Part shown: piece after piece, positions 1 through 64,000 of the stretch
Layout: the number at the start of each line of letters is the position of its first letter
Position numbering within the stretch: the first letter of the stretch is position 1
The notes under the pieces: generated by a model
What the model saw: only the letters and a program-made list of their open reading frames with translations
Databases searched by the model: none
What the model was told of the DNA's origin: nothing
Made by a program: the position numbers and the translations under genes
Assembly (NCBI GenBank): GCA_033558025.1
Contig: JAUCEF010000004.1
Span: 3,782,001 to 3,846,000 of the forward strand
DNA length: 64,000 bases
Source of the DNA: Phytophthora sp. 'mugwort'
Lineage: Eukaryota > Oomycota > Peronosporomycetes > Peronosporales > Peronosporaceae
Reading direction: 5' to 3'

Positions 1-830
1 TCGGTGGATGACTACGAGGACTTTCGATTCGATTCAATGTGTTGCTCTTCTGTATTTCTGAAGCACGATTTCGATATCTGCCTTGTGTGTGGTGGCCAAC
101 ATTCAATGCCAGAGCGCCGTCTCAAATGTACAAGCAAGACCTGTAGTGAGCTTGGGCCTGTCTGATTATCTGGAAGGTATTTACATGTTCAGCCCAGGAT
201 ACGTGGACAATATGGGTGATGAACATCGGCATATATGAGGTGTTGTCCCTTGCGTTACAGCTCATCTCGCGCGCATTACACCAGCCATCAAGGTGGTTTT
301 AGCAGAGCAAGACGAGATAGGAATTTCGCCGCGCCTCATGCTGCTGAATTTGAAAAAGCAGCACAGAACATCTGCACCTGGTTCAAGTCGTGGATTGCCC
401 AATCTAATGCAGATACGCAACGCACTCAGACATATACGCCGTGAGCAAGAACCTAAAAATTCGAGAAGCGCCATCCAACACTCATGCGGCTTCAGTGCTA
501 TCGCGCTGGCTTGGGGATTGATACAGCATTTCTATTTGGTGCAAAGTTGGATAGAGACGGATATGACTACATCGGGAATGGCTCAGATGAGGACCCTTTC
601 ATCATTGGAATTTCGTCCTTAGCCATGATCGATTCATGTTTGCGCTTCTCAACGGCTGACGCGTACTGCCAACTTCATGTCGATGCTACCTTTACGGTTA
701 GTGACATCGGGTATCCGGTAATAACTTGCTGGTTTACCGACAAGTAAAGAAGGTATCAAGTTGTAGCATTTTTTGTCGTTAGTGGAAACTCTGTTTGTTG
801 GCTGTTGTGCCAGAAAATCTGCAATGCACA
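1..830 (+). mobile_element. MULE (Mutator-like) transposase fragment, 5' end outside window
   Basis: The translated fragments match the layout of oomycete Mutator-like transposases. A Cys-rich segment near 36-165 (CLVCGG, CTSKTC) recalls the FLYWCH/zinc-finger N-terminus. At about 590-800 come DPFIIGISS, then HVDATFTVSDIGYPVITCWF and, after a stop, YQVVAFFVVSGNS, which is the first-Asp block of the MULE catalytic core. Reading needs several frame changes and passes through stops, so this is a dead remnant. The downstream catalytic residues and SWIM finger are not found next to it. The family call rests on motif recognition. Confidence 0.6.
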
Positions 831-2195
831 ATACAGACAACGACCGGCAAAAAAAAACCGACAGCAAAATACGGCACGAGAGAGTGGTACTCCTAAGTTT
901 GTATCGCGAAAAAATCAGATCTTTTTAGCCAATCAAAATTATGAAATGCTTGCGTATTTTCATGTAAAATGGCTGTTTGCTTCAGAGCCGAAACTATCAA
1001 AAGCATAAGATGCCCCATGGAGCGGCCCTAACTTTAGCTGCAATAAGTAGGTGTATAAGATGGTCAAGTACTTTTAAAAAAACACTATGGTTAAAGTTTA
1101 ACCCCAATATATCGGATTAGGGACAGAAGTCAATTCCACCTAACTTATTACTATTAGTAAAGACAGCACTTATCCATAAGAGCTGTCCTGGGCCAAATGC
1201 ATATGAAAATCGGCCGACAAGTGTATTTTTGTCCTTGTTACATAACTTGTGGAGCAGAATAACAACTTATTTGCTTTGTTTTTTTTGCACATTTAGGTCT
1301 GATTATGTGCACTACTGTTTTCTTGGGATCTGTCAAATCAGTTTTGAGCCTTTAAATTTGTTTTAGTTTTAACCAATCAGACGTCTTTATTCCGATGTGG
1401 TGTATTTTGCTGTCGTTTTCAAATCGGGTTCTTAACTACGGCGGATGGAGTTCATCAGGGTGCGTATTTGCCGGTCGTTGTCCCTAGTTTATATAAGCTT
1501 CAAATACCAAGTGGATACTGTAGCAATCTCCTTGTGAACGTGGGCCGCACCCGCCGGTCAGAGCACGCTGCGGAGTAGTACGATGCCTTGAGTTTACAAA
1601 TGAAACACTTCGCTGCACTCGATTGCCAGCTGAATGTGCACGAGCGTTCTGAGCGAGCTCAATGAAGGGCTTCAGAATGTGCGAGGCTTATGACGCACAT
1701 TTTGAGTCAGAAGTCTTATATCCAAAAGGCAGCAGCAACCAACATCACTTACCGACCCGTAGCCCTCTTCTGGGTCGAGGGTAGACCCTCGTGCCAAGCG
1801 GCGCGTAATGTACTCATTGCATGTGGGTTGTTGTGAGAGTTGCGAGATGCAGTTAGAAAAAACGAGTATATTCCATCGTGCAAGCAGCTCTAGAAATCGG
1901 TGGCGATTACTCCGAGTACAGATATGTGTCGAAATTTGAGTAATTACTATTTCTCAATAACAAAAAGAAGATAGGCATGGATAGCGTAGACAATCAACCC
2001 AAAGCTCGATGATTCAAGAGCCATCATAACGCCACGAGAACTATCGAGGACAAGGACCAAAGCGGCTAAGCACCCAGGAAAGTAGCTACAAATGGCATGG
2101 CTAAGCCCAGTTCGAGCTCTTGAGGAGGTGCTTGGGAACATACCAGGGGTTGCCTCCCAAGACTAGAAAGGCATAGGGGGGGTTGGAGAGAAGAT
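831..2195. other. AT-rich stretch without recognisable genes
   Basis: No supported coding region was found. The part around 1370-1430 resembles the right end of the pogo element near 27415-27465 (shared blocks AACCAATCA and GTATTTTGCT with similar spacing), so it is probably a transposon end fragment. The rest holds nothing I can name. Confidence 0.5.
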
Positions 2196-2429
2196 ATGAC
2201 GTTGAAACCGATACTGTTTAAGCCCTTATCACAGCCACAAGGGACAATATCGGAGGAGATGACGAAAAATTATAATAGGCGGACACTCATGGATTCGAGA
2301 GCAGAACGGGAAAGTGCAACGGGCAGGAAGTATCATCGAACCCGAGTATGCACGATAGCAGAGTTGGATATCCAGCGAACGGGAACTCGATGGAAGTCCA
2401 TCTACCGGAATAAGGAAGGCCTGCTGTGA

Positions 2430-3560
2430 TCTCGACATTAAGGCCTACGTTCAGATCTATGTATCGTGCATGAGGTACAAGTCGAAGACGGGACGCCAGT
2501 TCGGCAAGCTTCACCCGATTCCGTTACCACTTGTCTGCTAGAAAGTGGTTTCAACGGACTTCATCAGTCACCTGCCAGTGTCCGATGGTTTTGACGCTAT
2601 TATCGTGTAGTTGACAAGCTGTCTAAGCGACCTGTCTATTTTCTAACCCATACCACAGCAATAGCGGAAGGCACGGCCATGCTGTTCTTTAACCATGTCG
2701 TCCGGCACTAAGCCATTCCATCGACTATCATCTCGAATCGTGACCCAAAGTTCACGTCCAAATTTTGGACAGCGCTGGTTTAGCTGGATGAAGACTAAAT
2801 CAGCAATGACGACGGCTCACCAAGCACAGGCATGTCGGCAAACTCAACGTCAAAACAGGACACTCGAAGACTCAATGCGATGCGGCATGTCGTACCATAG
2901 CGACGACCGCAATGAACATCTGCCTATGATCGAGTATGCACACGCTACGCTTGTGTCTAGTTCCTCGAAGCTACCACCCTTCTTCGTCGATGCGTCTCGA
3001 TTCGTTCAGCATCGGCAAAAGGTGATCAAATTCTCGGGTAATAATTTGTTGGACGCACAAGCGGCTCAGAAGAAGTTCTACCGATAATCGCCGAGTAGAC
3101 AATCCGTTCAAGGTTGGTGACTTTGCGATACTCAACGCAGGGCTTGAATATCTCTCATGCGACTGCGGAAACAACGCTGCGTTCGCGCAAGTTTATTCCG
3201 AGATTCGTCGTCCCGTACACTTCCGTACAGCTTCAAGGTAACATAGCGCTGCTGGATTTGCCTGCAAACGTGAAGCACATCAGTCCACGCTTCAACGTCG
3301 ACAAGCTCAAGGCATACACCAGCAAACCGACAGCTTAAAGGAAGAGTGATTCCCAAGTCGACTCTTGCGAACTTCGACGACGAAGGCGAACCGCTGAGGT
3401 TCTGATGAAGAAATGCACTGCAATCGTCAACCTGAGTACCTCATGAAATGACACGGATTGTCGCAACAACAAAAACATGGGAACGCGAGCGAGGCATTAA
3501 ACATGTCAGCCACTGGCAGGAATTACTCAAGACCTTCGCCAGCGCACTCGGCCGGCTCGA
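2430..3560 (+). mobile_element. Ty3/gypsy retrotransposon fragment: integrase core, linker and chromodomain
   Basis: Joined over several frames, the translation gives an integrase zinc-binding tail (CMRYKSKTGR), the catalytic start VSTDFISHLPVSDGFDAIIV, then a second block with SNRDPKFTSKFW around 2700-2780. After it come FKVGDFAILNAG and a DLPANVKHISPRFNVDKLKAY linker near 3250-3320, typical of the gypsy integrase C-terminus. A chromodomain remnant follows at about 3450-3540 (TWERERGIKHVSHWQELL). Stops and frameshifts interrupt it repeatedly. No LTRs, protease or reverse transcriptase were recognised, so it is a 3' pol fragment. Confidence 0.75.
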
Positions 3561-3994
3561 GATTAGTGGAATTCTCCTTCGTAAAGGTTTACGGTACTGT
3601 TCATTGCATAGAGGGGCCACGGTACTTTCAGCTTCAACGTTGACGGCTTCAATGTTCAAGATACCGAGGCTCACTCAAGTGGGCTGGGTAATGATCCGCA
3701 GATACAAAAGCACAACAACACGCTATCATCAGTTGGATCCGCGCACAGAGAGCACAAGTCGTCACCTGCATACTCGCGACGATTGTGCAAGGACTCGCTA
3801 CGGTGAGCCACAGTCAACCGCGGCATGTTTCAAAACGCGCGCCGCCAGAGCCCCCTTAGGTAGACCGATAGCACAGCAAACAGATAAGCCAATTCAATTC
3901 AGTTTCCGATATACCTTCCCAACAACAAGTTTCATCACAAGTATTACACTATGATATACGGTACTGAAATGTCATAGACTGCGTAATTCCTGCT

Positions 3995-4190
3995 GAGCAG
4001 ATCACACGGTTGGGGGTCAGCTTGTCGAATTCGAAAGTGAGGAGTATTTAGAGAAGTTGGGCGTTTTTGGCTGGGAGATGTTTTATCGATACACTAAACC
4101 GGTATTGTACAGTACTGGTATTATTGTGAAAATATCATATTTAATTTTCCAATAACCAAATATTTTAGTTTACAATATCGCTACAATAGC
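3995..4190 (+). repeat. Copy 1 of a ~190 bp direct repeat (Harbinger-type end)
   Basis: This block is closely similar, in the same orientation, to 8945-9150. Shared stretches include TGTCGAATTCGAAAGTGAGG, AGAAGTTGGGCGTTTTT and TACTGGTATTATTGTGAAA. In the right-hand copy it forms the 5' end of a Harbinger-like transposase reading leftwards, so this copy is probably the broken-off end of a second element. Confidence 0.7.
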
Positions 4191-4217
4191 GGTTTTCAGT
4201 TAACCATTCTTTCAAAC

Positions 4218-4275
4218 GATGAGTCTAAGGAATGAGACTCATCACTTGAAGGAATGAGCCTCCGGAGGCTCATTC
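4218..4275. repeat. Two adjacent hairpins, one a perfect 24 bp palindrome
   Basis: Positions 4218-4226 and 4235-4243 are exact inverted repeats of 9 bp with an 8 bp loop. Directly after, 4252-4275 is a perfect palindrome with no loop (half-site GAATGAGCCTCC). Both stems contain ATGAG/CTCAT cores, so the two structures are related. They lie just beyond the direct-repeat block and before the Myb/SANT pseudogene, which suggests a transposon end or a protein-binding array. Confidence 0.8.
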
Positions 4276-4403
4276 TACGCGCTTTTTGGGGTTGCTAAGA
4301 GGCTCCCTCGTTCGCCAATCACAAACCTCCTCAAAGTGATTGCCTCATGTTTCAAAGGATATCGATTTTACTGAACCCCGCAGTTCACTTACAAAAGGAA
4401 ACC

Positions 4404-5285
4404 ATGCCTTCTCGGAAGCAAGCCAAGACGCGCGGGAAAGGGCCTCGAAGAAGAAGACCCTGATGCACCCGACGCGGGTTCAACTCGATGGCATAAACAC
4501 GTGGATAAAGCTAAATTAATATCTCGCCAGCTATCTCGGTGTATCAACGGCTGGAAAGGGCATAATCCATGGGCTGGTGTAACTAACCTGTCCAGGTTTG
4601 CGCGCATGGCATTGTTTACGACTACTCGAAGAGAACGACCATGCAGACCCACGACACAGGATGAAATGGGACAAGGAAACTTACCAAAGCCGCTGGAGCT
4701 CGCAGTTCAGACGGTACAAAACTACTCGTGCTCCCAAAATGAACAGACAGGATTCGGATCACCGACGAGATGATAATTGACGTCCGGATTGAAGACTTGG
4801 TTGAAAACGCGTGCCCATTTTACGAGCGAATGGAGGCTATATTTTCGAAGCAGGCGTACGTCGACCAGTGTCTCAACTGCATGCACCATATCTCAGTGAC
4901 GATGGTGACATTGAGGCAGATATTAAAGACGAGTGCTTCAGAGCGCCCCTTTCCGGAACGCATGAACGCGATACAGATTACCATGAGTTTTTTTTCGGAT
5001 TATCGTGAGAGGATGGAGGCTGGTGGCAACAGCGATAGTGATGAGATTGCCTTTAGCTTTAGTGGAGAAGCTGGAATTGACGGATTGGCTACGGTTGACA
5101 ATGAAATCGTTGCCGAGGCAATTTCCAACTCGGCTGCAATAACGTTTTGCAGGAAGATCCGAGAAGCCCCAAAAGGCGTTCTGAAGACGTTGCTCCAACG
5201 ACTATCACTTCAGTTCGTCGATCACTCAGCGATCTGCTCAATGCTAGCAACCGGCCGATTTATTTTGGGCTCCCACGGCAAATGA
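4404..5285 (+). pseudogene. Myb/SANT-like DNA-binding protein remnant, probably a transposon accessory gene
   Basis: A start at 4404 reads MPSRKQAKTRGKG and then needs a frame change to continue as DPDAPDAGSTRW...DKAKLISRQLSRCINGWKG, resembling the helix of oomycete Myb/SANT-like proteins. Further on come WDKETYQSRW and an open stretch at 4770-5285 beginning DEMIIDVRIEDLVENA..FYERMEAIF, a familiar continuation of this family. At least two frameshifts break it. PIF/Harbinger elements often carry such a Myb-like gene beside the transposase, and a Harbinger-like transposase lies at 7500-9042, but the pairing is inferred. Confidence 0.55.
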
Positions 5286-5757
5286 ACCGATTTATCAACC
5301 GCGCCTAGTTTATCGAGTTCCGACCAACGTCTTGACAGCAAAGAACCGAAAGGGGGTTCGCCATAGAGAGTTCGCTCCATCTTGACTGCCTCGGCCGCAC
5401 GCACAACGTCGTCTAAAGCTACCGGTTCCAGGACCGGTGTTGCCTCCTCAAATGCAGCCACATCAAGGGCTTCAGCTACTATGAAGGCTGCAGTAGCAAC
5501 AACGGCTGCTGCTAAAGATGCGTAAAAGGCCCAGACTTTGAAACGTAAGGATTTGACGCGGTGTTATACGGACAACGACATACAAAGCCGGCAACAGGCA
5601 CAGACACAGCAGGAACTCCATACAAAATATAAAATAATTTTAGCGAATCAGGGTTCGAGAATGTTCAATTATTTAGCGAATCCAGCAAAGAACAAAATCG
5701 GGTGGACGGCGTAAAATGCGCCGCCTGCCGAGCTAAAACTAAGCGCGCACTTCCTCA

Positions 5758-7140
5758 ATGACGCGAAAGCAGCGGCGCTACACGATAAAAGAAAAGCGCG
5801 AAGGCGCGCTGCTCACCGCCCAAGTTGGAGTTGACGAAGCAGCGCGCCAGCTCAAGCGGCCACGCGGCACAATTTTCGGGTGGTGGAAGCAGGCTGACCG
5901 CCTGCCTTTCGTGGCAAAGCTCGATCGCCGTCGCCGAAGGGGCAGGGGCGCAAGGAAATATTTCCTAGTGTCTCAGCCCTTGTGACGTTCATGAAAGATA
6001 GACGCAGAGAAGGTAGGTATGTTGACATTGATAACTAATAGGGACTATTTTAACATATATATTTACTTTGTTATACTTTATGCTATTTAGGCCCTTTCAG
6101 CGCATTCAAAGATCGATTACATGTGGCTGCTGGAGCCGAACTGGTGTGCGAGGTACATGGAAGAGCACAAAAGCCCTGAGATTATTTTGGTGCTGAAACC
6201 TTCGTGTTTACGAATTAATTATTGTTTTAATTTGATTTTAGTTTTGTTTTGGCGTTGTGTAGCTATGACTTTTCGGCGCAAAAGCCCCAAGAAGCCGAAA
6301 TGCCGACTGCAAGCTGGAGAAGCGAGCGGAGTTTTGTCTAAAGTTTTGGAAGGAGTACGGTATATGGAGCCATATAGAGATTAATTAGTGTCGACGAAAC
6401 TGCAATCAATTTTGACATGCCGCCGTCTCGCTTTTGGGCTCTCAAAGGGTGCAAGGATCCCGCTCGAATTGCTAAGATGATGAAGCACACTGGCAGAATA
6501 ACAGCAGTGCTTACACTTCGCGGTGGAGATACGTTTAAATGTTTTTTTATTGATGCCGAAACTTATAATATGTAAGTTTTGGCATCAATAAAAGCGTTTT
6601 TATATTATATTCCTCCGACTAATTACTTCGTTTGTGTTGTTACAAGTAAAAAACTTCCGATTCTCTTAATTTTCTTGGGAAGCTCGGTGGGGCATCGAAC
6701 GCCTTGACTTGCCCCATTACCGGCCTGGCACTACTACACCGTACAGGAGAACGCGTGGATTGGACGCAGTTGGTTGGCAATTTTATGTAAAACAATTGTT
6801 TAAATATGAAATTGACGGCCCCGCTGCCCTCCTCCTCGATAATTTTGACTCCCACGTACCTGAGGACGGTCAGCGGGTCGTCGTCGAGGAAGCAAACGCT
6901 ACGGTGGTCCCTTTTCCACCTAATACGACAGCGGTTTGTCAACTGCTGGACGTCGGCGTGATGGGGCCACTAAAGTCGAAAATCCGATCTAAGTTTCGCG
7001 GGATTACCGGAGGCACTGTCAGAGAGAAGCGCATCCGTGCCATTAAGTCGACCATTGCTGCTTGGGACGAGTTATCTGAGACAACCGTAACTCGCAGCTT
7101 TGAGAAAGCAATTCCTAGGTATCCGGAGGTAACGGTCTGA
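5758..7140 (+). mobile_element. pogo/Tigger-type transposase, degenerate and interrupted
   Basis: The start at 5758 encodes an N-terminal helix-turn-helix (RRYTIKEKREGALLTAQVGV..AARQLKRPRGTIFGWWKQ). A DDE block begins at about 6388 (VDETAINFDMPPSRFWALKG, then HTGRITAVLTLRGG). The open stretch 6709-7140 continues with QFYVKQL, LLLDNFDSHV and PFPPNTTAVCQLLDVGVMGPLK, the second-Asp and third-acid region of DDE_1 transposases. About 150 bp near 6535-6680 are inserted where the coding sequence should be continuous, and other frameshifts occur. It sits between the Myb/SANT remnant and the Harbinger transposase, so it probably inserted into a Harbinger element. Confidence 0.75.
6545..6593. repeat. 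Foldback element inside the pogo transposase
   Basis: Arms 6545-6565 and 6573-6593 form a 21 bp inverted repeat with one mismatch (G opposite A) and a 7 bp loop. It falls in sequence that interrupts the transposase catalytic domain, so it is best read as a small MITE or foldback insertion. Confidence 0.75.
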
Positions 7141-7499
7141 TAATAGCACGTTTTTTACACACCACACGGAAAATATCAGATTTGTTTTGCACAAACAGTA
7201 GTATAATCGGCCAATCCTCTCTCTGCCGGGTTTTATTGTCTTATTCGACAGCGAGGCACTTCACTATGGAGGATACCATTTAGCCATGCCGGCTTTGTAT
7301 GTTGTTGTCTGTAGAGGAGCCGAGAAAAACGAGACGCTCCGGAGCAAAACGAGCGAAGCTGACTATAGCTTCACAGGAAAAGCATTCGAAGCAACGATGA
7401 CATCCTACAAAAGGATCTGGACGATCAGTCTGGAACACGACATCAAGCGAGACTGAGTGTGAAGAGGAGCGCCAACAAATGCGTCGGGAAAAACGCGAT

Positions 7500-9042
7500 G
7501 AAGAACGTCGTAAGATGGCTGTTGTACTGATACTCACCTGAAAATCTCGTGAGGAGGAGGCAGAACTTGCGGATCCGTTCCTTCCTAGCTACTACGCAGC
7601 GCATTCTTGATGCGCTCACGCTTCGCTGCTTTGTGACTGGCGTCAACGTTAATGCCTGTGTCGCCATCGTCGTCTTGATCACGCGCCGTACATTCCACAT
7701 GCCAAAATTTGTGTTTTTGACAAAGCGAAATCTTCTTTGCGTTTGATCTGAGTGTGAATCCCTTTTAGCGACATCCAGCGTTTCTTAAGAAACCCAATGC
7801 AGTTTTCGTTTTTGACGCGTGCCGATGAGATGACTTCGTTGTAGAATGCGTTTTCGGCTTGCAAAGCCGCCGGTAGCTTATCAGACGCGTGCTGAGCACA
7901 CAACTCTATTCGGAATGAGAGCTGCCCGGAAAGAACCGCTCTGAAAGTTGAGCTACTGTTTTTTTCTCGAAAAGACTGTCACAGCAAGATCCCGACCAGG
8001 CTGTGTACACGAGAAGGATACCTTGTCCTCGTTTGCAGATGCTTTGCACGTTAAAGTGGTAGCGACACTTTCGATCATAGCGCAAGGCACCGTCGATGTG
8101 TGGTTCTTGGTCTAGTTTCACGTGCGTTCCGTCCATGAAGCACACAACACCTTCAGTTAATCGAAATCGCTCTTCATGAAACACAGAGGACTTTGATCGC
8201 TTCTGTCGACTCGGCCACGCCACGAAACCTGTGTAATACCGCAGCAGTGCTATTTGCACTCGGCGTACGTAGATTGAAACCGTTCCGGCACCACTACCAT
8301 AGCTCCGCACGAAATGGACGATGGAAGGTCCATTACCGTACGCCCCATACCCCCATACCGTTCCAGGATGGCGGCAAGACATCTTGCAGGGTTTCTACTT
8401 CCGGCCGCTCCTCGATCGAAAAACAACCCGGTCACGAATCAACTCAAGCATCACATTGAAGGTGTTCCTTAAAACGCTGGTAAATGCGCGAATAACCGCA
8501 TCTCCGAGCGTGGGCAACAAGCTGATGTGCCGTCGATCTCACGTCATTCTTGCGCGGCACCGAGTAGCGACAGAGTCCAGCGCATACCTCAACCTGACGA
8601 GATCTGAAAGAAGTTCGCTGTCAGCAGCAACTTCTCATCGCTTTCCACTTGACTGGGCTCCCATAGCTGCCGGGTCATCGCTAGCTGTAAGATGACGTTG
8701 ACCACTTATGCAACCGGCCGATTCCGCTCGACAACCAACAGAAGCCACTGGTAACAATACTTTGCCACCTTGGACATGAAGCCGAGATTTGAAAGAGGTG
8801 TCGGATGCCACTGAAGCGTGGTAGCTCCACTCAAAGTCAGGATGAGCGGAGTGGGACAACGGGTTGCTGTAGCCGAACCCAGCTTTTGATTTCGCGATAC
8901 ATCGCAAAACTGGCTGTAAAGTCACCTTTGCCCTGCCGACAAAAATGAAAGAGCAGATCTCACGTTTAGGGGGCATCTTGTCGAATTCGAAAGTGAGGAG
9001 TATTAAGAGAAGTTGGGCGTTTTTTTTTGGCGGGGGTAGCAA
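7500..9042 (-). mobile_element. PIF/Harbinger-like DDE transposase remnant
   Basis: Read leftwards, the N-terminal part starts near 8988 (MPPKREICSFIFVGRAKVTL). The catalytic region 8382-7906 contains GFVAWPSRQKR, CFMDGTHVKL (first Asp), YDRKCRYHFNVQSIC and VYTAWSGSCCDS (second Asp region), all typical of HARBI1-type nucleases. After a frame break, 7903-7680 continues with LPAALQAENAFYNEVISSARVKNENCIGFLKKRWMSLK, the terminal acid block. An Asp-rich tail follows to about 7500. Frameshifts near 7900 and 8430 make it nonfunctional. On the other strand, 7240-7540 may be a charged tail (EERQQMRREKRDEERRK) of a partner gene. Confidence 0.7.
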
Positions 9043-9150
9043 TAAGCTAAACCAGTGTTGTACTGGTATTATTGTGAAATATTATATTTACTCGACGAAC
9101 AATAATCAAATATTTTTGTGGACAACACCGGTACAATAATAACGGTATAA
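8945..9150 (+). repeat. Copy 2 of the ~190 bp direct repeat
   Basis: Same orientation as 3995-4190 with scattered substitutions and small indels. Here it covers the start of the Harbinger-like transposase on the minus strand plus its upstream flank, giving the likely outer end of that element near 9150. Confidence 0.7.
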
Positions 9151-10083
9151 TATTTGCACAAGAAGAGGCTATTTTCATTCTTAGACTATTTAGACCTTGA
9201 GATCTCCCAGGTTTTCAAACCTACTTACTTCTGAAACGTTGGTTGCTCCGCAAACTCTAAGATTGTCGAGACGTCACGTAGGTGAAACCATCCGCTGTTT
9301 ATCTAACAAATGAGATGGGAATGAAACCCAGTTATGTGTATTGAGTACGTCCTCCTGGTTAATTGTCATTAAGGAATAGTATCCTTGTTAAATAGCTATG
9401 AAAAACAACCGTTCTGAGTTTGAGGATTACTACGTGCGACGACGACCCGAGACGCAAGCACAACAATAGGGAGCACGACACACATTCTGACCGGCGACGC
9501 TGACGATGGTAGGCTCTTAATGCTTACTTCGTAGCATTGACTGATCGCCTGGACCTCCCGCAATCAGCCTCTTTAAAACGTTCTTGCAGCTAAGCGGCCT
9601 CTTCACCCATGTCGCTGAGCGAATGCGTCCAAGCTGTACCGTTGAAAACAGCCTGCCCGAACATTGCTTGCTCGCCAGGGTTTTTCGGCGGTCCGAGCTG
9701 ATGGATAACACAGGAAGCAGCTTTAACGCCATCGTCTATGATCTCCGCCGAGAACTATCGAGACGAGCACTTGCCGATCGCCCTTGCCGATCCAATTAAC
9801 GCTGCTGGCGCAAAAGACCGGACGTTTTGGTGCTTGGAGTGTGCATGACGCACCTTCAGCAACGCGGCTACATGTAATATCCCAACCTTCCACATGTCTC
9901 ATATACATTCCTATTGGCTAATAACACGTTTACGCTCGTTCTACTCGCTGAATATCCCGAATCCTTCTGACTAGAATGTGAACCTCGGACCACCGGCTCA
10001 ATTCACCATCCTTGCCAGCGACAATCAACCACTTCCGAGCCTCACGTCAAAGGCCCAAGACCGTCTCAAGCCGCTGTTCTAAG
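9151..10083. other. Intergenic stretch, no gene seen
   Basis: Only short unrelated reading frames are present and none shows a recognisable domain. The last part is the upstream region of the intronless pyruvate carrier gene. Confidence 0.5.
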
Positions 10084-10464
10084 ATGCTGCCGTCCATCGT
10101 CCCGCGCCTCCAGCAGAAGGTCATGGAGCACCAGATCGTCGCTAACAGCCCCAAGCTCGCGGCCATGCTGGGCCACCCGGCCGGCCCTTTCACCGTGCAC
10201 TTCTGGGCGCCCACCATCAAGTGGGCCATCTCCATCGCCAACGTTGCGGATATGCGGCGCTCGCCCGAGCACATCTCGGTCGCCCAGCAGACGGCAGTGA
10301 CGGCCACGGGCCTCATCTGGTCCCGCTACAGTATGGTCATTACTCCCAAGAACTGGAACCTCTTCGCCGTCAACGTCTTCATGGCCAGCACGGGCCTTGT
10401 GCAGTTCTACCGCAAATTTACGTATGACCCTAAGAAGACGGAGGAAATCGCCACATCGAGTTAA
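10084..10464 (+). CDS. MPC2: Mitochondrial pyruvate carrier 2-type protein, intronless copy
   Basis: The 126-residue product belongs to the MPC family, whose MPC1/MPC2 heterodimer imports pyruvate through the inner mitochondrial membrane. The MPC2 signature is clear: HFWAPTIKWAISIANVADM, AQQTAVTATGLIWSRYSMVI and PKNWNLFAVNVFM, covering the predicted membrane helices at about residues 38-110. The length is usual for the family. The start at 10084 (MLPSIVPR) is chosen because two paralogues at 27.9 and 29.2 kb begin the same way. Unlike them this copy has no intron, although it spans the same conserved PFT/VHF junction, which suggests intron loss or retroposition. An MPC1-type partner is not in the window. 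Confidence 0.93.
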   Translation: MLPSIVPRLQQKVMEHQIVANSPKLAAMLGHPAGPFTVHFWAPTIKWAISIANVADMRRSPEHISVAQQTAVTATGLIWSRYSMVITPKNWNLFAVNVFMASTGLVQFYRKFTYDPKKTEEIATSS

Positions 10465-11199
10465 ATCTAGCATCCATCTACAGTACTTACCTACGACCCA
10501 TTCATCTTATCGCTAACGTCGCTGTCTGTTGGCTGGTGCTCTCTCATACGAACTGTAGGGGGACGAGTTCGTTAAATGATCTAATTGAAGGAGTTTTGTG
10601 ATAGCTTTTTTGCTTTGGATTTGCGTACTGTGCGCTTCGACTTCTGATGATACAGAGACATGTCGTTCCAAGCCGTTGCTACTGAGCTTCTCCGTCTGGG
10701 AACGCAGACGTCGCGAACCAGCTAGATGGGACGAGGAAGTTTAACTTACCCTGATGGTAATTATATGTACTAAAGTACCAGATTTAGTCGCGACACCACG
10801 GTTTCTTGCTAATGCTACGTCCCGTTTAGTAATATGGTGCCGTTATGGCTGGGATGAGAATGCGGCGACGACAATCGACTGAAGGATCGTTTGGAGAAAA
10901 TGAGAGGCGAGGACGTTATGCTGCACAGTCTACCATAAGGTGGGCTCTCTCAAAGACGCTGCGCTGCACGTAGACATGAGCTCAAGATATCTTCCTCTCA
11001 GTAGATCGAGCTATCCTTAGCTGCCACCGTGTTCTTACCTGCTTTTTAATCACGAGTGCAGCAACCTAATTTCACGTTCGCGACCATGTTGTGGATCGAG
11101 CAGCGCCATTTTCCTTCCAGCCGACGAGGACGTAAGTGAAGTTTGGAGTCCAATCAAAAGCGTTGTTCAATTGGTCACAAGCGCTGTCGAGTCAAACGA
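10465..11199. other. Intergenic stretch
   Basis: No coding region was recognised. A block near 10900 (GAGAGGCGAGGAC) recurs at about 11709, so part of this DNA was duplicated together with the small paralogous genes that follow. Confidence 0.45.
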
Positions 11200-11535
11200 A
11201 TGGTCAAGAAGCTCCCGCGTCTGTGGAAGATCGTGATGATGACACTGTTAGCGCTCTGGGGCTTGGCGGATGGCCCAGAACTTGTGACAAGTAAAATACT
11301 GACTAACTCCAAACAATTTTACCGAGACGGGAAGATGGCTGCCACAGCGAAGCAGTCGTATCGAGACGCGAAAATGCGCCAGGATGCGGATCGGCGCGCT
11401 GCAGAAACCCTGCGGCAGCAAATACTCGCGGCCACAGCAGCCAAGTTCGACGAGAGGTACCGCCGAGACCCAAACCAGGACTTGAATGGCTGGTGGAATC
11501 GGCGATACCGCAAGACCCCAATTATTCTTAATTAG
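11200..11535 (+). CDS. Small protein of unknown function, tandem paralogue 1
   Basis: The 111-residue product starts MVKKLPRLWKIVMMTLLALW, a basic start followed by a hydrophobic run that could be a signal peptide or membrane anchor. The remainder is hydrophilic and rich in Arg, Gln and Ala: two copies of a YRD(A/G)KM unit, then QDADRRA, QQIL, AAKFDERY and a C-terminal NRRYRK. The gene 0.5 kb downstream shares the start, QDADRRA, QQIL and WNRRYR, which argues that both are real and arose by tandem duplication. No RxLR motif or known domain was seen. The upstream in-frame Met is ignored because the paralogue starts at MVKKLPR. Confidence 0.55.
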   Translation: MVKKLPRLWKIVMMTLLALWGLADGPELVTSKILTNSKQFYRDGKMAATAKQSYRDAKMRQDADRRAAETLRQQILAATAAKFDERYRRDPNQDLNGWWNRRYRKTPIILN

Positions 11536-11639
11536 TATGTAAGTAGAAGCCCGAAGATTGGTAGCAGCGAAATAGAGTTTGAGACTTCTCACATGCCCAT
11601 ATAGATATAAACTGCTTTTACTATAATCATTACTGTTTT

Positions 11640-11671
11640 TTCGGTGTTAGAGTTGAAAGTCTAACACCGAA
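11640..11671. repeat. 12 bp perfect inverted repeat with 8 bp loop
   Basis: The arms TTCGGTGTTAGA and TCTAACACCGAA flank an 8-base loop, about 105 bp after the first small paralogue. It could form a transcript-end hairpin or be a transposon footprint. Confidence 0.7.
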
Positions 11672-12006
11672 CTGCGTTTTAATTTATCTTTTCGATAGTT
11701 AGCTTTTGAGAGGCGAGGACATCTCTGCGGACGAGTACGCTAGTGCAAGAAGAACAGGGTGCAACAAGTTATTTCAGTCCGTGAGTATCTCTGGCTAAAA
11801 ATAACGTTAATTAGTGTGTTCTGATCTGTTGGCCTGCAGTAATACTGCTGAATAGTATTGTGTTCTCGTACCATGGCCAGAGAAGGAGAGAGACAGAAAA
11901 CACCTTTTGGTCGAGGTTCACTCACATAAATCAGTTTGCATTCCAACAGAGCACAAGAAACCCAATCAAACCTGCGTCTAACTAAGTCAACCAATTCCAA
12001 GCCAAA

Positions 12007-12318
12007 ATGGTCAAGAAGCTCCCGCGTTTCTGGAAGTATATAGCCATGGCACTTCTCGCTCTATGGGATTGGCACATGGACCCGACCTCGTTTCCAGTAA
12101 AATGGCTACAACCTCCCCAACAGTCGTTCCGAGACGCGAAAGTGAGGCAGGATGCAGATCGACGTGCTATAGAGGTTCAGCGTCAGCAAATACTCACAGA
12201 AAACGCTGCCAAGTTCGACAAACGACAACACGCTTATGGCAACTCTGATGAGAATTACTCGTGGAATCGAAGATATCGCAACTCCGCAAGCATTAACAAC
12301 TACCAAAAGCAAGAATAA
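12007..12318 (+). CDS. Small protein of unknown function, tandem paralogue 2
   Basis: The 103-residue product begins MVKKLPRFWKYIAMALLALW and ends with KFDKRQ, WNRRYRNS and a short Lys/Gln tail. It aligns over its length with the gene at 11200. Conserved blocks are the start, SFRDAKVRQDADRRA, QQIL and WNRRYR, while the middle differs by an indel. The hydrophobic N-terminus suggests secretion or membrane attachment, with the charged remainder outside. Conservation of the reading frame, rather than of the whole DNA, supports protein-level selection. Function is unknown. Confidence 0.55.
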   Translation: MVKKLPRFWKYIAMALLALWDWHMDPTSFPVKWLQPPQQSFRDAKVRQDADRRAIEVQRQQILTENAAKFDKRQHAYGNSDENYSWNRRYRNSASINNYQKQE

Positions 12319-12556
12319 GCAGAAGATCCACCTTAATAATAAATGAGCTACAGCATTTAGTCCTGAATATCTAAGCGAAAAAGTGTCATCTCATTACAGC
12401 TATGACTTTATTTCAAGCTGTCTGAAGTAGTCTTATACTAAAAGACAAGTCGGGAAAAACACGATAGCCACAGTATAATATAGCTAAGCATATAAATATA
12501 TTTTAGACAACCAAGAGCACTACCCCATAAAACATATTACCGCTCTCTTAGAAGTT

Positions 12557-14659
12557 TTAAAGCTGTCGCGATGCTTCCACGAAAGCCAGCGGGTAGAATC
12601 CAGATAGAAGCGGGTTCCGTTCAGTGTCCGAGCAGTCGACGACTTGTGGCAGTTGGGCACCTGCATTTTCACATAGCGGTGTATTTCCGACTGCTACCAG
12701 CTCTACTACCGTCGCTTCGATCCAGGATGGCAGCGTCGTTATATCTGTGTGAGGAAGCCACAACTCGGTAATTGCCACGTCCTCGTTCGCCAATGCGGGG
12801 AGGTTTTGCAGTGGGTTATGGGAGAATGCCAGCAAAGAATAGAAAACACTCTGCTCAACGTCCGACATAAAAAGATCGTCAGGTAGCGCCTGAAGATTAT
12901 CGTTCACTAGAGAAATTTCAGTCGCTGGGCGAAATATTACCGTTGGGAATTCTTCCAGAGGCGAGTGCTCAATATAAACTATTTCGGCATTTGTCCACGC
13001 ATTGCGCACTTCATCGGGAACTTTGGTTAAGTTCGTTAAGATAAGCTCAAAATCCGACAAAACTGACGGCAACGGAGACTCCAGCACACCGACGGGCAAA
13101 GTCGTCATGTTGACTCGCACCATCACGAGAAAGCCCATTTTCGGGTGCAAATCGGCATTTAACGCTGCTTCGGCCCCCCAAGTCACGAGTGTCACGTTCC
13201 AGAGCTCAAGACCCAATAGATTGGGGAAATCTCGGATTGCAGCGGGCATCCTGAAGTCTGAACAGTGCTCAAAGACGATTGATGCCAGAGCGTCGCGTTG
13301 CAGTAGATCTAATGCATCAGCTGCTGGACTCGTCACTCCTTGGCGATAGCAATTGAACTTTACAACGGAGCAGCTGACGTTCTGCGCGAACCACGGACGT
13401 AAACTTTGTTCACACATTTGGGCGGTGGACGAGTTGGTATTTAGTAAGAGGTCGTCCGCCCGAAGGTGCAATGCCAATACAAGTGCTGAAGCCGTCAAGA
13501 AGATGATAAAAGCCGCAAGATCCTGCACAAGTCTTGAAATGTTTCTAAATTTTGGTGGGGGAGATCGTGAAGTAGTTGAAGTGACTTTGATCGTAGTCCC
13601 ACTTAAGCCACTCGGAGGATTTTTTTCAAGAATAAAGCTGATACTTGCTAACCCCAACAAAAGACTCCCATGCGGAATAAGTTTGACACAATTGTCCGTG
13701 AGAGAGAGCGCAAAGATAGACTGGTTCTCGTAAATGAGTCTTGTGAACGCCAAGTCATCGTAGAGAATATCATCTGGGAACGTATACTGCTCCGAGTCAA
13801 ATCTGCGAGCCCAAGGCACGAAAATGGCCAATGGCAGCGCTAAACTTGACACGGATGTCAGTAAAACATCCACCGCTACACACAAAGTGCGTTCACGAAT
13901 AGTTGGGATTTTTGTGTCTGTCTTGAAGCTACTTAGCGAGGCAACTTTGGACCAGGAGCGAGAGGAAGACGTGAGCATCAAGTGATTCAAGAGCGGTGTC
14001 GCTAAGCAATTGGCCACTGTCATTGCCACAAAAGCTTCGTTAATCCACACGCGAGAGATGCGAGTACTGTAATGATGACATTGGTAAATCTGTGCAGATA
14101 CTTCGACGCTTTTACGGAGCACGAAACTTAACTCAAAGTACCTCCCCTGGACACTCAGCGCTTTCTCGAACGTTGTAAGTGTGCGCATCGCGGCGCTATG
14201 CAGTTGAGCTTTAGACTGCGCGAAGCTGGCGGTCTTGGCTGGCTTGTAGCCTCCGATATAGTCCATAAAGCGTCGAGCGACGGCATCCCGAGGGAAAACC
14301 ACGACAGTCCCAGCCCGGATGGATGACACAAGATGCAGTATCAGTTGGAGAGCATGCAACCCACCACAGCTCCCTATAAGAACACCGAATAAGCGAAACT
14401 TTCGTTGGTCTGGAGTAGCCAATAGATTCGACGTATATGCCATGTCCGGATGCTCCATGATGAAATACAAGGTCGCCATGGCCAGCAAATACGCGGCACA
14501 GAGAGCGTGGAGAGTCAGGAGCAAGAGCCAAACGAGCACAAACTCCCGGCGTGGCAACCTCGTCCCTTTCCTTCTCATAGTGTAGCCAATTTGGTAGCGG
14601 TGCTCGTGAGTCATGGAGAAAATAGTTGGGTACCAGGAAGTGAGGAACGATTGAACCAT
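12557..14659 (-). CDS. Multi-pass membrane protein with C-terminal leucine-rich repeats
   Basis: This single-exon gene encodes 700 residues. About five hydrophobic segments occur near residues 42-68 (FVLVWLLLLTLHALCAAYLL), 93-115, 258-284, 330-345 and 377-401. They are followed by a Cys-containing region (CSVVKFNCYRQG) and degenerate leucine-rich repeats at about 440-680 (FPNLLGLELWNVTL, LQALPDDLF, DITTLPSWIEA) closed by a C-terminal Cys pair (LCENAGAQLPQVVDC). This layout matches a large oomycete family of LRR membrane proteins of unknown role, some of which end in a kinase domain; none is present here. The start at 14659 gives an intact N-terminus. It is divergent from the CRAL-TRIO gene across 198 bp, so the two may share a promoter region. 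Confidence 0.85.
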   Translation of the reverse strand: MVQSFLTSWYPTIFSMTHEHRYQIGYTMRRKGTRLPRREFVLVWLLLLTLHALCAAYLLAMATLYFIMEHPDMAYTSNLLATPDQRKFRLFGVLIGSCGGLHALQLILHLVSSIRAGTVVVFPRDAVARRFMDYIGGYKPAKTASFAQSKAQLHSAAMRTLTTFEKALSVQGRYFELSFVLRKSVEVSAQIYQCHHYSTRISRVWINEAFVAMTVANCLATPLLNHLMLTSSSRSWSKVASLSSFKTDTKIPTIRERTLCVAVDVLLTSVSSLALPLAIFVPWARRFDSEQYTFPDDILYDDLAFTRLIYENQSIFALSLTDNCVKLIPHGSLLLGLASISFILEKNPPSGLSGTTIKVTSTTSRSPPPKFRNISRLVQDLAAFIIFLTASALVLALHLRADDLLLNTNSSTAQMCEQSLRPWFAQNVSCSVVKFNCYRQGVTSPAADALDLLQRDALASIVFEHCSDFRMPAAIRDFPNLLGLELWNVTLVTWGAEAALNADLHPKMGFLVMVRVNMTTLPVGVLESPLPSVLSDFELILTNLTKVPDEVRNAWTNAEIVYIEHSPLEEFPTVIFRPATEISLVNDNLQALPDDLFMSDVEQSVFYSLLAFSHNPLQNLPALANEDVAITELWLPHTDITTLPSWIEATVVELVAVGNTPLCENAGAQLPQVVDCSDTERNPLLSGFYPLAFVEASRQL

Positions 14660-14857
14660 AAAGTATTCTTGGAGGCCATTGTTTTAAATTTTCGTAATGA
14701 CTTGGATGTATTTATCCATTACGAATACAAAGCCCTCCGAAATGTAGCCATACTCACAAAGCACTACATTGTCGCAGTACATTGTTATATGTATAACGGT
14801 TATCCGCCCTTTCAGTCGTAAAATCTCTCTCACGTGCACTACCCATACTACCTTTAA

Positions 14858-16822
14858 ATGAACTACTCGTCGTATGGCGGTGGGGGCTACGGACAATGTC
14901 CCAGCAACTTCTCGGGGGACGTAGGGCCCTACGCTGCTCAACTCCACGGCGCAGGTCATCCAACTCCCCTCCAAGCGTTGGTTAGTGCTGTGGCGCTACC
15001 CGACGTCTTCACGGACGCCGAGATGCTGCGCACTTTACGTCGCAACAATGGGGACGTCATGCGGGCCGCTTTACAGCTCAAGGAGAAGCACGCATACCGC
15101 AGGGAGAGGCACTACCTGGCGCTCAACGTCGGGTTACCCACGCTACAAGAAGAACTACGTAAAGGTTACGCTCACTTATTGGACGGGGCTTCAGACCATG
15201 AAGGCTGTCCCGTTCTACTCTTGCAGCTCCAACACTTCCGACCGGGCGACCACAAGCTGCAGCGTCAAGGCCAGGGAACGGCGGACGGTTCAGCCGTCAG
15301 TTCTCTCGAAGACGCTCGTCGACTGTGCGTGTATCTGATGGACGTGGCCGTTGAAGTTATGGAGGAGCAACAGGCCCCAGGTATCGTCTTCATTGTGGAT
15401 GTCGCTCACTGTACGTTGGCCAATCTCGAGGCCAAGATGGTGACGGATATTCTCCAGATGTGTAAGAATTGCTACCCGGAAGTCGTCAAGCGGATCGTCG
15501 TGATCAACAGCTCGGCGTTCGCTAAGGTCTTGACGGCAGTGTTGGTTAAGTTGCTGGGGATTCGGACCCAACAACGACTTCGAGTGATAACCGACCCAAG
15601 AGAACTGAGTACAGTGTTGCCAGCTACAGCCATCCCGCAACATTATGGAGGAACATTTAAGTTGCTGCACCCAACCGCGTGGATGAAGAAACAGGCCGAG
15701 CTTGAAGATGTTGATTTAAATGCAGCGGTCCAGGAGGAGGAAGAAGATGACAAAGGATTCGGCCTTGAAGAGCAGGAAATTGACCCAAATGAGAGTCTCA
15801 ACGGCATGCAGTACGCAGATGTGAGCGCCGTGGACGCCGCCGAGATGCCACAGAGCGTCCTCCGTGGTCCACTCATGCGGAAGAAGATGGACGGTGTATG
15901 GGCCAAACACTTTGCCTTGTTACGGCCCCAAGCGATGCTGTTGTATGAGAATGCGACAGGTGTACGGCCCATTATCATCATCCCTGTGAATTACGAGGTG
16001 CGTGTGGCAGCAGCCACTTTCCCCGACAGACCAAAAGGCTGCGGATTTCGAGTTGAAGTTCCTGGTGTTGTTGGAGGCCACGAGTTGGTCGCTACTAGTG
16101 AGCAAGAACGCGGGAATTGGCTGCAGGAATTACAGTGGGCGATCAACAAGAACAAGGAGAAACTCGAGCGTCGAGAGGACAGAGAGGAACGCCGTGCGAA
16201 GCTTCACCGGGAGTTTGACGCGCTTAATATGATCAATTTTGACGTCGAACTGCCAGTTCCAGAGGCCTCCAAGGCAGCGACTCAAGTGGGAGAAATGAGA
16301 CCCCAATTACAGCAGGTGCGACCCCCGCAGCCTGTCGATATGGCACGGATGTCGATACCTACCCCGATGCTGATGTCTAACATGACGGCTATGATGAAGC
16401 AGCCGATGATGCCGACTCAGCAGTTGATGCAGCAGCCCCAGTTATGGCCTATGGGTATACAATCTCAGCAGTCGAGGCCGATGTCGGGGATATCTTCAAC
16501 GACATTTGGAACGCAGCAACAGCAGGGGACACAGTCGATGGCCATCCATCAGTCGATGGGTTTTGGGATACAGCAGCATCAAGTGACGAGCGTGGGGATG
16601 CAGCAACAGCGACCAATGGCTATGAACATGCAGTCTTCGATGTCGATGGGGATGCAGCAGCCAATGATGATGGGAGTACAACAACAGCAGCCGATACAAA
16701 TGCAGAGACAGCAGCAAACACCAATGAATGGACATCATGAACTGAATATGCCAGTAACCTCAACTTTCCAGCTTAACTCCAAGTCACTCCAGGAACAGCT
16801 ACTCGGTAATTTCCGCGGTTAA
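14858..16822 (+). CDS. CRAL-TRIO (Sec14-like) and PH domain protein with Gln/Met-rich tail
   Basis: The 654-residue single-exon product starts with a short helical region (PDVFTDAEMLRTLRRNNGDV). A Sec14-type lipid-binding domain follows at about 105-270, with GIVFIVDVAHCTLAN, VKRIVVINSS and the closing PQHYGGTFKL. A pleckstrin homology domain lies at about 333-437 (GPLMRKKMDGVWAKHFALL ... SEQERGNWLQELQWAI). A charged coiled segment (KEKLERREDREERRAKLH) leads to a low-complexity tail of about 170 residues dominated by Gln and Met. The combination suggests a peripheral membrane protein that senses or moves phosphoinositides. The Gln/Met tail may drive self-association. The exact substrate cannot be read from the sequence. 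Confidence 0.88.
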   Translation: MNYSSYGGGGYGQCPSNFSGDVGPYAAQLHGAGHPTPLQALVSAVALPDVFTDAEMLRTLRRNNGDVMRAALQLKEKHAYRRERHYLALNVGLPTLQEELRKGYAHLLDGASDHEGCPVLLLQLQHFRPGDHKLQRQGQGTADGSAVSSLEDARRLCVYLMDVAVEVMEEQQAPGIVFIVDVAHCTLANLEAKMVTDILQMCKNCYPEVVKRIVVINSSAFAKVLTAVLVKLLGIRTQQRLRVITDPRELSTVLPATAIPQHYGGTFKLLHPTAWMKKQAELEDVDLNAAVQEEEEDDKGFGLEEQEIDPNESLNGMQYADVSAVDAAEMPQSVLRGPLMRKKMDGVWAKHFALLRPQAMLLYENATGVRPIIIIPVNYEVRVAAATFPDRPKGCGFRVEVPGVVGGHELVATSEQERGNWLQELQWAINKNKEKLERREDREERRAKLHREFDALNMINFDVELPVPEASKAATQVGEMRPQLQQVRPPQPVDMARMSIPTPMLMSNMTAMMKQPMMPTQQLMQQPQLWPMGIQSQQSRPMSGISSTTFGTQQQQGTQSMAIHQSMGFGIQQHQVTSVGMQQQRPMAMNMQSSMSMGMQQPMMMGVQQQQPIQMQRQQQTPMNGHHELNMPVTSTFQLNSKSLQEQLLGNFRG

Positions 16823-18309
16823 AAATAGTGCGTCGGTGCTATACGTCTTTTCGGCGACTCAAGTGTTTTATTTAATAAAACAAGATACATGTAAACCTCA
16901 TTTCTGAGACTTCAGGGAGGGATGGAATCGCAACAAAGGAAGAAGTAGAGCATCTTCGAATGGCTTACGATACTAATTAACTGTATTTCAAATTACACTC
17001 GACAGAATTGCCACGGAAGATAAACAGAGACGATATGCGAAACGTTATATAAGTACCGGTACTTACTACCATATGACGAGAATCAATTCATTTTCTGTAT
17101 CAAAATTTCCTCGAATAATTTTGTCAGCATACTATTGGACAAGTCGTAATTTCCATTTGCCTGCGTTGATACCCCTTCGAGTCCATACCTGCAGCATTTG
17201 TTCCCGTTGATCGGTTCTGCTGTGGGTCGGCCTCAACGGTAACTGCATTTCCGAACGTCGAGCTCGGTTGCTGATGTTTTGCTATGAGCTGGTCAATCAG
17301 ATTTTTTTATTTATTTTCCATTGCTTCAGGTCGTCAGGATGATGAACACCGGCAGCGAGTCCTCCAACAACACACGCAGTCGCGGAGACAGTGGTCGGCC
17401 TTGAGGACGAGCACGCGGTGGTCACGGGGCGTGTCTTACGGCCACAAACCAAAATCGGAGAATAGAGTGGGATGCTTATGCAGCCTGTGCCGGAACACTA
17501 CGCCGTGTGTGGCTGTGCTCGCTTTGGTGCGCTGACTGGTGCCATGACGGAGCACAGGGCGTACTAGCTACATGTACCACTTTGTGACCCCCCCCCCCTC
17601 GATAACAAACACGGCGTTCCAGTTCAGCGTGTCGCTTGAGTGATCGTAGCCTATGGACATGCATTCACGAGTGATATCCAGTGTGTAATTGCGGCGAAGC
17701 AGGTTTCTATCTACTGCGAGCCGGATTGTACACTCAACGACTCATTTGTGTCCACACATCGTGCGATCAAGGCAAGTTACGCACGTGACTGTCGTGGGCT
17801 AGTCGCGCAAATGGAGGTGAGGATCGCTCTGCTTGCGGTGCAGTACCAGGGTCGAAAGGTCCGGACTATACACTTTTTGTGACGGACTATACAACACACG
17901 GCTCCAAAACATACTGCATAGAAAGCGCACGAGGTCGTGTTCAATCTATCCTTTACGTATTCGTCACACCATTTCCTCACGTTGTCCGAATGCACTCTTC
18001 AACGTCACGCCGTCCCAGCGCTTCTGCTTCAGTTGGAATATTTCAATCATCCACTGGTTCCTTGTTTTCCGCGGTCAGGCCATAGAACCCGCCAGATCAA
18101 CAGGAGACTACACCCTCTTGCTGTGAGCCATTCGAACATATTTTTGCTGGCCCCAAGAATCAACTGCTCCACACGATCCTGCCCTGCAATGCTCTATTGT
18201 CCTGGTGGGACCCCCGGCTCGACCGATACGTGCCACAGAGGGACCAGGGTGTTACTTAAGGGATGGTGAAGCATTGGTAAGAGCAAGAAATACAGCTCGC
18301 ATGCGAGGC
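16823..18309. other. Intergenic stretch with a short C homopolymer
   Basis: No supported gene was found. A run of ten C lies near 17588-17597. Sequence after about 17600 may belong to the decayed retroelement whose chromodomain begins near 18500, but nothing distinctive was recognised. Confidence 0.4.
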
Positions 18310-19235
18310 GTAGTCGTAGTCGGATCGAGTTTCGCATGCCCTCTCTTCCAAAGGTCTCAGCGAAGGTGACGACAACTGCAAAATCTGAGATTACGATTGA
18401 AGAATCAGCAGTTCCTGCGAGTATGGCATCTTCTGCAAGTACAGAATTAAGATCTCCACCAGCTTCCAGCAACAAGGCGAACGCTACATTATTACAGGGC
18501 GACACTGAGTCTGGTCTAGTGTTTGCCATTATCGATCGTAAGGACGCTACGTCTGGATACTCGTATCGCAATTGTGTGACTCGCCGGATGGATTCCGCTG
18601 GGATGATACTTGGGAACCTGGTAGCTGTTTAAGGGAGGACAGCTTTGGTGATACGTGCGACGTGGTGGACGCTTGGAAGGCGTCTACTATGTCTACTTTC
18701 TATTCGTTCTGCAAACGGAACGGGCATGCTCATCTCGTGGGCGCGTCACCAAGCGGACTTTGTGCATTTTACGCTTTGGGTATCGCAACCAATATGCTAG
18801 GGATTGCCGAATGGCGCGATTTTCACTCGAGTTTATCAGCGAATGTGCTTCTCGAGGTCGTCCGATCACTTCAGCGGGCGTAACGTATGGTGAACTCCGG
18901 AGCTTTGTGAAGCATACTAACGGAAAGTGGCCAACAGATTAGCTATGAAGATCCTGGACAAGAACTTATGCGGGGAATTAGTGGAAAGGAAACTCTGTCA
19001 CGTTTGAACAAGCTAGGGCTTACTGGTGGCTTGTACATTTGTCCGGCTACAATTCGCTGAGAGTGAGCCACTGCGTAGCTATTGACGTTACGAAGGGGGG
19101 GAAGTTTGTTTACGACGAGTCTTCTCATGACATCACTATTGACTCGTGCGATCTAAGTTGGCTGTATGGAATTTCCTTTGTTCGGCATGTCGAGCAATAT
19201 ATGGCGAGAGCATCAGGCGTGAAGCACCATTGAGG
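18310..19235 (+). mobile_element. Chromodomain plus cysteine-protease module of a decayed retroelement, copy 1
   Basis: The frames join as a chromodomain (VFAIIDRKDATSGYSY, DGFRWDDTWEPGSCLREDSFG) running into DVVDAWKASTMSTFYSFCKRNG. A second domain begins GASPSGLCAFYALGIATNM, with a candidate catalytic Cys, and ends with SHCVAIDVTKGGKFVYDES, giving His and Asp in the order Cys-His-Asp. This order fits OTU or papain-like folds rather than Ulp1 (His-Asp-Cys). A second copy lies at 56400-57360. Frameshifts near 18630 and 18840-19040 break it. The protease assignment is inferred from residue order, not from a family match. Confidence 0.55.
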
Positions 19236-19421
19236 CTTGATAATACTCATCGGCGTAATTATTCCAGTCAGATGAACTTTCAATGCACCATTGTTGTTTT
19301 CAGGTTGTGTACTACCTCCAGTCTGATGAATTATGCCTTCAAACGTACATGTACATCAATTTGTCGCTCTTTTCGGCAATTTGACCGCTCGCACGCTACT
19401 CATTTTTTATTTTTGCTCGAG

Positions 19422-19439
19422 GGGGGAGGGGGGGGGGGG
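19422..19439. repeat. G-rich homopolymer tract
   Basis: A G-run broken by one A marks the end of the chromodomain-protease region. It could be a slippage or assembly hotspot. Confidence 0.7.
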
Positions 19440-19483
19440 TACAACAACTAGGGATTCTTGCCAATGCGCGTACACAAGGCATT

Positions 19484-19990
19484 GTGGGTCTTAACAGAAA
19501 CCAACGTCAACGATCGAGAAGCAAATACTCAAGGGACCGCAATTCTTTGGCTCCAGAAAATCGATTGAAGGGGGACTCGAAATCGTTGCGCGACCACGGT
19601 GGCATACGACTCCGGAAGCTATGGTTCAGCATACCTTTGAAGGAGCGTGACAAAGATGCTAAAAACCACCCAGACAGTACGGTTCCAGAAGTTACCAACG
19701 GAGTTTCTTATGAAAGGCTGAAGCGTAGGCGTAACTTAAAGACGAAGGGTCAAGTACAGATGATTCCCGCAGTTCACTCGCAGGCGAAGAGTGCTGTTCT
19801 GTCAAAGTCGGATTTATCATTTCGGTTGACAATCGCCGCTCCAGTCCAGCACTCCTCTCTTGATGAAAACATGAATTTATCTCTTAGGATTAAGACGAAG
19901 GAGATGGTTGATGCTTGTTCCAACCATCACTCAGTTGCGTCGAAAGAACACCTACTCAAGATGCAGACCAACTACGACGCGGCAGTCTAA
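19484..19990 (+). CDS. Hypothetical protein, possibly the start of the following MULE
   Basis: This open frame of 168 residues is basic and hydrophilic (NRNQRQRSRSKYSRDRN, YERLKRRRNLKTKG) without a recognisable domain. It is followed directly, in other frames, by MULE transposase sequence, so it may be the N-terminal part of that transposase or a remnant of the preceding element. The stated start may be internal to a longer decayed gene. Confidence that it is a working gene is low. Confidence 0.25.
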   Translation: MGLNRNQRQRSRSKYSRDRNSLAPENRLKGDSKSLRDHGGIRLRKLWFSIPLKERDKDAKNHPDSTVPEVTNGVSYERLKRRRNLKTKGQVQMIPAVHSQAKSAVLSKSDLSFRLTIAAPVQHSSLDENMNLSLRIKTKEMVDACSNHHSVASKEHLLKMQTNYDAAV

Positions 19991-21475
19991 GTGGCGTGCT
20001 CGAATCTGTAGTCCAGAGTGTGAAGCACGCAATTCACGTAGCGCGATCGAAGGACAGGGCAAGAAACGCTGACGAAGCTTTGCCGCAGTGAGTTCTAGAG
20101 TCAGTGATGTGATCGCTACTGCTATGGGGACAGCTCAATTTCCTCCGGACAGCGCATGAATATCGGGAGTGTTTTCGTAGCTTCGTGGAATTGGTACGCG
20201 AGGTGCACGGGGCTACGCTAAAGTCAGCGCCGTTATGGGAACGCGGGAGATGCACAATACATATCTTTCGGGTTGATTCCTACGTTTGCTGGAGCCAAGA
20301 TGCTAATGTACTATTTACATGTACTATATAACGCTCGCAAGCGCATTCAGCACCTTCCGTTTAAGGAAAGCTGATGATCATGACGTCGATTATTGATATG
20401 CACTACGCAAACAGCCCAGAGGAATTTGAAACGATAAAAGATCGAGAGTTAAAGAAATGGAGACAAAAAAAAGACCATATCGCGTCTTTTGCAGACTACT
20501 TTCACGGAGAATCGCTTCAAGGGCGTTAATGTCAGTGGCAATCGTACCACACTCCACGTGGATTCGCCTCTACAAACAATCCTTGCGAGAACCTTAATGG
20601 AGCCTTGAAACAGTTCCTCCAGAGACGCCGCCATCAAATGAGAAGGCTTCTCCTAAACCTTTGAGATTTTATCGAGACAATAAGCCCGTTGCATCCTGTA
20701 GTATCCGATTACAGAGCGAGACCTACGAGTGATGTCGTCAAGATAGCGGCAGCAATGCTTGAGGCATGTCGCGTGCAATTTGAAACCGCGTCTGACGCCA
20801 ATCTCGTCCGAGTGTTAGAGATTACTGCTCTAGACTCCATCACCGGCGATAACCATCATGAAGAACAATTTCGTTTGATATTTGACAAAGACCTGTCCAT
20901 AGCCGATTCTGAATCTACGCAACAAATATCGAAGTCGACAGCACAAAATTTGTACTTGACAATAACATGCAGGGGTAAAGCAGTACCCCATTCAGATAGC
21001 GACGAATCTGAATCCTCGGAGGAAGAAGATGCCCTCGAAGAGAGTCAACACGAGCAAAATGACGAAGATGAAGAAAAAGCCGTCCGCAAGCAGAAAGATC
21101 TCTACGATATGGCAACTAAATGGTCTCTTCATATCGTGCTCACTTGCTGGGAATGCCGCGCAACGGCTGGTGGGTTGATCTCGACAGCAAAATCTGCGGG
21201 TGCAGGTACTATGACAAGTTCCTTGTGTGTGCTCACTTGGTAACTGTCCAGCGCAGATACAATCGAATCGACTCGAGTCGTGACCCGCTGGAAAAGTTGA
21301 AAACAGAATCAAAGCGCTGCATCAAAGCGAAGTTGCCCAAAGCAGATAAAATCGAGAGCGAAACAAAAGAAGAAAAGTTCGAAGAAACCCATGCTGAAGA
21401 AACCCAGAGCACAACGTGCCAAGGCATCCTCAACGCTAGCACATGTTTATCGGTGTGTGGCTGCTACAGGTAGAC
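19991..21475 (+). mobile_element. MULE transposase with SWIM zinc finger, degenerate
   Basis: Across several frames the sequence reads as the middle and C-terminal parts of a Mutator-like transposase: AHEYRECFRSFVELVREVHGATLKSA, then YNARKRIQHLPFKE, MHYANSPEEFETIKDRELKKW and PRGFASTNNPCENLNGALKQFL around 20560-20625. The open stretch 20689-21120 adds PLHPVVSDYRARP and an acidic linker. At 21165-21240, VDLDSKICGCRYYDKFLVCAHLV is the SWIM finger (CxC...CxH) that ends these proteins. Stops and frameshifts are frequent, so the copy is inactive. Confidence 0.75.
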
Positions 21476-21503
21476 CCCCATACGCTCAAGTTTAGCAGCA
21501 CCA

Positions 21504-21538
21504 GCACGGAATTGCCCATTATAGGGGCAATTCCGTGC
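21504..21538. repeat. 14 bp perfect inverted repeat
   Basis: The arm GCACGGAATTGCCC at 21504-21517 pairs exactly with 21525-21538 across a 7-base spacer. It sits at the junction between the MULE and the next transposon fragment and may be an insertion scar or a short terminal repeat pair. Confidence 0.75.
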
Positions 21539-21586
21539 AATCATTCACAATCTAGACACCAATCATCAGCCCTACTTCGGTCGATG

Positions 21587-22990
21587 ACGTACTTTATCGA
21601 TTTCCGCTGGTGGGCTGTGTCATTGCTACACATGTACGGCCTCGACCTGGCTTTCATCAGCGACATACTAGGCCCGCGGCCAAGGAAGATCAAGAGATGG
21701 TATCGGCTGTTTCTACCAAAGGGCGTCGTAGAATGAAAACAAGGCTCCTCAGCGGAGCGCTCGGTGGTCGTCTACCGTGCTTGCTGGGGTAGCAGAGTGT
21801 GGTGTCGGGAATAGCCTGAGAATGCGGCCGTCCTCGTTGCCGTCGTTGGAGACTCGATTATCGCGACCCCGTTTGGAGAGGGCGAAGGCTGAATATGCGA
21901 CCGGGCGCTGATTGGTCAAATAAGACTGTGAACGTGTCCCACAACGGACCATGTGCACCACACGACGTCAGCAACGGACGGTGACCACTAGTCGCATCCG
22001 GATGGTATCCGGGCAGCCGCCTGTCGAGGCTTCGGTAGCAGTCGCCGAGATTTCGGTGGTTACATAACGGACGAGCTCACATTAGATATTTGTATGAAGC
22101 ATAGGGAATGATAGGTTAAGAGATAAACGCCTTCGTGCGCAACTAACAGAACAGCTTTTCCTCTCGATCGCACAAGAGTCAAGTCCGGCTGCAGCATCTG
22201 GTCCCGCTTGATCGCCAGGATTATGTCTGTCGGTGGACACGGTGGCTAGTTGGAGCCCATGTTCATCCACCCGGCAGCGCCAAAAAAGAGACCAAGAAGA
22301 AGCCTGACGAAGCTGAGTGCCAGGGACGAGTACGTCTGACCCAGGAGTGCTAAGAAAAACTTCCGTTTAACAACAACCTGCCGGAGTCTTGCTCCGACCC
22401 CTCGCTAACGGCTGAAAAGTCCATGTCCCTTCCTTCTGAGGGCCAGCGAGATTACAAGAAGTGTGCGATAGCAACCTAGCCTTTGCTCGTGGCTAGGTTG
22501 TTGGAGAGCTCGGTTAATCTAACAGCGAGTCAAGGCGCACAGGCTCACCTACCAACCCCGTGCTAGGGCAGAGACAAGGCCTTCAGGTCGAAGCTTCGCC
22601 CCCATATTCGCTGAGTCCCAGTGGACAAAGCGTGTGTTGTGGGTGGGAAGCACTGGCAGACAAAATTTTGGCGTGTTCCTACACGACAAGAGTACATCGA
22701 CGCGCATCCTACATTTTATCTCGAAGAGCTCCAAGGTTTTCGAGCGACTAACTTTCCCTCTGGTAAGAATATCTCGCTATCTACGATCTGCCGAGCACTC
22801 CACTTTGACCTCCACATGACAAGGAAACGCCTACCGGGGCGACTAGAGAGTGTGTCCCGGCTGAGGTAAGTAAATTATTGTTACCGACACTCTGTGCATG
22901 TATTGACGCTGCTTTTATAGGTCGCTAACTACAAGTCGAAGCTAAGTGCCATCTACTCTTACCCTCCCCACCGCGCGATCGTAAGTCAAA
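21587..22990 (+). mobile_element. Tc1/IS630-like transposase fragment
   Basis: Two separated helix-turn-helix pieces are visible. The first, 21587-21736, reads MTYFIDFRWWAVSLLHMYGLD..FISDILGPRPRKIKRWYRLFLPKGVV. The second, 22621-22869, reads EYIDAHPTFYLEELQGFRA..FPSGKNISLSTICRALHFDLHMTRK, followed after a likely intron (GTAAGT near 22866, TTATAG near 22920) by VANYKSKLSAIYSYP. This order is that of Tc1/mariner or IS630-type proteins. The catalytic DDE part was not recognised. Several breaks show decay, and about 850 bp of unrelated DNA separate the two pieces. Confidence 0.5.
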
Positions 22991-23136
22991 GCTTCCTTTG
23001 CGGAACGTGACGACGCCCTTCAAAGGTTCACTCATCGGGAGCGAGTTCATATTAACTTCAGTACAAGAGCCTGCTCAAATCTAGATAAACCTGCTCAAAA
23101 ACGAGCTAAGCATCAGAATAAGACCCACCATAAGAA

Positions 23137-23197
23137 ATGCGCAGGGGCTCCACCGTACCTGTCGCCACCTTCTGCAACACAGCAATGTCAGCGCAGG
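23137..23197 (+). repeat. Short dispersed repeat, copy 1
   Basis: About 58 bp (beginning GCAGGGGCTCCACCGTACCT) recur nearly unchanged at 24799-24857 in the same orientation. The copies bracket the Merlin transposase, so they may be terminal parts of one insertion. Confidence 0.7.
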
Positions 23198-23309
23198 GCT
23201 CTGCCTGGATATGGCCCCACACCTCAAATCTTTTTCTCAGATTCCAAACTATAAAAGCGTCAATCCTTTCATTTGTGATTACGCTACCCTTGCTCGCAGT
23301 AGTAGTACT

Positions 23310-24430
23310 TCAATATACCCGTCACGAGCGCGGACAGCACCTCCGTCGCTGTGGCATGTGGCGGGGCGAACCAGTTTCGCCGTAGGTCCTCATCAAGGTA
23401 CAGTGGAAGCAAGGGCTTTTTCATGCCGCGCATAGCCCACACAAAACGCAAGTTAGTACATCAGTAACAATAAAATGTATACTAACATCGTATACCTTTA
23501 TGCGCTGTTTGATCCGGATTTCCCAGGCGCCTTCGATACGATTCGAATGTGCGCCGGTGACCGGGTCGACGTAGTTCTCGCTGTGGTTCACCCACAAGTG
23601 CTTATAATTTCATGTCTTGTAATAGGCGGCTGTTGGCAAGCGTGTGCTGGCCATTCGCCGAGACGTACGACGGAAACTGATCGCATATAATCATAGTGCT
23701 ACAATCCTTCAGACACGGCATATTAAGTTTCAGTATACAAAATATCAATAGAAACTTACCCGGGCTTGATGTGTATTTTTTATCAACGCCGACAGTGTGG
23801 GCTTGGTGTGGTCCTGGTACGTGATGACACCAAGCCACCGATTGGTGGTGCGATCCATACCACCGAATAGTCAGCAGTCGGGAAAGCGGCAGCCCTGGTT
23901 ATACTTCGACTTCTTTTTAAGTGAAGTCTCGTCAATTTCGATGACGTGGCCATCACCGCCAATTTCCATGGGGATGAATAACCTCTCCTTGGAGCAAATA
24001 TCCCTGCAATAGGAATACCATTGCATGGCAGCCTGTTCATTGACGCCCACCGTTTGGGCGGCCATCGTGACCGGTGTGCGTGCGCACCAATGACAGAGCA
24101 GGCGAACAAGCTTCCGCAGCGGAAGCTTGCTCTTAAAAAAAAGAAACCGGTTTGAACACTCCGCTCCATGCGGCAAGAGGCGCGAGAGCACCGCCAGCGC
24201 TCATGAGCCACGTCCAAGCGCATGTCCTTTGTACAATTGGGGCACAAAGCGCCGACGGAACAAAGGGCACCGATATGTACCACTCCAACGGCGCAGTGGG
24301 CGTGATGTCCATCACGCCGTCAAACGTGGTGTGGATCAGTCTACGCGCCGCGTGGACATCGGTCGGACGTGGAAATCGCGGGCACGGCGCGGCCATTTGC
24401 CAGCGAGGACGGGGTGTTGCTTGACGGCAT
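23310..24430 (-). mobile_element. Merlin/ISXO2-like transposase, degenerate
   Basis: Read leftwards from about 24400, the product shows a zinc-finger-like start (CPNCTKDMRLDVAHERWRCSRASC), then KLPLRKLVRLLCHWCARTPVTMAAQTVGVNE and GDGHVIEIDETSLKKKSKYNQG (first acid). WIAPPIGG and a damaged middle follow. Near 23600-23500 comes HLWVNHSENYVDPVTGAHSNRIEGAWEIRIKQ, the terminal acidic block of the ISXO2-like (IS1595-related) fold used by Merlin transposons. It closes with MRGMKKPL..YLDEDLRRNWF near 23420-23330. Frame changes near 24170 and 23880, plus about 100 bp of interrupting sequence near 23690-23780, show it is inactive. Confidence 0.75.
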
Positions 24431-25725
24431 GGGTATCTAGGCTCTGGGTTGCTGCGAAAATTTGCGAATGTGAGGCGCGCTGGCAGCCTTTAGATTTTCC
24501 CGCCTCTTTATGGGGATGTATCTGATTTTGATTCTGGCTGAATCGTTGGGGTTACTGTGGGACTGTTAGTACGTGTTGTCATGGCCACCTCTTGGAATAA
24601 AGCCAGAGTTTTCGCTGTTATTCTATAGATTAAGCTAGATGTGGGGCCATATCCAGGGAAAGCCCAGCGCAGAGTTTCTAGTTCACTGCACTCTCTTCTC
24701 CTCTGCCTGCCCCTCATAATGCACCTCCGCACAGCATTAGCAAATCAGTAGAAGTCACGTAAATATCATTAGAATATAGCGCAGCATTAAAACAAAATGA
24801 GCAGGGGCTCCGCCGTACCTGTCGCCACCTTCTGCAGCACAGCAATGTCAGCGCAGAACTTCTAGTTCACTGCACCCTCTTCTCCTCCGTCTGCACTTCA
24901 TAACGCAGTGCACTAGAATGTTAGGCGCCTCTAGAGAAAGAGATACGGCCGCCGGCGAATTTGGTTCGTTGACTGCGCTGCTGAGTGGCTGTTACAAAAT
25001 TGTGTTAGCATTTTGGCGGCTACATTTTGTCCCTGGATTTATTTATCGAGGTCGAAAATAGACCCCATCTCTTGATTGGCACTCTGTTTTACGACTTGTA
25101 AATAAGACTCCAAAATAGAGGGGTTCCATCTGCAATTCGCAACACATGTTTACCAATACAAACTCATATCTAAAATCTAACTTGCAAATGGGTCTGGATA
25201 CCGACACGCTTTTTGCCTGAGATTAAGGATAAATTGGGGGTTAATAATATAAAAAGAGAATGATTCGTGTGCCCATCTGATAATGGAGAGGGTGAGCGTC
25301 ACATAAAACGACCAACGGAGGAGAGCGGTTGCAAGCGCACGTAGCCACAGCAAACCCGTGCGGGGTGCCCGCGAAGCAGAGCCGCGCGGTATATGCGGAT
25401 GCGGGTCCAGCGCCGAGCTTTCCAGCGAGCCGAGCACTGGAGCGGGCCGAACTTAGAATATTTTCCTCGCAGGAGCGCAGCGACGGCCAAGACCCCGATG
25501 CCATCGGTCCTCGTGAGGGCTAGGGTAAAAGGGAGATGGGAACCTTCCATACAAAACTACAGTGTAAACCAAAACTGTGACAGGGCTAGATGGGCACAGC
25601 AACACGTGCCTATAAAAAATGCTTTGATTTTGCCTCACTGTATGTACCGTATTTCGCATGTAAAGAGCTGCACCCAATATTCATTAGTACATTACATCCT
25701 GTATCAACCCATTTAAAAAAATAAA
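24431..25725. other. Repeat-rich intergenic stretch
   Basis: No gene was recognised. It contains the second copy of the 58 bp repeat (24799-24857). A diverged internal duplication beginning TTCTAGTTCACTGCA also occurs at about 24677 and 24858. The rest is unassigned. Confidence 0.5.
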
Positions 25726-27186
25726 TCAATTTAGCAGTGTAGAGTAAAATTTATGATTACATGCTACTTCCTCAATACGTTCAAAGGCTTGGTCATCGGC
25801 GACAGTCGACCCCACCAGAGAAAGTTGTTGCAGCTCATCCACTAGGGACGCAGCGGCAAGAACGTCATCATGAAGCTGCAAGCAGGATTTTTTGTAGCCA
25901 TTCGCGATCGTCTGAGCGCTTAGTCCTTCCCAGCTGCTGCATATCCATCTGCACATTTTTGGACGACGAGGCGCCTCTAACTTGAACTTGACACCTTCTT
26001 CTCGTGACTTATGAAGCTGCAACTGCAGTCCTCAAGCCAACACTTCCGCAGGCCAGACTTGAGGGGGAAGTTCCAGGCTACAGCCGCCGGTTGGCAAACC
26101 GACGTGGCATTCGGAGGAACTTTCATCAAGACGACCTTTATTGACGCAGCATATGACTCAACCTCTGGAGTCCAATGCCCACTGAAGTCATCCCAGAGGA
26201 GCAGAATAGGCTCCTCCGGGAGCGGTCGGTTGGCGAAAATGAAACTCTAAAACCTTTTGAGACAGCTTCCGATTCCACCAACCTAGTTTTTAAAAATAAT
26301 TGAAAAATAAAATTTGTTAGTTAATTTATTAGTACAATCAAACATCCGATTTATCGGTGCCTTTCCCGTTCGAGTAGATCTGAAATCCGTCTCGTCTTTA
26401 AGACGCTTGATTTCAGGCCACGTCCGAACGCCGAAGCCGCACTTTCGTCATATTCTATGACAGTCTTCTTAATTTTTTTAGATGGCTTCATTTTGAACAC
26501 CACAAAGGGGGGTGTACTTGATTCCTGTTGAGTTTCCCAGCAGCATCACAGTTGCTCGCTCCTTCGAAGTACTAGCGCACTTAACCCATACGGTTTTGGC
26601 TCCACATGTATTTACCGTTCGCCTCGTAGGCAGGCACTAAAAAGAAGCAGCTAGTATGCACACGTTAAAGCCAAAAACATTTTAGGTAATAAGTGAGTAA
26701 AGTAATAAAAAATAATAATAAATTCCGAACCTGTCTGATCTGCTTGAAAAAATGCGTGTGATGCCCAATTGCCGTGCCTTTTTTCAACCTCGACTGCAAA
26801 TTCTGCTTTCACCTTGTCAATATCAGCAAGGCTGGCTTGGCCTTGCCGGGTCGGTGCACGCATGCTCAGCCGGTGTCGACCCCTGAAGCCTTTAATCGAC
26901 TTGTTGGACGCTTTAAAAGTAGTGACTTCAGCTCCATAGCGATGCGTTGGGCTTCAATTGACAGCATCCGAGGTGATACGGGCACACCTTCCTTTATTAA
27001 ACTATTATTCCACTCTGCAATTTCCAGCTCTATCTCCTTAGACAGAATCGTTCCACATCGAACGGTACGAACCTTTAGATGGCTACCTTTTGCTACAGAA
27101 ACGCTTTTTGTTGTGTGCTTGGTGCGGTGGCGACCCTTGCCTCCAAGCCGTGGTCTGCCCACCGGACGCGGCTTGACGCGCGCCAT
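25726..27186 (-). mobile_element. pogo/Tigger-type transposase, degenerate
   Basis: The product begins MARVKPRPVGRPRLGGKGRHRTKHTT and continues through a DNA-binding region to MRAPTRQGQASLADIDKVKAEF and FFQADQTG (first acid), separated by a frame break. From about 26600 it reads AKTVWVKCASTSKERATVMLLGNSTG and FVVFKMKPSKKIKKTVI, then LLLWDDFSGHWTPEVESYA (second acid) and LMKVPPNATSVCQPAD. It ends with FKLEAPRRPKMCRWICSSWEGLSAQTI and a C-terminal tail. This is the DDE_1 order of pogo/Tigger elements. Frameshifts and stops disrupt it. It is distinct from the copy at 5758-7140 (DDFSGHW instead of DNFDSHV). Confidence 0.78.
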
Positions 27187-27223
27187 GGTAAAAGCAGAAT
27201 GCCATCGGCGTCAAAGTGACCGG

Positions 27224-27355
27224 CATTGGAGAGATGCATCTCTTAACATGCGATTTTTAGGTAAGGATGACAAGCTATTTTGATTGGCCATTGGAGAGAT
27301 GCATCTTACAACATGCGCTTTTTAATTGGTATGACAAGTTATTTTGATTGGCCAA
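27224..27355. repeat. Two tandem ~65 bp units upstream of the pogo transposase
   Basis: Units starting CATTGGAGAGATGCATCT at 27224 and 27289 repeat with few changes, each ending TATTTTGATTGGCC. A partial third copy begins near 27352. They lie just before the transposase start and probably belong to the subterminal repeats where such transposases bind. Confidence 0.75.
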
Positions 27356-27885
27356 TACAAGGGTGCATCTCATATGAGGCTGCAGCTCTCTACATGCGAA
27401 ATGCGGTACATATCTGATTTTCAACCAATCATACGTTTTTATTTAGATGGGGCGTATTTTGCTTTGACTACTGTATGAATCATAGTTATGATGGAAGGTG
27501 GAGTCGTCACGCCCGCATCAGATACTTTTCTCATCAATAGTGTCGGATGTCGGCGATCTCTGGCGCCTCATGTCTTTTTCCCCACTCGAAGCAACGCATA
27601 TCCAGCCCACCTTCAAGGACGTCAGCACCGTCGATAGGCTTCGTCCCTTGACGTCGGTGAATATATGGTCATGTCCGACCGGCGCCCAGCTTCCTCGTGA
27701 AATTACACATAAAACATCATTGCATTCAGTATTATAGAGGCATTCAGTATTATAGAGGTTGCATCTTTCACTAGGTAACTTGTGGCGCCTTTGGAATGGC
27801 TATACGGGGAGCAACTGGCTCGATATAGCGCAATAGAGTAGCACATTGAAATTGAACCCGACGGCGAAGCTGTCTCAAGCGTGGG

Positions 27886-28336
27886 CTACTTGGCGCCGTT
27901 AGTAAGTGTCTGCATCTTGTCCGAGTTGTCATACTGAAACTTGCGATAGAACTGTACGAGCCCTGTGCCAGCCATGAAGACGTTCACGGCGAAAAGGTTC
28001 CAGTTCTTGGGGGTGATGACCAAACTGTAGCGCGACCAGATGAGGCCCGTGGCCGTCACAGCTGTCTGTTGGGCAACCGAGATGTGCTCGGGCGAGCGCC
28101 GCATGTCCGCGATGTTGGCGATGGAGATGGCCCACTTGAAGGTCGGTGCCCAGAAATGAACTGACATATGCAGAGCACAGGTTAGAGGGACGATCTTTGA
28201 AGCGTCCTTGACGGGCGTGTCTACCTGTGAAGGGGCCGGCCGGGTGGTTGAGCAGTGCCATGAGCTTGGGGCTGTTGGCCACGATCTGCTGCTCCATGAC
28301 CTTCTGCTGGATGCGTGGGACGATGGACGGAAGCAT
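27886..28336 (-). CDS. MPC2: Mitochondrial pyruvate carrier 2-type protein, one-intron copy
   Basis: Exons 28336-28225 and 28160-27886 (intron 28161-28224, 64 bp) encode 128 residues. It begins MLPSIVPRIQQKVMEQQIVAN and carries the MPC2 core HFWAPTFKWAISIANIADM, TATGLIWSRYSLVI and PKNWNLFAVNVFMAGTGLVQFYRKF. The intron falls in phase 1 after PFT, exactly where the next paralogue also has one. An in-frame upstream Met at 28381 would add 15 residues; the paralogues argue for the shorter start. The inferred role is import of pyruvate into mitochondria together with an MPC1-type subunit. Confidence 0.92.
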
Positions 28337-29164
28337 GGCGACGGTCTGTAGCTGGGTCTTCTCGGTCAACTTGTACCCCACGCGGCGAAAGCGATTGTGA
28401 GGACAAGAAATGAGGTACAGTACACGAGTTGAAGATCGAGCTTGAAGGTGCGACCTTTGCAGATCGCTCTAGATACCAATCTTGAAAGTCTGCTTGGCTT
28501 AGTGACCCTGACTAACAGTGTGTTGAAGTTGCACACCTCATCCTATGGAGTGTTGGGAAATGCGACTAGCTATTTGCAACACCTGCGGCTTTTGCGCCTT
28601 CAATTGACTCGATGCTTGTTGCTGACACAACTTCGAGGCAACTCCAAATAGTACACATGTATTATGCACATTTATTGTTATTATTGGTATCACTGACCAA
28701 TCGATCGAAAGCGCTGGACCAGTTGAAGCTACTGTATCTGGTATTCAGCCTGGCTGTAGAGTCCTCCACGCAGTTCCCTCTGCGCGAGTGGCTGTTGATC
28801 TCGAGCTGATCCGGGGCTCGGGGCACCCGACAGTTCGTGTCGGCGATTCGTATTTGTCGTGTCTTTGCGGCCCCCGCGGCAGCCTATAAAAAGCGACTCA
28901 AAGGGTGATTGATGCTGGCCACCACAATTGTGCATGCATCTGCGTGTCTATTGCAGCGGAAAAAATCCGACCCGCAAGCACTGGCTTCACTGAGGGCTCC
29001 GACCGATTGCGAAGCGGAAATGCTGTCACGAGTGCGTTCAATTACGTCATTAAATCGTGCCTTTGGGGCGCTAGGTCTCTATGGGATGGAGGCCGCCGGG
29101 CAGCTAAGTTAGCGATGTATAGTTATAGTTAAATGGCGAGGTCGACTAACGGGTAGAGCTACGC
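28337..29164. other. Spacer between two pyruvate carrier paralogues
   Basis: No gene was recognised in this 0.8 kb. It should contain the promoter of the carrier at 27886-28336 and the 3' flank of the one at 29165-29750. Confidence 0.5.
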
Positions 29165-29750
29165 CTACAATGTGGCCGGCTCAACGGCTGCCTTGGCCGT
29201 CTCTGTTGCGTTGCCGTACTGAGACTTGGCGACCTCAGTGGCTCGCGCCATCGAGTGATCGTGGTCAAACTTGCGGTACAGCTGCACGATGCCCGTGCCG
29301 GCCATGAAGAAGTTCACCGCGAGGAGATTCCAGTTCACGGGCGAGATCACCGTGCTGTATCGCGACCAAATGAGACCTCCGCCGGCGACGGCTGAAGTAA
29401 GCAAGCATGACAGTCAGAAACACTGCCGCCGCTGGATTGGAAAACAATAATTGTGTGTACGCACCGAGCTGTTGCAACACCGAGATGTTCTCGGGGTCGC
29501 CGCGCATGTCAGCGATGTTGGCGATAGAAATGACCCACTTGAAAGTCGGTGCCCAGAAGTGAACTGCAAATAGCAAAGCACCAACGTCGTCAATTGAAGC
29601 AATCGGTCAACCATAGATCATTATTGCGGCAGCGTTACTTGTGAACGGGCCGGCAGGATGCGCGAGGATCCGTGCGAGTTTGGGACTGTTGGCGACGATC
29701 TGGTGCTCGAGCACCTTCTGCTGGATGCGTGGCACAATGGACGGCAGCAT
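29165..29750 (-). CDS. MPC2: Mitochondrial pyruvate carrier 2-type protein, two-intron copy
   Basis: Exons 29750-29639, 29563-29465 and 29391-29165 (introns of 75 and 73 bp) encode 145 residues. The MPC2 core is present but more diverged: HFWAPTFKWVISIANIADMRGDPENIS, GGGLIWSRYSTVISPVNWNLLAVNFFMAGTG. The C-terminus is longer than in the paralogues (SMARATEVAKSQYGNATETAKAAVEPATL), an Ala-rich helix of unknown role. The first intron shares its position with the neighbouring copy and the second is private. Tandem same-strand arrangement with 27886-28336 points to local duplication. Confidence 0.9.
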
Positions 29751-30772
29751 GGCGGCGTGTGGAGGTTCTTGGCTTGGCTTGACGTGCGCGTCTCACGTGT
29801 TTTGATAAAATGGCAGATACAAGTTTTTTCTGCTTGGTGTCGAATTGCTCGGAGCCTTGCTGCCAGAAGATGGTGGATCAAGTCAAGGACGATGGTGAGA
29901 TCGGACTTTCATCCCATCCTGAAGTTTACTAGGGTTAGGTGGCTGCCTCAGAAACCTGCGATAGTATATAGTCGGCAGATCCGACCTTGCGACGAATTGT
30001 AGCTTTGTATGTCGGATGTCCTTCGGAAACGTATTGGCCTATGATATGACATTTTGAACGGTTCTATCTCATTGTTGTCTCAAGTCAGCCCGTCGAAACA
30101 CAACGGGATGAGTGCCAAGCAACACTTGAAGCCGCGTGTGCTCAACGTGCTGTCGAGTTGCGACGGACGCGATGACTAACAAAGAGAATTCCAGGCCTGA
30201 TTGCCCGTCCTGCGTCATTGCATGTTTCGATGCGTCTGCTCGACGACACGAAGCCGATCGACTTGTTGAGCATTGGAGTTGACCTTATGCTCGACGTAAA
30301 TGAACACACATTAGTGTCATTCTTGCCTTGCTGGCACCCAATATGCCACGGCACTGATCTCATGACTCGGGGTTACATGTAGGACACGGATTAGAAACGC
30401 CATCTCCACCCTCGGCAAAAGGGTTCATGATAAGCCTACTAGGATACAAGAAAACTAACGTCTGACTACGAGATGAGGGTTAATGAAGACCCAAAAGAAA
30501 CGCCATGAAAAGCCCTTCGGACAGTGCGACTATTATCTGCTCTAGCTGCATACCTCGCCAGCAACGCTTGCATCTGCGTACGCGTACGCTGCAATAATTT
30601 GGTTTTCTTGCTGCAATCCTGAGATAGAACTGTGTTCAGCCCAGCTCGTTCCATTCTAGTTGTCTGCCTCCTTGCCTGTGTAACTATCCGTTCCGTTCGC
30701 TTCTACTATGTAGTACTCCACAACCGCTACGCCTTCAGCCATATCGGCCTTCGCCACAAAATGACAGCCCCG
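29751..30772. other. Intergenic stretch
   Basis: Only short frames without recognisable content were seen. The left end should hold the promoter of the two-intron pyruvate carrier. Confidence 0.45.
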
Positions 30773-31782
30773 TCACCAGTTAAATAGATAGCTCAGAAGC
30801 CGCGAGCAAATGTCCTGTCGACGTCGGGGAGGCAGCATGATGTCGGCTTCCGTGGGGTCCACCTCCAGGTCTCTGGATCCCAGGATCTGCCGCGACTGCG
30901 CGCCGAAGTAGCTCGACACAGGCGTCTCGTCAAGTGCGTTGGCGTCTCTGTCAGATGGGTAGCACTTCTTCACACCAACCATAATGTTATTCGCCAGAGT
31001 GCGTCCGTCGTAGCTAAGCGCCTTTTCGGCCTGCAGTCTCGTATGGTAGCGCAGGTGCAGCCAATTACCGCCACTGCTGCTCGAGTAATTGACGACCTCG
31101 CCCACGGACTGGAACTGGTGTAGGATAAAGGATCTAGCACTTAACGGGAAGCCGAAAACCGTGACCCAGTACTGTTTGTCCCTCCCCCACTCGTCGCTGT
31201 GTACATTCGGGTAATACGATGCTCTCGCTGCCGCGGCACTGCGTCGAGCAGCCGCAGCGGCCGCCGCTTCGTCATCGTCCAAGCTGTGCGATCCTGCTGC
31301 AAATCCCACGGGGTCCAGCAACGACATCGTCGGCGGGGGCGGCACGTCCTCGTCCTGAGCGTCAGTTTCATGGGCAGCATCCTGAGGCGACGCATTCTTG
31401 CGTTTGCGCGCGCCCAGACCGTCCTTGTAGCTGCCACCGAAGCTGAAGGGCGAGTCCTCGGGTACCTCAACGCCCTGCTGCGTGCTGCGGTTCATGGACA
31501 AGCTCTCGGCGAAGGTAAGGCGAGGCCTGGTCTTCGATGAAAGTACGTCCGCCTCGGAGCGGGCGCGCGGAGCACTTTCCTTGGATTTGTCGGCCTTGGG
31601 CGTCGACTGCAGCGCCGTCAGGAAAGACGGGAAGTACTCGTCGTCTTGCGCGGTGGTCAGAGGTCGGCTGTGGGGAGAAGATATAAGACCACAATGGTGA
31701 GTACACGCTGGGCTGTAAGGTGGGTCTACGCAGGGACAGTGAGAGTCTCGTCGGGCAGCGCCGCGTACCTTGCAGACGCCAT
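30773..31782 (-). CDS. NUP35: Nucleoporin Nup35/Nup53
   Basis: Exons 31782-31769 and 31667-30773 (intron 31668-31768, 101 bp) encode 302 residues starting MASASRPLTTAQDDEYFPSFL. The Nup35-type RRM fold lies at about 168-250, with YWVTVFGFPLSARSFILHQFQSVGEVV and HLRYHTRLQAEKALSYDG. The C-terminus RRRQDICSRLLSYLFNW is the amphipathic, Trp-ended helix by which Nup53-family proteins contact the pore membrane. The FG-type region is short (FSFGG). Length is close to the human protein. The first exon encodes only four full codons, confirmed by frame and splice signals. It is a scaffold subunit of the nuclear pore. A strong 21 bp hairpin lies 113 bp upstream of the start. Confidence 0.92.
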
Positions 31783-31894
31783 GGCGGTCAGGATCAATGC
31801 ACTCCACTGAAGGGATCTGGGTACGCATTGTGTGGTATATGTCACGTGCTAATTACTATGTTATTACTATTAACGGTACATGTAAACTACACTA

Positions 31895-31949
31895 GGGAAC
31901 TGCTCCAGCGTACTAGTATATGATGTAGTAGTACGCTGGAGCAGTTCCC
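31895..31949. repeat. Perfect 21 bp inverted repeat upstream of NUP35
   Basis: Arms 31895-31915 and 31929-31949 are exactly complementary, separated by 13 bases. The core is GGGAACTGCTCCAGCGTAC. It could be a miniature foldback element, a hairpin RNA source, or a regulatory palindrome in the NUP35 upstream region. Confidence 0.9.
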
Positions 31950-33152
31950 GTATCAAAGTGGCGTGTTCATTTTACTATTATTTCATCATACAGTAGAGTA
32001 TTACTTTAAAATAGTATACGTATTAGTAGATGCAGTTAGCAGCCAGCTGAGCAAGTCCCAGCTCCGAGAATCGGTGGATCTTAAAATCTGGCGTTGCAAA
32101 CCTGCGCAACTTGCCTGTCAAAAACTTACATGTATACCGGTGGTGGGGTGTATTCCGCTTCGATAAAAAATATACAAAGGTCACATCGCACTGCAACCCA
32201 GTCCGACGCGCTGCAACATGAACGCCAGTGACAGCAGTTCCCGCGCCCCTGTCACTATAAAAGCCAGCCTGTTTTGCATCTCGGTTCGCATGTGCAAGTG
32301 CTCAACATGGCAATTTCAAGCGATGCTTGTCCCACCCCGCGCACAATAATAACCTTCCGAATCGTAAACCTCCGCATTTCCTCCCAAAAAATTCATACCC
32401 TTTCCTCCTTCGACATTTCTCTTCTGCGACTGCGCTAAAAAAGAGCGGCAGTGACGGCAGCGATGGCATCGCAGCCTCCGCTGTGGCGGCTCGCATTGAC
32501 CAAATGCGTGGGGTTCAGGGCGCAATCATGTCCACGTTCCTGGTCTTGCGCCTCATGCGTTTGTTTGCTCGTCCATTAATCTGCCTCAGCAAATGCATCC
32601 ATCGAGCGCCGCCGTTTTGTTGCATGAGGCCGCACGTATTTGGCTCCGATCCGCCCACACCACCAAAATGGAATAAAACACCTGAAAGAAACACTTCTGA
32701 AGTGCAGAGCCGCGCGACTGACCCATTAAACGCGACAACGATGCGTCATTCAGTCACTACAATCGTGGACATTGGGAGTAACTCCGGTCTGCATTAGTGG
32801 CGAAAATGTCTAAATCCGGTTCTTCAGGCGTCTTAGCCTCAGCATTGCCTCTAGCGCATGCGCGTCTAACGCGTCTAGCGCGAAGACGTGGCGATGCGAC
32901 TTCTACTGTAGTGACACTTGCAATGCGTAGCTGGCAAAAAAGATTTAGCGTATTAAACCGTTTCACGGTCGGTGATTGGCTGCGAAAGGAAGGCGGTTAC
33001 GGTCGTTTCGCGTCCTCACGTTAGCTTTTAACCTCGATCACGAGGTTTTTTCAGTGCCGCGGTGACCGCAGCTTTGGCCGAGGCACTTTGAAAAAGGCCG
33101 CATCCGCGTCGCAAGCACCACCAGAACCATCCCCCACACACACTCAAGAACA
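31950..33152. other. Intergenic stretch upstream of cytochrome c
   Basis: No gene was supported, although moderately long frames exist around 32327-32797. A small hairpin (AACCTCG, loop ATCA, CGAGGTT followed by Ts) lies at 33030-33051, about 100 bp before the cytochrome c start. Confidence 0.45.
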
Positions 33153-33491
33153 ATGGTTGACGTTGCCGGCGGAAAGGGAGACGCTGCTAAGGGCGCCAAG
33201 ATCTTCAAGACCAAGTGCGCGCAGTGCCATACCACCAACGCGGGCGGCGCCCACAAGCAGGGCCCCAACCTCTCTGGCATGATCAACCGTCAGTCCGGCC
33301 AGGCCGATGGCTACTCGTACTCGGCTGCCAACAAGAACTCGGGCGTCGTCTGGACTGATGAGACATTGTTCGAGTACCTCCTGGCCCCCAAGAAGTACAT
33401 CAAGGGCACCAAGATGGTGTTCGCCGGCCTGAAGAAACCGCAGGAGCGCCGTGACCTGATTGCTTACCTGATGGAAGCCACCAACGAGTAA
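33153..33491 (+). CDS. CYC1: Cytochrome c
   Basis: This single-exon gene encodes 112 residues of mitochondrial cytochrome c, the soluble electron carrier between complexes III and IV in the intermembrane space. The heme attachment motif CAQCH is at about residues 23-27. Other hallmarks are [50 protein letters not shown] with the axial Met, and a C-terminal helix [15 protein letters not shown]. No presequence is present, as expected. The length is standard. The gene symbol follows general usage and could differ for this species. Confidence 0.98.
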
Positions 33492-34331
33492 GCTTCACGA
33501 GAACACCAGTGGACCGCTACCGGGAGGAGGAGGAGTCGCAAACGGGCAGCGCCGTGAGGATGGCCATGTGCGCGCACTGAAATCACGCCGCGTTACTAGC
33601 TATTTTCTGCTAGATAGCTGGTTGGCATTACCTGACTGCGACGGGCTTCCGATGCACTTGGCACCCTAGATTATATTTTAAACTGCTACAAGAAACATCT
33701 TCTTTGCATCTTACCGAATTTTTATTGTACGTACATACGTGGAACTTCGAGCTTTTGGAGGTAGGAACTTCGAAAAGATGCGATATGCACCGTAGACGTG
33801 GGGCCATACAACAATATTCAGATCGGGTAGGACAGCTATCTCTGCGGCTAAAGAGTTGCGGCTACAGTATTGAAAGTTGTCCCGCGATGATATCAATCAA
33901 CAATAGCGGGCAACAACAGGAGCGGTTGCAGCACTGCTTGCTCTGGTTATAATAGAAATGGACAGTGTTTTAAACTCGTTCAACGGTGCACCACCGAATT
34001 GCTTTATGGCATTTGTTGCTGCACCCGTCTAGTGATATACTCTGTAGTTTGTATTGAGTGTCTCACATCTCACTTACCCTAGCCCTCCCGTGGACCGATG
34101 GCATCGCGGTCTTGGGCAAAGGCAGTCCCTGCGGCCCTGCACCCCGCGCGTGGCTACGCGCGCGCGCATCCGCTTGTCGTTTTATATGACTTTCACCCCC
34201 TCTTTTTCTGGACGGGTACTCTAACCACTCTCTTGCTTTTAAAGCGAAAAATGCAAATAGTAACCTGAAAAAAAATTGGAGCTCTAACAATGTTTGTGTT
34301 GCAGATTGAGTAAATGGACGATGCAGACTGC
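33492..34331. other. Intergenic stretch between convergent genes
   Basis: Only 3' flanks are expected here, and no reading frame with recognisable content was found. A GC alternating tract lies near 34158-34166. Confidence 0.5.
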
Positions 34332-35380
34332 CTAGAGGTGGAATTTTCGGCGTGACGTATCGAGCTGGTGCTGCTTGTGGACCCATTCATACTCGCCAAA
34401 CTTGGTGTCGAACGTGCCCTGCTGCAGCCACCGCAGCTTCATGGTGAAGCGCGGGCCAATCTCCTGTAGACGCGCCTTCTTTTCGTTTTCGAACGTGTAG
34501 CGGTGGTGTCGTACGAAGATGAAGTCGCGCTGGTTGTGGAACGTCACGACCTGGTGGCCCTCGAACTCCGGCTGGTGTTCGAACAGTGAGCCCAGAAAGC
34601 GGCCCACGCGGTGGCCCAAACGCGTCGAAAAGTTGTTGAGAATCAGCTCCGGCTGGTGATTCGTTCGGCGACCGCGCTCCTTGATGCTAGACGTCAACTT
34701 CACGTTTGAGACTTTGAAGAACGCTGTCGGGCCCTCGGGCAGGCGGCTCACAAGCATACTGTAACATCGCAGCAACAGTAGCAAAGTTAGTCAATGTAAC
34801 AACACTATCACCATCAACCATCGCGGACAACATACCCATTGCAGATCTTGCTCTTCTCCGAGAGTACGACTAGGTGCGTGAACTTCTTGTTGCTGGCGAA
34901 CTGCACAATCTCTTTAATGTCGAACGTGCCGCGTTTGTAGTAAAACGAGTTGGGCAGCAGGTCCATAAGGTCCTTGATAAAGTGGTACAGCTCTCCCGAT
35001 GGGAACGGGCGCGTGGTGATCATAAGCTTAGGCGCCTCCTCGTTGGCGAAGATGCTGGCAAACTCATCGTCGCGCTCGTCGCCCTCGATCTCTTCATCGC
35101 CCTCGTTGCTGACCATAGTCACCTCCTTCTCGCGCGTATTATCGATGGTGCGCGGCTCCATCTTTGGCGCCTCCTCGCCCTTCTCCTCAGCCTCGCGCAG
35201 GCGCTCGAGCTTCGCCGCCTTCTTGGCCTCCTTCTTCTCCTTGCGGAACTTTTGCATCACGATCTGGCGCTTCATCTTGTTCTTGATGTGCGACGGGTTG
35301 CGCATCTGGAACGCAGGTTCGGCGCCGTCCGCCTCATCATCTTTGTTGTCCTTCTTCGCTCGTTTGTATGGAGGCGCCAT
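34332..35380 (-). CDS. RPF1: Ribosome production factor 1 (Brix domain protein)
   Basis: Exons 35380-34836 and 34758-34332 (intron 34759-34835, 77 bp) encode 323 residues. The basic N-terminus includes [27 protein letters not shown], typical of RPF1. The Brix domain runs from about 130 to 300, with [57 protein letters not shown] and [19 protein letters not shown]. The C-terminus [22 protein letters not shown] matches the family ending. RPF1 acts in the nucleolus in maturation of the large-subunit rRNA. Length fits the yeast and human proteins. It is divergent from PEX14 across 251 bp. Confidence 0.95.
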
Positions 35381-35631
35381 GTTGCTTGCGACGTGCACGG
35401 AACGCAGCTATTCCTTCTGCTTGTTTAAGCTGCTCGTCGTCAGCCAGCCAAGTCGGATGTGTATGAAATAAGGTATGCTTCTGCTAATTTGGGTGTGTGT
35501 AGTGGGATTTTATGCCAAAATTACGTATTTTGGGCTCTTCCGAATAGTAAAATTGGGGACTTGCGTTCCTGCAGTCAACGTAATAGTCATTTGTCAGATT
35601 CAAGTTGGCTCTCGGAGCGAGCAGCGCAGCG
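35381..35631. promoter_or_regulatory. Shared upstream region of RPF1 and PEX14
   Basis: The 251 bp between two divergent start codons must hold both promoters. No specific core element could be assigned with confidence. Confidence 0.5.
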
Positions 35632-37795
35632 ATGGCCTTGCGCGAGGAAATGGTGGAGAACGGGCTCAAATTCCTGCAGCATCCGAACGTCCAGGTGCGT
35701 CGCCTCTTATCTGCTGTCTCCCGCGTCTCTCGCGCTATGTGTCACGTTCTGGCGCCACATATTCGCTTGACGATCACTCACGCGATATCTCTGTTTACTG
35801 CAGTCGACGCCACTGTCCGAGCGCGTGTCGTTTCTCGAGGGAAAGGGCATGACCAAGGAGGAGATTCAAGAGGCAATTGAGCGACACCAGAACGGTGGCA
35901 CAGCGAACTCTACAGCGGCGCCAGCGCAGACGGTAGTGCAGCCCATGCAGCAGCTGACGACGGCAGCCCCGATGATGATGACTGCCGCTTCGCCCATGCA
36001 GCAGATGATGCACCATCAAGCGCGGTATCCTGCCTATGTTCGAGTGCTGTGGACGGTGTCGTCGCTGGTCGGTGCAGCTTCGATATTGACGTTCCTGTGG
36101 AACTACGCGGTGCAGTCGGGCTACATCCCGTGGCTGGTTAGTTAACTGATTCGTATCGTCTCTGTGTGATATGGTCATATTGCTGACAACTGTTATTTTG
36201 TTGGGGTGATGTTGCAGCGGCCAATGCCACTTCTGTTAGAGGCTGCCAAGGTGCAGGAGGAGAAGGAGCAGGAGGCAAAGAAGGACGAGGCTTTACTAGC
36301 TGAGCTTTCGAGCGTGTCGGCGGCTATCCAAAAGCAGACGGAAGAACTGGCGAAGTTAAGTTCGTCATTGGACGAAAAGGAGCGCGACTTGCAGAGCAAG
36401 AAGCTCCTGGCCGCCCAGATTTCCAGCTCGCTGGCTGAACAGGGCAATGCGCAGTCTATCTCTGAGCTGAAAGCTGAGATCTCAACGCTGAAGGCGTTGT
36501 TGCTTTCGAAGAAGACGGAGAGTGATAATGAGTCTGCTGTAACTACCGTGGAGACGAAGAAGAATGGAGATATAAAAAGGCAGATGGTGTCAGCCTCTGT
36601 AAACAAGACTACTGAAGCGGCCACAACATCGGTCAACCCGCAGCAACCGCCTGCTGTGGTCCCTCATGTAGTGTCTAAGGCCGAGCGAATGGAGAAAGCA
36701 TTGAAGAAGCTCAGAACTGAGGTATGTGTCTGGCTGATATGTATATTGCCCGACCGTGACTAAAGTGTGCTTTATCTCAATATGCAGAACTCACTGGAAC
36801 AACTAAAGCTGGCAGCGGGCATTCTCAGTATGTATGTCAAGAATCTCGTCGAGGTAAGGCCAAATGCAGCATAATGGTTGTCCCAGCATATGTAGCGGCA
36901 TCTGATAATGTAATTGTATGTTGCAGAACCCGGACGTACCTCGCTATCGTCGTATTGCTCCTGGGAACGCGAACTTTAAGCAAAAGATTGAGCCTCTCAA
37001 GGTATTTTTTCGTTTTCTAAGTGGTAAAATGTCGATATGTTGGTGCTAAAACGTTGCTTGTTTTTTTGCCTTCTGAAGCATCACGAGGAATTGCTCCAGT
37101 CTATTGGCTTTGAGACGACAGGTTTCAACATGGAGTGGAAGTGGCATACGGCGAGCAAGACGACGGGTGCATTTGATGAGAATCTTGCCATTCTGCGCGC
37201 ATTACTGAAGGCTTTGCAGTCGCTCACGAACCCAAAGTCGTCTTCAAACCTGTCGCTCGAGGAGATTGCACACGCTAGTCTCGAGGCGTTTTTTGCGGAA
37301 CAGGAGGCGGCTTCGACGACGACCACGACGACTACAATTACCACCTCTAGCGCCACTGAAGAGAAGCGTTTGGCGGTGCAGAGCAGTAGCAATTTGTTTG
37401 GTGGCAGCAGTGCGCCGACGAGCTCTGCCTCCACGAATCTCGACGCGTTCATGGCGCGTCTAGAGCAGCAAACCAGCGTCAGCAATATCGCGAATGATGA
37501 CGCAAGTGTGGAGAAAGCTCAGTCATCGTCATTGACCACGACGGCAGCAGGTGATGACGAGGAGAAGACGCCGCTGCCCGTGACCAGCTCAATCTCCCCG
37601 ACGGTTACGGCGGGCGGGCCGTCATATCCGGAGTCGTTCAAGGAGGTGATGGATCTCATCCAGAAAGGTGAGACAGTGCCGGGCATCCGTGACATCGAGG
37701 ATAAGCTGTCTGTCGACTCGAGTGTGTTGCTGAGCGAGCAGATGAAGGCTGGCGAGGTGGCCACGTCCAAACCCTGGGAGAAGATCAAGGCATAG
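35632..37795 (+). CDS. PEX14: Peroxin 14 with an internal PUB domain
   Basis: Six exons (35632-35694, 35804-36136, 36218-36721, 36788-36853, 36927-37001, 37079-37795) give 585 residues. The N-terminal PEX14 helical domain reads REEMVENGLKFLQHPNVQSTPLSERVSFLEGKGMTKEEIQEAIE and binds the PEX5 import receptor in known homologues. A membrane segment lies at about 105-130 (VLWTVSSLVGAASILTFLW), followed by a long coiled coil (about 137-280). Then comes a segment that matches the PUB fold, at about 301-395 (ENPDVPRYRRIAPGNANFKQKIEPLK..EELLQSIGFE). The C-terminus carries YPESFKEVMDLIQKGETVPGIRDIED and PWEKIKA, a conserved tail found in plant PEX14. It docks matrix-protein import at the peroxisome. 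The PUB domain is unusual for PEX14. Confidence 0.93.
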
Positions 37796-39414
37796 CTTCA
37801 GGAAGAAGGCATTAATACAGGATGTAGCCATGTTTCGTTGCACACTGTGCATAGGCGCGAGGGTGCATGTGTCTTGAAGTTTATGAGCACTCACTAGCTG
37901 CAGCGCAGATGTGCATGGTAATACTCAGCATCTTCTAATGGCCGACGATTTATTGCATCGATTATAGTTTTAAACGGCGTTTTCTGTTATCAACGAGGTG
38001 CATTAAGGGCGCTCTGCCGCTGATGATCGGCAGCATCCTCACTAACTCACCTGCTTCAACTGATCGGTGCACCTTTCCAGAAATTCTCTGGAGAGCATTG
38101 GGACTGAAATCAGTCGCAGTGAGCGTAAGGGCGCGCACGAGTGAGGGTCATGAACGAAGCCAATTAAGCAGATCACCGCGCACTTGCACTTAGCCTCCAG
38201 CGGAATAGTGTGCGTGCGAATCCCTAAAAGTCTTGCCTTGTCGCTGGCTGTACTGCGTTTCACTATTTGAAGCAGAAGAGCGAATACTTCTGCCGCGAGG
38301 AGGCCAGTTTTCTCTCGATGAGTGCAAAGCTGCGCGTTTGTCGCATGACGCTGTTCCGAACGGTGGCGCGATACGTGCAGTCAGGGGCGCCAGTTCATTG
38401 CTACATACAAACCGCAAGTTCACCACTGTTGCCACCGGATCGTATCACCTCGCAAAACCGATAGTCGCGTGTTGGGATCTCGTTTCACAGGCGAGACCAC
38501 AGTCCTAGGCTGCCAAAAATATGTGCAGAACGTCGGGCGCAGTTTCCAGTTTGCCTTGAAGGGGGCAAGTGATTGTTTCGTAGCGAATGGAGAGCAACGT
38601 GTTCTGATTTTCTCGCAGTTGAGGGCGTCGAATACCTGAAGGTGAGCTTCTTGTCGTCATTATCAGTCCCCGGGCCCTTCAGTCTCGCGCTTAGACCTCT
38701 CATGTTGTCCTGTCCATGTGTTTGTCTGCTGGATCCATGTTCGTTCCTATTGTAGCCCCGCCATCGGAAGCTTCCGGCCCATGCATGAAAGCGATGGCTT
38801 GTGAGCTGATATAGCGACGGGAGCACTCTTTGCTGGATGATTGGACTGGTGTTGGTCGGCCGGTGGCTCGACTCCATCTGTCGGCGACGCGATGTCCTGG
38901 AAGAGCGAGCGAGCTGGGGGGGGGGGGGGGGGGGGCGAGGTCGCCGATAAACTGGTAGCTGCAGCTTCCCCTTTGTGTGGGGCTTTGCGCTGTGCGTCTC
39001 ATTTTGAGGTTCATTTGCGCTCGAGCGGGATCCAGTGTCCGTCGATCTATCGGTTTGCTGACAATGTGGCGGCGCAGGTCGCATCACACTTCCTGGCTGG
39101 TTGATGGCGTCGAAGGAGGAAGATGTCCGACATGTCATGAAGGTTTGTTTTTGCGTGTATAAATATGTTTTTTTTATTGTCGGGGTTTTTAGCGCTTTTC
39201 TACTTTTTCTAAACTGATGGCGGCATAACGAGCGTAGCGCTGCATGCGGAGAGTGGTGCTGCTGTTAAGCGACGAGGGCGCGCGCGTAGCTGCAAGCCCG
39301 TGGTCGCCTGGTGAACTCGCCGTGTCAGGCTCCTTCTGGCTCGATGGTGCTTGGCTACTAGGGGCGCGCCCAACGAGGGGAGCCCTCTCGCTCACTCTCT
39401 CGCGTCGCAGCCTC
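37796..39414. other. Intergenic stretch with a 20 bp G homopolymer
   Basis: No gene was supported between PEX14 and the cyclin, which converge. A pure run of 20 G occupies 38916-38935. Long overlapping frames around 38485-39138 look like chance products of GC-rich sequence. Confidence 0.5.
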
Positions 39415-40733
39415 TTACAAGCAGTACTTAAACTTCTTTCCAGAACAAATCGTGTTTTCGGCGTCCTTACCGCGTTTGCGAGACAGTCTTCCGTTGCTCG
39501 CCGCTCGCGTCGCTGCAGTGCTTCCCAACAACTTGTCAGCACTTGAACTATCGTTGGCAATAGGGAAACTGTCCAGCAGCGACGCGGGCGTCGCAGGAAT
39601 CTGTGCCGTCTCGCGGGGACTTTCCTCACTGTCCTTGACATGTGATTTGACGTCGTGGTCGAAGTCGTGGTCGTACGGTGACCGGCCTTGGCTGCTGCCA
39701 CACTCGGGGGACGTCACGCATGCGGCGGAGTCCATTGGCGACGATACCATGGGCGACGAGTGCTCTTGCTCCACGACGTCCATCTCTACAAATGACGCGG
39801 GGCTCTCGACCGGCTTGGGCGGGTGAAACATATAAACTAACTTCGACAGTCCCGCCGCGAGCACAGTCGTTTTGATGTACGGCGCCGTGTAGGCTTTGAG
39901 CAAATTGCGAGCCGCATCTAAATAAACGGGAGAACACAGCTTTCTTTAAACATTGCCAGCACCCTCGACAAGAGAACATAGTTCACAAGCATGGCAATAC
40001 CTTGCAAGGTATGAAGAGGGGTCGCCAACGCACTCCACCACGGTAGGCCACTGGCTGTGCACAGGTCCTCCGGCACGTAAGTCTCGTAGAGACCAGCTAG
40101 GTACACTGCACCAGCCGCCAGGTCCACCGACTCAAGTCGCAAACACGCCACCGTGTAGGCACTATCGTTTAAGAACGACCACGCTACCTGTTTAATTTTG
40201 CTGCTCTGGATCTTGACCTCCTGCTCGTTCAAATGCTGCAGCCGCACCACCTTGTCCACCTTCTCGTTAATGTACTTGTACGGGTGAGACAGCGTCAGCT
40301 CGTACGTCAGATTGTGAAGAACGACACCCTCCATCGAAATGATCTTGCCGGCGATGGCTTGCGGGTCGTGCTTCTGAATGGCGAAAACTTGGTCCTTTTC
40401 GACGACCTTGCGCACAGCGACGTACACCTTGGCGACGTAGACGATCTTCTTAGGGCTCTCCTCGGCCTTGGAGCCGAGTAGCACACAGGCGGCCGCGACC
40501 AAGTACTTGTCATAGCGCACGAGCGATTGTCGCATGTAAAAGCGATGAAGGTAGTTGGCTGCGCTGATCTGAGCGAGTTTGGGTAGGTCCAGGGATTTCG
40601 CCATCTTCTCAATAAAGTCGCACGCCTTGCGGCGGAGCACCAGCTCATCCGAGTACTTCATGCCGTCACGCTGGGACGGCGTGGCCCGCAGCTCCTGTTC
40701 CGTGAAGATCCAGTCACTCGACGTAGCTGTCAT
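39415..40733 (-). CDS. Cyclin of the T/K/L (transcriptional) type
   Basis: Exons 40733-40001 and 39917-39415 (intron 39918-40000, 83 bp) encode 411 residues. Two cyclin folds cover about residues 25-165 and 170-270. Characteristic blocks are RRKACDFIEKMAKSLDLPKLAQISAANYLHRFY, AAACVLLGSKAEESPKKI, GVVLHNLTYELTLSHPYKYI and AWSFLNDSAYTVACLRLESVDLAAGAVYLAG. These are closest to cyclins that activate CDK9, CDK12 or CDK11 in transcription and splicing. The C-terminus is acidic and Ser-rich and ends in a basic cluster (RKRGKD, KKFKYCL) that may be a nuclear signal. The start at 40733 is chosen because the sequence just upstream is low-complexity. T, K and L types cannot be separated by eye. Confidence 0.88.
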
Positions 40734-42322
40734 GTTTGTTGGCGTTGGTGTGTGAATGTGGGTAGGTATGCAACGGGTGGGTGTTTGTTGGGTATGTGAG
40801 TTTAAACAGCGAAACTGTGGCACAATCGACGCAGAAAAACACACAGTCAGAACGTCATCTTTACTATCTCTGCCGTCGAGGCACTAGCACGCTTTACCTG
40901 CTGGAAATGATCTCCACCAAAAACGGTAAACGCTTCGATAGCGCACGGAAAACGGGCCGCAACTCTTTGAGCCAAAAGGCGCTCGTCCGGTGGCGACGAG
41001 AGCGCTGCGAGTTGTTCCGTCGGGCAGTCGAGTGCTCTGACCTGTCCTGCCTTCCCTCTCTTGCCCCGAGTGCCGCTGCGGATGCTGCTTCTGAGGCCGC
41101 TGGTTCCTCAAGTCGCTGCTGTCCTGCTGGCTTGCTGTCGGCGTGCGCACTCTTGTCCAAGCGCGCGATTCTTGAGTTCTCCCCCCCAACCTGCCACGCG
41201 GCTTTTCTTCGCAAAGAATTGCAAAAGAATTGCAAATGAATTGCAAAATGAGTGGCCAGAGCGCACTCTCGACTCGATGTCTTGGGTTTTGTATTGGCCG
41301 ATTATAACGGCTATAGGGATGGAAGTCGTGGAGGTCTGGGATGGGGCGTCTTACTTCACTAAATATAAAATTTGTAATCACCCCCCCCCGAGGGGAAGAG
41401 AACGTTCTAGATTTCTGTGCGCGGGAAGCGCACGCCAGGCTATTTATTGGTTCCCGATGTGCAATTCAAAGCGCGCGAATACCAAAAATAATCTCCTGGC
41501 GCACTATTCAATGTGCATTTTAGTAGCTACAATGGCTACAGTTGTTGTTTCGGAACTTTTGATGGCAACCGATGGAAGTAAGGGATTAAGTACATGTAAC
41601 TACATATAGCTAGATAGCTGACGCTCCATAAATCTTGCATTTCTTGCCTTGATTTTTTTTTGGCAATGGCTTAGCAACCCTCATCGGCAAGCTCAATGTG
41701 CCCAAAAGCGTGTTGCTGTTTGGCTTTAATTGCTATCGCATGTTTAAAAACTGGAGACACATCTTTTGGCGCGGGACTATTCCAATGCAGGCAGGACCGC
41801 AACTTGCTAGAGCTACAGTTCGAAACATCGCAGAGAAGATATGCAGTACATGCATTTATGCCGTTGACGTTCGCTGATGTCCCGATTAGCAAAAGTTGAA
41901 CCGGCAGATCTCGTATTGCACACCGGTCGGATGTCGACGGCGTTGGCGGTATGTTTTGCCGCAACTGGCAAGATACGCTGTCGTTATAGCCCAGGTCTCA
42001 CCTTGAGTATCACCGCACCGCGCCATATCGACTGCCATATTGCGTAGCAAAGGCCAGTTATGTTTGAAGGACCAAATCTCACGTTTTGGTCCTCAATTCA
42101 AATCACGATTCAGTTTGACTTTCCCCCTGTTTTCAGCGTGCATAAAGCCAGCGATGTTCCACGAGAATATTCCGGCCACGGAAACCGACTTGATTGGATG
42201 ATCGCATCGTAGCGTCGAAAATTTTGCGCGAAGGGGTTGTAAACGAAACCGCCCGCTTCAACGTCAACGAGATCAATTCGGACTAAATCGCAAGACAAAA
42301 TAGCGGACGACACCCAAACACT
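40734..42322. other. Intergenic stretch
   Basis: It contains the cyclin upstream region, a C-run near 41381-41389 and possible decayed transposon sequence at 41650-42310 that I could not assign. No host gene was supported. Confidence 0.4.
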
Positions 42323-44913
42323 CTACATATTAAGCACGACTGGGTGTCCACCCAGAAGCGACGGAGTGAGAGCTGCGCCCACGGCGGCATCGGCAGCCGT
42401 TTGCAAGTGCAATTGCGACGGTTGGTCCAGGCGTCGCTGTAAAAACCGTTGAAGCAGCTCATTGCGCACTAACGCGTTGCCTGTGCCGATCATCCTGTCG
42501 TCAGGCAAGCAAAGCGATCAGTTAATACTCGAGCTAATTGGAGGCAGAATGCAAGGCAAGAGAATACACCTACGGTTGCACGGGCACTAAGGGCTGCAGC
42601 TCCGAGGGGATCATGGCGAAGAGGTTGTCCACGAGACCACGGGACAGCGCGGCGCTGATATCGCCCATGCTCCAGTTGTTCATCCGCAGCTTCAAGATGC
42701 TGCCAGTGGCGTTGGGGTCTGCACGCTCGCCGTTGAGCGTGGGCACGAACGTGAGCATTGTGTCCTGGTGTTGTACTCCCAGACTGATCAAGCGGGCGTA
42801 AACCTCGGCTTCGCGTTGCGCAGTCTGCTCTTCGTTGCAGTCCTTAGAAGCTGGAGCGAGCCCCATCTCCTCGGTCCATTGCTGCCACTGCTGCACCAGC
42901 CACGCGAACGTATTACCGCTGCATGAACACAAAAGTGATTAGTGAATTGAAGCAGAAGCGTAGGGAAGAAATGTTAAAAACGAACCCAGAAAGCGACGCC
43001 GCCACGCCCAAGAAACGGTCTTCGAATAGGAACGGCCGCACTTCAAAGCTCGAGTTGTCCTGACTTTCAGCCACGTTTTCCGAGCTTGAAGACAGCTTCG
43101 CAACGTCTGCACCAGTCAGTACCATGGCTATCTGTGCCGACGTGCCAATGTTTACCACTTTTAGGATCAAAAGCAAAGAGGTAGCATAACGTTAGTCGCA
43201 GTGAGTAATACGCTGTGATACAAGCAACGTACGCGTTAAACCGGACTCGCTATCCGGCTGCGACTGCCGCTTGGACAGAGCGGCCAGCACGGAGCACGGA
43301 TGGTCACCCATCGGGACGTACACGGGCTTATTGACGGGCAGTCCGAAGCCAGCGTAGCCTGCAGAGCTGTGACCAATGCAAGTGCCCGGCTTCATCACAG
43401 TAGGGAGCATCGAGGACGGAATTCGCAGTGCGCGCAACACTCTTGGGTCCCAGCTCTGGGTTTGCAGATGAAGACCTCCCCAACTGTGAGCATCAGTAGT
43501 GTCCATAAACGTCTCGCTAGGAAGCGTATGACCACACAAAACGAAAGACACCAAGTCATGAATTGTTCCACACGCGTCCATGCCCACCAACGTACGCGGA
43601 GAGTTTTCCAATGCGTATGCGAAAGAAGCGAGGCCGTATCCAGCAGCAATGCGACTGGACGGTGCAGTATTGCCCGTCGTTTTAACGAGAGCAATCTTTT
43701 CCCGGCACTTGTCCAAGTACGAAGACGTACAGCGCTGGTCCTGCCACGTGATGAGCTCGCTCCACACGGGCTCGTAAGTGTCATCATCTTCATGGATCCG
43801 ATGTCCTTCCGTCGCTAGCAATCGTTCCGCTGCTTCGTGGACAGCGCGACTACACCACCACACGATGCCGTGCATTTGACCACAGATTCCGATCGAAACG
43901 ACGCGCTGCCTCGCCGCCTCTGGCAGCAAATTCACGGCGCGCTGAACTGCCAAAAGCACCTGCTCCACATTCTGCACGCCGATGGTATTCTTGACAGTGT
44001 CTTCTCCTGGTCGGGTCGATACGATCACATCGATGAGAGAAACGTTGGCCATGGCAACAGTCTGACCGCCATTCGCTTTCACTAGGACGCACTTAATGGC
44101 CGTAGTGCCGATATCCAGTCCGAATAGCAACGGGCTATCGTCATCTAGCTCGTATTCGTATGAACTGGGCTGCAACGTAGCAGTCTGCAGCTTCCTCGAG
44201 GGCGGTATGGGCTCATTCGACTGCATCGCAGATGCGCTGGAACTTGTCGCTGTAGTTGAACTGGCGCTCGATGTAGTCGTCGTCGTACTGGACCGCGTCG
44301 CTCCTGTGCCTGCTACTGCCTGTGCGAATCCGTGTCGCTCCACGTACCTCTGACAGAGCCTCGCGAGTGCCGCTTGTCCGCTCTCGGCGCTCTTCTTGTC
44401 TGCCATGTAACTCTCGAGCCATTGCGCGTGGTTCTGTCTGATGTAGTCGATCATGTGGGATGACGTCATCTCTCTCCTTTCTCGCCGTCCCTCCTCCAAG
44501 AATGCGCTAAGCTCCCGCCCGAAAGGAAGAATCTCGCGGCGACCCGAGCGACCAATAGACTTCCTGGTTTCCGGGCCCTCAAAGCTGTTGATCTTCTCGG
44601 CGTCATCCAGCCAATGGCGCAGTGTGCGACGCGGCACGCCCTCCATCCGGCAGACCTCGCGCACTCCCGCGACCTGCGCCAGCGCGATGAGCTCGCGCTT
44701 TTTCTTGACCGAGTAATTGGAGCGGTGCTTGATACGTCGTCCGGTCGAGTCTGAACTGACTTCGGGCGCGTCTCCTGTTGCCCCTGTTGACGCGATCGTG
44801 GTCAACACTACATCGGCAGATAGTACGCCACTTCCGCTCGCTCCTGAAACTCCGTTTAGCGCTGGAGACGCAGCGATACTGGCGCTAGTCGCTGCCGCGG
44901 ATGCCGCCTCCAT
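42323..44913 (-). CDS. Transposase-type HTH domains fused to a sedoheptulokinase-like FGGY kinase, copy A
   Basis: Four exons (44913-43233, 43157-42986, 42918-42574, 42494-42323; introns 75, 67 and 79 bp) encode 789 residues. Residues about 59-105 form a psq/pogo-type helix-turn-helix (NYSVKKKRELIALAQVAGVR.. RRTLRHWLDD), and 115-195 a second, Tc5/CENP-B-like one. A Ser/Thr linker leads to a full FGGY kinase from about 264: FGLDIGTTAIKCVLV, GICGQMHGIVWW, WQDQRC (catalytic-type Asp), DAHSWGG, MGDHPCSVLAAL, NIGTSAQIAMVL, SGGNTFAWL and GTGNALVRN. QMHG with WQDQRC and the order of blocks point to sedoheptulokinase, which phosphorylates sedoheptulose beside the pentose phosphate pathway. The DNA-binding half suggests nuclear action. 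Both halves lie in one long uninterrupted first exon. Confidence 0.88.
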
Positions 44914-45051
44914 GCTCGCTTCACTGCAATGATGGGGAAGTATTTCCTTACATCGGATTGGTAGAAATTAAAAAGTGTGTTCATAGGGTGCGCCACACGA
45001 AACGAATCTTATAATCGAGGCTCAGTTTTATATTCGCGGGGTTGATCCTCA
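44914..45051. promoter_or_regulatory. Bidirectional promoter of the two HTH-kinase genes
   Basis: Only 138 bp separate the two start codons. A TTTTATATT stretch lies near 45026-45034, close to the right-hand start. The region is the obvious candidate binding site if either fusion protein regulates its own locus. Confidence 0.6.
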
Positions 45052-47448
45052 ATGACGACGCGGCGCAGCTACCCAGCGGCATTCAAGCTGTCGGTGGTGC
45101 GTGAGCTGACGGAGGGTGCGTCGCCGCCTTCAGTGCGCACACTGGCGCAACGCCATGGGGTGACACCGTCCATGGTTCGCAAATGGCTCAGCAACCGGTC
45201 GGAGCTGGAGGCGGCAGTGGCGCTGGACGGCAGCGGCTCGGGACGGCAGCGCAAACTCGGCAGCGGGCGTCGCCCCAACGCGGCGATCGACGCGGCGCTG
45301 CTGCAGTGGGTCAAGATCCAGCGACAAGTCGGCGGTGGCCTCACGGACCGGGAGATGCAGGAGCAGGCGCGAGTTATCGCTGAGGCGCAGGGCGTCCCGA
45401 ACTTCCACGCGTCCAACGGATACATCTACAGCTTCAAGAACAGGAACAAACTGTCGACGACTTCGAGTGCCATGAGCGGCAGTAAGAGGCAGAAGGTGGG
45501 AACGACAGGAGTGACTGTACAGGTGAGTCAGGAGGTGGCAACCCAAACCGTCGAGAGAGACTGTATGTTCGGTATCGACATTGGCCTCAAGAACGTCAAG
45601 TGTGCGCTAGTGTGCGCAACCACCGGAAACATTCTGGCCACGTCCAGCGCATCCATCCAACATGACGCTAATTTGCAGGAGAGCGAACAGGCCGTGGCGA
45701 ATATTCTCGCAACTGTGCTCAGTGCAGTGCAGGCGCTGCCGACGTCGTTGAGACGAAGTATCCGCTCGATTGGCATCTGTGGAGTGGTGAGTTTGTAGCT
45801 GGTAGTTTTGTGGTGGGATACTGGGGGCTTATATCGTGTGTGTCTATGTGTAGATGCACGGGATCGTGTGGTGGCGTTGCGGTGCGATTCGACAGGCGAT
45901 GTGTGAGCTGCTGTCCGGAAGAGGAGAGCCCGGCACGGCCTCGGCCAAGAGCTGGCCGTGGAGCATGTACATCACGTTCTTGGACCAGCGCTGTACGCCA
46001 ACATTGCTGACCGAGTGGAGGGCGAAGATTCAACTGGCTAACACGGCAGCCAGTGTGACCTCGTTTGGCATCGAAGCTGTTGATGTCTGTGCCTCGACGT
46101 CGCCCATTGCGTCCGGATACGGACTCGCTACGTTTGCATATATGATGGAGAGGCAGCCGCACGAGATTGTGAGCTTTGACGCATGTGGAACCATTCAAGA
46201 TTTCATTGCGTTTGCGCTTTGTGGACATTCTACACCGGCTCAGAATTGCATGGACGTCACTGATGCCTTTAGCTGGGGTGGCTTCGATATCAACACAAAG
46301 ACGTGGAATCCACATACGTACGTCTAACGCTTTCAGGTCTCCAGTTTCCTTACCATAGTTAACTTTAACGTGTTTTTTTTATTTAATATGTTTTCAGTGT
46401 GCAGGCACTTGGTCTTCCAGTACAAATGTTGCCCACGGTGAAGGCTCCTGGTGCAATTATTGGCCAGAGTTCGGAGGTGGCAGCAGTTCTAGGCTTGCCT
46501 AACGGGAAACCAGTATACCTTGCGATGGGCGATCACCCGTGTGCAGTCATGACGACGATGGCTCAGACGCACGGACCTGCAGACCTCAACCTCTCGCGCA
46601 CTTCAGGTACGTGAAATTCCAGCAATAGAGTGCGATGACCTTTTCATCTGACGATATTGGATGAACACAGTCTTAAGCATTGGCTCAGCATCACAAATGG
46701 CGATGGTTTTGACCGAGGAAGACGCGACGCAGCTGAAACAATCTCGTGGTAGCTGCTCGCTGAGCTTTGAAGTGAGACCATTTTTGTCGGAGAATTGGTA
46801 TTTAGGTGTCGCTGGGTCATTATCAGGGTACGTTTGATAGGAAAAGTCTACATTCATTTACGACCGATATTCTAACAGAGAGGAGAGTTCTTGAATCCCA
46901 GCGGCAACATCTTTGCGTGGTTCGTGAAACAATGTCAAGCATGGAGCCGACAACTGGCAGTGGACCCAACAGCTGAGCACCTAGCGGATGATGCAACGTA
47001 TGCACGGTTAATTTCTCTCGGAGGCACGAAACTTGACACCGATCTCAAGTTCTCACCGACGTTGTATGGAGAGTGGGCATCTCCTGACGTGAGAGGCAGC
47101 ATTGAGCAACTACGCATAAACAACTGGTCCCTCGGTGATATCAGCGCTGCTATCTGTCGTGGTCTGGTCGACAATATATTTTCTATGGTTCCCGGGGACC
47201 TGCGGACAGATCTGCTTCAGCAACCGTACGTCTTATTCCTTCCTGGAGGTACGATGCCAGCTAATGTAACTTTTTTTTGCACTTGTATGGATGGTAGAAT
47301 GATCGCAACTGGCAATGCATTGGTGCGCAATAATCTTCTACAACATTTTCTTAGACAGAAACTTGCACACCCGTCTCAGCTTTCAATCCAGAGTACGGCA
47401 GATGCAGCAGTAGGTGTGGCCTTCATCCCGTCGCTACTGCAGAAATGA
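45052..47448 (+). CDS. Transposase-type HTH domains fused to a sedoheptulokinase-like kinase, copy B with altered motifs
   Basis: Six exons (45052-45786, 45854-46317, 46398-46606, 46671-46827, 46902-47225, 47298-47448) encode 679 residues. The start MTTRRSYPAAFKLSVVRELTEG with VTPSMVRKWLSNR is a psq-type helix-turn-helix. Residues 70-135 (DAALLQWVKIQRQ.. TDREMQEQARVIAEAQ.. NFHASNGYIYSFKNR) are a clear Tc5/CENP-B HTH, so the bipartite pogo DNA-binding unit is complete. The kinase begins near 172, but GT in the phosphate loop is replaced (FGIDIGLKNVKC), QMHG is VMHG at a splice junction, and the WQDQR position reads FLDQR. The catalytic-type Asp, DAFSWGG, MGDHPCAV, SGGNIF and TGNALVRN remain. 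It may be a weakened kinase or a sugar sensor. The last acceptors were placed by matching copy A. Confidence 0.87.
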
Positions 47449-47502
47449 ATACTTAAGTATCAGTGTTCAAATTAAATTGTCAGCTAACAGCAGTCAAGCG
47501 AC

Positions 47503-49014
47503 TCACGAAGCCAGCGCATTTCTGGGCAAAACGTTGCGTCTCTGGAGGTCGCGTGCAATCAGATCAATACGCACACCCATATTGTAAAGCTCCGTGGACG
47601 CCGACTGCGTAGACTCGGAAGTTCCTGCGCGATGTAGCGCTACGACGGTGTTGTCTTTACGACTTAGCACGGGCGAACCGGAGGAGCCAGGCTCTGTGTC
47701 GGCATTGTACCAAACTGTTGGCTGGAGGTCGCTTGGTTCGCTGTGGCGACGAAGAAACTCCAAGGAATCGAGCGAGTTTGACGTAAACACCTCAATTACC
47801 GCGGGTTTTCCATCTTTCATTGCAGCAATCTCTTTAGGCTCACCACGTGGATGTTGTGGGATGTAGATGGCTTCACCGTCCACAGGACCGGCAGCTCGAA
47901 GGCGCAAAGAGCCATAACGCTTCGTCAAATTCGTCGCTGAATTGTTCGGGAGCACTTGCAACAGGGCGTAGTCCAGCTCTGGGTTTTCCGCGATCACTGC
48001 GACTCGTGTGGCTTCTACCATGCCAACGTTTTGTCTTATGAATCCAGTCTCTCGACACGATTTGGCCTCGGCCATGAAACCTACTACAGCCTCCACGATT
48101 CGTCCAGTCTTGTCTAGTGGGGAAGTATACGGCCAATAATGGCTCATAGTGTTCGACTGGAGCTCAGTGCTGGCTGCCTCTTCTTCAGTCGAATCTTGGA
48201 CAGTGCACTCGACTACAGCAGCATCTTTCATGCAGTGGTGATTGGTGATCAAGTGGTTACTTCGTCCTATAAGCCAACCCGTGCAGAACGTCCAGCTTGT
48301 TGCTTGTTCTGATCCACGTAAAACTTGCTCCTGAGTGGTACGGATCATCAGCCTTGCTACAGCTCGAGCTTTGCCATACATTTTGGGTTGGGTTTTCCGA
48401 TAGCAGACGGCTTCTTTGGCTTCATCCTTAGCTCCCACAGTGCTTTCCGTATCGATTCCAACAAGTGAAGTACCAGACACGGTTGTGACGTAGGCATACG
48501 AGTCCAGGATCACTGCGGGATTCTCGTGCTGATTGGAAACGTTTGGGAGCATAAGCGTCGGAATACTCGGGAAATATTCCACTACGATCGTGTCCCCTTG
48601 CACCAAGAACGGGTGTGTCCGCAGCAGCAGCGAATGTGGTGACTTAGTGCTGCTCGCGAGCTCCTGAACGAGTGAAGTAGCGTTCGCTGAAGTGACAGTG
48701 ACAGACATTGAACTGTTAGGATCATGCACAAGCACTTTGTCTCCTGGTAACAACTTGAGTTGCTGGAAGTTTACAGCGACAAAAGCTGCACGAGGCTGGA
48801 CGAGCTGAAGCACTTGTGGGAGTTTTCTGCCGTTCGGTGAGAGGCTCCATTCGTCTTTAACAAGAGGGTGAAGCACGACGATGGCGTCGATAGTCTGCAA
48901 AGGTCCGCGGAATCTAGTCACTCGGTGTCTCGACGAGCTCAAATTCACGTAAACTCGCACAGGAAGGAGGGACAAGAGCGACAGCAGCAGCAGTGCACAC
49001 ACCGACACGTGCAT
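47503..49014 (-). CDS. Secreted trypsin-like serine protease
   Basis: This single-exon gene encodes 503 residues. A signal peptide is visible at 1-22 (CALLLLSLLSLLPVRVYV). The N-terminal third is a beta-rich region of unknown kind. The C-terminal half is a trypsin-fold domain with the catalytic triad His about 259 (LITNHHC), Asp about 347 (ENPELDYALLQV) and Ser about 443 (TEPGSSGSPV). The GTSLVG and GKPAVIEVF contexts resemble the bacterial-like Trypsin_2/V8 group more than animal trypsins. It would act outside the cell or in the secretory pathway. It converges on the HTH-kinase copy B gene with only 54 bp between stop codons. Confidence 0.85.
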   Translation of the reverse strand: MHVSVCALLLLSLLSLLPVRVYVNLSSSRHRVTRFRGPLQTIDAIVVLHPLVKDEWSLSPNGRKLPQVLQLVQPRAAFVAVNFQQLKLLPGDKVLVHDPNSSMSVTVTSANATSLVQELASSTKSPHSLLLRTHPFLVQGDTIVVEYFPSIPTLMLPNVSNQHENPAVILDSYAYVTTVSGTSLVGIDTESTVGAKDEAKEAVCYRKTQPKMYGKARAVARLMIRTTQEQVLRGSEQATSWTFCTGWLIGRSNHLITNHHCMKDAAVVECTVQDSTEEEAASTELQSNTMSHYWPYTSPLDKTGRIVEAVVGFMAEAKSCRETGFIRQNVGMVEATRVAVIAENPELDYALLQVLPNNSATNLTKRYGSLRLRAAGPVDGEAIYIPQHPRGEPKEIAAMKDGKPAVIEVFTSNSLDSLEFLRRHSEPSDLQPTVWYNADTEPGSSGSPVLSRKDNTVVALHRAGTSESTQSASTELYNMGVRIDLIARDLQRRNVLPRNALAS

Positions 49015-49902
49015 TCTTCACAGACCCAAGGCTTTTTTCAGACTGCTTGAGGCAGTTGGGGGTCTTGTTGTCTTTTGTGGGACAGGTACGTGGACATACC
49101 GTTATTGTCGAGTACTTGTCAACTTACGAGTTAAGGAGTTAACGGTGATGTTGGGAGCGACATGCAGGCTGTCGCTGAGACTAGGAAGATTTCGCCGCGA
49201 TTTCTACTGTTTTAAATGTCGACAGACATGTAGTCGATAGTTGTTGAAGCCGGCAGGGCGCCAGAAAAGAGTAACAACTCGACAGGGTCGAGATGTTGCC
49301 AGCACAGGCCAATTGGTGATGCCAAGGTCCAATTATTCATATCTGGGCAGTTTAGGAGGCTGCAATACCACGCGGATTTCTCTAGCAGCATCAGGGTGTG
49401 ACACGAGTTTGCAACCTATTGTCAATTCATGTTTGATAAAAGTATGCCAAGTTTGCCAAAAATTGTTCCAAAATGCTCGGTGACTAGGAAACCTTGTGGA
49501 TATACTTCTCGTCTCCCACTCTCCGCTAACCGATTGACGGAATCCTGCCGTTTTGTAATGCTTTATAGCTGAACGTGTTGTACAGTTCAAACTGAAAGCT
49601 ACATCGTTGCAGGTATCTAGTTTAATAAAAAATAAGAGCAAAGCGTGAAACACAGGAGCACCACGAGCTCGAGCTGCTGCAAAATCTGCCGAGGTCGTGC
49701 AGTGATTTCTCACAACCCAATATATTATCTTTAGCATCGAGTGATACATTTTTTTTTTACTTTGTCTAGTCGACAAAACAGCCATTCTATTCCCATATTT
49801 CGTCGTGCGGCAAAAAAAAGCACGTTCAGTTTTGCTGCGCATTCGATAGATCGTCCAATTCTTCAGCGGTTCATCAACATCCTACAGCTACTTGCTCCAT
49901 CT
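49015..49902. other. Intergenic stretch
   Basis: A frame of 169 codons on the minus strand at 49333-49842 has no recognisable motif and an unconvincing composition. I see no supported gene. Confidence 0.4.
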
Positions 49903-50253
49903 TCAGCTGCTCATACGATATCTCGAACGCATCATTGCGGTCCACTTCGTCCCGCACTTTGTCACTGTAAATGCGACTACGCACCCAGCGACCATCTCAA
50001 CTGCGAATGCCAGTTCCAGCACACCCAACGCCCGATGTCCTTTGACCAGGACGAGAGCGCCGAGTGGCAGAAACGCCAACGCGTGCAGCAGGAAGACCAG
50101 CGCATTCATGACCATCGAGCAGCCCACACGGCGGATTGGGACCAGCCAAACGGCCAACGCACACGAGAACGAGAGGAACATCGAAATACCTAGCGCCACC
50201 AGGCCGATCTGGCGCTGCGTGGTCTGCGTCGTCGGCGCTTGGGTCATGTCCAC
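49903..50253 (-). CDS. Small multi-pass membrane protein, possibly frameshifted at its start
   Basis: The 116-residue product has three hydrophobic helices: about 16-37 (IGLVALGISMFLSFSCALAVWL), 48-70 (MNALVFLLHALAFLPLGALVLV) and 75-97. It ends in a short basic tail. Just upstream, in another frame (50352-50244), lies MPSKGQWRVVLSLLSVTVAGADAL, which would supply a fourth helix. One base separates the frames, so either the real start is at 50253 or a frameshift (true or sequencing) splits a four-helix protein. No family was recognised. Confidence 0.45.
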   Translation of the reverse strand: MDMTQAPTTQTTQRQIGLVALGISMFLSFSCALAVWLVPIRRVGCSMVMNALVFLLHALAFLPLGALVLVKGHRALGVLELAFAVEMVAGCVVAFTVTKCGTKWTAMMRSRYRMSS

Positions 50254-50859
50254 CGTCGCCAGTGGTGCGCGACGTGCAACGCGTCAGCGCCCGCGACCGT
50301 CACGCTCAGTAGGCTGAGCACCACGCGCCACTGGCCTTTGCTCGGCATGGCCGATGCTGACCGACTATCCGGCGATAGTCGAGCGAGTCTCAGGATATCA
50401 GATTTGCGGAAATGGTATAAAAACCAGTAGATTAGGCGCAATGCGGTTCGCAAAATTCGTTCGTTTACATACAGGGAGGATTGATCACTAACTTGGAGCT
50501 ATCGCGCTAATAGATATGGTCATCAGTTTTCATGTGTAGGATTTTCCTTTGAACGCTGCAATTTTTCGAATGGCAGCATTAAACTCTAACTGAGAAGATA
50601 TTTAATAATACCAGCGTTAGTGGGCAAACAAGTTGCTGCCAATGGCGATCGTCCAGCGACCCGCTTCAACTTACCGGTCTGATACCGGTCGAATCAGGAA
50701 AGATCGCAAGAAAAGGAATCCTGGACGGCCGCCAGGGCAGCAGAGCGAATCCTTTGCCCAAGCCACAAAAGCGGAAAGGACGCGTGAGACTCAGGACGGA
50801 CGTCGACGACTGAAACTCCGCCCCCCCCAGTTAGCCGATAAGAGACTACCGCTATCGTC
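50254..50859. other. Intergenic stretch before the MGCC protein gene
   Basis: Apart from the possible upstream part of the small membrane protein (to 50352), no gene was recognised. A C-run of eight is at 50821-50828, just before the next start. Confidence 0.45.
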
Positions 50860-52291
50860 ATGGGCTGCTGCTTGTCCAAAGAGGACGATCGCTTCGATAG
50901 CGGCAACGAGGCGCTGCTGCCCAAGGGCAGGAACGGCAACAAGCGAGTGTGCGTGCCATGAGATATCATTGTATACCGCCGTTTTAGTCTGCTTGGCGTT
51001 GACTGACTCGTCCATGTTGCTCCCTGCTACAGAGAAAAGTCCATTGAGGCCACGAAAGACGGAGCTAATGGCAGCTACAAGTCGCCATCGGCCGTCGTTG
51101 CCGCCGGAGACGCCAGCTCCAAGGTGCCGGCCAAGCCGCAGCCGACTAAGAAACCCGTGGAGAGCGTCGACTTATTGGGACTCAACGATAAACCGCCGAC
51201 GCCGCTGGCTGCACCAATCATCAAGGCTCCCTCGCCACCTAAACCGGAACCTGCCGTACAAGCATCAACTCCGGTAGAAACTCCGGTCGCAAAGGCAGAG
51301 TCACCTCCCGAACCAGCGCCAAAGGAACCGTCGCCACCGATACCGGAACAGACTTCGCCACCCAAACCGGAAGAAACAGCGGCACTCAAACCGGAGGAAA
51401 AAGATCCGTCCTCGCCCCAACCAGCAGAACCGTCATTGCTCAACCCGGAAGAAACAGAGACACCCAAACCAGAAGAAATAGTAGCGGAAGAACCGTCAAC
51501 GCCCAAACCGGAAGAAACAGTGGCGGAAGAATCGTCCCCACCCAAACCAGAAGAACCGTCACTGCTGAAGCCGGAAGAAACCGTGGAACCCAAAGTGGAA
51601 GAAGTTCTTCAAGAACCGTCCCCGCCCACACCGGCAGAACCATCATCGCCCAAACAGGAAGAAACAGTGGCACCCAAACCAGAAGAACCGTCACTGCTGA
51701 AGCCGGAAGAAACCGTGGAACCCAAAGTGGAAGAAGTTCTTCAAGAACCGTCCCCGCCCACATCGGCAGAACCATCATCGCCCAAACAGGAAGAAACAGT
51801 GGCACCCAAACCGGAAGAAATGCTACCGCCCCAACCGGAAGAAACACCGGCATCCGAACCGGCAGAAACTCCACCGGAGCCGACACAGCCTTCGCCACCC
51901 AAGGAGTCAGAAAAGTCTCCGAAGACGTCGCCCAAGAAGCCGTCGGACGCAGAAGAGGACAATATGATGGCGTCGGCGTTCACATCCGTGTCCGTCAAGG
52001 CAGAAGATGTCGACAACGATGACGACAACGACAATGACGACGATAATGACAATGATGGGGACGACAACGATAATGGTGACAACGATAATGGTGACAATGA
52101 AGGCGATAATGACGATGCCAAGGACCAGCCTAAGGAACCCAAGCCCAAGAAGATCACCCCCACGAAGAAGTCCAAGAAGAAACGAAAGGTACGTTGCCAC
52201 CGCGTCAATTACTCTGAGCTTGTTGCTTGTGAAGCATGATCCTCGTCTCACGCCGCAATCACGTTTGATCTCCCAGAAAGGAAAGAAGTAG
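50860..52291 (+). CDS. MGCC-anchored Pro/Glu-rich repeat protein with acidic and basic C-terminus
   Basis: Exons 50860-50948, 51033-52188 and 52277-52291 (introns 84 and 88 bp) encode 419 residues. The start MGCCLSKEDDRFDSGNEALL fits N-myristoylation of Gly2 with palmitoylation of Cys3 and Cys4, so membrane attachment is likely. The body from about 80 to 300 is built of degenerate PKPEE(T/P) units. A 132 bp (44-residue) direct duplication lies at 51541-51672 and 51673-51804. After VSVKAED comes an Asp/Asn run of about 40 residues, then a Lys-rich end (KSKKKRKKGKK). The final exon supplies only four codons plus stop, completing the basic tail. No enzyme domain is present; a scaffold or cell-surface linker is possible. 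Confidence 0.75.
51541..51804 (+). repeat. Tandem 132 bp in-frame duplication within the MGCC gene
   Basis: Bases 51541-51672 and 51673-51804 are near identical and encode 44 residues each (PKPEEPSLLKPEETVEPKVE and so on). A further partial unit follows. High DNA identity indicates a recent duplication. Confidence 0.85.
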
Positions 52292-52464
52292 ACGACACCT
52301 CTACTTCACTTATCACGAGTTCAGCTTTGCGCCGCTCTTTATTCGCGCCGCAGATGCCTACAGACAGTAGTTTGGTTGTCCAAAGGGTGCGGGTCGGGTG
52401 GGACGAAAGCTGAAAGTCTCGCTCCTCTGTCTAGGTGCTCTTGTTAACGAAACAAAGAGCGAAT

Positions 52465-53763
52465 TTAGCCGAGAGACAAACGTAAACGCTTTTTGCGCTT
52501 TTGCAGGAAGATTCCGTCCTCTTCATGAGTGCTGCCGGGTGTAGCAACGGAGACGTCTCCAGTCGACTTTGCCGGACTGATACAACGTTTCACGGTCTCT
52601 GCGTGCTGCCTCTCAGCCATCTGCATCAGGTCGCTGGCAATCTCGCCCAGCTCTTTGTTGTCACGCTGCAACTTTTCCTTCTCTTGCCGCAGCGTTGCGA
52701 TTTCTTCGCTCTGAGCGTGGATTTGATTACGAAGCTGGGCTTCTGCCCTTTTCACTTGCTCTGCCTTGCTCTGAAAAAAATCCGTCTCGGTCTCAAGCTG
52801 TGCAACCTTTGCCTGCAACTCATGCTCATGTGTCAGTACATTTTCTCGGCTATCACGCAGCGCTTTGAGCTCCTTCTGCAGCTCCTGTAGTTGCTCCTGC
52901 GCCAATTTCTCTGTGCTTCGTGCAACCGCCAGATCCTCGCGAAGCGCTGCCACCTTCTGCTCATGTTGCTCAACCAGTTCGCGCTGGACGTACTCCACTG
53001 ACGCCGCACGCTGTTGATCTTTGCTGGCGAAGCGATGCTGCAAATGCGCGACAGACTGAGCCAGCACCGTCTCCGTCTTTTGGTAGTTGGCAACCTGCAC
53101 GTCCAGCTTCTCCACTCGTTCCTGCGCCAAAGACAGCGCCTGCTGCTGTTTCTCGAAAGCTTCTTGCAACTTTTGCCGCGTCGCCTTCTCCATGTCCAGC
53201 GTCGCCAGCAGCTTCTCCAGTTGCAGGTCCTCGCGCATGCCCAGCAACGTCTGCTTGTGCTCCTGCAGCACAGCGTCCAGTCGCTTTTGCAGCGCGTCAC
53301 ATTGGACCGTTGCCTTGTGCCAGTCGCGCTCGCGTTCTGCCACCTCATAGCGTCGATCTACCAGCTCTTTCTTGGCCGCCAGCAGCTCCGCGTCCGCTGC
53401 CAGCTTGACCTCATGTTTTGCCTGCGCGATCCTCGCGTTCAGCTGCGCCGCTGACATCTGTACGGCAAACTCGTCATCATCGTCACACGTAGCTGCTTCG
53501 GGACCGCTTGCACTCTTATTGGAAGCCACGAGATCGACAGACGCCTGGGCGACGTCCCCCTCGGCGTGTTGCAGTGATTGCTTAGCGGATTCCGCCGCTT
53601 CCACTGGCCCCACAGCGTCCATGCACACATCAGCAGAAAGCGGACACTCTGCTGCTCCTCCTTTTGAAACTTCCTTCTCCATTCGGGCCTTTTGTCCAAA
53701 GTTATCGTCCGCGGCAAGACAAGTCTTGCTGTTTTGCCGTCGAATTTGAAATGGGACCATCAC
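52465..53763 (-). CDS. Coiled-coil protein of unknown function
   Basis: This single exon encodes 432 residues. After a variable N-terminus of about 95 residues, an almost continuous coiled coil covers roughly 105-385 (for example QKLQEAFEKQQQALSLAQERVEKLDVQ and LQELQKELKALRD). The C-terminus has an SP site (CISPAKSTGD) and a basic end (FLQKRKKRLRLSLG) that could be a nuclear signal. The segment LQRDNKELGEIASDLMQM faintly recalls the end of TACC-type coiled coils, too weak to assign. Two Met codons open the frame; either could start it. It converges with the MGCC gene, 173 bp between stops. Confidence 0.75.
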   Translation of the reverse strand: MMVPFQIRRQNSKTCLAADDNFGQKARMEKEVSKGGAAECPLSADVCMDAVGPVEAAESAKQSLQHAEGDVAQASVDLVASNKSASGPEAATCDDDDEFAVQMSAAQLNARIAQAKHEVKLAADAELLAAKKELVDRRYEVAERERDWHKATVQCDALQKRLDAVLQEHKQTLLGMREDLQLEKLLATLDMEKATRQKLQEAFEKQQQALSLAQERVEKLDVQVANYQKTETVLAQSVAHLQHRFASKDQQRAASVEYVQRELVEQHEQKVAALREDLAVARSTEKLAQEQLQELQKELKALRDSRENVLTHEHELQAKVAQLETETDFFQSKAEQVKRAEAQLRNQIHAQSEEIATLRQEKEKLQRDNKELGEIASDLMQMAERQHAETVKRCISPAKSTGDVSVATPGSTHEEDGIFLQKRKKRLRLSLG

Positions 53764-53965
53764 TCTTGTGTCAATGCTTTGGCCAATGGAATTGCAGAAT
53801 TATGCCTAGGCGTCAAAGTGCCGCTAATAATCCATTACAGCGTCAGTGGATGTAACTCAGTCAATTTATACATATGTATAGCTAGAATCTGCTGTTAAAA
53901 TATAAAATAACATATTATTCGTGCTATATGTATTGTCCAGAGCCGGATATACATTCTAACAGTAA

Positions 53966-56135
53966 GAGCATCTCCACAGGTCAACGCTAAATTACGTCAA
54001 GGTTTTCTTTAGCGGAAAGAATAAAATAGCGTGGGAACATATGCTCTCCAGCGGTCTCCGCTACACGCTATATAATTTCCTCACTCGCTAAAACTTACCG
54101 CTCCCCCGGTGTATGGAACCGATATAGTGTAACTCCGCTACATGGAGCGACTTTTCGTCCATCAGATTTCTTCAAAGCTCGTAGTGCAAAAGAAGATCGA
54201 GCAGGCCGCCGCATCAGCTTCATGAAGGCGAAAGAAAATAACTTCAGCGCGGACGAAGCCTTTGCAGCTTTGTCGGTCCTACCTGAGCCATCAGCAAAGA
54301 CAACATCAAAGGTACAAACCAAAAGGCTTCGACATTCTACGAGCGAAATTCAACGCCAGCAGGCCCGCTGGATCTGAACCTCGGAAGATCCGTTCTCTTG
54401 AGACCAAGTGGCTTTCTATTTCGAAGGCCTGTAACAAGTTCGCATATGCGCATGCTGCTGTCAAAGATCTCAGGCGTTCCGGGGTGAGTGCTGACGATGA
54501 AATAGATGACGCAAAAATGCAAGCCTACGAGGTGACAAATGGCGAAGAATTCAAGTTTCTTTACTCCTGGCAGCTACTAAAACGGAGCCCAAGTGGAGAG
54601 ACCTGCGCGTCTCAAAGACCCCGAACAATCAAGCAACAGATGCACCAGTTCCAAGCGGAACCACAACCACCAAGAGTATGCCAAGACCTACGGGATCAAA
54701 TCCGCAAATGCAGCTCAGAAGGCAGAAGCTGTAGAGGAGTACGCTGAAAAATTTGGCGGTAGCAACGATTAAAATGGCATCCTCCAATCTAAAGCGTACC
54801 TGCGCACTTGAAGAGGCCAATAATTTAGCTCTGTTCGCCGCGTCGCTGGATACCCTCGATGCAGATGCTCGTGAGTATTTCTCGATGCGCCGTGAAGCTG
54901 TACTGACAGCTATGAGAGAATCGACTAGGGAGCACCGGACTACAGCAGCAGCGAATACGGGAGATAATGAAAACGCCCCGGACATCAGCAACGAGGCAGA
55001 CTCGACGACTGAGACGCTCAGTAGCAACCCCATGGGAACGATAGGCGAGTAATTTCGTTACTGTGAGGTTTTGTATTGAATGAGAGAGTACAAGGCGATA
55101 TGAAAGCGTCCATGTGTGCTAGTATCGTTCTTCGTCTTCATCAAAAATACAAAACTAACCATGATGTTTAGCTTTCCACAAATGCTCAAAATAGGTCATT
55201 TTGAAGGGCGGTAGGTGCACACTATCACGAAGTAGAGCTGCTTGCGTCAGGAATCGGTCAAACGTCAATGAACTGCTTGCTGTTGACGTGACTAGGGCGA
55301 GCACAAAAGGAAGATCTTCAACTGCATTGTAGTCACTTCACGCGTCCTCGAAAATCATGTTGTGCATGATAACGGCAGCTTCCAAGATTCTCCGAAGCAC
55401 GGCATCGTCCAACACACGGGCTGGTGCTGACAGAATCCAAAGTACCTTTCTACATCCTCACGAGCTCCTTCATGGAGATTAGAGGAAAATAATATTTGGC
55501 TATCTGCGGATTGGTGACGGTCTTGACGATCACGGACCACTCGGGGTAGATGCCGTCACACGGTAAGTAGCACGACTTGTACGCACACCCATTGATCACG
55601 AACTCATGAGCAGGAGCTCTTCCGTTTAGCAAGTTGATAAATAGAGGAGAACGACCCAAAATGTTGAGGTCGTTATTAGAACCGGGGAGACCGATGAAAG
55701 CGTGCCAAATCCATCAGTCATACGTAGCTACAGCCCCCATTATCAGTAAGTATTTGCCATCACGATCCTGGTACTGGCCCTTCAAACTGTATGGGCAGTT
55801 TTGTCACTCCCAGTGGGTGCAATCCAGTGACCCAAACATGCCTGGAAACCCCAGGCTTTATTAATGTTGGTATGGCGACTGATATCAGCTGCTGTTGGCT
55901 GCCAAAGGAATTGTCGCCAAAGCAAGCGTTTCATGACAGGGTTCATCGTGGCAGCTTGCGTGTTCTTTGTGTTTGAGGAAGGGAGCCACTTTTAGCATGA
56001 CAAAACAGCGTTCACCGGTGGGAGGACAAGTTTATGTAGCGGAAACGTATTTGTTGGACCGGGTACCTTCCACGCTATCCGACATTTTTTGCGTGGTTGT
56101 TTGGTGAAGATCGGTGGAGATTCTCACACGCCGAT
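53966..56135. mobile_element. PIF/Harbinger element with both ends, Myb-like gene and DDE transposase
   Basis: The left end (GAGCATCTCCACAGGTCAAC at about 53966) is matched in inverted form near 56135 (GGTGGAGATTCTC). Inside, a Myb/SANT-type accessory gene reads rightwards from about 54150 to 55052 (FKARSAKEDRAGRRISFMKAKENNFSADEAFAALS .. LEEANNLALFAASLDTLDADAREYFSMRR). A transposase reads leftwards from about 55870 to 55340: GFPGMFGSLDCTHWE (first Asp), HAFIGLPGSNNDLNILGRSPLF (second Asp), DGIYPEWSVIVKT and DVERYFGFCQ (final Glu). Stops and frameshifts affect both genes, so it is recently dead or nonautonomous. Confidence 0.8.
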
Positions 56136-56399
56136 TTCAAGGCAGATCGGCCACCTCACCTTTAAAACTTTTAGTAGAATGTAACGTTATGTTTGTAGCA
56201 AAAATAAATACGATTGCTTCAGTTTCTATCGACAAATAATTTATCCTGGACGCTCGCAGTTCAGAACGAGATTTTTTTTGTGTATGGATAGCAGTGACGG
56301 CCCAACCAGCTTGTTACCCCCATATATATTTTATGTCTACTAGATATCATCCGCCGTCGGACATCGACTTCCAAGGATCCCCGCTGAAGTTCGGTGAAG

Positions 56400-57360
56400 G
56401 TGAGGGCTGAGGTCGAACCGAAGGTCTTCCAAAAGATCTCCGGGACTCGTTATGGATCGCAACGTACAACTTGTGATGGGGGTTATATTACTACCCGTAA
56501 AACTTGGCATGTAGCTAGGGTAGTGGATCGGCGTGTGAATGAACGAGATGTGGAGTATCGAACATTTTGGCTTGGCAGACGCCGAACTGATCAACACTTA
56601 TATCAAAAGATATGGGAGCCTCTGATGACGTTGCTTGAGGATGGGTTTGACAAGGAGCTTAACTTGATAGACCGCTGGAGACAGAGCGGAGTGGAACAGT
56701 ATTACAAGTTTTGTAAGGATGACCCTTTTGGGAGGCATACTATTGGCACTGGTTTGAAAGGCTTATGCCTTTTGAGGCCTTTAAAAAGCCGCAGCTCTAG
56801 CAGGCCGTCCATATATCTTCTCAGACCAGGATATCGATGGATTTATCTCGGATTCCCGTCGGAATTATGGTGTGGATCTTTGCGAAGGGGCGACATGGAA
56901 GGGTTTCCTAGTGTTTTTGCGTCGCCTTTGCGATATGTCATGGCTTTGCATTTGACGTTATGGAGAAAAATAAATTTTGAATATTGCTGACCGTTGAGGT
57001 GCTCGAGCGATACAGGAGCGTGACTTTTATGATGGGTTGTATTTGGTTGCTGCTTACAACCATTAATCGGTCAGACATGCATTTGTACTTCAAGTCGCTG
57101 GAAAGCGTTATCTGGTGTATGACGGTGATAAAGGCATGCCCGTTAAGTCTGCAAGCTGGATTAATACTACTATTCTTTCATCCGTCCGTTCAAGGTGTTC
57201 AATAATCGAGTGGCGCGCACCTCGACTGACACGTAGGTGGAAGAAAAAGATAGTCGGGGCCAGTATTTTGTCACTGAATTGCTGATAACGAAAACTGCAA
57301 TGTCATCGTCTGTTGTCTGCGGATTTTGTTGATTCCGATATGGTTGGATGCAGCGTTTCA
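56400..57360 (+). mobile_element. Chromodomain plus cysteine-protease module, copy 2
   Basis: The open part (56394-56990) reads VVDRRVNERDVEYRTFWLGRRRT..IWEPLMTLLEDGFDKELNLIDRWRQSGVEQYYKFCKDDPFGRHTIGTGLKGLC, a chromodomain followed by the start of the protease domain. GLKGLCLFEAFK holds the candidate Cys. Further frames give GVDLCEGATWKGFLVFLRRL, then DGLYLVAAYNH and HAFVLQVAGKRYLVYDGDKG with the candidate His and Asp. The same domain order and spacing occur at 18310-19235, but sequence identity is low, so these are different families of one architecture. Frameshifts near 56770 and 56990 break it. Confidence 0.55.
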
Positions 57361-58599
57361 CTAAAGCAATAACGATAGAGACCGAGAAGGCCGGCGAAAT
57401 TACATTTTAGCTTTTCTATTTACGCCTGTGACGTGAAATCTGACAAATTGAAACACGAAACTTGTTTTCTCGAGCCTATCTAGGCCAGCCTATTTTCACC
57501 AGCGTATTTAAGCCAGCCTATTTAGGCCAGCTTATTTTACCAGCTTCTTTGTTCCTTGCAATAGCGGAACTGGAATTTTATTCCAAAGAAACGCTTTTTA
57601 TATTATCTCATTTGCTCACCATTTTGACGACACGACAGAAGACCGCACAGCCCGATGCGGGTCCACGCAGCAATTTGGCAATATGCGCAAAAGAAAGAAA
57701 CGAGTATGTCCAGGAATACGCCCGCAAACGTCTCGGCCTCAACAGGTCCGATCGCATCACACGAGACAGCAAATGGCTTCTTGGAAAAAGGCGGAATGCC
57801 CTCGAAAGGCGTGGTTTCGGCTGTCCCAGGAGACTCGACGCACGTTAGTGGAAGCGACACCTCACCCTCGTTTTAATGCAAGTGCGGTCGAAATTCTGGA
57901 TGGGCGTTTAACAAGGACGAGCCGCGGCAAGGCTCAGCATGCACGACAGAAATCACAACGGTATTCGGATGCTGAAGTAGACATCGTGTCGATCGGTGCC
58001 AATCGAATATCAACGTATGGCATTGAGATTGCTGGCGATCCGCACATTGATCGTGAATGTGTTGGTGAGGAGGCAGAACATTCTACTGGTCATCTTCGTC
58101 GGCTTTAAGAGGCGAGATCTCAGTTCCATGCTACTTTGCTAAAATAAAATCGTATGCTTGCTCGGATTGCTTACGATCTGGTTGCATGACTGGTGTTTGA
58201 ACGCGTTTACCACTAGCGTGGAGATCACTATCCAACTTGCACGGCTAAAAGACAAGATCGACATTTTTCATAAGGTAATCGGTGCAATTGCGACCCGTAT
58301 GACTGACTTGTTCGCATCATTCAGAGGCATGCCACTATTTGAACCGCATCCAAAATAAAAGATGCTCCTTCAGCGAATGCCAGAATTGATCAGGCAAGAA
58401 ACAAACACAAAGCCGCGCTTAACGAGCTGTACGCCATCTGGCCTAATGATGTGATCCGGATATATCTTTGCTCGCATATCACCACAAATGCTTCGAAAAC
58501 CCGACGGATTTCCCGAAATGACTAGCTAACGACTATGTAAACGTTGTCATTGTAATACATTTTATTTGTATTAGGCAAGGGCCTATGCCCCTCTGATAT
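57361..58599 (+). other. Probable remainder of the chromodomain element, unassigned
   Basis: A basic frame at 57683-58108 (MRKRKKRVCPGIRPQ) follows the protease region, as does a basic frame after the first copy at 19484, but no alignment could be made by eye. A frame at 58158-58358 contains IQLARLKDKIDIFHKVIGAIATRM. There is nothing else I can name. Confidence 0.3.
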
Positions 58600-60300
58600 T
58601 TAAATGCTATCACTTGAGCTAGATCCTTGCGCGCCTCCATACGAATCTACATCAAGTCGAACAGCATCTTCAATTTCGATATCAACATCTTCCCGAAGAC
58701 TGTTGTTACGACTAACACAACGGTGGTCGGTATTGCAAATGTAGACTTGTGATTTCCTTTCTCTGGTATTGTCGGTGTCTTTAACCATTGTTTCTTCAAT
58801 TGAGCTAGAACCTTCGTCAAAGAGGATCACCGCTTGTGGTAGATGAATAGGATCTCTCCTGGGAAGTTGAGCTCTTCCTAACTCGACGTCTCTTTTGAAG
58901 TTCGCGTACTTTCGAGCCAGTTTGTCATCTCCGACCACGAAGTCCGGCAGCATGGGATGCGAGCCTTTAAAGACACTATTCATCTCTCGATTAAAGCGCT
59001 CTACGAGATCATTGGTGCAGCTTACAACACGCCTAGAGAAAGACGGGACATTCCATAGACTTGGAGGATATCACTCGATCCATGTGCGTTGAAAATATTT
59101 TCAAAATCGAGCCACTTCGCATTAATAGCGTTATTCCAGCTGCAACACACCTTGAACAAAATTTCCGCTTGACCCATGCAATACCTTGTTTGTTTTCACC
59201 TTCAACTGCGGAACTGTCAGCATATCAAGTACGCCTGATCTCATGGCGTTCATGCATTCCACATTAGGGCTCCGATATCTCTTCATTTTTCTCCGACAAA
59301 TCTGTTTGAAATGAAATCTACACCCAATCGGTTTGCATTTGGAATGTGTTCTCGAATTGAACGAATCACCCACGATTCAAAATCGCAATACATGAACGCT
59401 GGGTCCATGGTGTAGTCTATCGCGTCCTTCACATGCTGCATAGCATGAAAGTACATCTCGTACTTCTTGGAAGTATACATTACAAATGTAGTTGGGTAGT
59501 ATCCCTTTGTCGGGCGGTCGTACGTCGTAAAAACAACACATTGCTTAAATTTGGACGGGATACAACGGAAAGTTCCGTCCACGAAGACGGATGTCTTACT
59601 TTGCTTGAGCATGTAAAGAAGGACAGGGTGAGCCCAACCGAGTAGCCTTTCGCGTCTCTGGGTAGCATGCTCGCAGTACGAGTGGTGAAACAGCAAAAAC
59701 TTGCTTTAGATGATGAACCGCTATCGTTAAGAACCTGAGAGCACGGGGAAGCCTCGATTTGGCCTTAAACAGATCCACCAAACGCCTCGGATCGTGTCCG
59801 ATTGACACGCCGAAGAACCTTTTCCCGTGACATTCCGATGTAAGACCGTTAGCGATTAAGGCCACCGTAGAATAGCGATCGAGCTACATCCCAAATGTCA
59901 CTTTAAGTAGCTGTTGTAGTCGATCTATCTCTCGTTTCATTGCTTCAGTGACGTTGGTCGTGGTACTTTGGGTCTCGGTGGTGCTGTCGGTGGGGTTTGC
60001 TGAAAGTCCACACGTATGCGCTACAAAGTCCGTGTAGCTCTCGACACCCAGTCTGAATTCCCGCTTGCCAGGGCAGCCCGTTCTCCGGTAAAAGCTACAT
60101 CTGTACGAGAGCTTAACCCAAGTCGTTTTAGCCCTTGTTCCGGCGATCCATCGAGTTGTTCGACCCGTACGGCGTCCGTTATTTCCGCTTGGACTTTCAT
60201 CATCACCAACAATTGTTGCTACGGCTTGCTGGTTCACTATCGCGTTGTTATGTAGTTTCATCGTCATCATTGACATCGGCGACATCACCTCCAAATGCAC
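58600..60300 (-). mobile_element. MULE transposase, degenerate
   Basis: Read leftwards, 60300-59884 has a FLYWCH-like finger (LSYRCSFYRRTGCPGKREFRLG..SYTDFVAHTCG). The region 59865-59600 continues the N-terminal part. The catalytic core 59696-59283 contains LLGWAHPVLLYMLKQSKTSVFVDGTFRC (first Asp), CVVFTTYDRPTKGYYPTTFVMYTS and PAFMYCDFESWVIRSIREHIPNA (second Asp). After a frame break come GCRFHFKQICRRKMKRYR, then FSRRVVSCTNDLVERFNREMNSVFKGSHPMLPDFV (final Glu). A Ser/Asp-rich tail ends at 58600. Only a few frameshifts separate the blocks, making it one of the better preserved elements here. Confidence 0.8.
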
Positions 60301-61299
60301 ATTCGTATTCTTCGTTGAATTTCCGCTTCACTCTCTCGATTTCAAATTCGTCAGATACACTTTCCGAATTATGAAGCAGATCACGATCAGTATCCGCCTG
60401 ATTCAGTAAAGCGCCAAGCTATGGCTCCTAGAATCCCCGTCATGATTTGGTGCATTGATTGTCGTGTGGCCTAACCCCGCAATCGAAGTAGTCTCCGACA
60501 GAAGCGCTGGAGCTGTAAGTGGGCCTGGATCGAACACTGCCACGGCTATACCATCAGATTAGTAAAACCGATAGATCCAAATCGCCTCGATTTGCTTGGG
60601 ATGCCTGTCGAGTACGACGAAAACCGCGTGTTCGTCTCGGGGATGGGTGGGCATTTTGGATGTTTTGCTAGATAGATTTAGTCGCCTCTGTCGAGTGGAA
60701 CATAGGTGGCGTGGCATTCTCCTCGAGTTGATTAAATGCGTTGTTCGGGCAGCTGGAGGGGAGGTGAAGAAAAATGAATCCAAAATCCCTGAGATAATAT
60801 TTTGGTTTCGAAACTGCCCTTGTATAGGTATAGTGACCCGGATATATAACTGCTTAACTATGAGCGGATGCCAGTCTACCCTAGCGCAAGTACGCCAGCA
60901 TAATTACGCGGAACGATTTGTCGTATAATGCTACATGCCAAATGCTAATGACCATATGACATTTGACTCGTGTGGCCTGACCTGGTGATGACCTGTTTTG
61001 GGCGCTACCAAGCTCTCCTGAGAGCATCTTTAAGTCTGACGATAGCAGCGCAGCATCAACGGAGCAGGCGAGCAGTGATGACAGGGAACAGGTTCTTGGT
61101 GCGAGTGAGGATGGCAGGGCTACCGTTTATTGCATTGTTATCTATTGTATGACCATAGAAGGAGTAGATTATATGATGCTGCAAGCAAGCAGAAAGCAAT
61201 ATGCTATTGAACATCTCAACGACAGCAAATAGATTATTGGTGCAATTTCAGTGTATTGAACGACTACCAAACTGCTGATCAATTATCCAACTGTGTCTA
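60301..61299. other. Spacer between transposons
   Basis: No supported gene was found. A frame at 60596-60928 includes VLLDRFSRLCRVEHRWRGILLELIKCVV but matches nothing I know. Confidence 0.4.
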
Positions 61300-62910
61300 C
61301 AGTGGGAGCATCCCAGAAGCCCGCATTTTCGAGCAAGAACAAAAGCATTTCCAGCGTGTAGGGCTGCAGCGAGTTCCGCTGCTGCCCGAACTTGGTACGA
61401 GCGACACTAAAACAATCGCTCGACCATGTTTGACTTCGGAGGAATTGACCCGAGCAGGTAGAACTCCGGCTGCTGCTCTTCGAGGCGACGACGCTTCTGC
61501 AGCCGCTCCACGAATAGCTTCACCCTCTGTCTCCTCCTGACCTCCATGCGTCGGCAAAACAGCACGGAAACGCTCCAGTGCGGTCTTTTCCAGGCGCCCA
61601 GCTTGGCCTCGTAGGGCTCGCAGGCACCCGGCCTCTAAGTCGAGGCTTTGCACAATGTTCGGCTCGCGGGCCTGCATACAATAATCAAGATAATTACAGT
61701 GAGGCATACACATGGTGATTAACTTACCGATATAGCGACCATAAGAGGGTTTTGACGCGATGAGGCTGTCGAACCGTACTCGGACATCAAAAAGCTTCAC
61801 ATTCGACCCTTGCAGCGCGTTGGAGATAGACCCCACGTCCTACAACTTGCCAAGAAGGGTCCGCAATCGGCGCTTCGACGCCACTGATGGCAACAGCTCC
61901 GCCAGTTCTTCGTCCGCTGCGTCCAAGAAGGGGAGCAGCTCGAAATAGCGATTCATCATCGCAAATATTGAACCCCAGGGGGTATGCTGGTGAATGCCTT
62001 GTCGAAATTTTGGCCTGAGGCTGTAGTCATATTAATATCCAAAATAACAGTTTTAGCCGTTAAATGAAACCAATATCCCGTGAAGAGACACACACTGCAC
62101 AGAAGTTTGGTGGATTGCGTCAAAGTACGCAACTTCAGCATCAACGTCTGCACCAAATCTGGGTCTGATTCTTTGCATCACAGCTCTGTAAGCCGGTGCC
62201 TTGCACACCCGACTCGCGGAACCGCCATCAATGTGGCAAGGCGGCGGTTGACGAAGCAGTTGTCGCCTACCAGGAATCGATACTGCTTCATCAGCTTGAC
62301 GAAGTCGCGCGCCAGCATCGTCGCCAAGAAGAGGTGATGGCTATCTGCTGACAGGTCATCAATTTCATGGTTAACGAGTGGAGTCATACACAATAGGGGA
62401 CACCGGATATCATCGTCCACTTCGTACCACACGAACACAGCGATGAAGTGTTCCGAGTCATGGTTCCACCCATCAATGATGAGGCCGAACTGATCTGGCA
62501 TTTCTGATGCGATTGCACGCTCTACAGTGCGCGTCACCGCCTCCATGACGCGCCGTAGCGTCTCAACGCAAACAGGTTTTAGTTGGTGTACCTAACCTAA
62601 AACATGTTAGTCAATCAAATGTGCGTGCACAGTGACGAGCGTACCGTCGAGCCAGCTCGCTTTCTCAAAAAGAGAGCGGCAAGCTACACTTGACGAGCGA
62701 CTCCAGCAACCAGAAAAGGTTTTGAGCGGAGTGGAGAACATAATGAACTACAGAACCCGCCTCACCGGGCCTTGCTGCCAGCATCGCCTCAGTGAAGCTA
62801 GGGTGCTCGCGCATGATGTGCCTCATCAGGTTCATGTCCCCTGTGCCGGTGACAAGCTTCCGGACCGCGCCGTGCCGGCAGCGAAAGTACTTGAGTTCAA
62901 CGTCATCACA
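61300..62910 (-). mobile_element. hAT-type transposase with BED-like zinc finger, degenerate
   Basis: From about 62900 leftwards the product starts VELKYFRCRHGAVRKLVTGTGDMNLMRHIMREH, a BED-type finger. It continues with LFWLLESLVKCSLPL, KPVCVETLRRVMEAVTRTVERAIASEMPDQFGLIIDGWNHDSEHFIAVFVWYEV and FLVGDNCFVNRRLATLMAVPRVGCARHRL, the hAT catalytic region. After frame breaks, FAMMNRYFELLPFLDAADEELAELLPSVASKRRLRTLLGKL and DVGSISNALQGSNVKLFDVRVRFDSLI follow, ending near 61300. Frameshifts and a stop near 61840 show decay. Confidence 0.75.
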
Positions 62911-64000
62911 CTGGTCGCGGAACGGCCGGGAGTAACCTGTTTGTTGGTGAAGGTGGTGGCGCTGTTAGCGCGAGACACGGGAGCAGCGAGCATCTTGGTG
63001 GTTAGTTCGCGTCCCAGATAGAAAATTGAAAGTGATGCGAATTGTTCTGGTGTTGTTTGCAGACCAACTTTCAAACCCAAAGGATGGATATCTGCAACGC
63101 GTCTCACTACATGTAGATTATTGAAGTCATTGTGGGTTAGGTCGATAAATAACCGAACTTAACTGATATCACTCCAAAATAGATTATTGGTTCACATCTA
63201 TACCCTCGTGCACGAACCGCCTGGTCTCCGGACGGAAGAGATTAGAATTGAAGACGAAGAAGGCCGTGCCAAGACAGATTCACCACCCACCGACGTAAGG
63301 ACGAGAAGCGTCGGCGACTTCGCCATCACAGATGATGATGAAGACGATGGGGGGCAAAAGAGGGGGTCAAACATCAAACGATCAGCAACAGTTGACGATG
63401 CGACCAAGGGATGGGGGGGGGAGGGAATCGTGCTGAGGAAGTTGACACCCGAGAGGAAGAAGGCCGAGCAGATGCCGTTGATCGTAAAGATGAGGGTGTC
63501 GTAACTCATATTGGGGCTGATGCCTGTAGCCTGCACTAACACTGCGATGGCAACGCGCTTGCGAAGAAGATGCCGATAATGACTACCGATTTGACTACGA
63601 TCGGAGCAGTCATAGCCGCTCCGTTTATCGAATCACTGCCAGCCACACTTACACTACGGCTCTTTAAAATAATATTGACGAATCTGGCTAGGAAAAGAAA
63701 GACCTGGGGGACGACAGCCAGAGGCATGAAGCCCGAGAGAAGGCTGCACAACGCACCGAAGAGAATGACGATTCCCCGATTCGAAAGCCCTGGACCACGC
63801 GAGCCGCGATGAAATCACACAAGAGAGCGAGAGATTGGTCGTAACCGAAGAATAGTTCGCCAAGTGCCGCACCGCATGGTGGCGTAAGTGCGGGATCTTC
63901 TGTGAAAAGACTGTTATCGGCGTCATTGTGGGCGTTCACGCTCGCGCCTACAGCCATGGTATGGGCCGAAACATGATGAAATCGGAATGCTCGTTGCATG
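62911..64000. other. Right edge: unassigned, possible degenerate membrane-protein sequence
   Basis: Minus-strand frames at 63999-63688 (NAHNDADNSLFTEDPALTPPCGAALGELF) and 63751-63536 (hydrophobic: LSGFMPLAVVPQVFLFLARFVNIIL) could be pieces of a transporter pseudogene continuing beyond the window. No family can be named. A G-run of eight lies near 63413-63420. Confidence 0.3.

Follow-up and report, generated by a model that had tools for sequence, protein, structure and literature searches.

Organisation of the locus and gene structure

The window analysed here is a 64,000-nt contig stretch of Phytophthora sp. 'mugwort' (JAUCEF010000004.1), and all coordinates are window-based. Two divergent genes with intact ORFs lie head to head in it, and the predicted product of each joins an N-terminal pair of helix-turn-helix (HTH) units to a sedoheptulokinase-like FGGY kinase. 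The head-to-head pair and its 138 bp separation had been proposed in an earlier, sequence-only reading, and these coordinates proved exact. The main features are as follows.

42323..44913, minus strand: left gene, HTH block and sedoheptulokinase-like FGGY kinase, 789 aa, read from the ATG at 44913 to the stop at 42323
44913-43233, 43157-42986, 42918-42574, 42494-42323, minus strand: the four exons of the left gene, introns GT-AG
44914..45051, no strand assigned: spacer between the start codons, 138 bp, candidate shared promoter
45052..47448, plus strand: right gene, CENP-B-type HTH block and FGGY kinase with altered nucleotide motifs, 679 aa, ATG at 45052 and stop at 47448 in the predicted model
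45052-45786, 45854-46317, 46398-46606, 46671-46827, 46902-47225, 47298-47448, plus strand: the six exons of the right gene, introns GT-AG

Exon 1 of each gene carries one continuous ORF from the HTH block through the linker into the beginning of the kinase, and no intron interrupts the fusion junction.

The sequence just downstream of the kinase in Lagenidium matches window positions 50857-50949 (64.5% over 31 aa, E 2e-8). Three further neighbour queries gave no window match below E 0.09, and the start of the Lagenidium gene downstream of the kinase was not found by the motif tried. This single neighbour match is only a hint that the pair occupies the ancestral kinase locus.

The N-terminal HTH blocks

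The HTH blocks were delimited as follows.

44584..44727, minus strand: left HTH1, aa 63-110, from a transposase-family match, the AlphaFold2 model of an orthologue and sub-threshold Pfam matches
44314..44538, minus strand: left HTH2, aa 126-200, four helices in the orthologue model, transposase-family match
44128..44313, minus strand: left low-complexity linker, aa 201-262, variable between species
45052..45231, plus strand: right HTH1, aa 1-60, HTH_Tnp_1 / BrkDBD
45268..45459, plus strand: right HTH2, aa 73-136, HTH_Tnp_Tc5 (CENPB type)

Two units of the pogo/CENP-B kind had been claimed for each protein. For the right gene this holds: HTH_Tnp_1, BrkDBD and HTH_Tnp_Tc5 all passed their Pfam cut-offs at the N-terminus, the last (CENPB-type) with 45.2 bits against 22.2, and the human CENP-B DNA-binding domain 1hlv, presumably the structure of a DNA complex, matches the two-HTH block over aa 12-132 (E 4.6e-5). 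For the left gene it holds by kinship to transposases, the Pfam scores being below threshold. HTH1 reached 19.9 bits with HTH_23 (cut-off 24.6) and 18.3 with HTH_Tnp_1 (24.1), no Pfam HTH model matched HTH2, and as regards the CENP-B/pogo type there was no HTH_Tnp_Tc5 match and CENP-B_N scored 11.6 bits against 21.2. Two HTH fragments of the related DDE_1 transposase family of this genome likewise gave no Pfam match at E 0.01. The left block aligns with this family over 132 columns, and in the orthologue AlphaFold2 model its units are mostly confident helical bundles (10-residue confidence means of 79-90 over most of their length, 60 and 69 at the ends), with pLDDT below 50 in the linker region 190-247.

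Mean identity to the window protein across 15 left orthologues was highest in HTH1 (aa 61-110, 90%), the best-conserved segment of the protein. It was 79% in HTH2, 75-78% in the kinase, 42% in the N-terminal tail and 34% in the linker (13 of 15 counted). By these figures the left HTH block is no less conserved than the enzyme.

Kinase domains and active-site motifs

The motifs MHGIVWW, DQRC, SWGG, MGDHPC and GNALVRN, quoted in the sequence-only reading, are present in both predicted proteins. FGGY_N was recognised in left exon 1 with 64.5 bits (Pfam cut-off 28.8). On the right, the window exons scanned singly fell below the cut-off, and the full-length P. infestans orthologue P0033 scored 67.5 bits. 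A two-domain kinase fold was also predicted through orthologues of both proteins: for each of the models P0003 and P0032 the best four Foldseek hits were kinases of xylulose and gluconate, with E from 1.5e-20 to 4.8e-19 and target-normalised TM of 0.64-0.73. The motifs that bear on activity are these.

44098..44115, minus strand: left ATP phosphate-1 motif DIGTTA, intact
43294..43311, minus strand: left catalytic-Asp motif MGDHPC
45577..45594, plus strand: right phosphate-1 motif DIGLKN, replacing DIGTT[AS]
45778..45862, plus strand: right CGVMHG, replacing CGQMHG, split by the intron 45787-45853
46525..46542, plus strand: right catalytic-Asp motif MGDHPC, retained
46676..46696, plus strand: right phosphate-2 motif SIGSASQ, replacing NIGTSAQ

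A complete FGGY kinase had been described in each protein, which fits the left gene and fails for the right, where the nucleotide-binding motifs are altered. The left gene keeps D-x-G-T-T, MHG, GDHP and NIGTSAQ; across the left rows GT[TS] and GDHP were each found in 27/27 and NxGTSAQ in 24/27 (3 gapped). In the right rows GLK replaces GTT in 17/19 (2 gapped), CGV replaces CGQ in 16/19 (3 gapped) and the phosphate-2 GT has become GS in 13/19 (5 gapped or nearly so, 1 with other letters), with the catalytic-Asp motif MGDHPC kept in 16/19. GT[TS] was present in all 32 comparison rows from insects and other sources and in 14 of the 15 unfused oomycete rows, the lone exception, P0050, being a model that lacks the region. 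P0027, P0066, P0067, P0100-P0108 and P0143 were excluded from this tally.

With its full set of FGGY catalytic motifs, the left protein is probably an active enzyme. The right kinase, whose mean identity to its orthologues is 79-89%, is a conserved pseudokinase candidate and probably not an active enzyme, although its activity could survive by compensation, since the catalytic Asp is retained. In the FGGY kinase SePSK, changing the Thr of its D-x-G-T (T11A) left D-ribulose activity much lower (PMC4880283).

A profile search from the kinase reaches insect proteins annotated as sedoheptulokinase, and among NCBIfam models only XylB and other FGGY models matched, far below cut-off; the name sedoheptulokinase denotes sequence kinship to annotated proteins. 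Genome searches, within their limits, found no unfused sedoheptulokinase in this genome.

Distribution of the fusion

The same architecture was sought in other oomycetes and was found: HTH-bearing relatives occur in Phytophthora for both genes and, for the left gene, in downy mildews too. The HTH block was matched (blastp, E up to 1e-3) in 24/26 close relatives of the left gene (20/26 over at least 120 residues) and in 16/18 of the right gene (10/18 over at least 120 residues), and in 0/99 other fetched proteins; fetched relatives from Pythiales, Saprolegniales and insects matched neither block. No right-gene relative from downy mildews was among the matches listed (about 8,000 scored candidates per search), so the pair may not be universally needed.

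Orthologues without the HTH region had been named as a sign that the fusion might be a local accident. Within Peronosporaceae the fusion is conserved, and we read the HTH-less orthologues outside the family as dating the fusion and not as refuting it. Four database models inside the family (P0024, P0026, P0042 and P0044) do lack the HTH region and may be gene-calling errors, alternative transcripts or real losses, and in several further clade models it is incomplete.

Origin of the two HTH blocks

The kinase tree comprised 41 rows: the 2 window genes, 16 of the 26 left and 8 of the 18 right database relatives, and further proteins from other oomycetes (11) and from insects (4). The 17 left rows and the 9 right rows each formed a clade (100/100 for both), the two were joined at 97/97, and unfused Pythiales kinases fell outside; by this tree the left and right kinases are sister paralogues.

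The HTH blocks have another history. Relatives of the left block form a DDE_1 transposon family of about 1.8 kb, TA-flanked and present in the same genome, whose terminal repeat CAC[AC]GACGGAC gave 43 genome matches against 0 in the reversed control. The HTH tree of 23 rows (6 of 16 left, 5 of 7 right, 6 of 11 transposon and 5 of 5 CENPB-type blocks, plus L044) placed the left blocks with the transposon rows at 100/99 and the right block outside that family. The AU test rejected a single left and right clade (delta lnL 55.6, p-AU 1.9e-36) in a sample whose transposon rows had been chosen because they resembled the left block and whose CENPB-type rows because they resembled the right one, and in which six rows were flagged as long-branched, with a tool warning that long branches meet. 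Local alignment of the window blocks scored 53 for left against right, 238 for left against transposon L017 and 138 for right against L029, and the profile match between the two blocks was weak (80.5% probability, 25% identity, 89 columns). By tree placement and alignment, the two HTH blocks derive from two different transposase lineages. The capture of a pogo domain put forward earlier is accordingly retained as far as transposase-type two-HTH blocks are concerned, and not as a single event.

The intergenic spacer

Action on pogo-derived sites, also suggested in that reading, was not borne out at this locus. Even with 3 mismatches allowed over 21 bases, the related transposon's terminal repeat had no match anywhere in the 64 kb, and binding to transposon ends here was rejected on that result; a search between 44880 and 45080 for direct or inverted repeats of at least 8 bases gave none. 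In PMC11267843, microarray DNA motifs are given for 5 of 7 CENPB-type proteins of P. infestans, GTTTAAC and GTTAAC being termed palindromes there. GTTTAAC, GTTAAC and TAACA are absent from the 138 bp spacer, and these motifs were rejected as spacer sites.

Proposed mechanism and alternative explanations

The fusions, their conservation, the separate HTH origins and the motif changes are demonstrated at the level of sequence, and on them we build a proposal whose functional elements are putative, from DNA binding, the sensing of a ligand and the substrate to the loss of kinase activity, the shared promoter, the regulation and its target genes. In the Peronosporaceae stem lineage, a single sedoheptulokinase-like gene would have been duplicated head to head, and each copy would have gained a 5' two-HTH DNA-binding domain from a different transposase lineage. 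The left protein would be an enzyme that also binds DNA. The right one would be kinase-dead, having lost the residues that hold the ATP phosphates and kept the catalytic Asp and MHG, and would still sense sugar or nucleotide. The kinase domain would sense the ligand and mediate oligomerisation and the HTH pair would recognise DNA, both genes being transcribed from the common 138 bp divergent promoter. The DNA-binding pieces from different transposon families on the two copies, with conserved ATP-binding-site residues missing from one copy, suggest a sugar-sensing regulator pair. Taken whole, a metabolite-responsive transcription-factor pair of enzyme and pseudoenzyme is the reading towards which we lean slightly.

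The most serious competitor, which we nevertheless consider unlikely, is that the HTH blocks are modules for oligomerisation, nuclear localisation or other binding and regulate no genes, the kinases being ordinary, with the left one active and the right one its regulatory subunit. The good conservation of the kinase domains themselves on both sides, and the failure to find a target site in the spacer, suit such an arrangement. It sits poorly with left HTH1 being the most conserved segment of its protein and with the match of the right block to CENP-B, and the different HTH blocks carried by the two paralogues point to DNA binding as a shared, selected property. Still less probable is that the ancestor captured one HTH block, followed by divergence or by later gene conversion with a transposon. 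The sister relationship of the kinases, the common two-HTH layout and the weak profile match between the blocks would agree with this history, which is rejected by the AU test, with the caveats of row choice and long branches, and is opposed by the far lower left-right alignment score; moreover, had one block been replaced later, the two would still differ in origin.

That the blocks silence related transposons by binding their ends, with the kinase incidental, seems to us very improbable. The left-block relatives do form a transposon family with recognisable terminal repeats, but the left block is just 39% identical to the family transposase, which leaves shared binding sites uncertain, the kinase is conserved with intact motifs in the left gene, and the right block groups apart from that family. 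Least credible of all is a merging of separate HTH and kinase genes during prediction: the clade models with a missing or partial HTH region could be cited for it, and we reject it because the exon-1 ORF is unbroken across the junction in both genes and the same architecture is predicted across many species. The earlier argument that a fusion within an uninterrupted first exon is no gene-model artefact is upheld for this genome on these grounds.

Comparison with known systems and significance

There is precedent both for regulators created from transposase-derived DNA-binding domains and for enzymes with a second role as regulators. Compared with SHPK/CARKL, the eukaryotic FGGY sedoheptulokinase, the left kinase has like motifs and its profile reaches annotated insect proteins, whereas the fetched insect and other oomycete relatives match neither HTH block and the right copy has altered ATP motifs. 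The pair resembles CENP-B and pogo-transposase proteins in its two consecutive HTH units, the right block matching 1hlv and the left the DDE_1 family, but carries a sugar kinase in place of the transposase catalytic domain. Yeast Gal1/Gal3 are GHMP kinases without a DNA-binding domain, and bacterial ROK repressors join an HTH to a sugar-kinase fold of a different family from FGGY. The logic proposed here would recall the former in setting an active kinase beside a kinase-dead sensing paralogue, and the latter in fusing an HTH to a sugar-kinase fold. In the nematode F-box-HTH family (PMC12062965), a captured Tc1/mariner HTH on an unrelated host domain was likewise retained in a clade; the oomycete pair differs in having a metabolic enzyme as fusion partner and in bringing HTH blocks of two lineages together in one duplicated locus.

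Two apparently bacterial proteins, P0029 (N-terminal MerR) and P0127 (C-terminal HTH_3), also fuse an HTH to a sedoheptulokinase-like kinase. They share the kinase type and a DNA-binding domain with the oomycete pair, but the HTH families are unrelated and each is one protein. These single fusions hint that the coupling of DNA and kinase may recur in evolution. A contig search with the MerR-kinase query gave six loci, five matching only within residues 1-102 and one only within 127-566; for P0127 the longest contig was 2,305 bases.

Among the papers listed by our literature searches there was no other regulator pair based on an FGGY kinase, and no metabolic kinase with HTH blocks of two transposase origins in one divergent pair. 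With a probability a little short of even, a duplicated sugar kinase was independently wired to DNA twice, giving an enzyme-transcription factor and a kinase-dead sister responding to the metabolite pool that both would share. In that case, as no unfused sedoheptulokinase was found in this genome, the chemistry of the pentose phosphates would be physically coupled to gene control. If the two proteins bind DNA in a sugar-dependent manner, the locus would be a natural case of repeated domain capture and would link central carbon metabolism directly to gene control in many plant pathogens.

Structure of the gene pair

The two fusion genes lie head to head, with start codons 138 bp apart, in an assembly of 86 Mb and 154 contigs. 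Judged by their protein relatives, the source belongs within Phytophthora or next to it. Their spliced models, with GT-AG introns, are as follows.

42323..44913 (-), left gene: four exons, product of 789 aa
45052..47448 (+), right gene: six exons, product of 679 aa

The sequence-only reading had placed the fusion inside an uninterrupted first exon in both copies, and this was confirmed: exon 1 contains both helix-turn-helix (HTH) units, the linker and the first part of the kinase, so that the junction can be read straight from the genomic frame. A 503 aa ORF adjoining the right gene at 47503-49014 (-) has the look, judged from its sequence, of a secreted trypsin-like protease. Beyond it, 50857-50949 (+) matched the sequence following the kinase in the Lagenidium protein P0060 with 64.5% identity across 31 aa (E 2e-8), which hints that the two genes may occupy the ancestral kinase locus.

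Identity to the window proteins was compared domain by domain. For the left protein and 15 orthologues, HTH1 averaged 90% identity, HTH2 79% and the kinase 75-78%, with lower means in the variable segments: 42% for the N-terminal tail and 34% for the linker, the linker value counting 13 of the 15 orthologues. For the right protein and seven orthologues, the means were 79% in HTH1 (five counted), 71% in HTH2, 46% in the linker and 79-89% in the kinase. The HTH blocks are genuine, retained parts of the proteins, flanked by loose linkers. AlphaFold2 models of orthologues agreed with this pattern: that of the left orthologue P0003 (mean pLDDT 73) had two helical bundles, one spanning 61-101 and the other 124-185, with low confidence over 190-247, and that of the right orthologue P0032 (mean pLDDT 82) had helices at 9-60 and 77-132. 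Foldseek grouped both models with FGGY kinases.

Distribution of the fusion

A search with the left protein returned 31 proteins, including 26 close relatives (P0001-P0026) of 57-80% identity, 24 of them from Phytophthora, Nothophytophthora, Peronospora, Peronosclerospora, Plasmopara and Bremia. The same architecture occurs in other oomycetes, the HTH block being matched in part or whole at E 1e-3 in 24/26 left and 16/18 right relatives, and over at least 120 residues in 20/26 and 10/18, respectively. The close relatives whose models lack the block are P0024, P0026, P0042 and P0044. Right-gene relatives carrying it came from Phytophthora species, together with P0040; no downy mildew right-gene relative was among the matches listed in searches scoring about 8,000 candidates each. 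Adjacent locus numbers suggest that the pair, orientation aside, stays together in P. ramorum, P. fragariae, P. oleae and P. kernoviae.

Neither HTH block was matched at E 1e-3 in any of the other 99 fetched proteins, and the kinases fetched from Pythium, Globisporangium, Lagenidium, Saprolegnia, Aphanomyces and Thraustotheca gave no match to either. Different N-terminal extensions were present on the kinases of P. brassicae (P0050) and G. splendens (P0057).

An FGGY_N search of the genome found four places: the left gene and contigs C13, C5 and C9 (strong match). The C13 ORF looks XYLB-like. The right gene, split into short exons, was overlooked by this search, and another kinase divided in the same way could escape too. 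A genome search with the left protein, in which 76 of 136 candidates were scored, listed 72 matches; the kinase matches were to the pair only and the remainder fell in the HTH part. No separate unfused sedoheptulokinase was found among the FGGY_N and left-protein matches listed, from which short-exon kinases may be missing.

No description of this HTH-kinase fusion was found in literature on sedoheptulokinase with oomycete or DNA-binding domain, nor in the titles and abstract openings of papers on FGGY with Phytophthora or helix-turn-helix. None of six terms sought occurs in the main text of PMC2705460, which surveyed domain fusions in Phytophthora in 2009. Two apparently bacterial proteins combine a sedoheptulokinase-like kinase with an N-terminal MerR domain (P0029) or a C-terminal HTH_3 domain (P0127). 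Each is a single protein; they suggest that this kinase type may have been joined to DNA-binding domains repeatedly and separately.

Separate origins of the HTH blocks

The left and right genes came together (97/97) in the maximum-likelihood kinase tree (41 rows), and the unfused Pythiales branched outside them. Among the outer oomycete groups the tree did not fix an order, and long branches there drew a warning from the tool. The left HTH block aligned with a transposon family of the same genome over 132 columns (38% identity, 99.8% probability), and with the right block over only 89 columns (25% identity, 80.5% probability). Left and transposon rows formed one side of a branch (100/99) in the HTH tree (23 rows), and constraining the left and right blocks together cost 55.6 log-likelihood units (p-AU 1.9e-36). 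The right block grouped with CENPB-type proteins and matched the human CENP-B DNA-binding domain structure (1hlv). Row sampling followed resemblance to each block, and long branches affect some rows, so the exact sister groups are unsure. Taken at the sequence level, these results argue strongly that the two HTH blocks had separate origins, different from the history of the kinase.

Members of the transposon family related to the left block
L017, L018, L020, L023, L024, L027: degenerate, DDE_1, about 1.8 kb

The copies compared are 88-93% alike, with 1.5-1.8 kb covered in most pairs. DDE_1 was detected in L018 (E 4.4e-13), one of four downstream fragments scanned; the Pfam scan found nothing in the other three or in two HTH fragments. 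Terminal repeats CAC[AC]GACGGAC[AG]GAAT... stand at the transposon ends, with TA on their outer side in the majority of six copies inspected, and the pattern had 43 matches genome-wide versus 0 for the reversed control. Another locus, L030 (G000:C7:8473900-8482300), carries at 2308-4617 (-) an open ORF of 770 aa with HTH_Tnp_Tc5, DDE_1 and a glutamine-rich C-terminal part, possibly a further domesticated pogo-like host gene.

Altered ATP motifs of the right kinase

In the phosphate-1 motif, D-x-G-L-K replaces D-x-G-T-T in 17/19 right rows (two gapped). CGVMHG replaces CGQMHG in 16/19 (three gapped), and in phosphate-2, G-S replaces G-T in 13/19; of the remaining six, five are gapped or almost so and one has other residues. 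GT[TS] was kept in 27/27 left rows, 14/15 unfused oomycete rows and all 32 insect and further rows; among 39 more distant rows, bacterial ones included, the first position was T in 36 and S in three. The right gene retains the first Asp and MHG, and the catalytic-Asp motif MGDHPC is present in 16/19 rows. In SePSK, mutations at D8, T11 and D221 each reduced activity strongly (PMC4880283). On the simplest reading, the right kinase would be a fold that still binds ligand and is unable to transfer phosphate.

Proposed function

The spacer between the start codons, from which both genes would be expressed, contained no repeat and no known motif, which counts against reading the pair as regulators. 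FGGY kinases are often dimers or tetramers, and such a kinase-driven assembly would bring two HTH pairs together and place them on palindromic DNA. CENPB-type proteins of P. infestans bound the palindromes GTTTAAC and GTTAAC (PMC11267843). Because of this oligomer geometry and palindrome binding, we favour a pair of metabolite-responsive regulators, conjectural from DNA binding onward, in which the left protein would be enzyme and regulator in one and the right protein a kinase-dead sensor.
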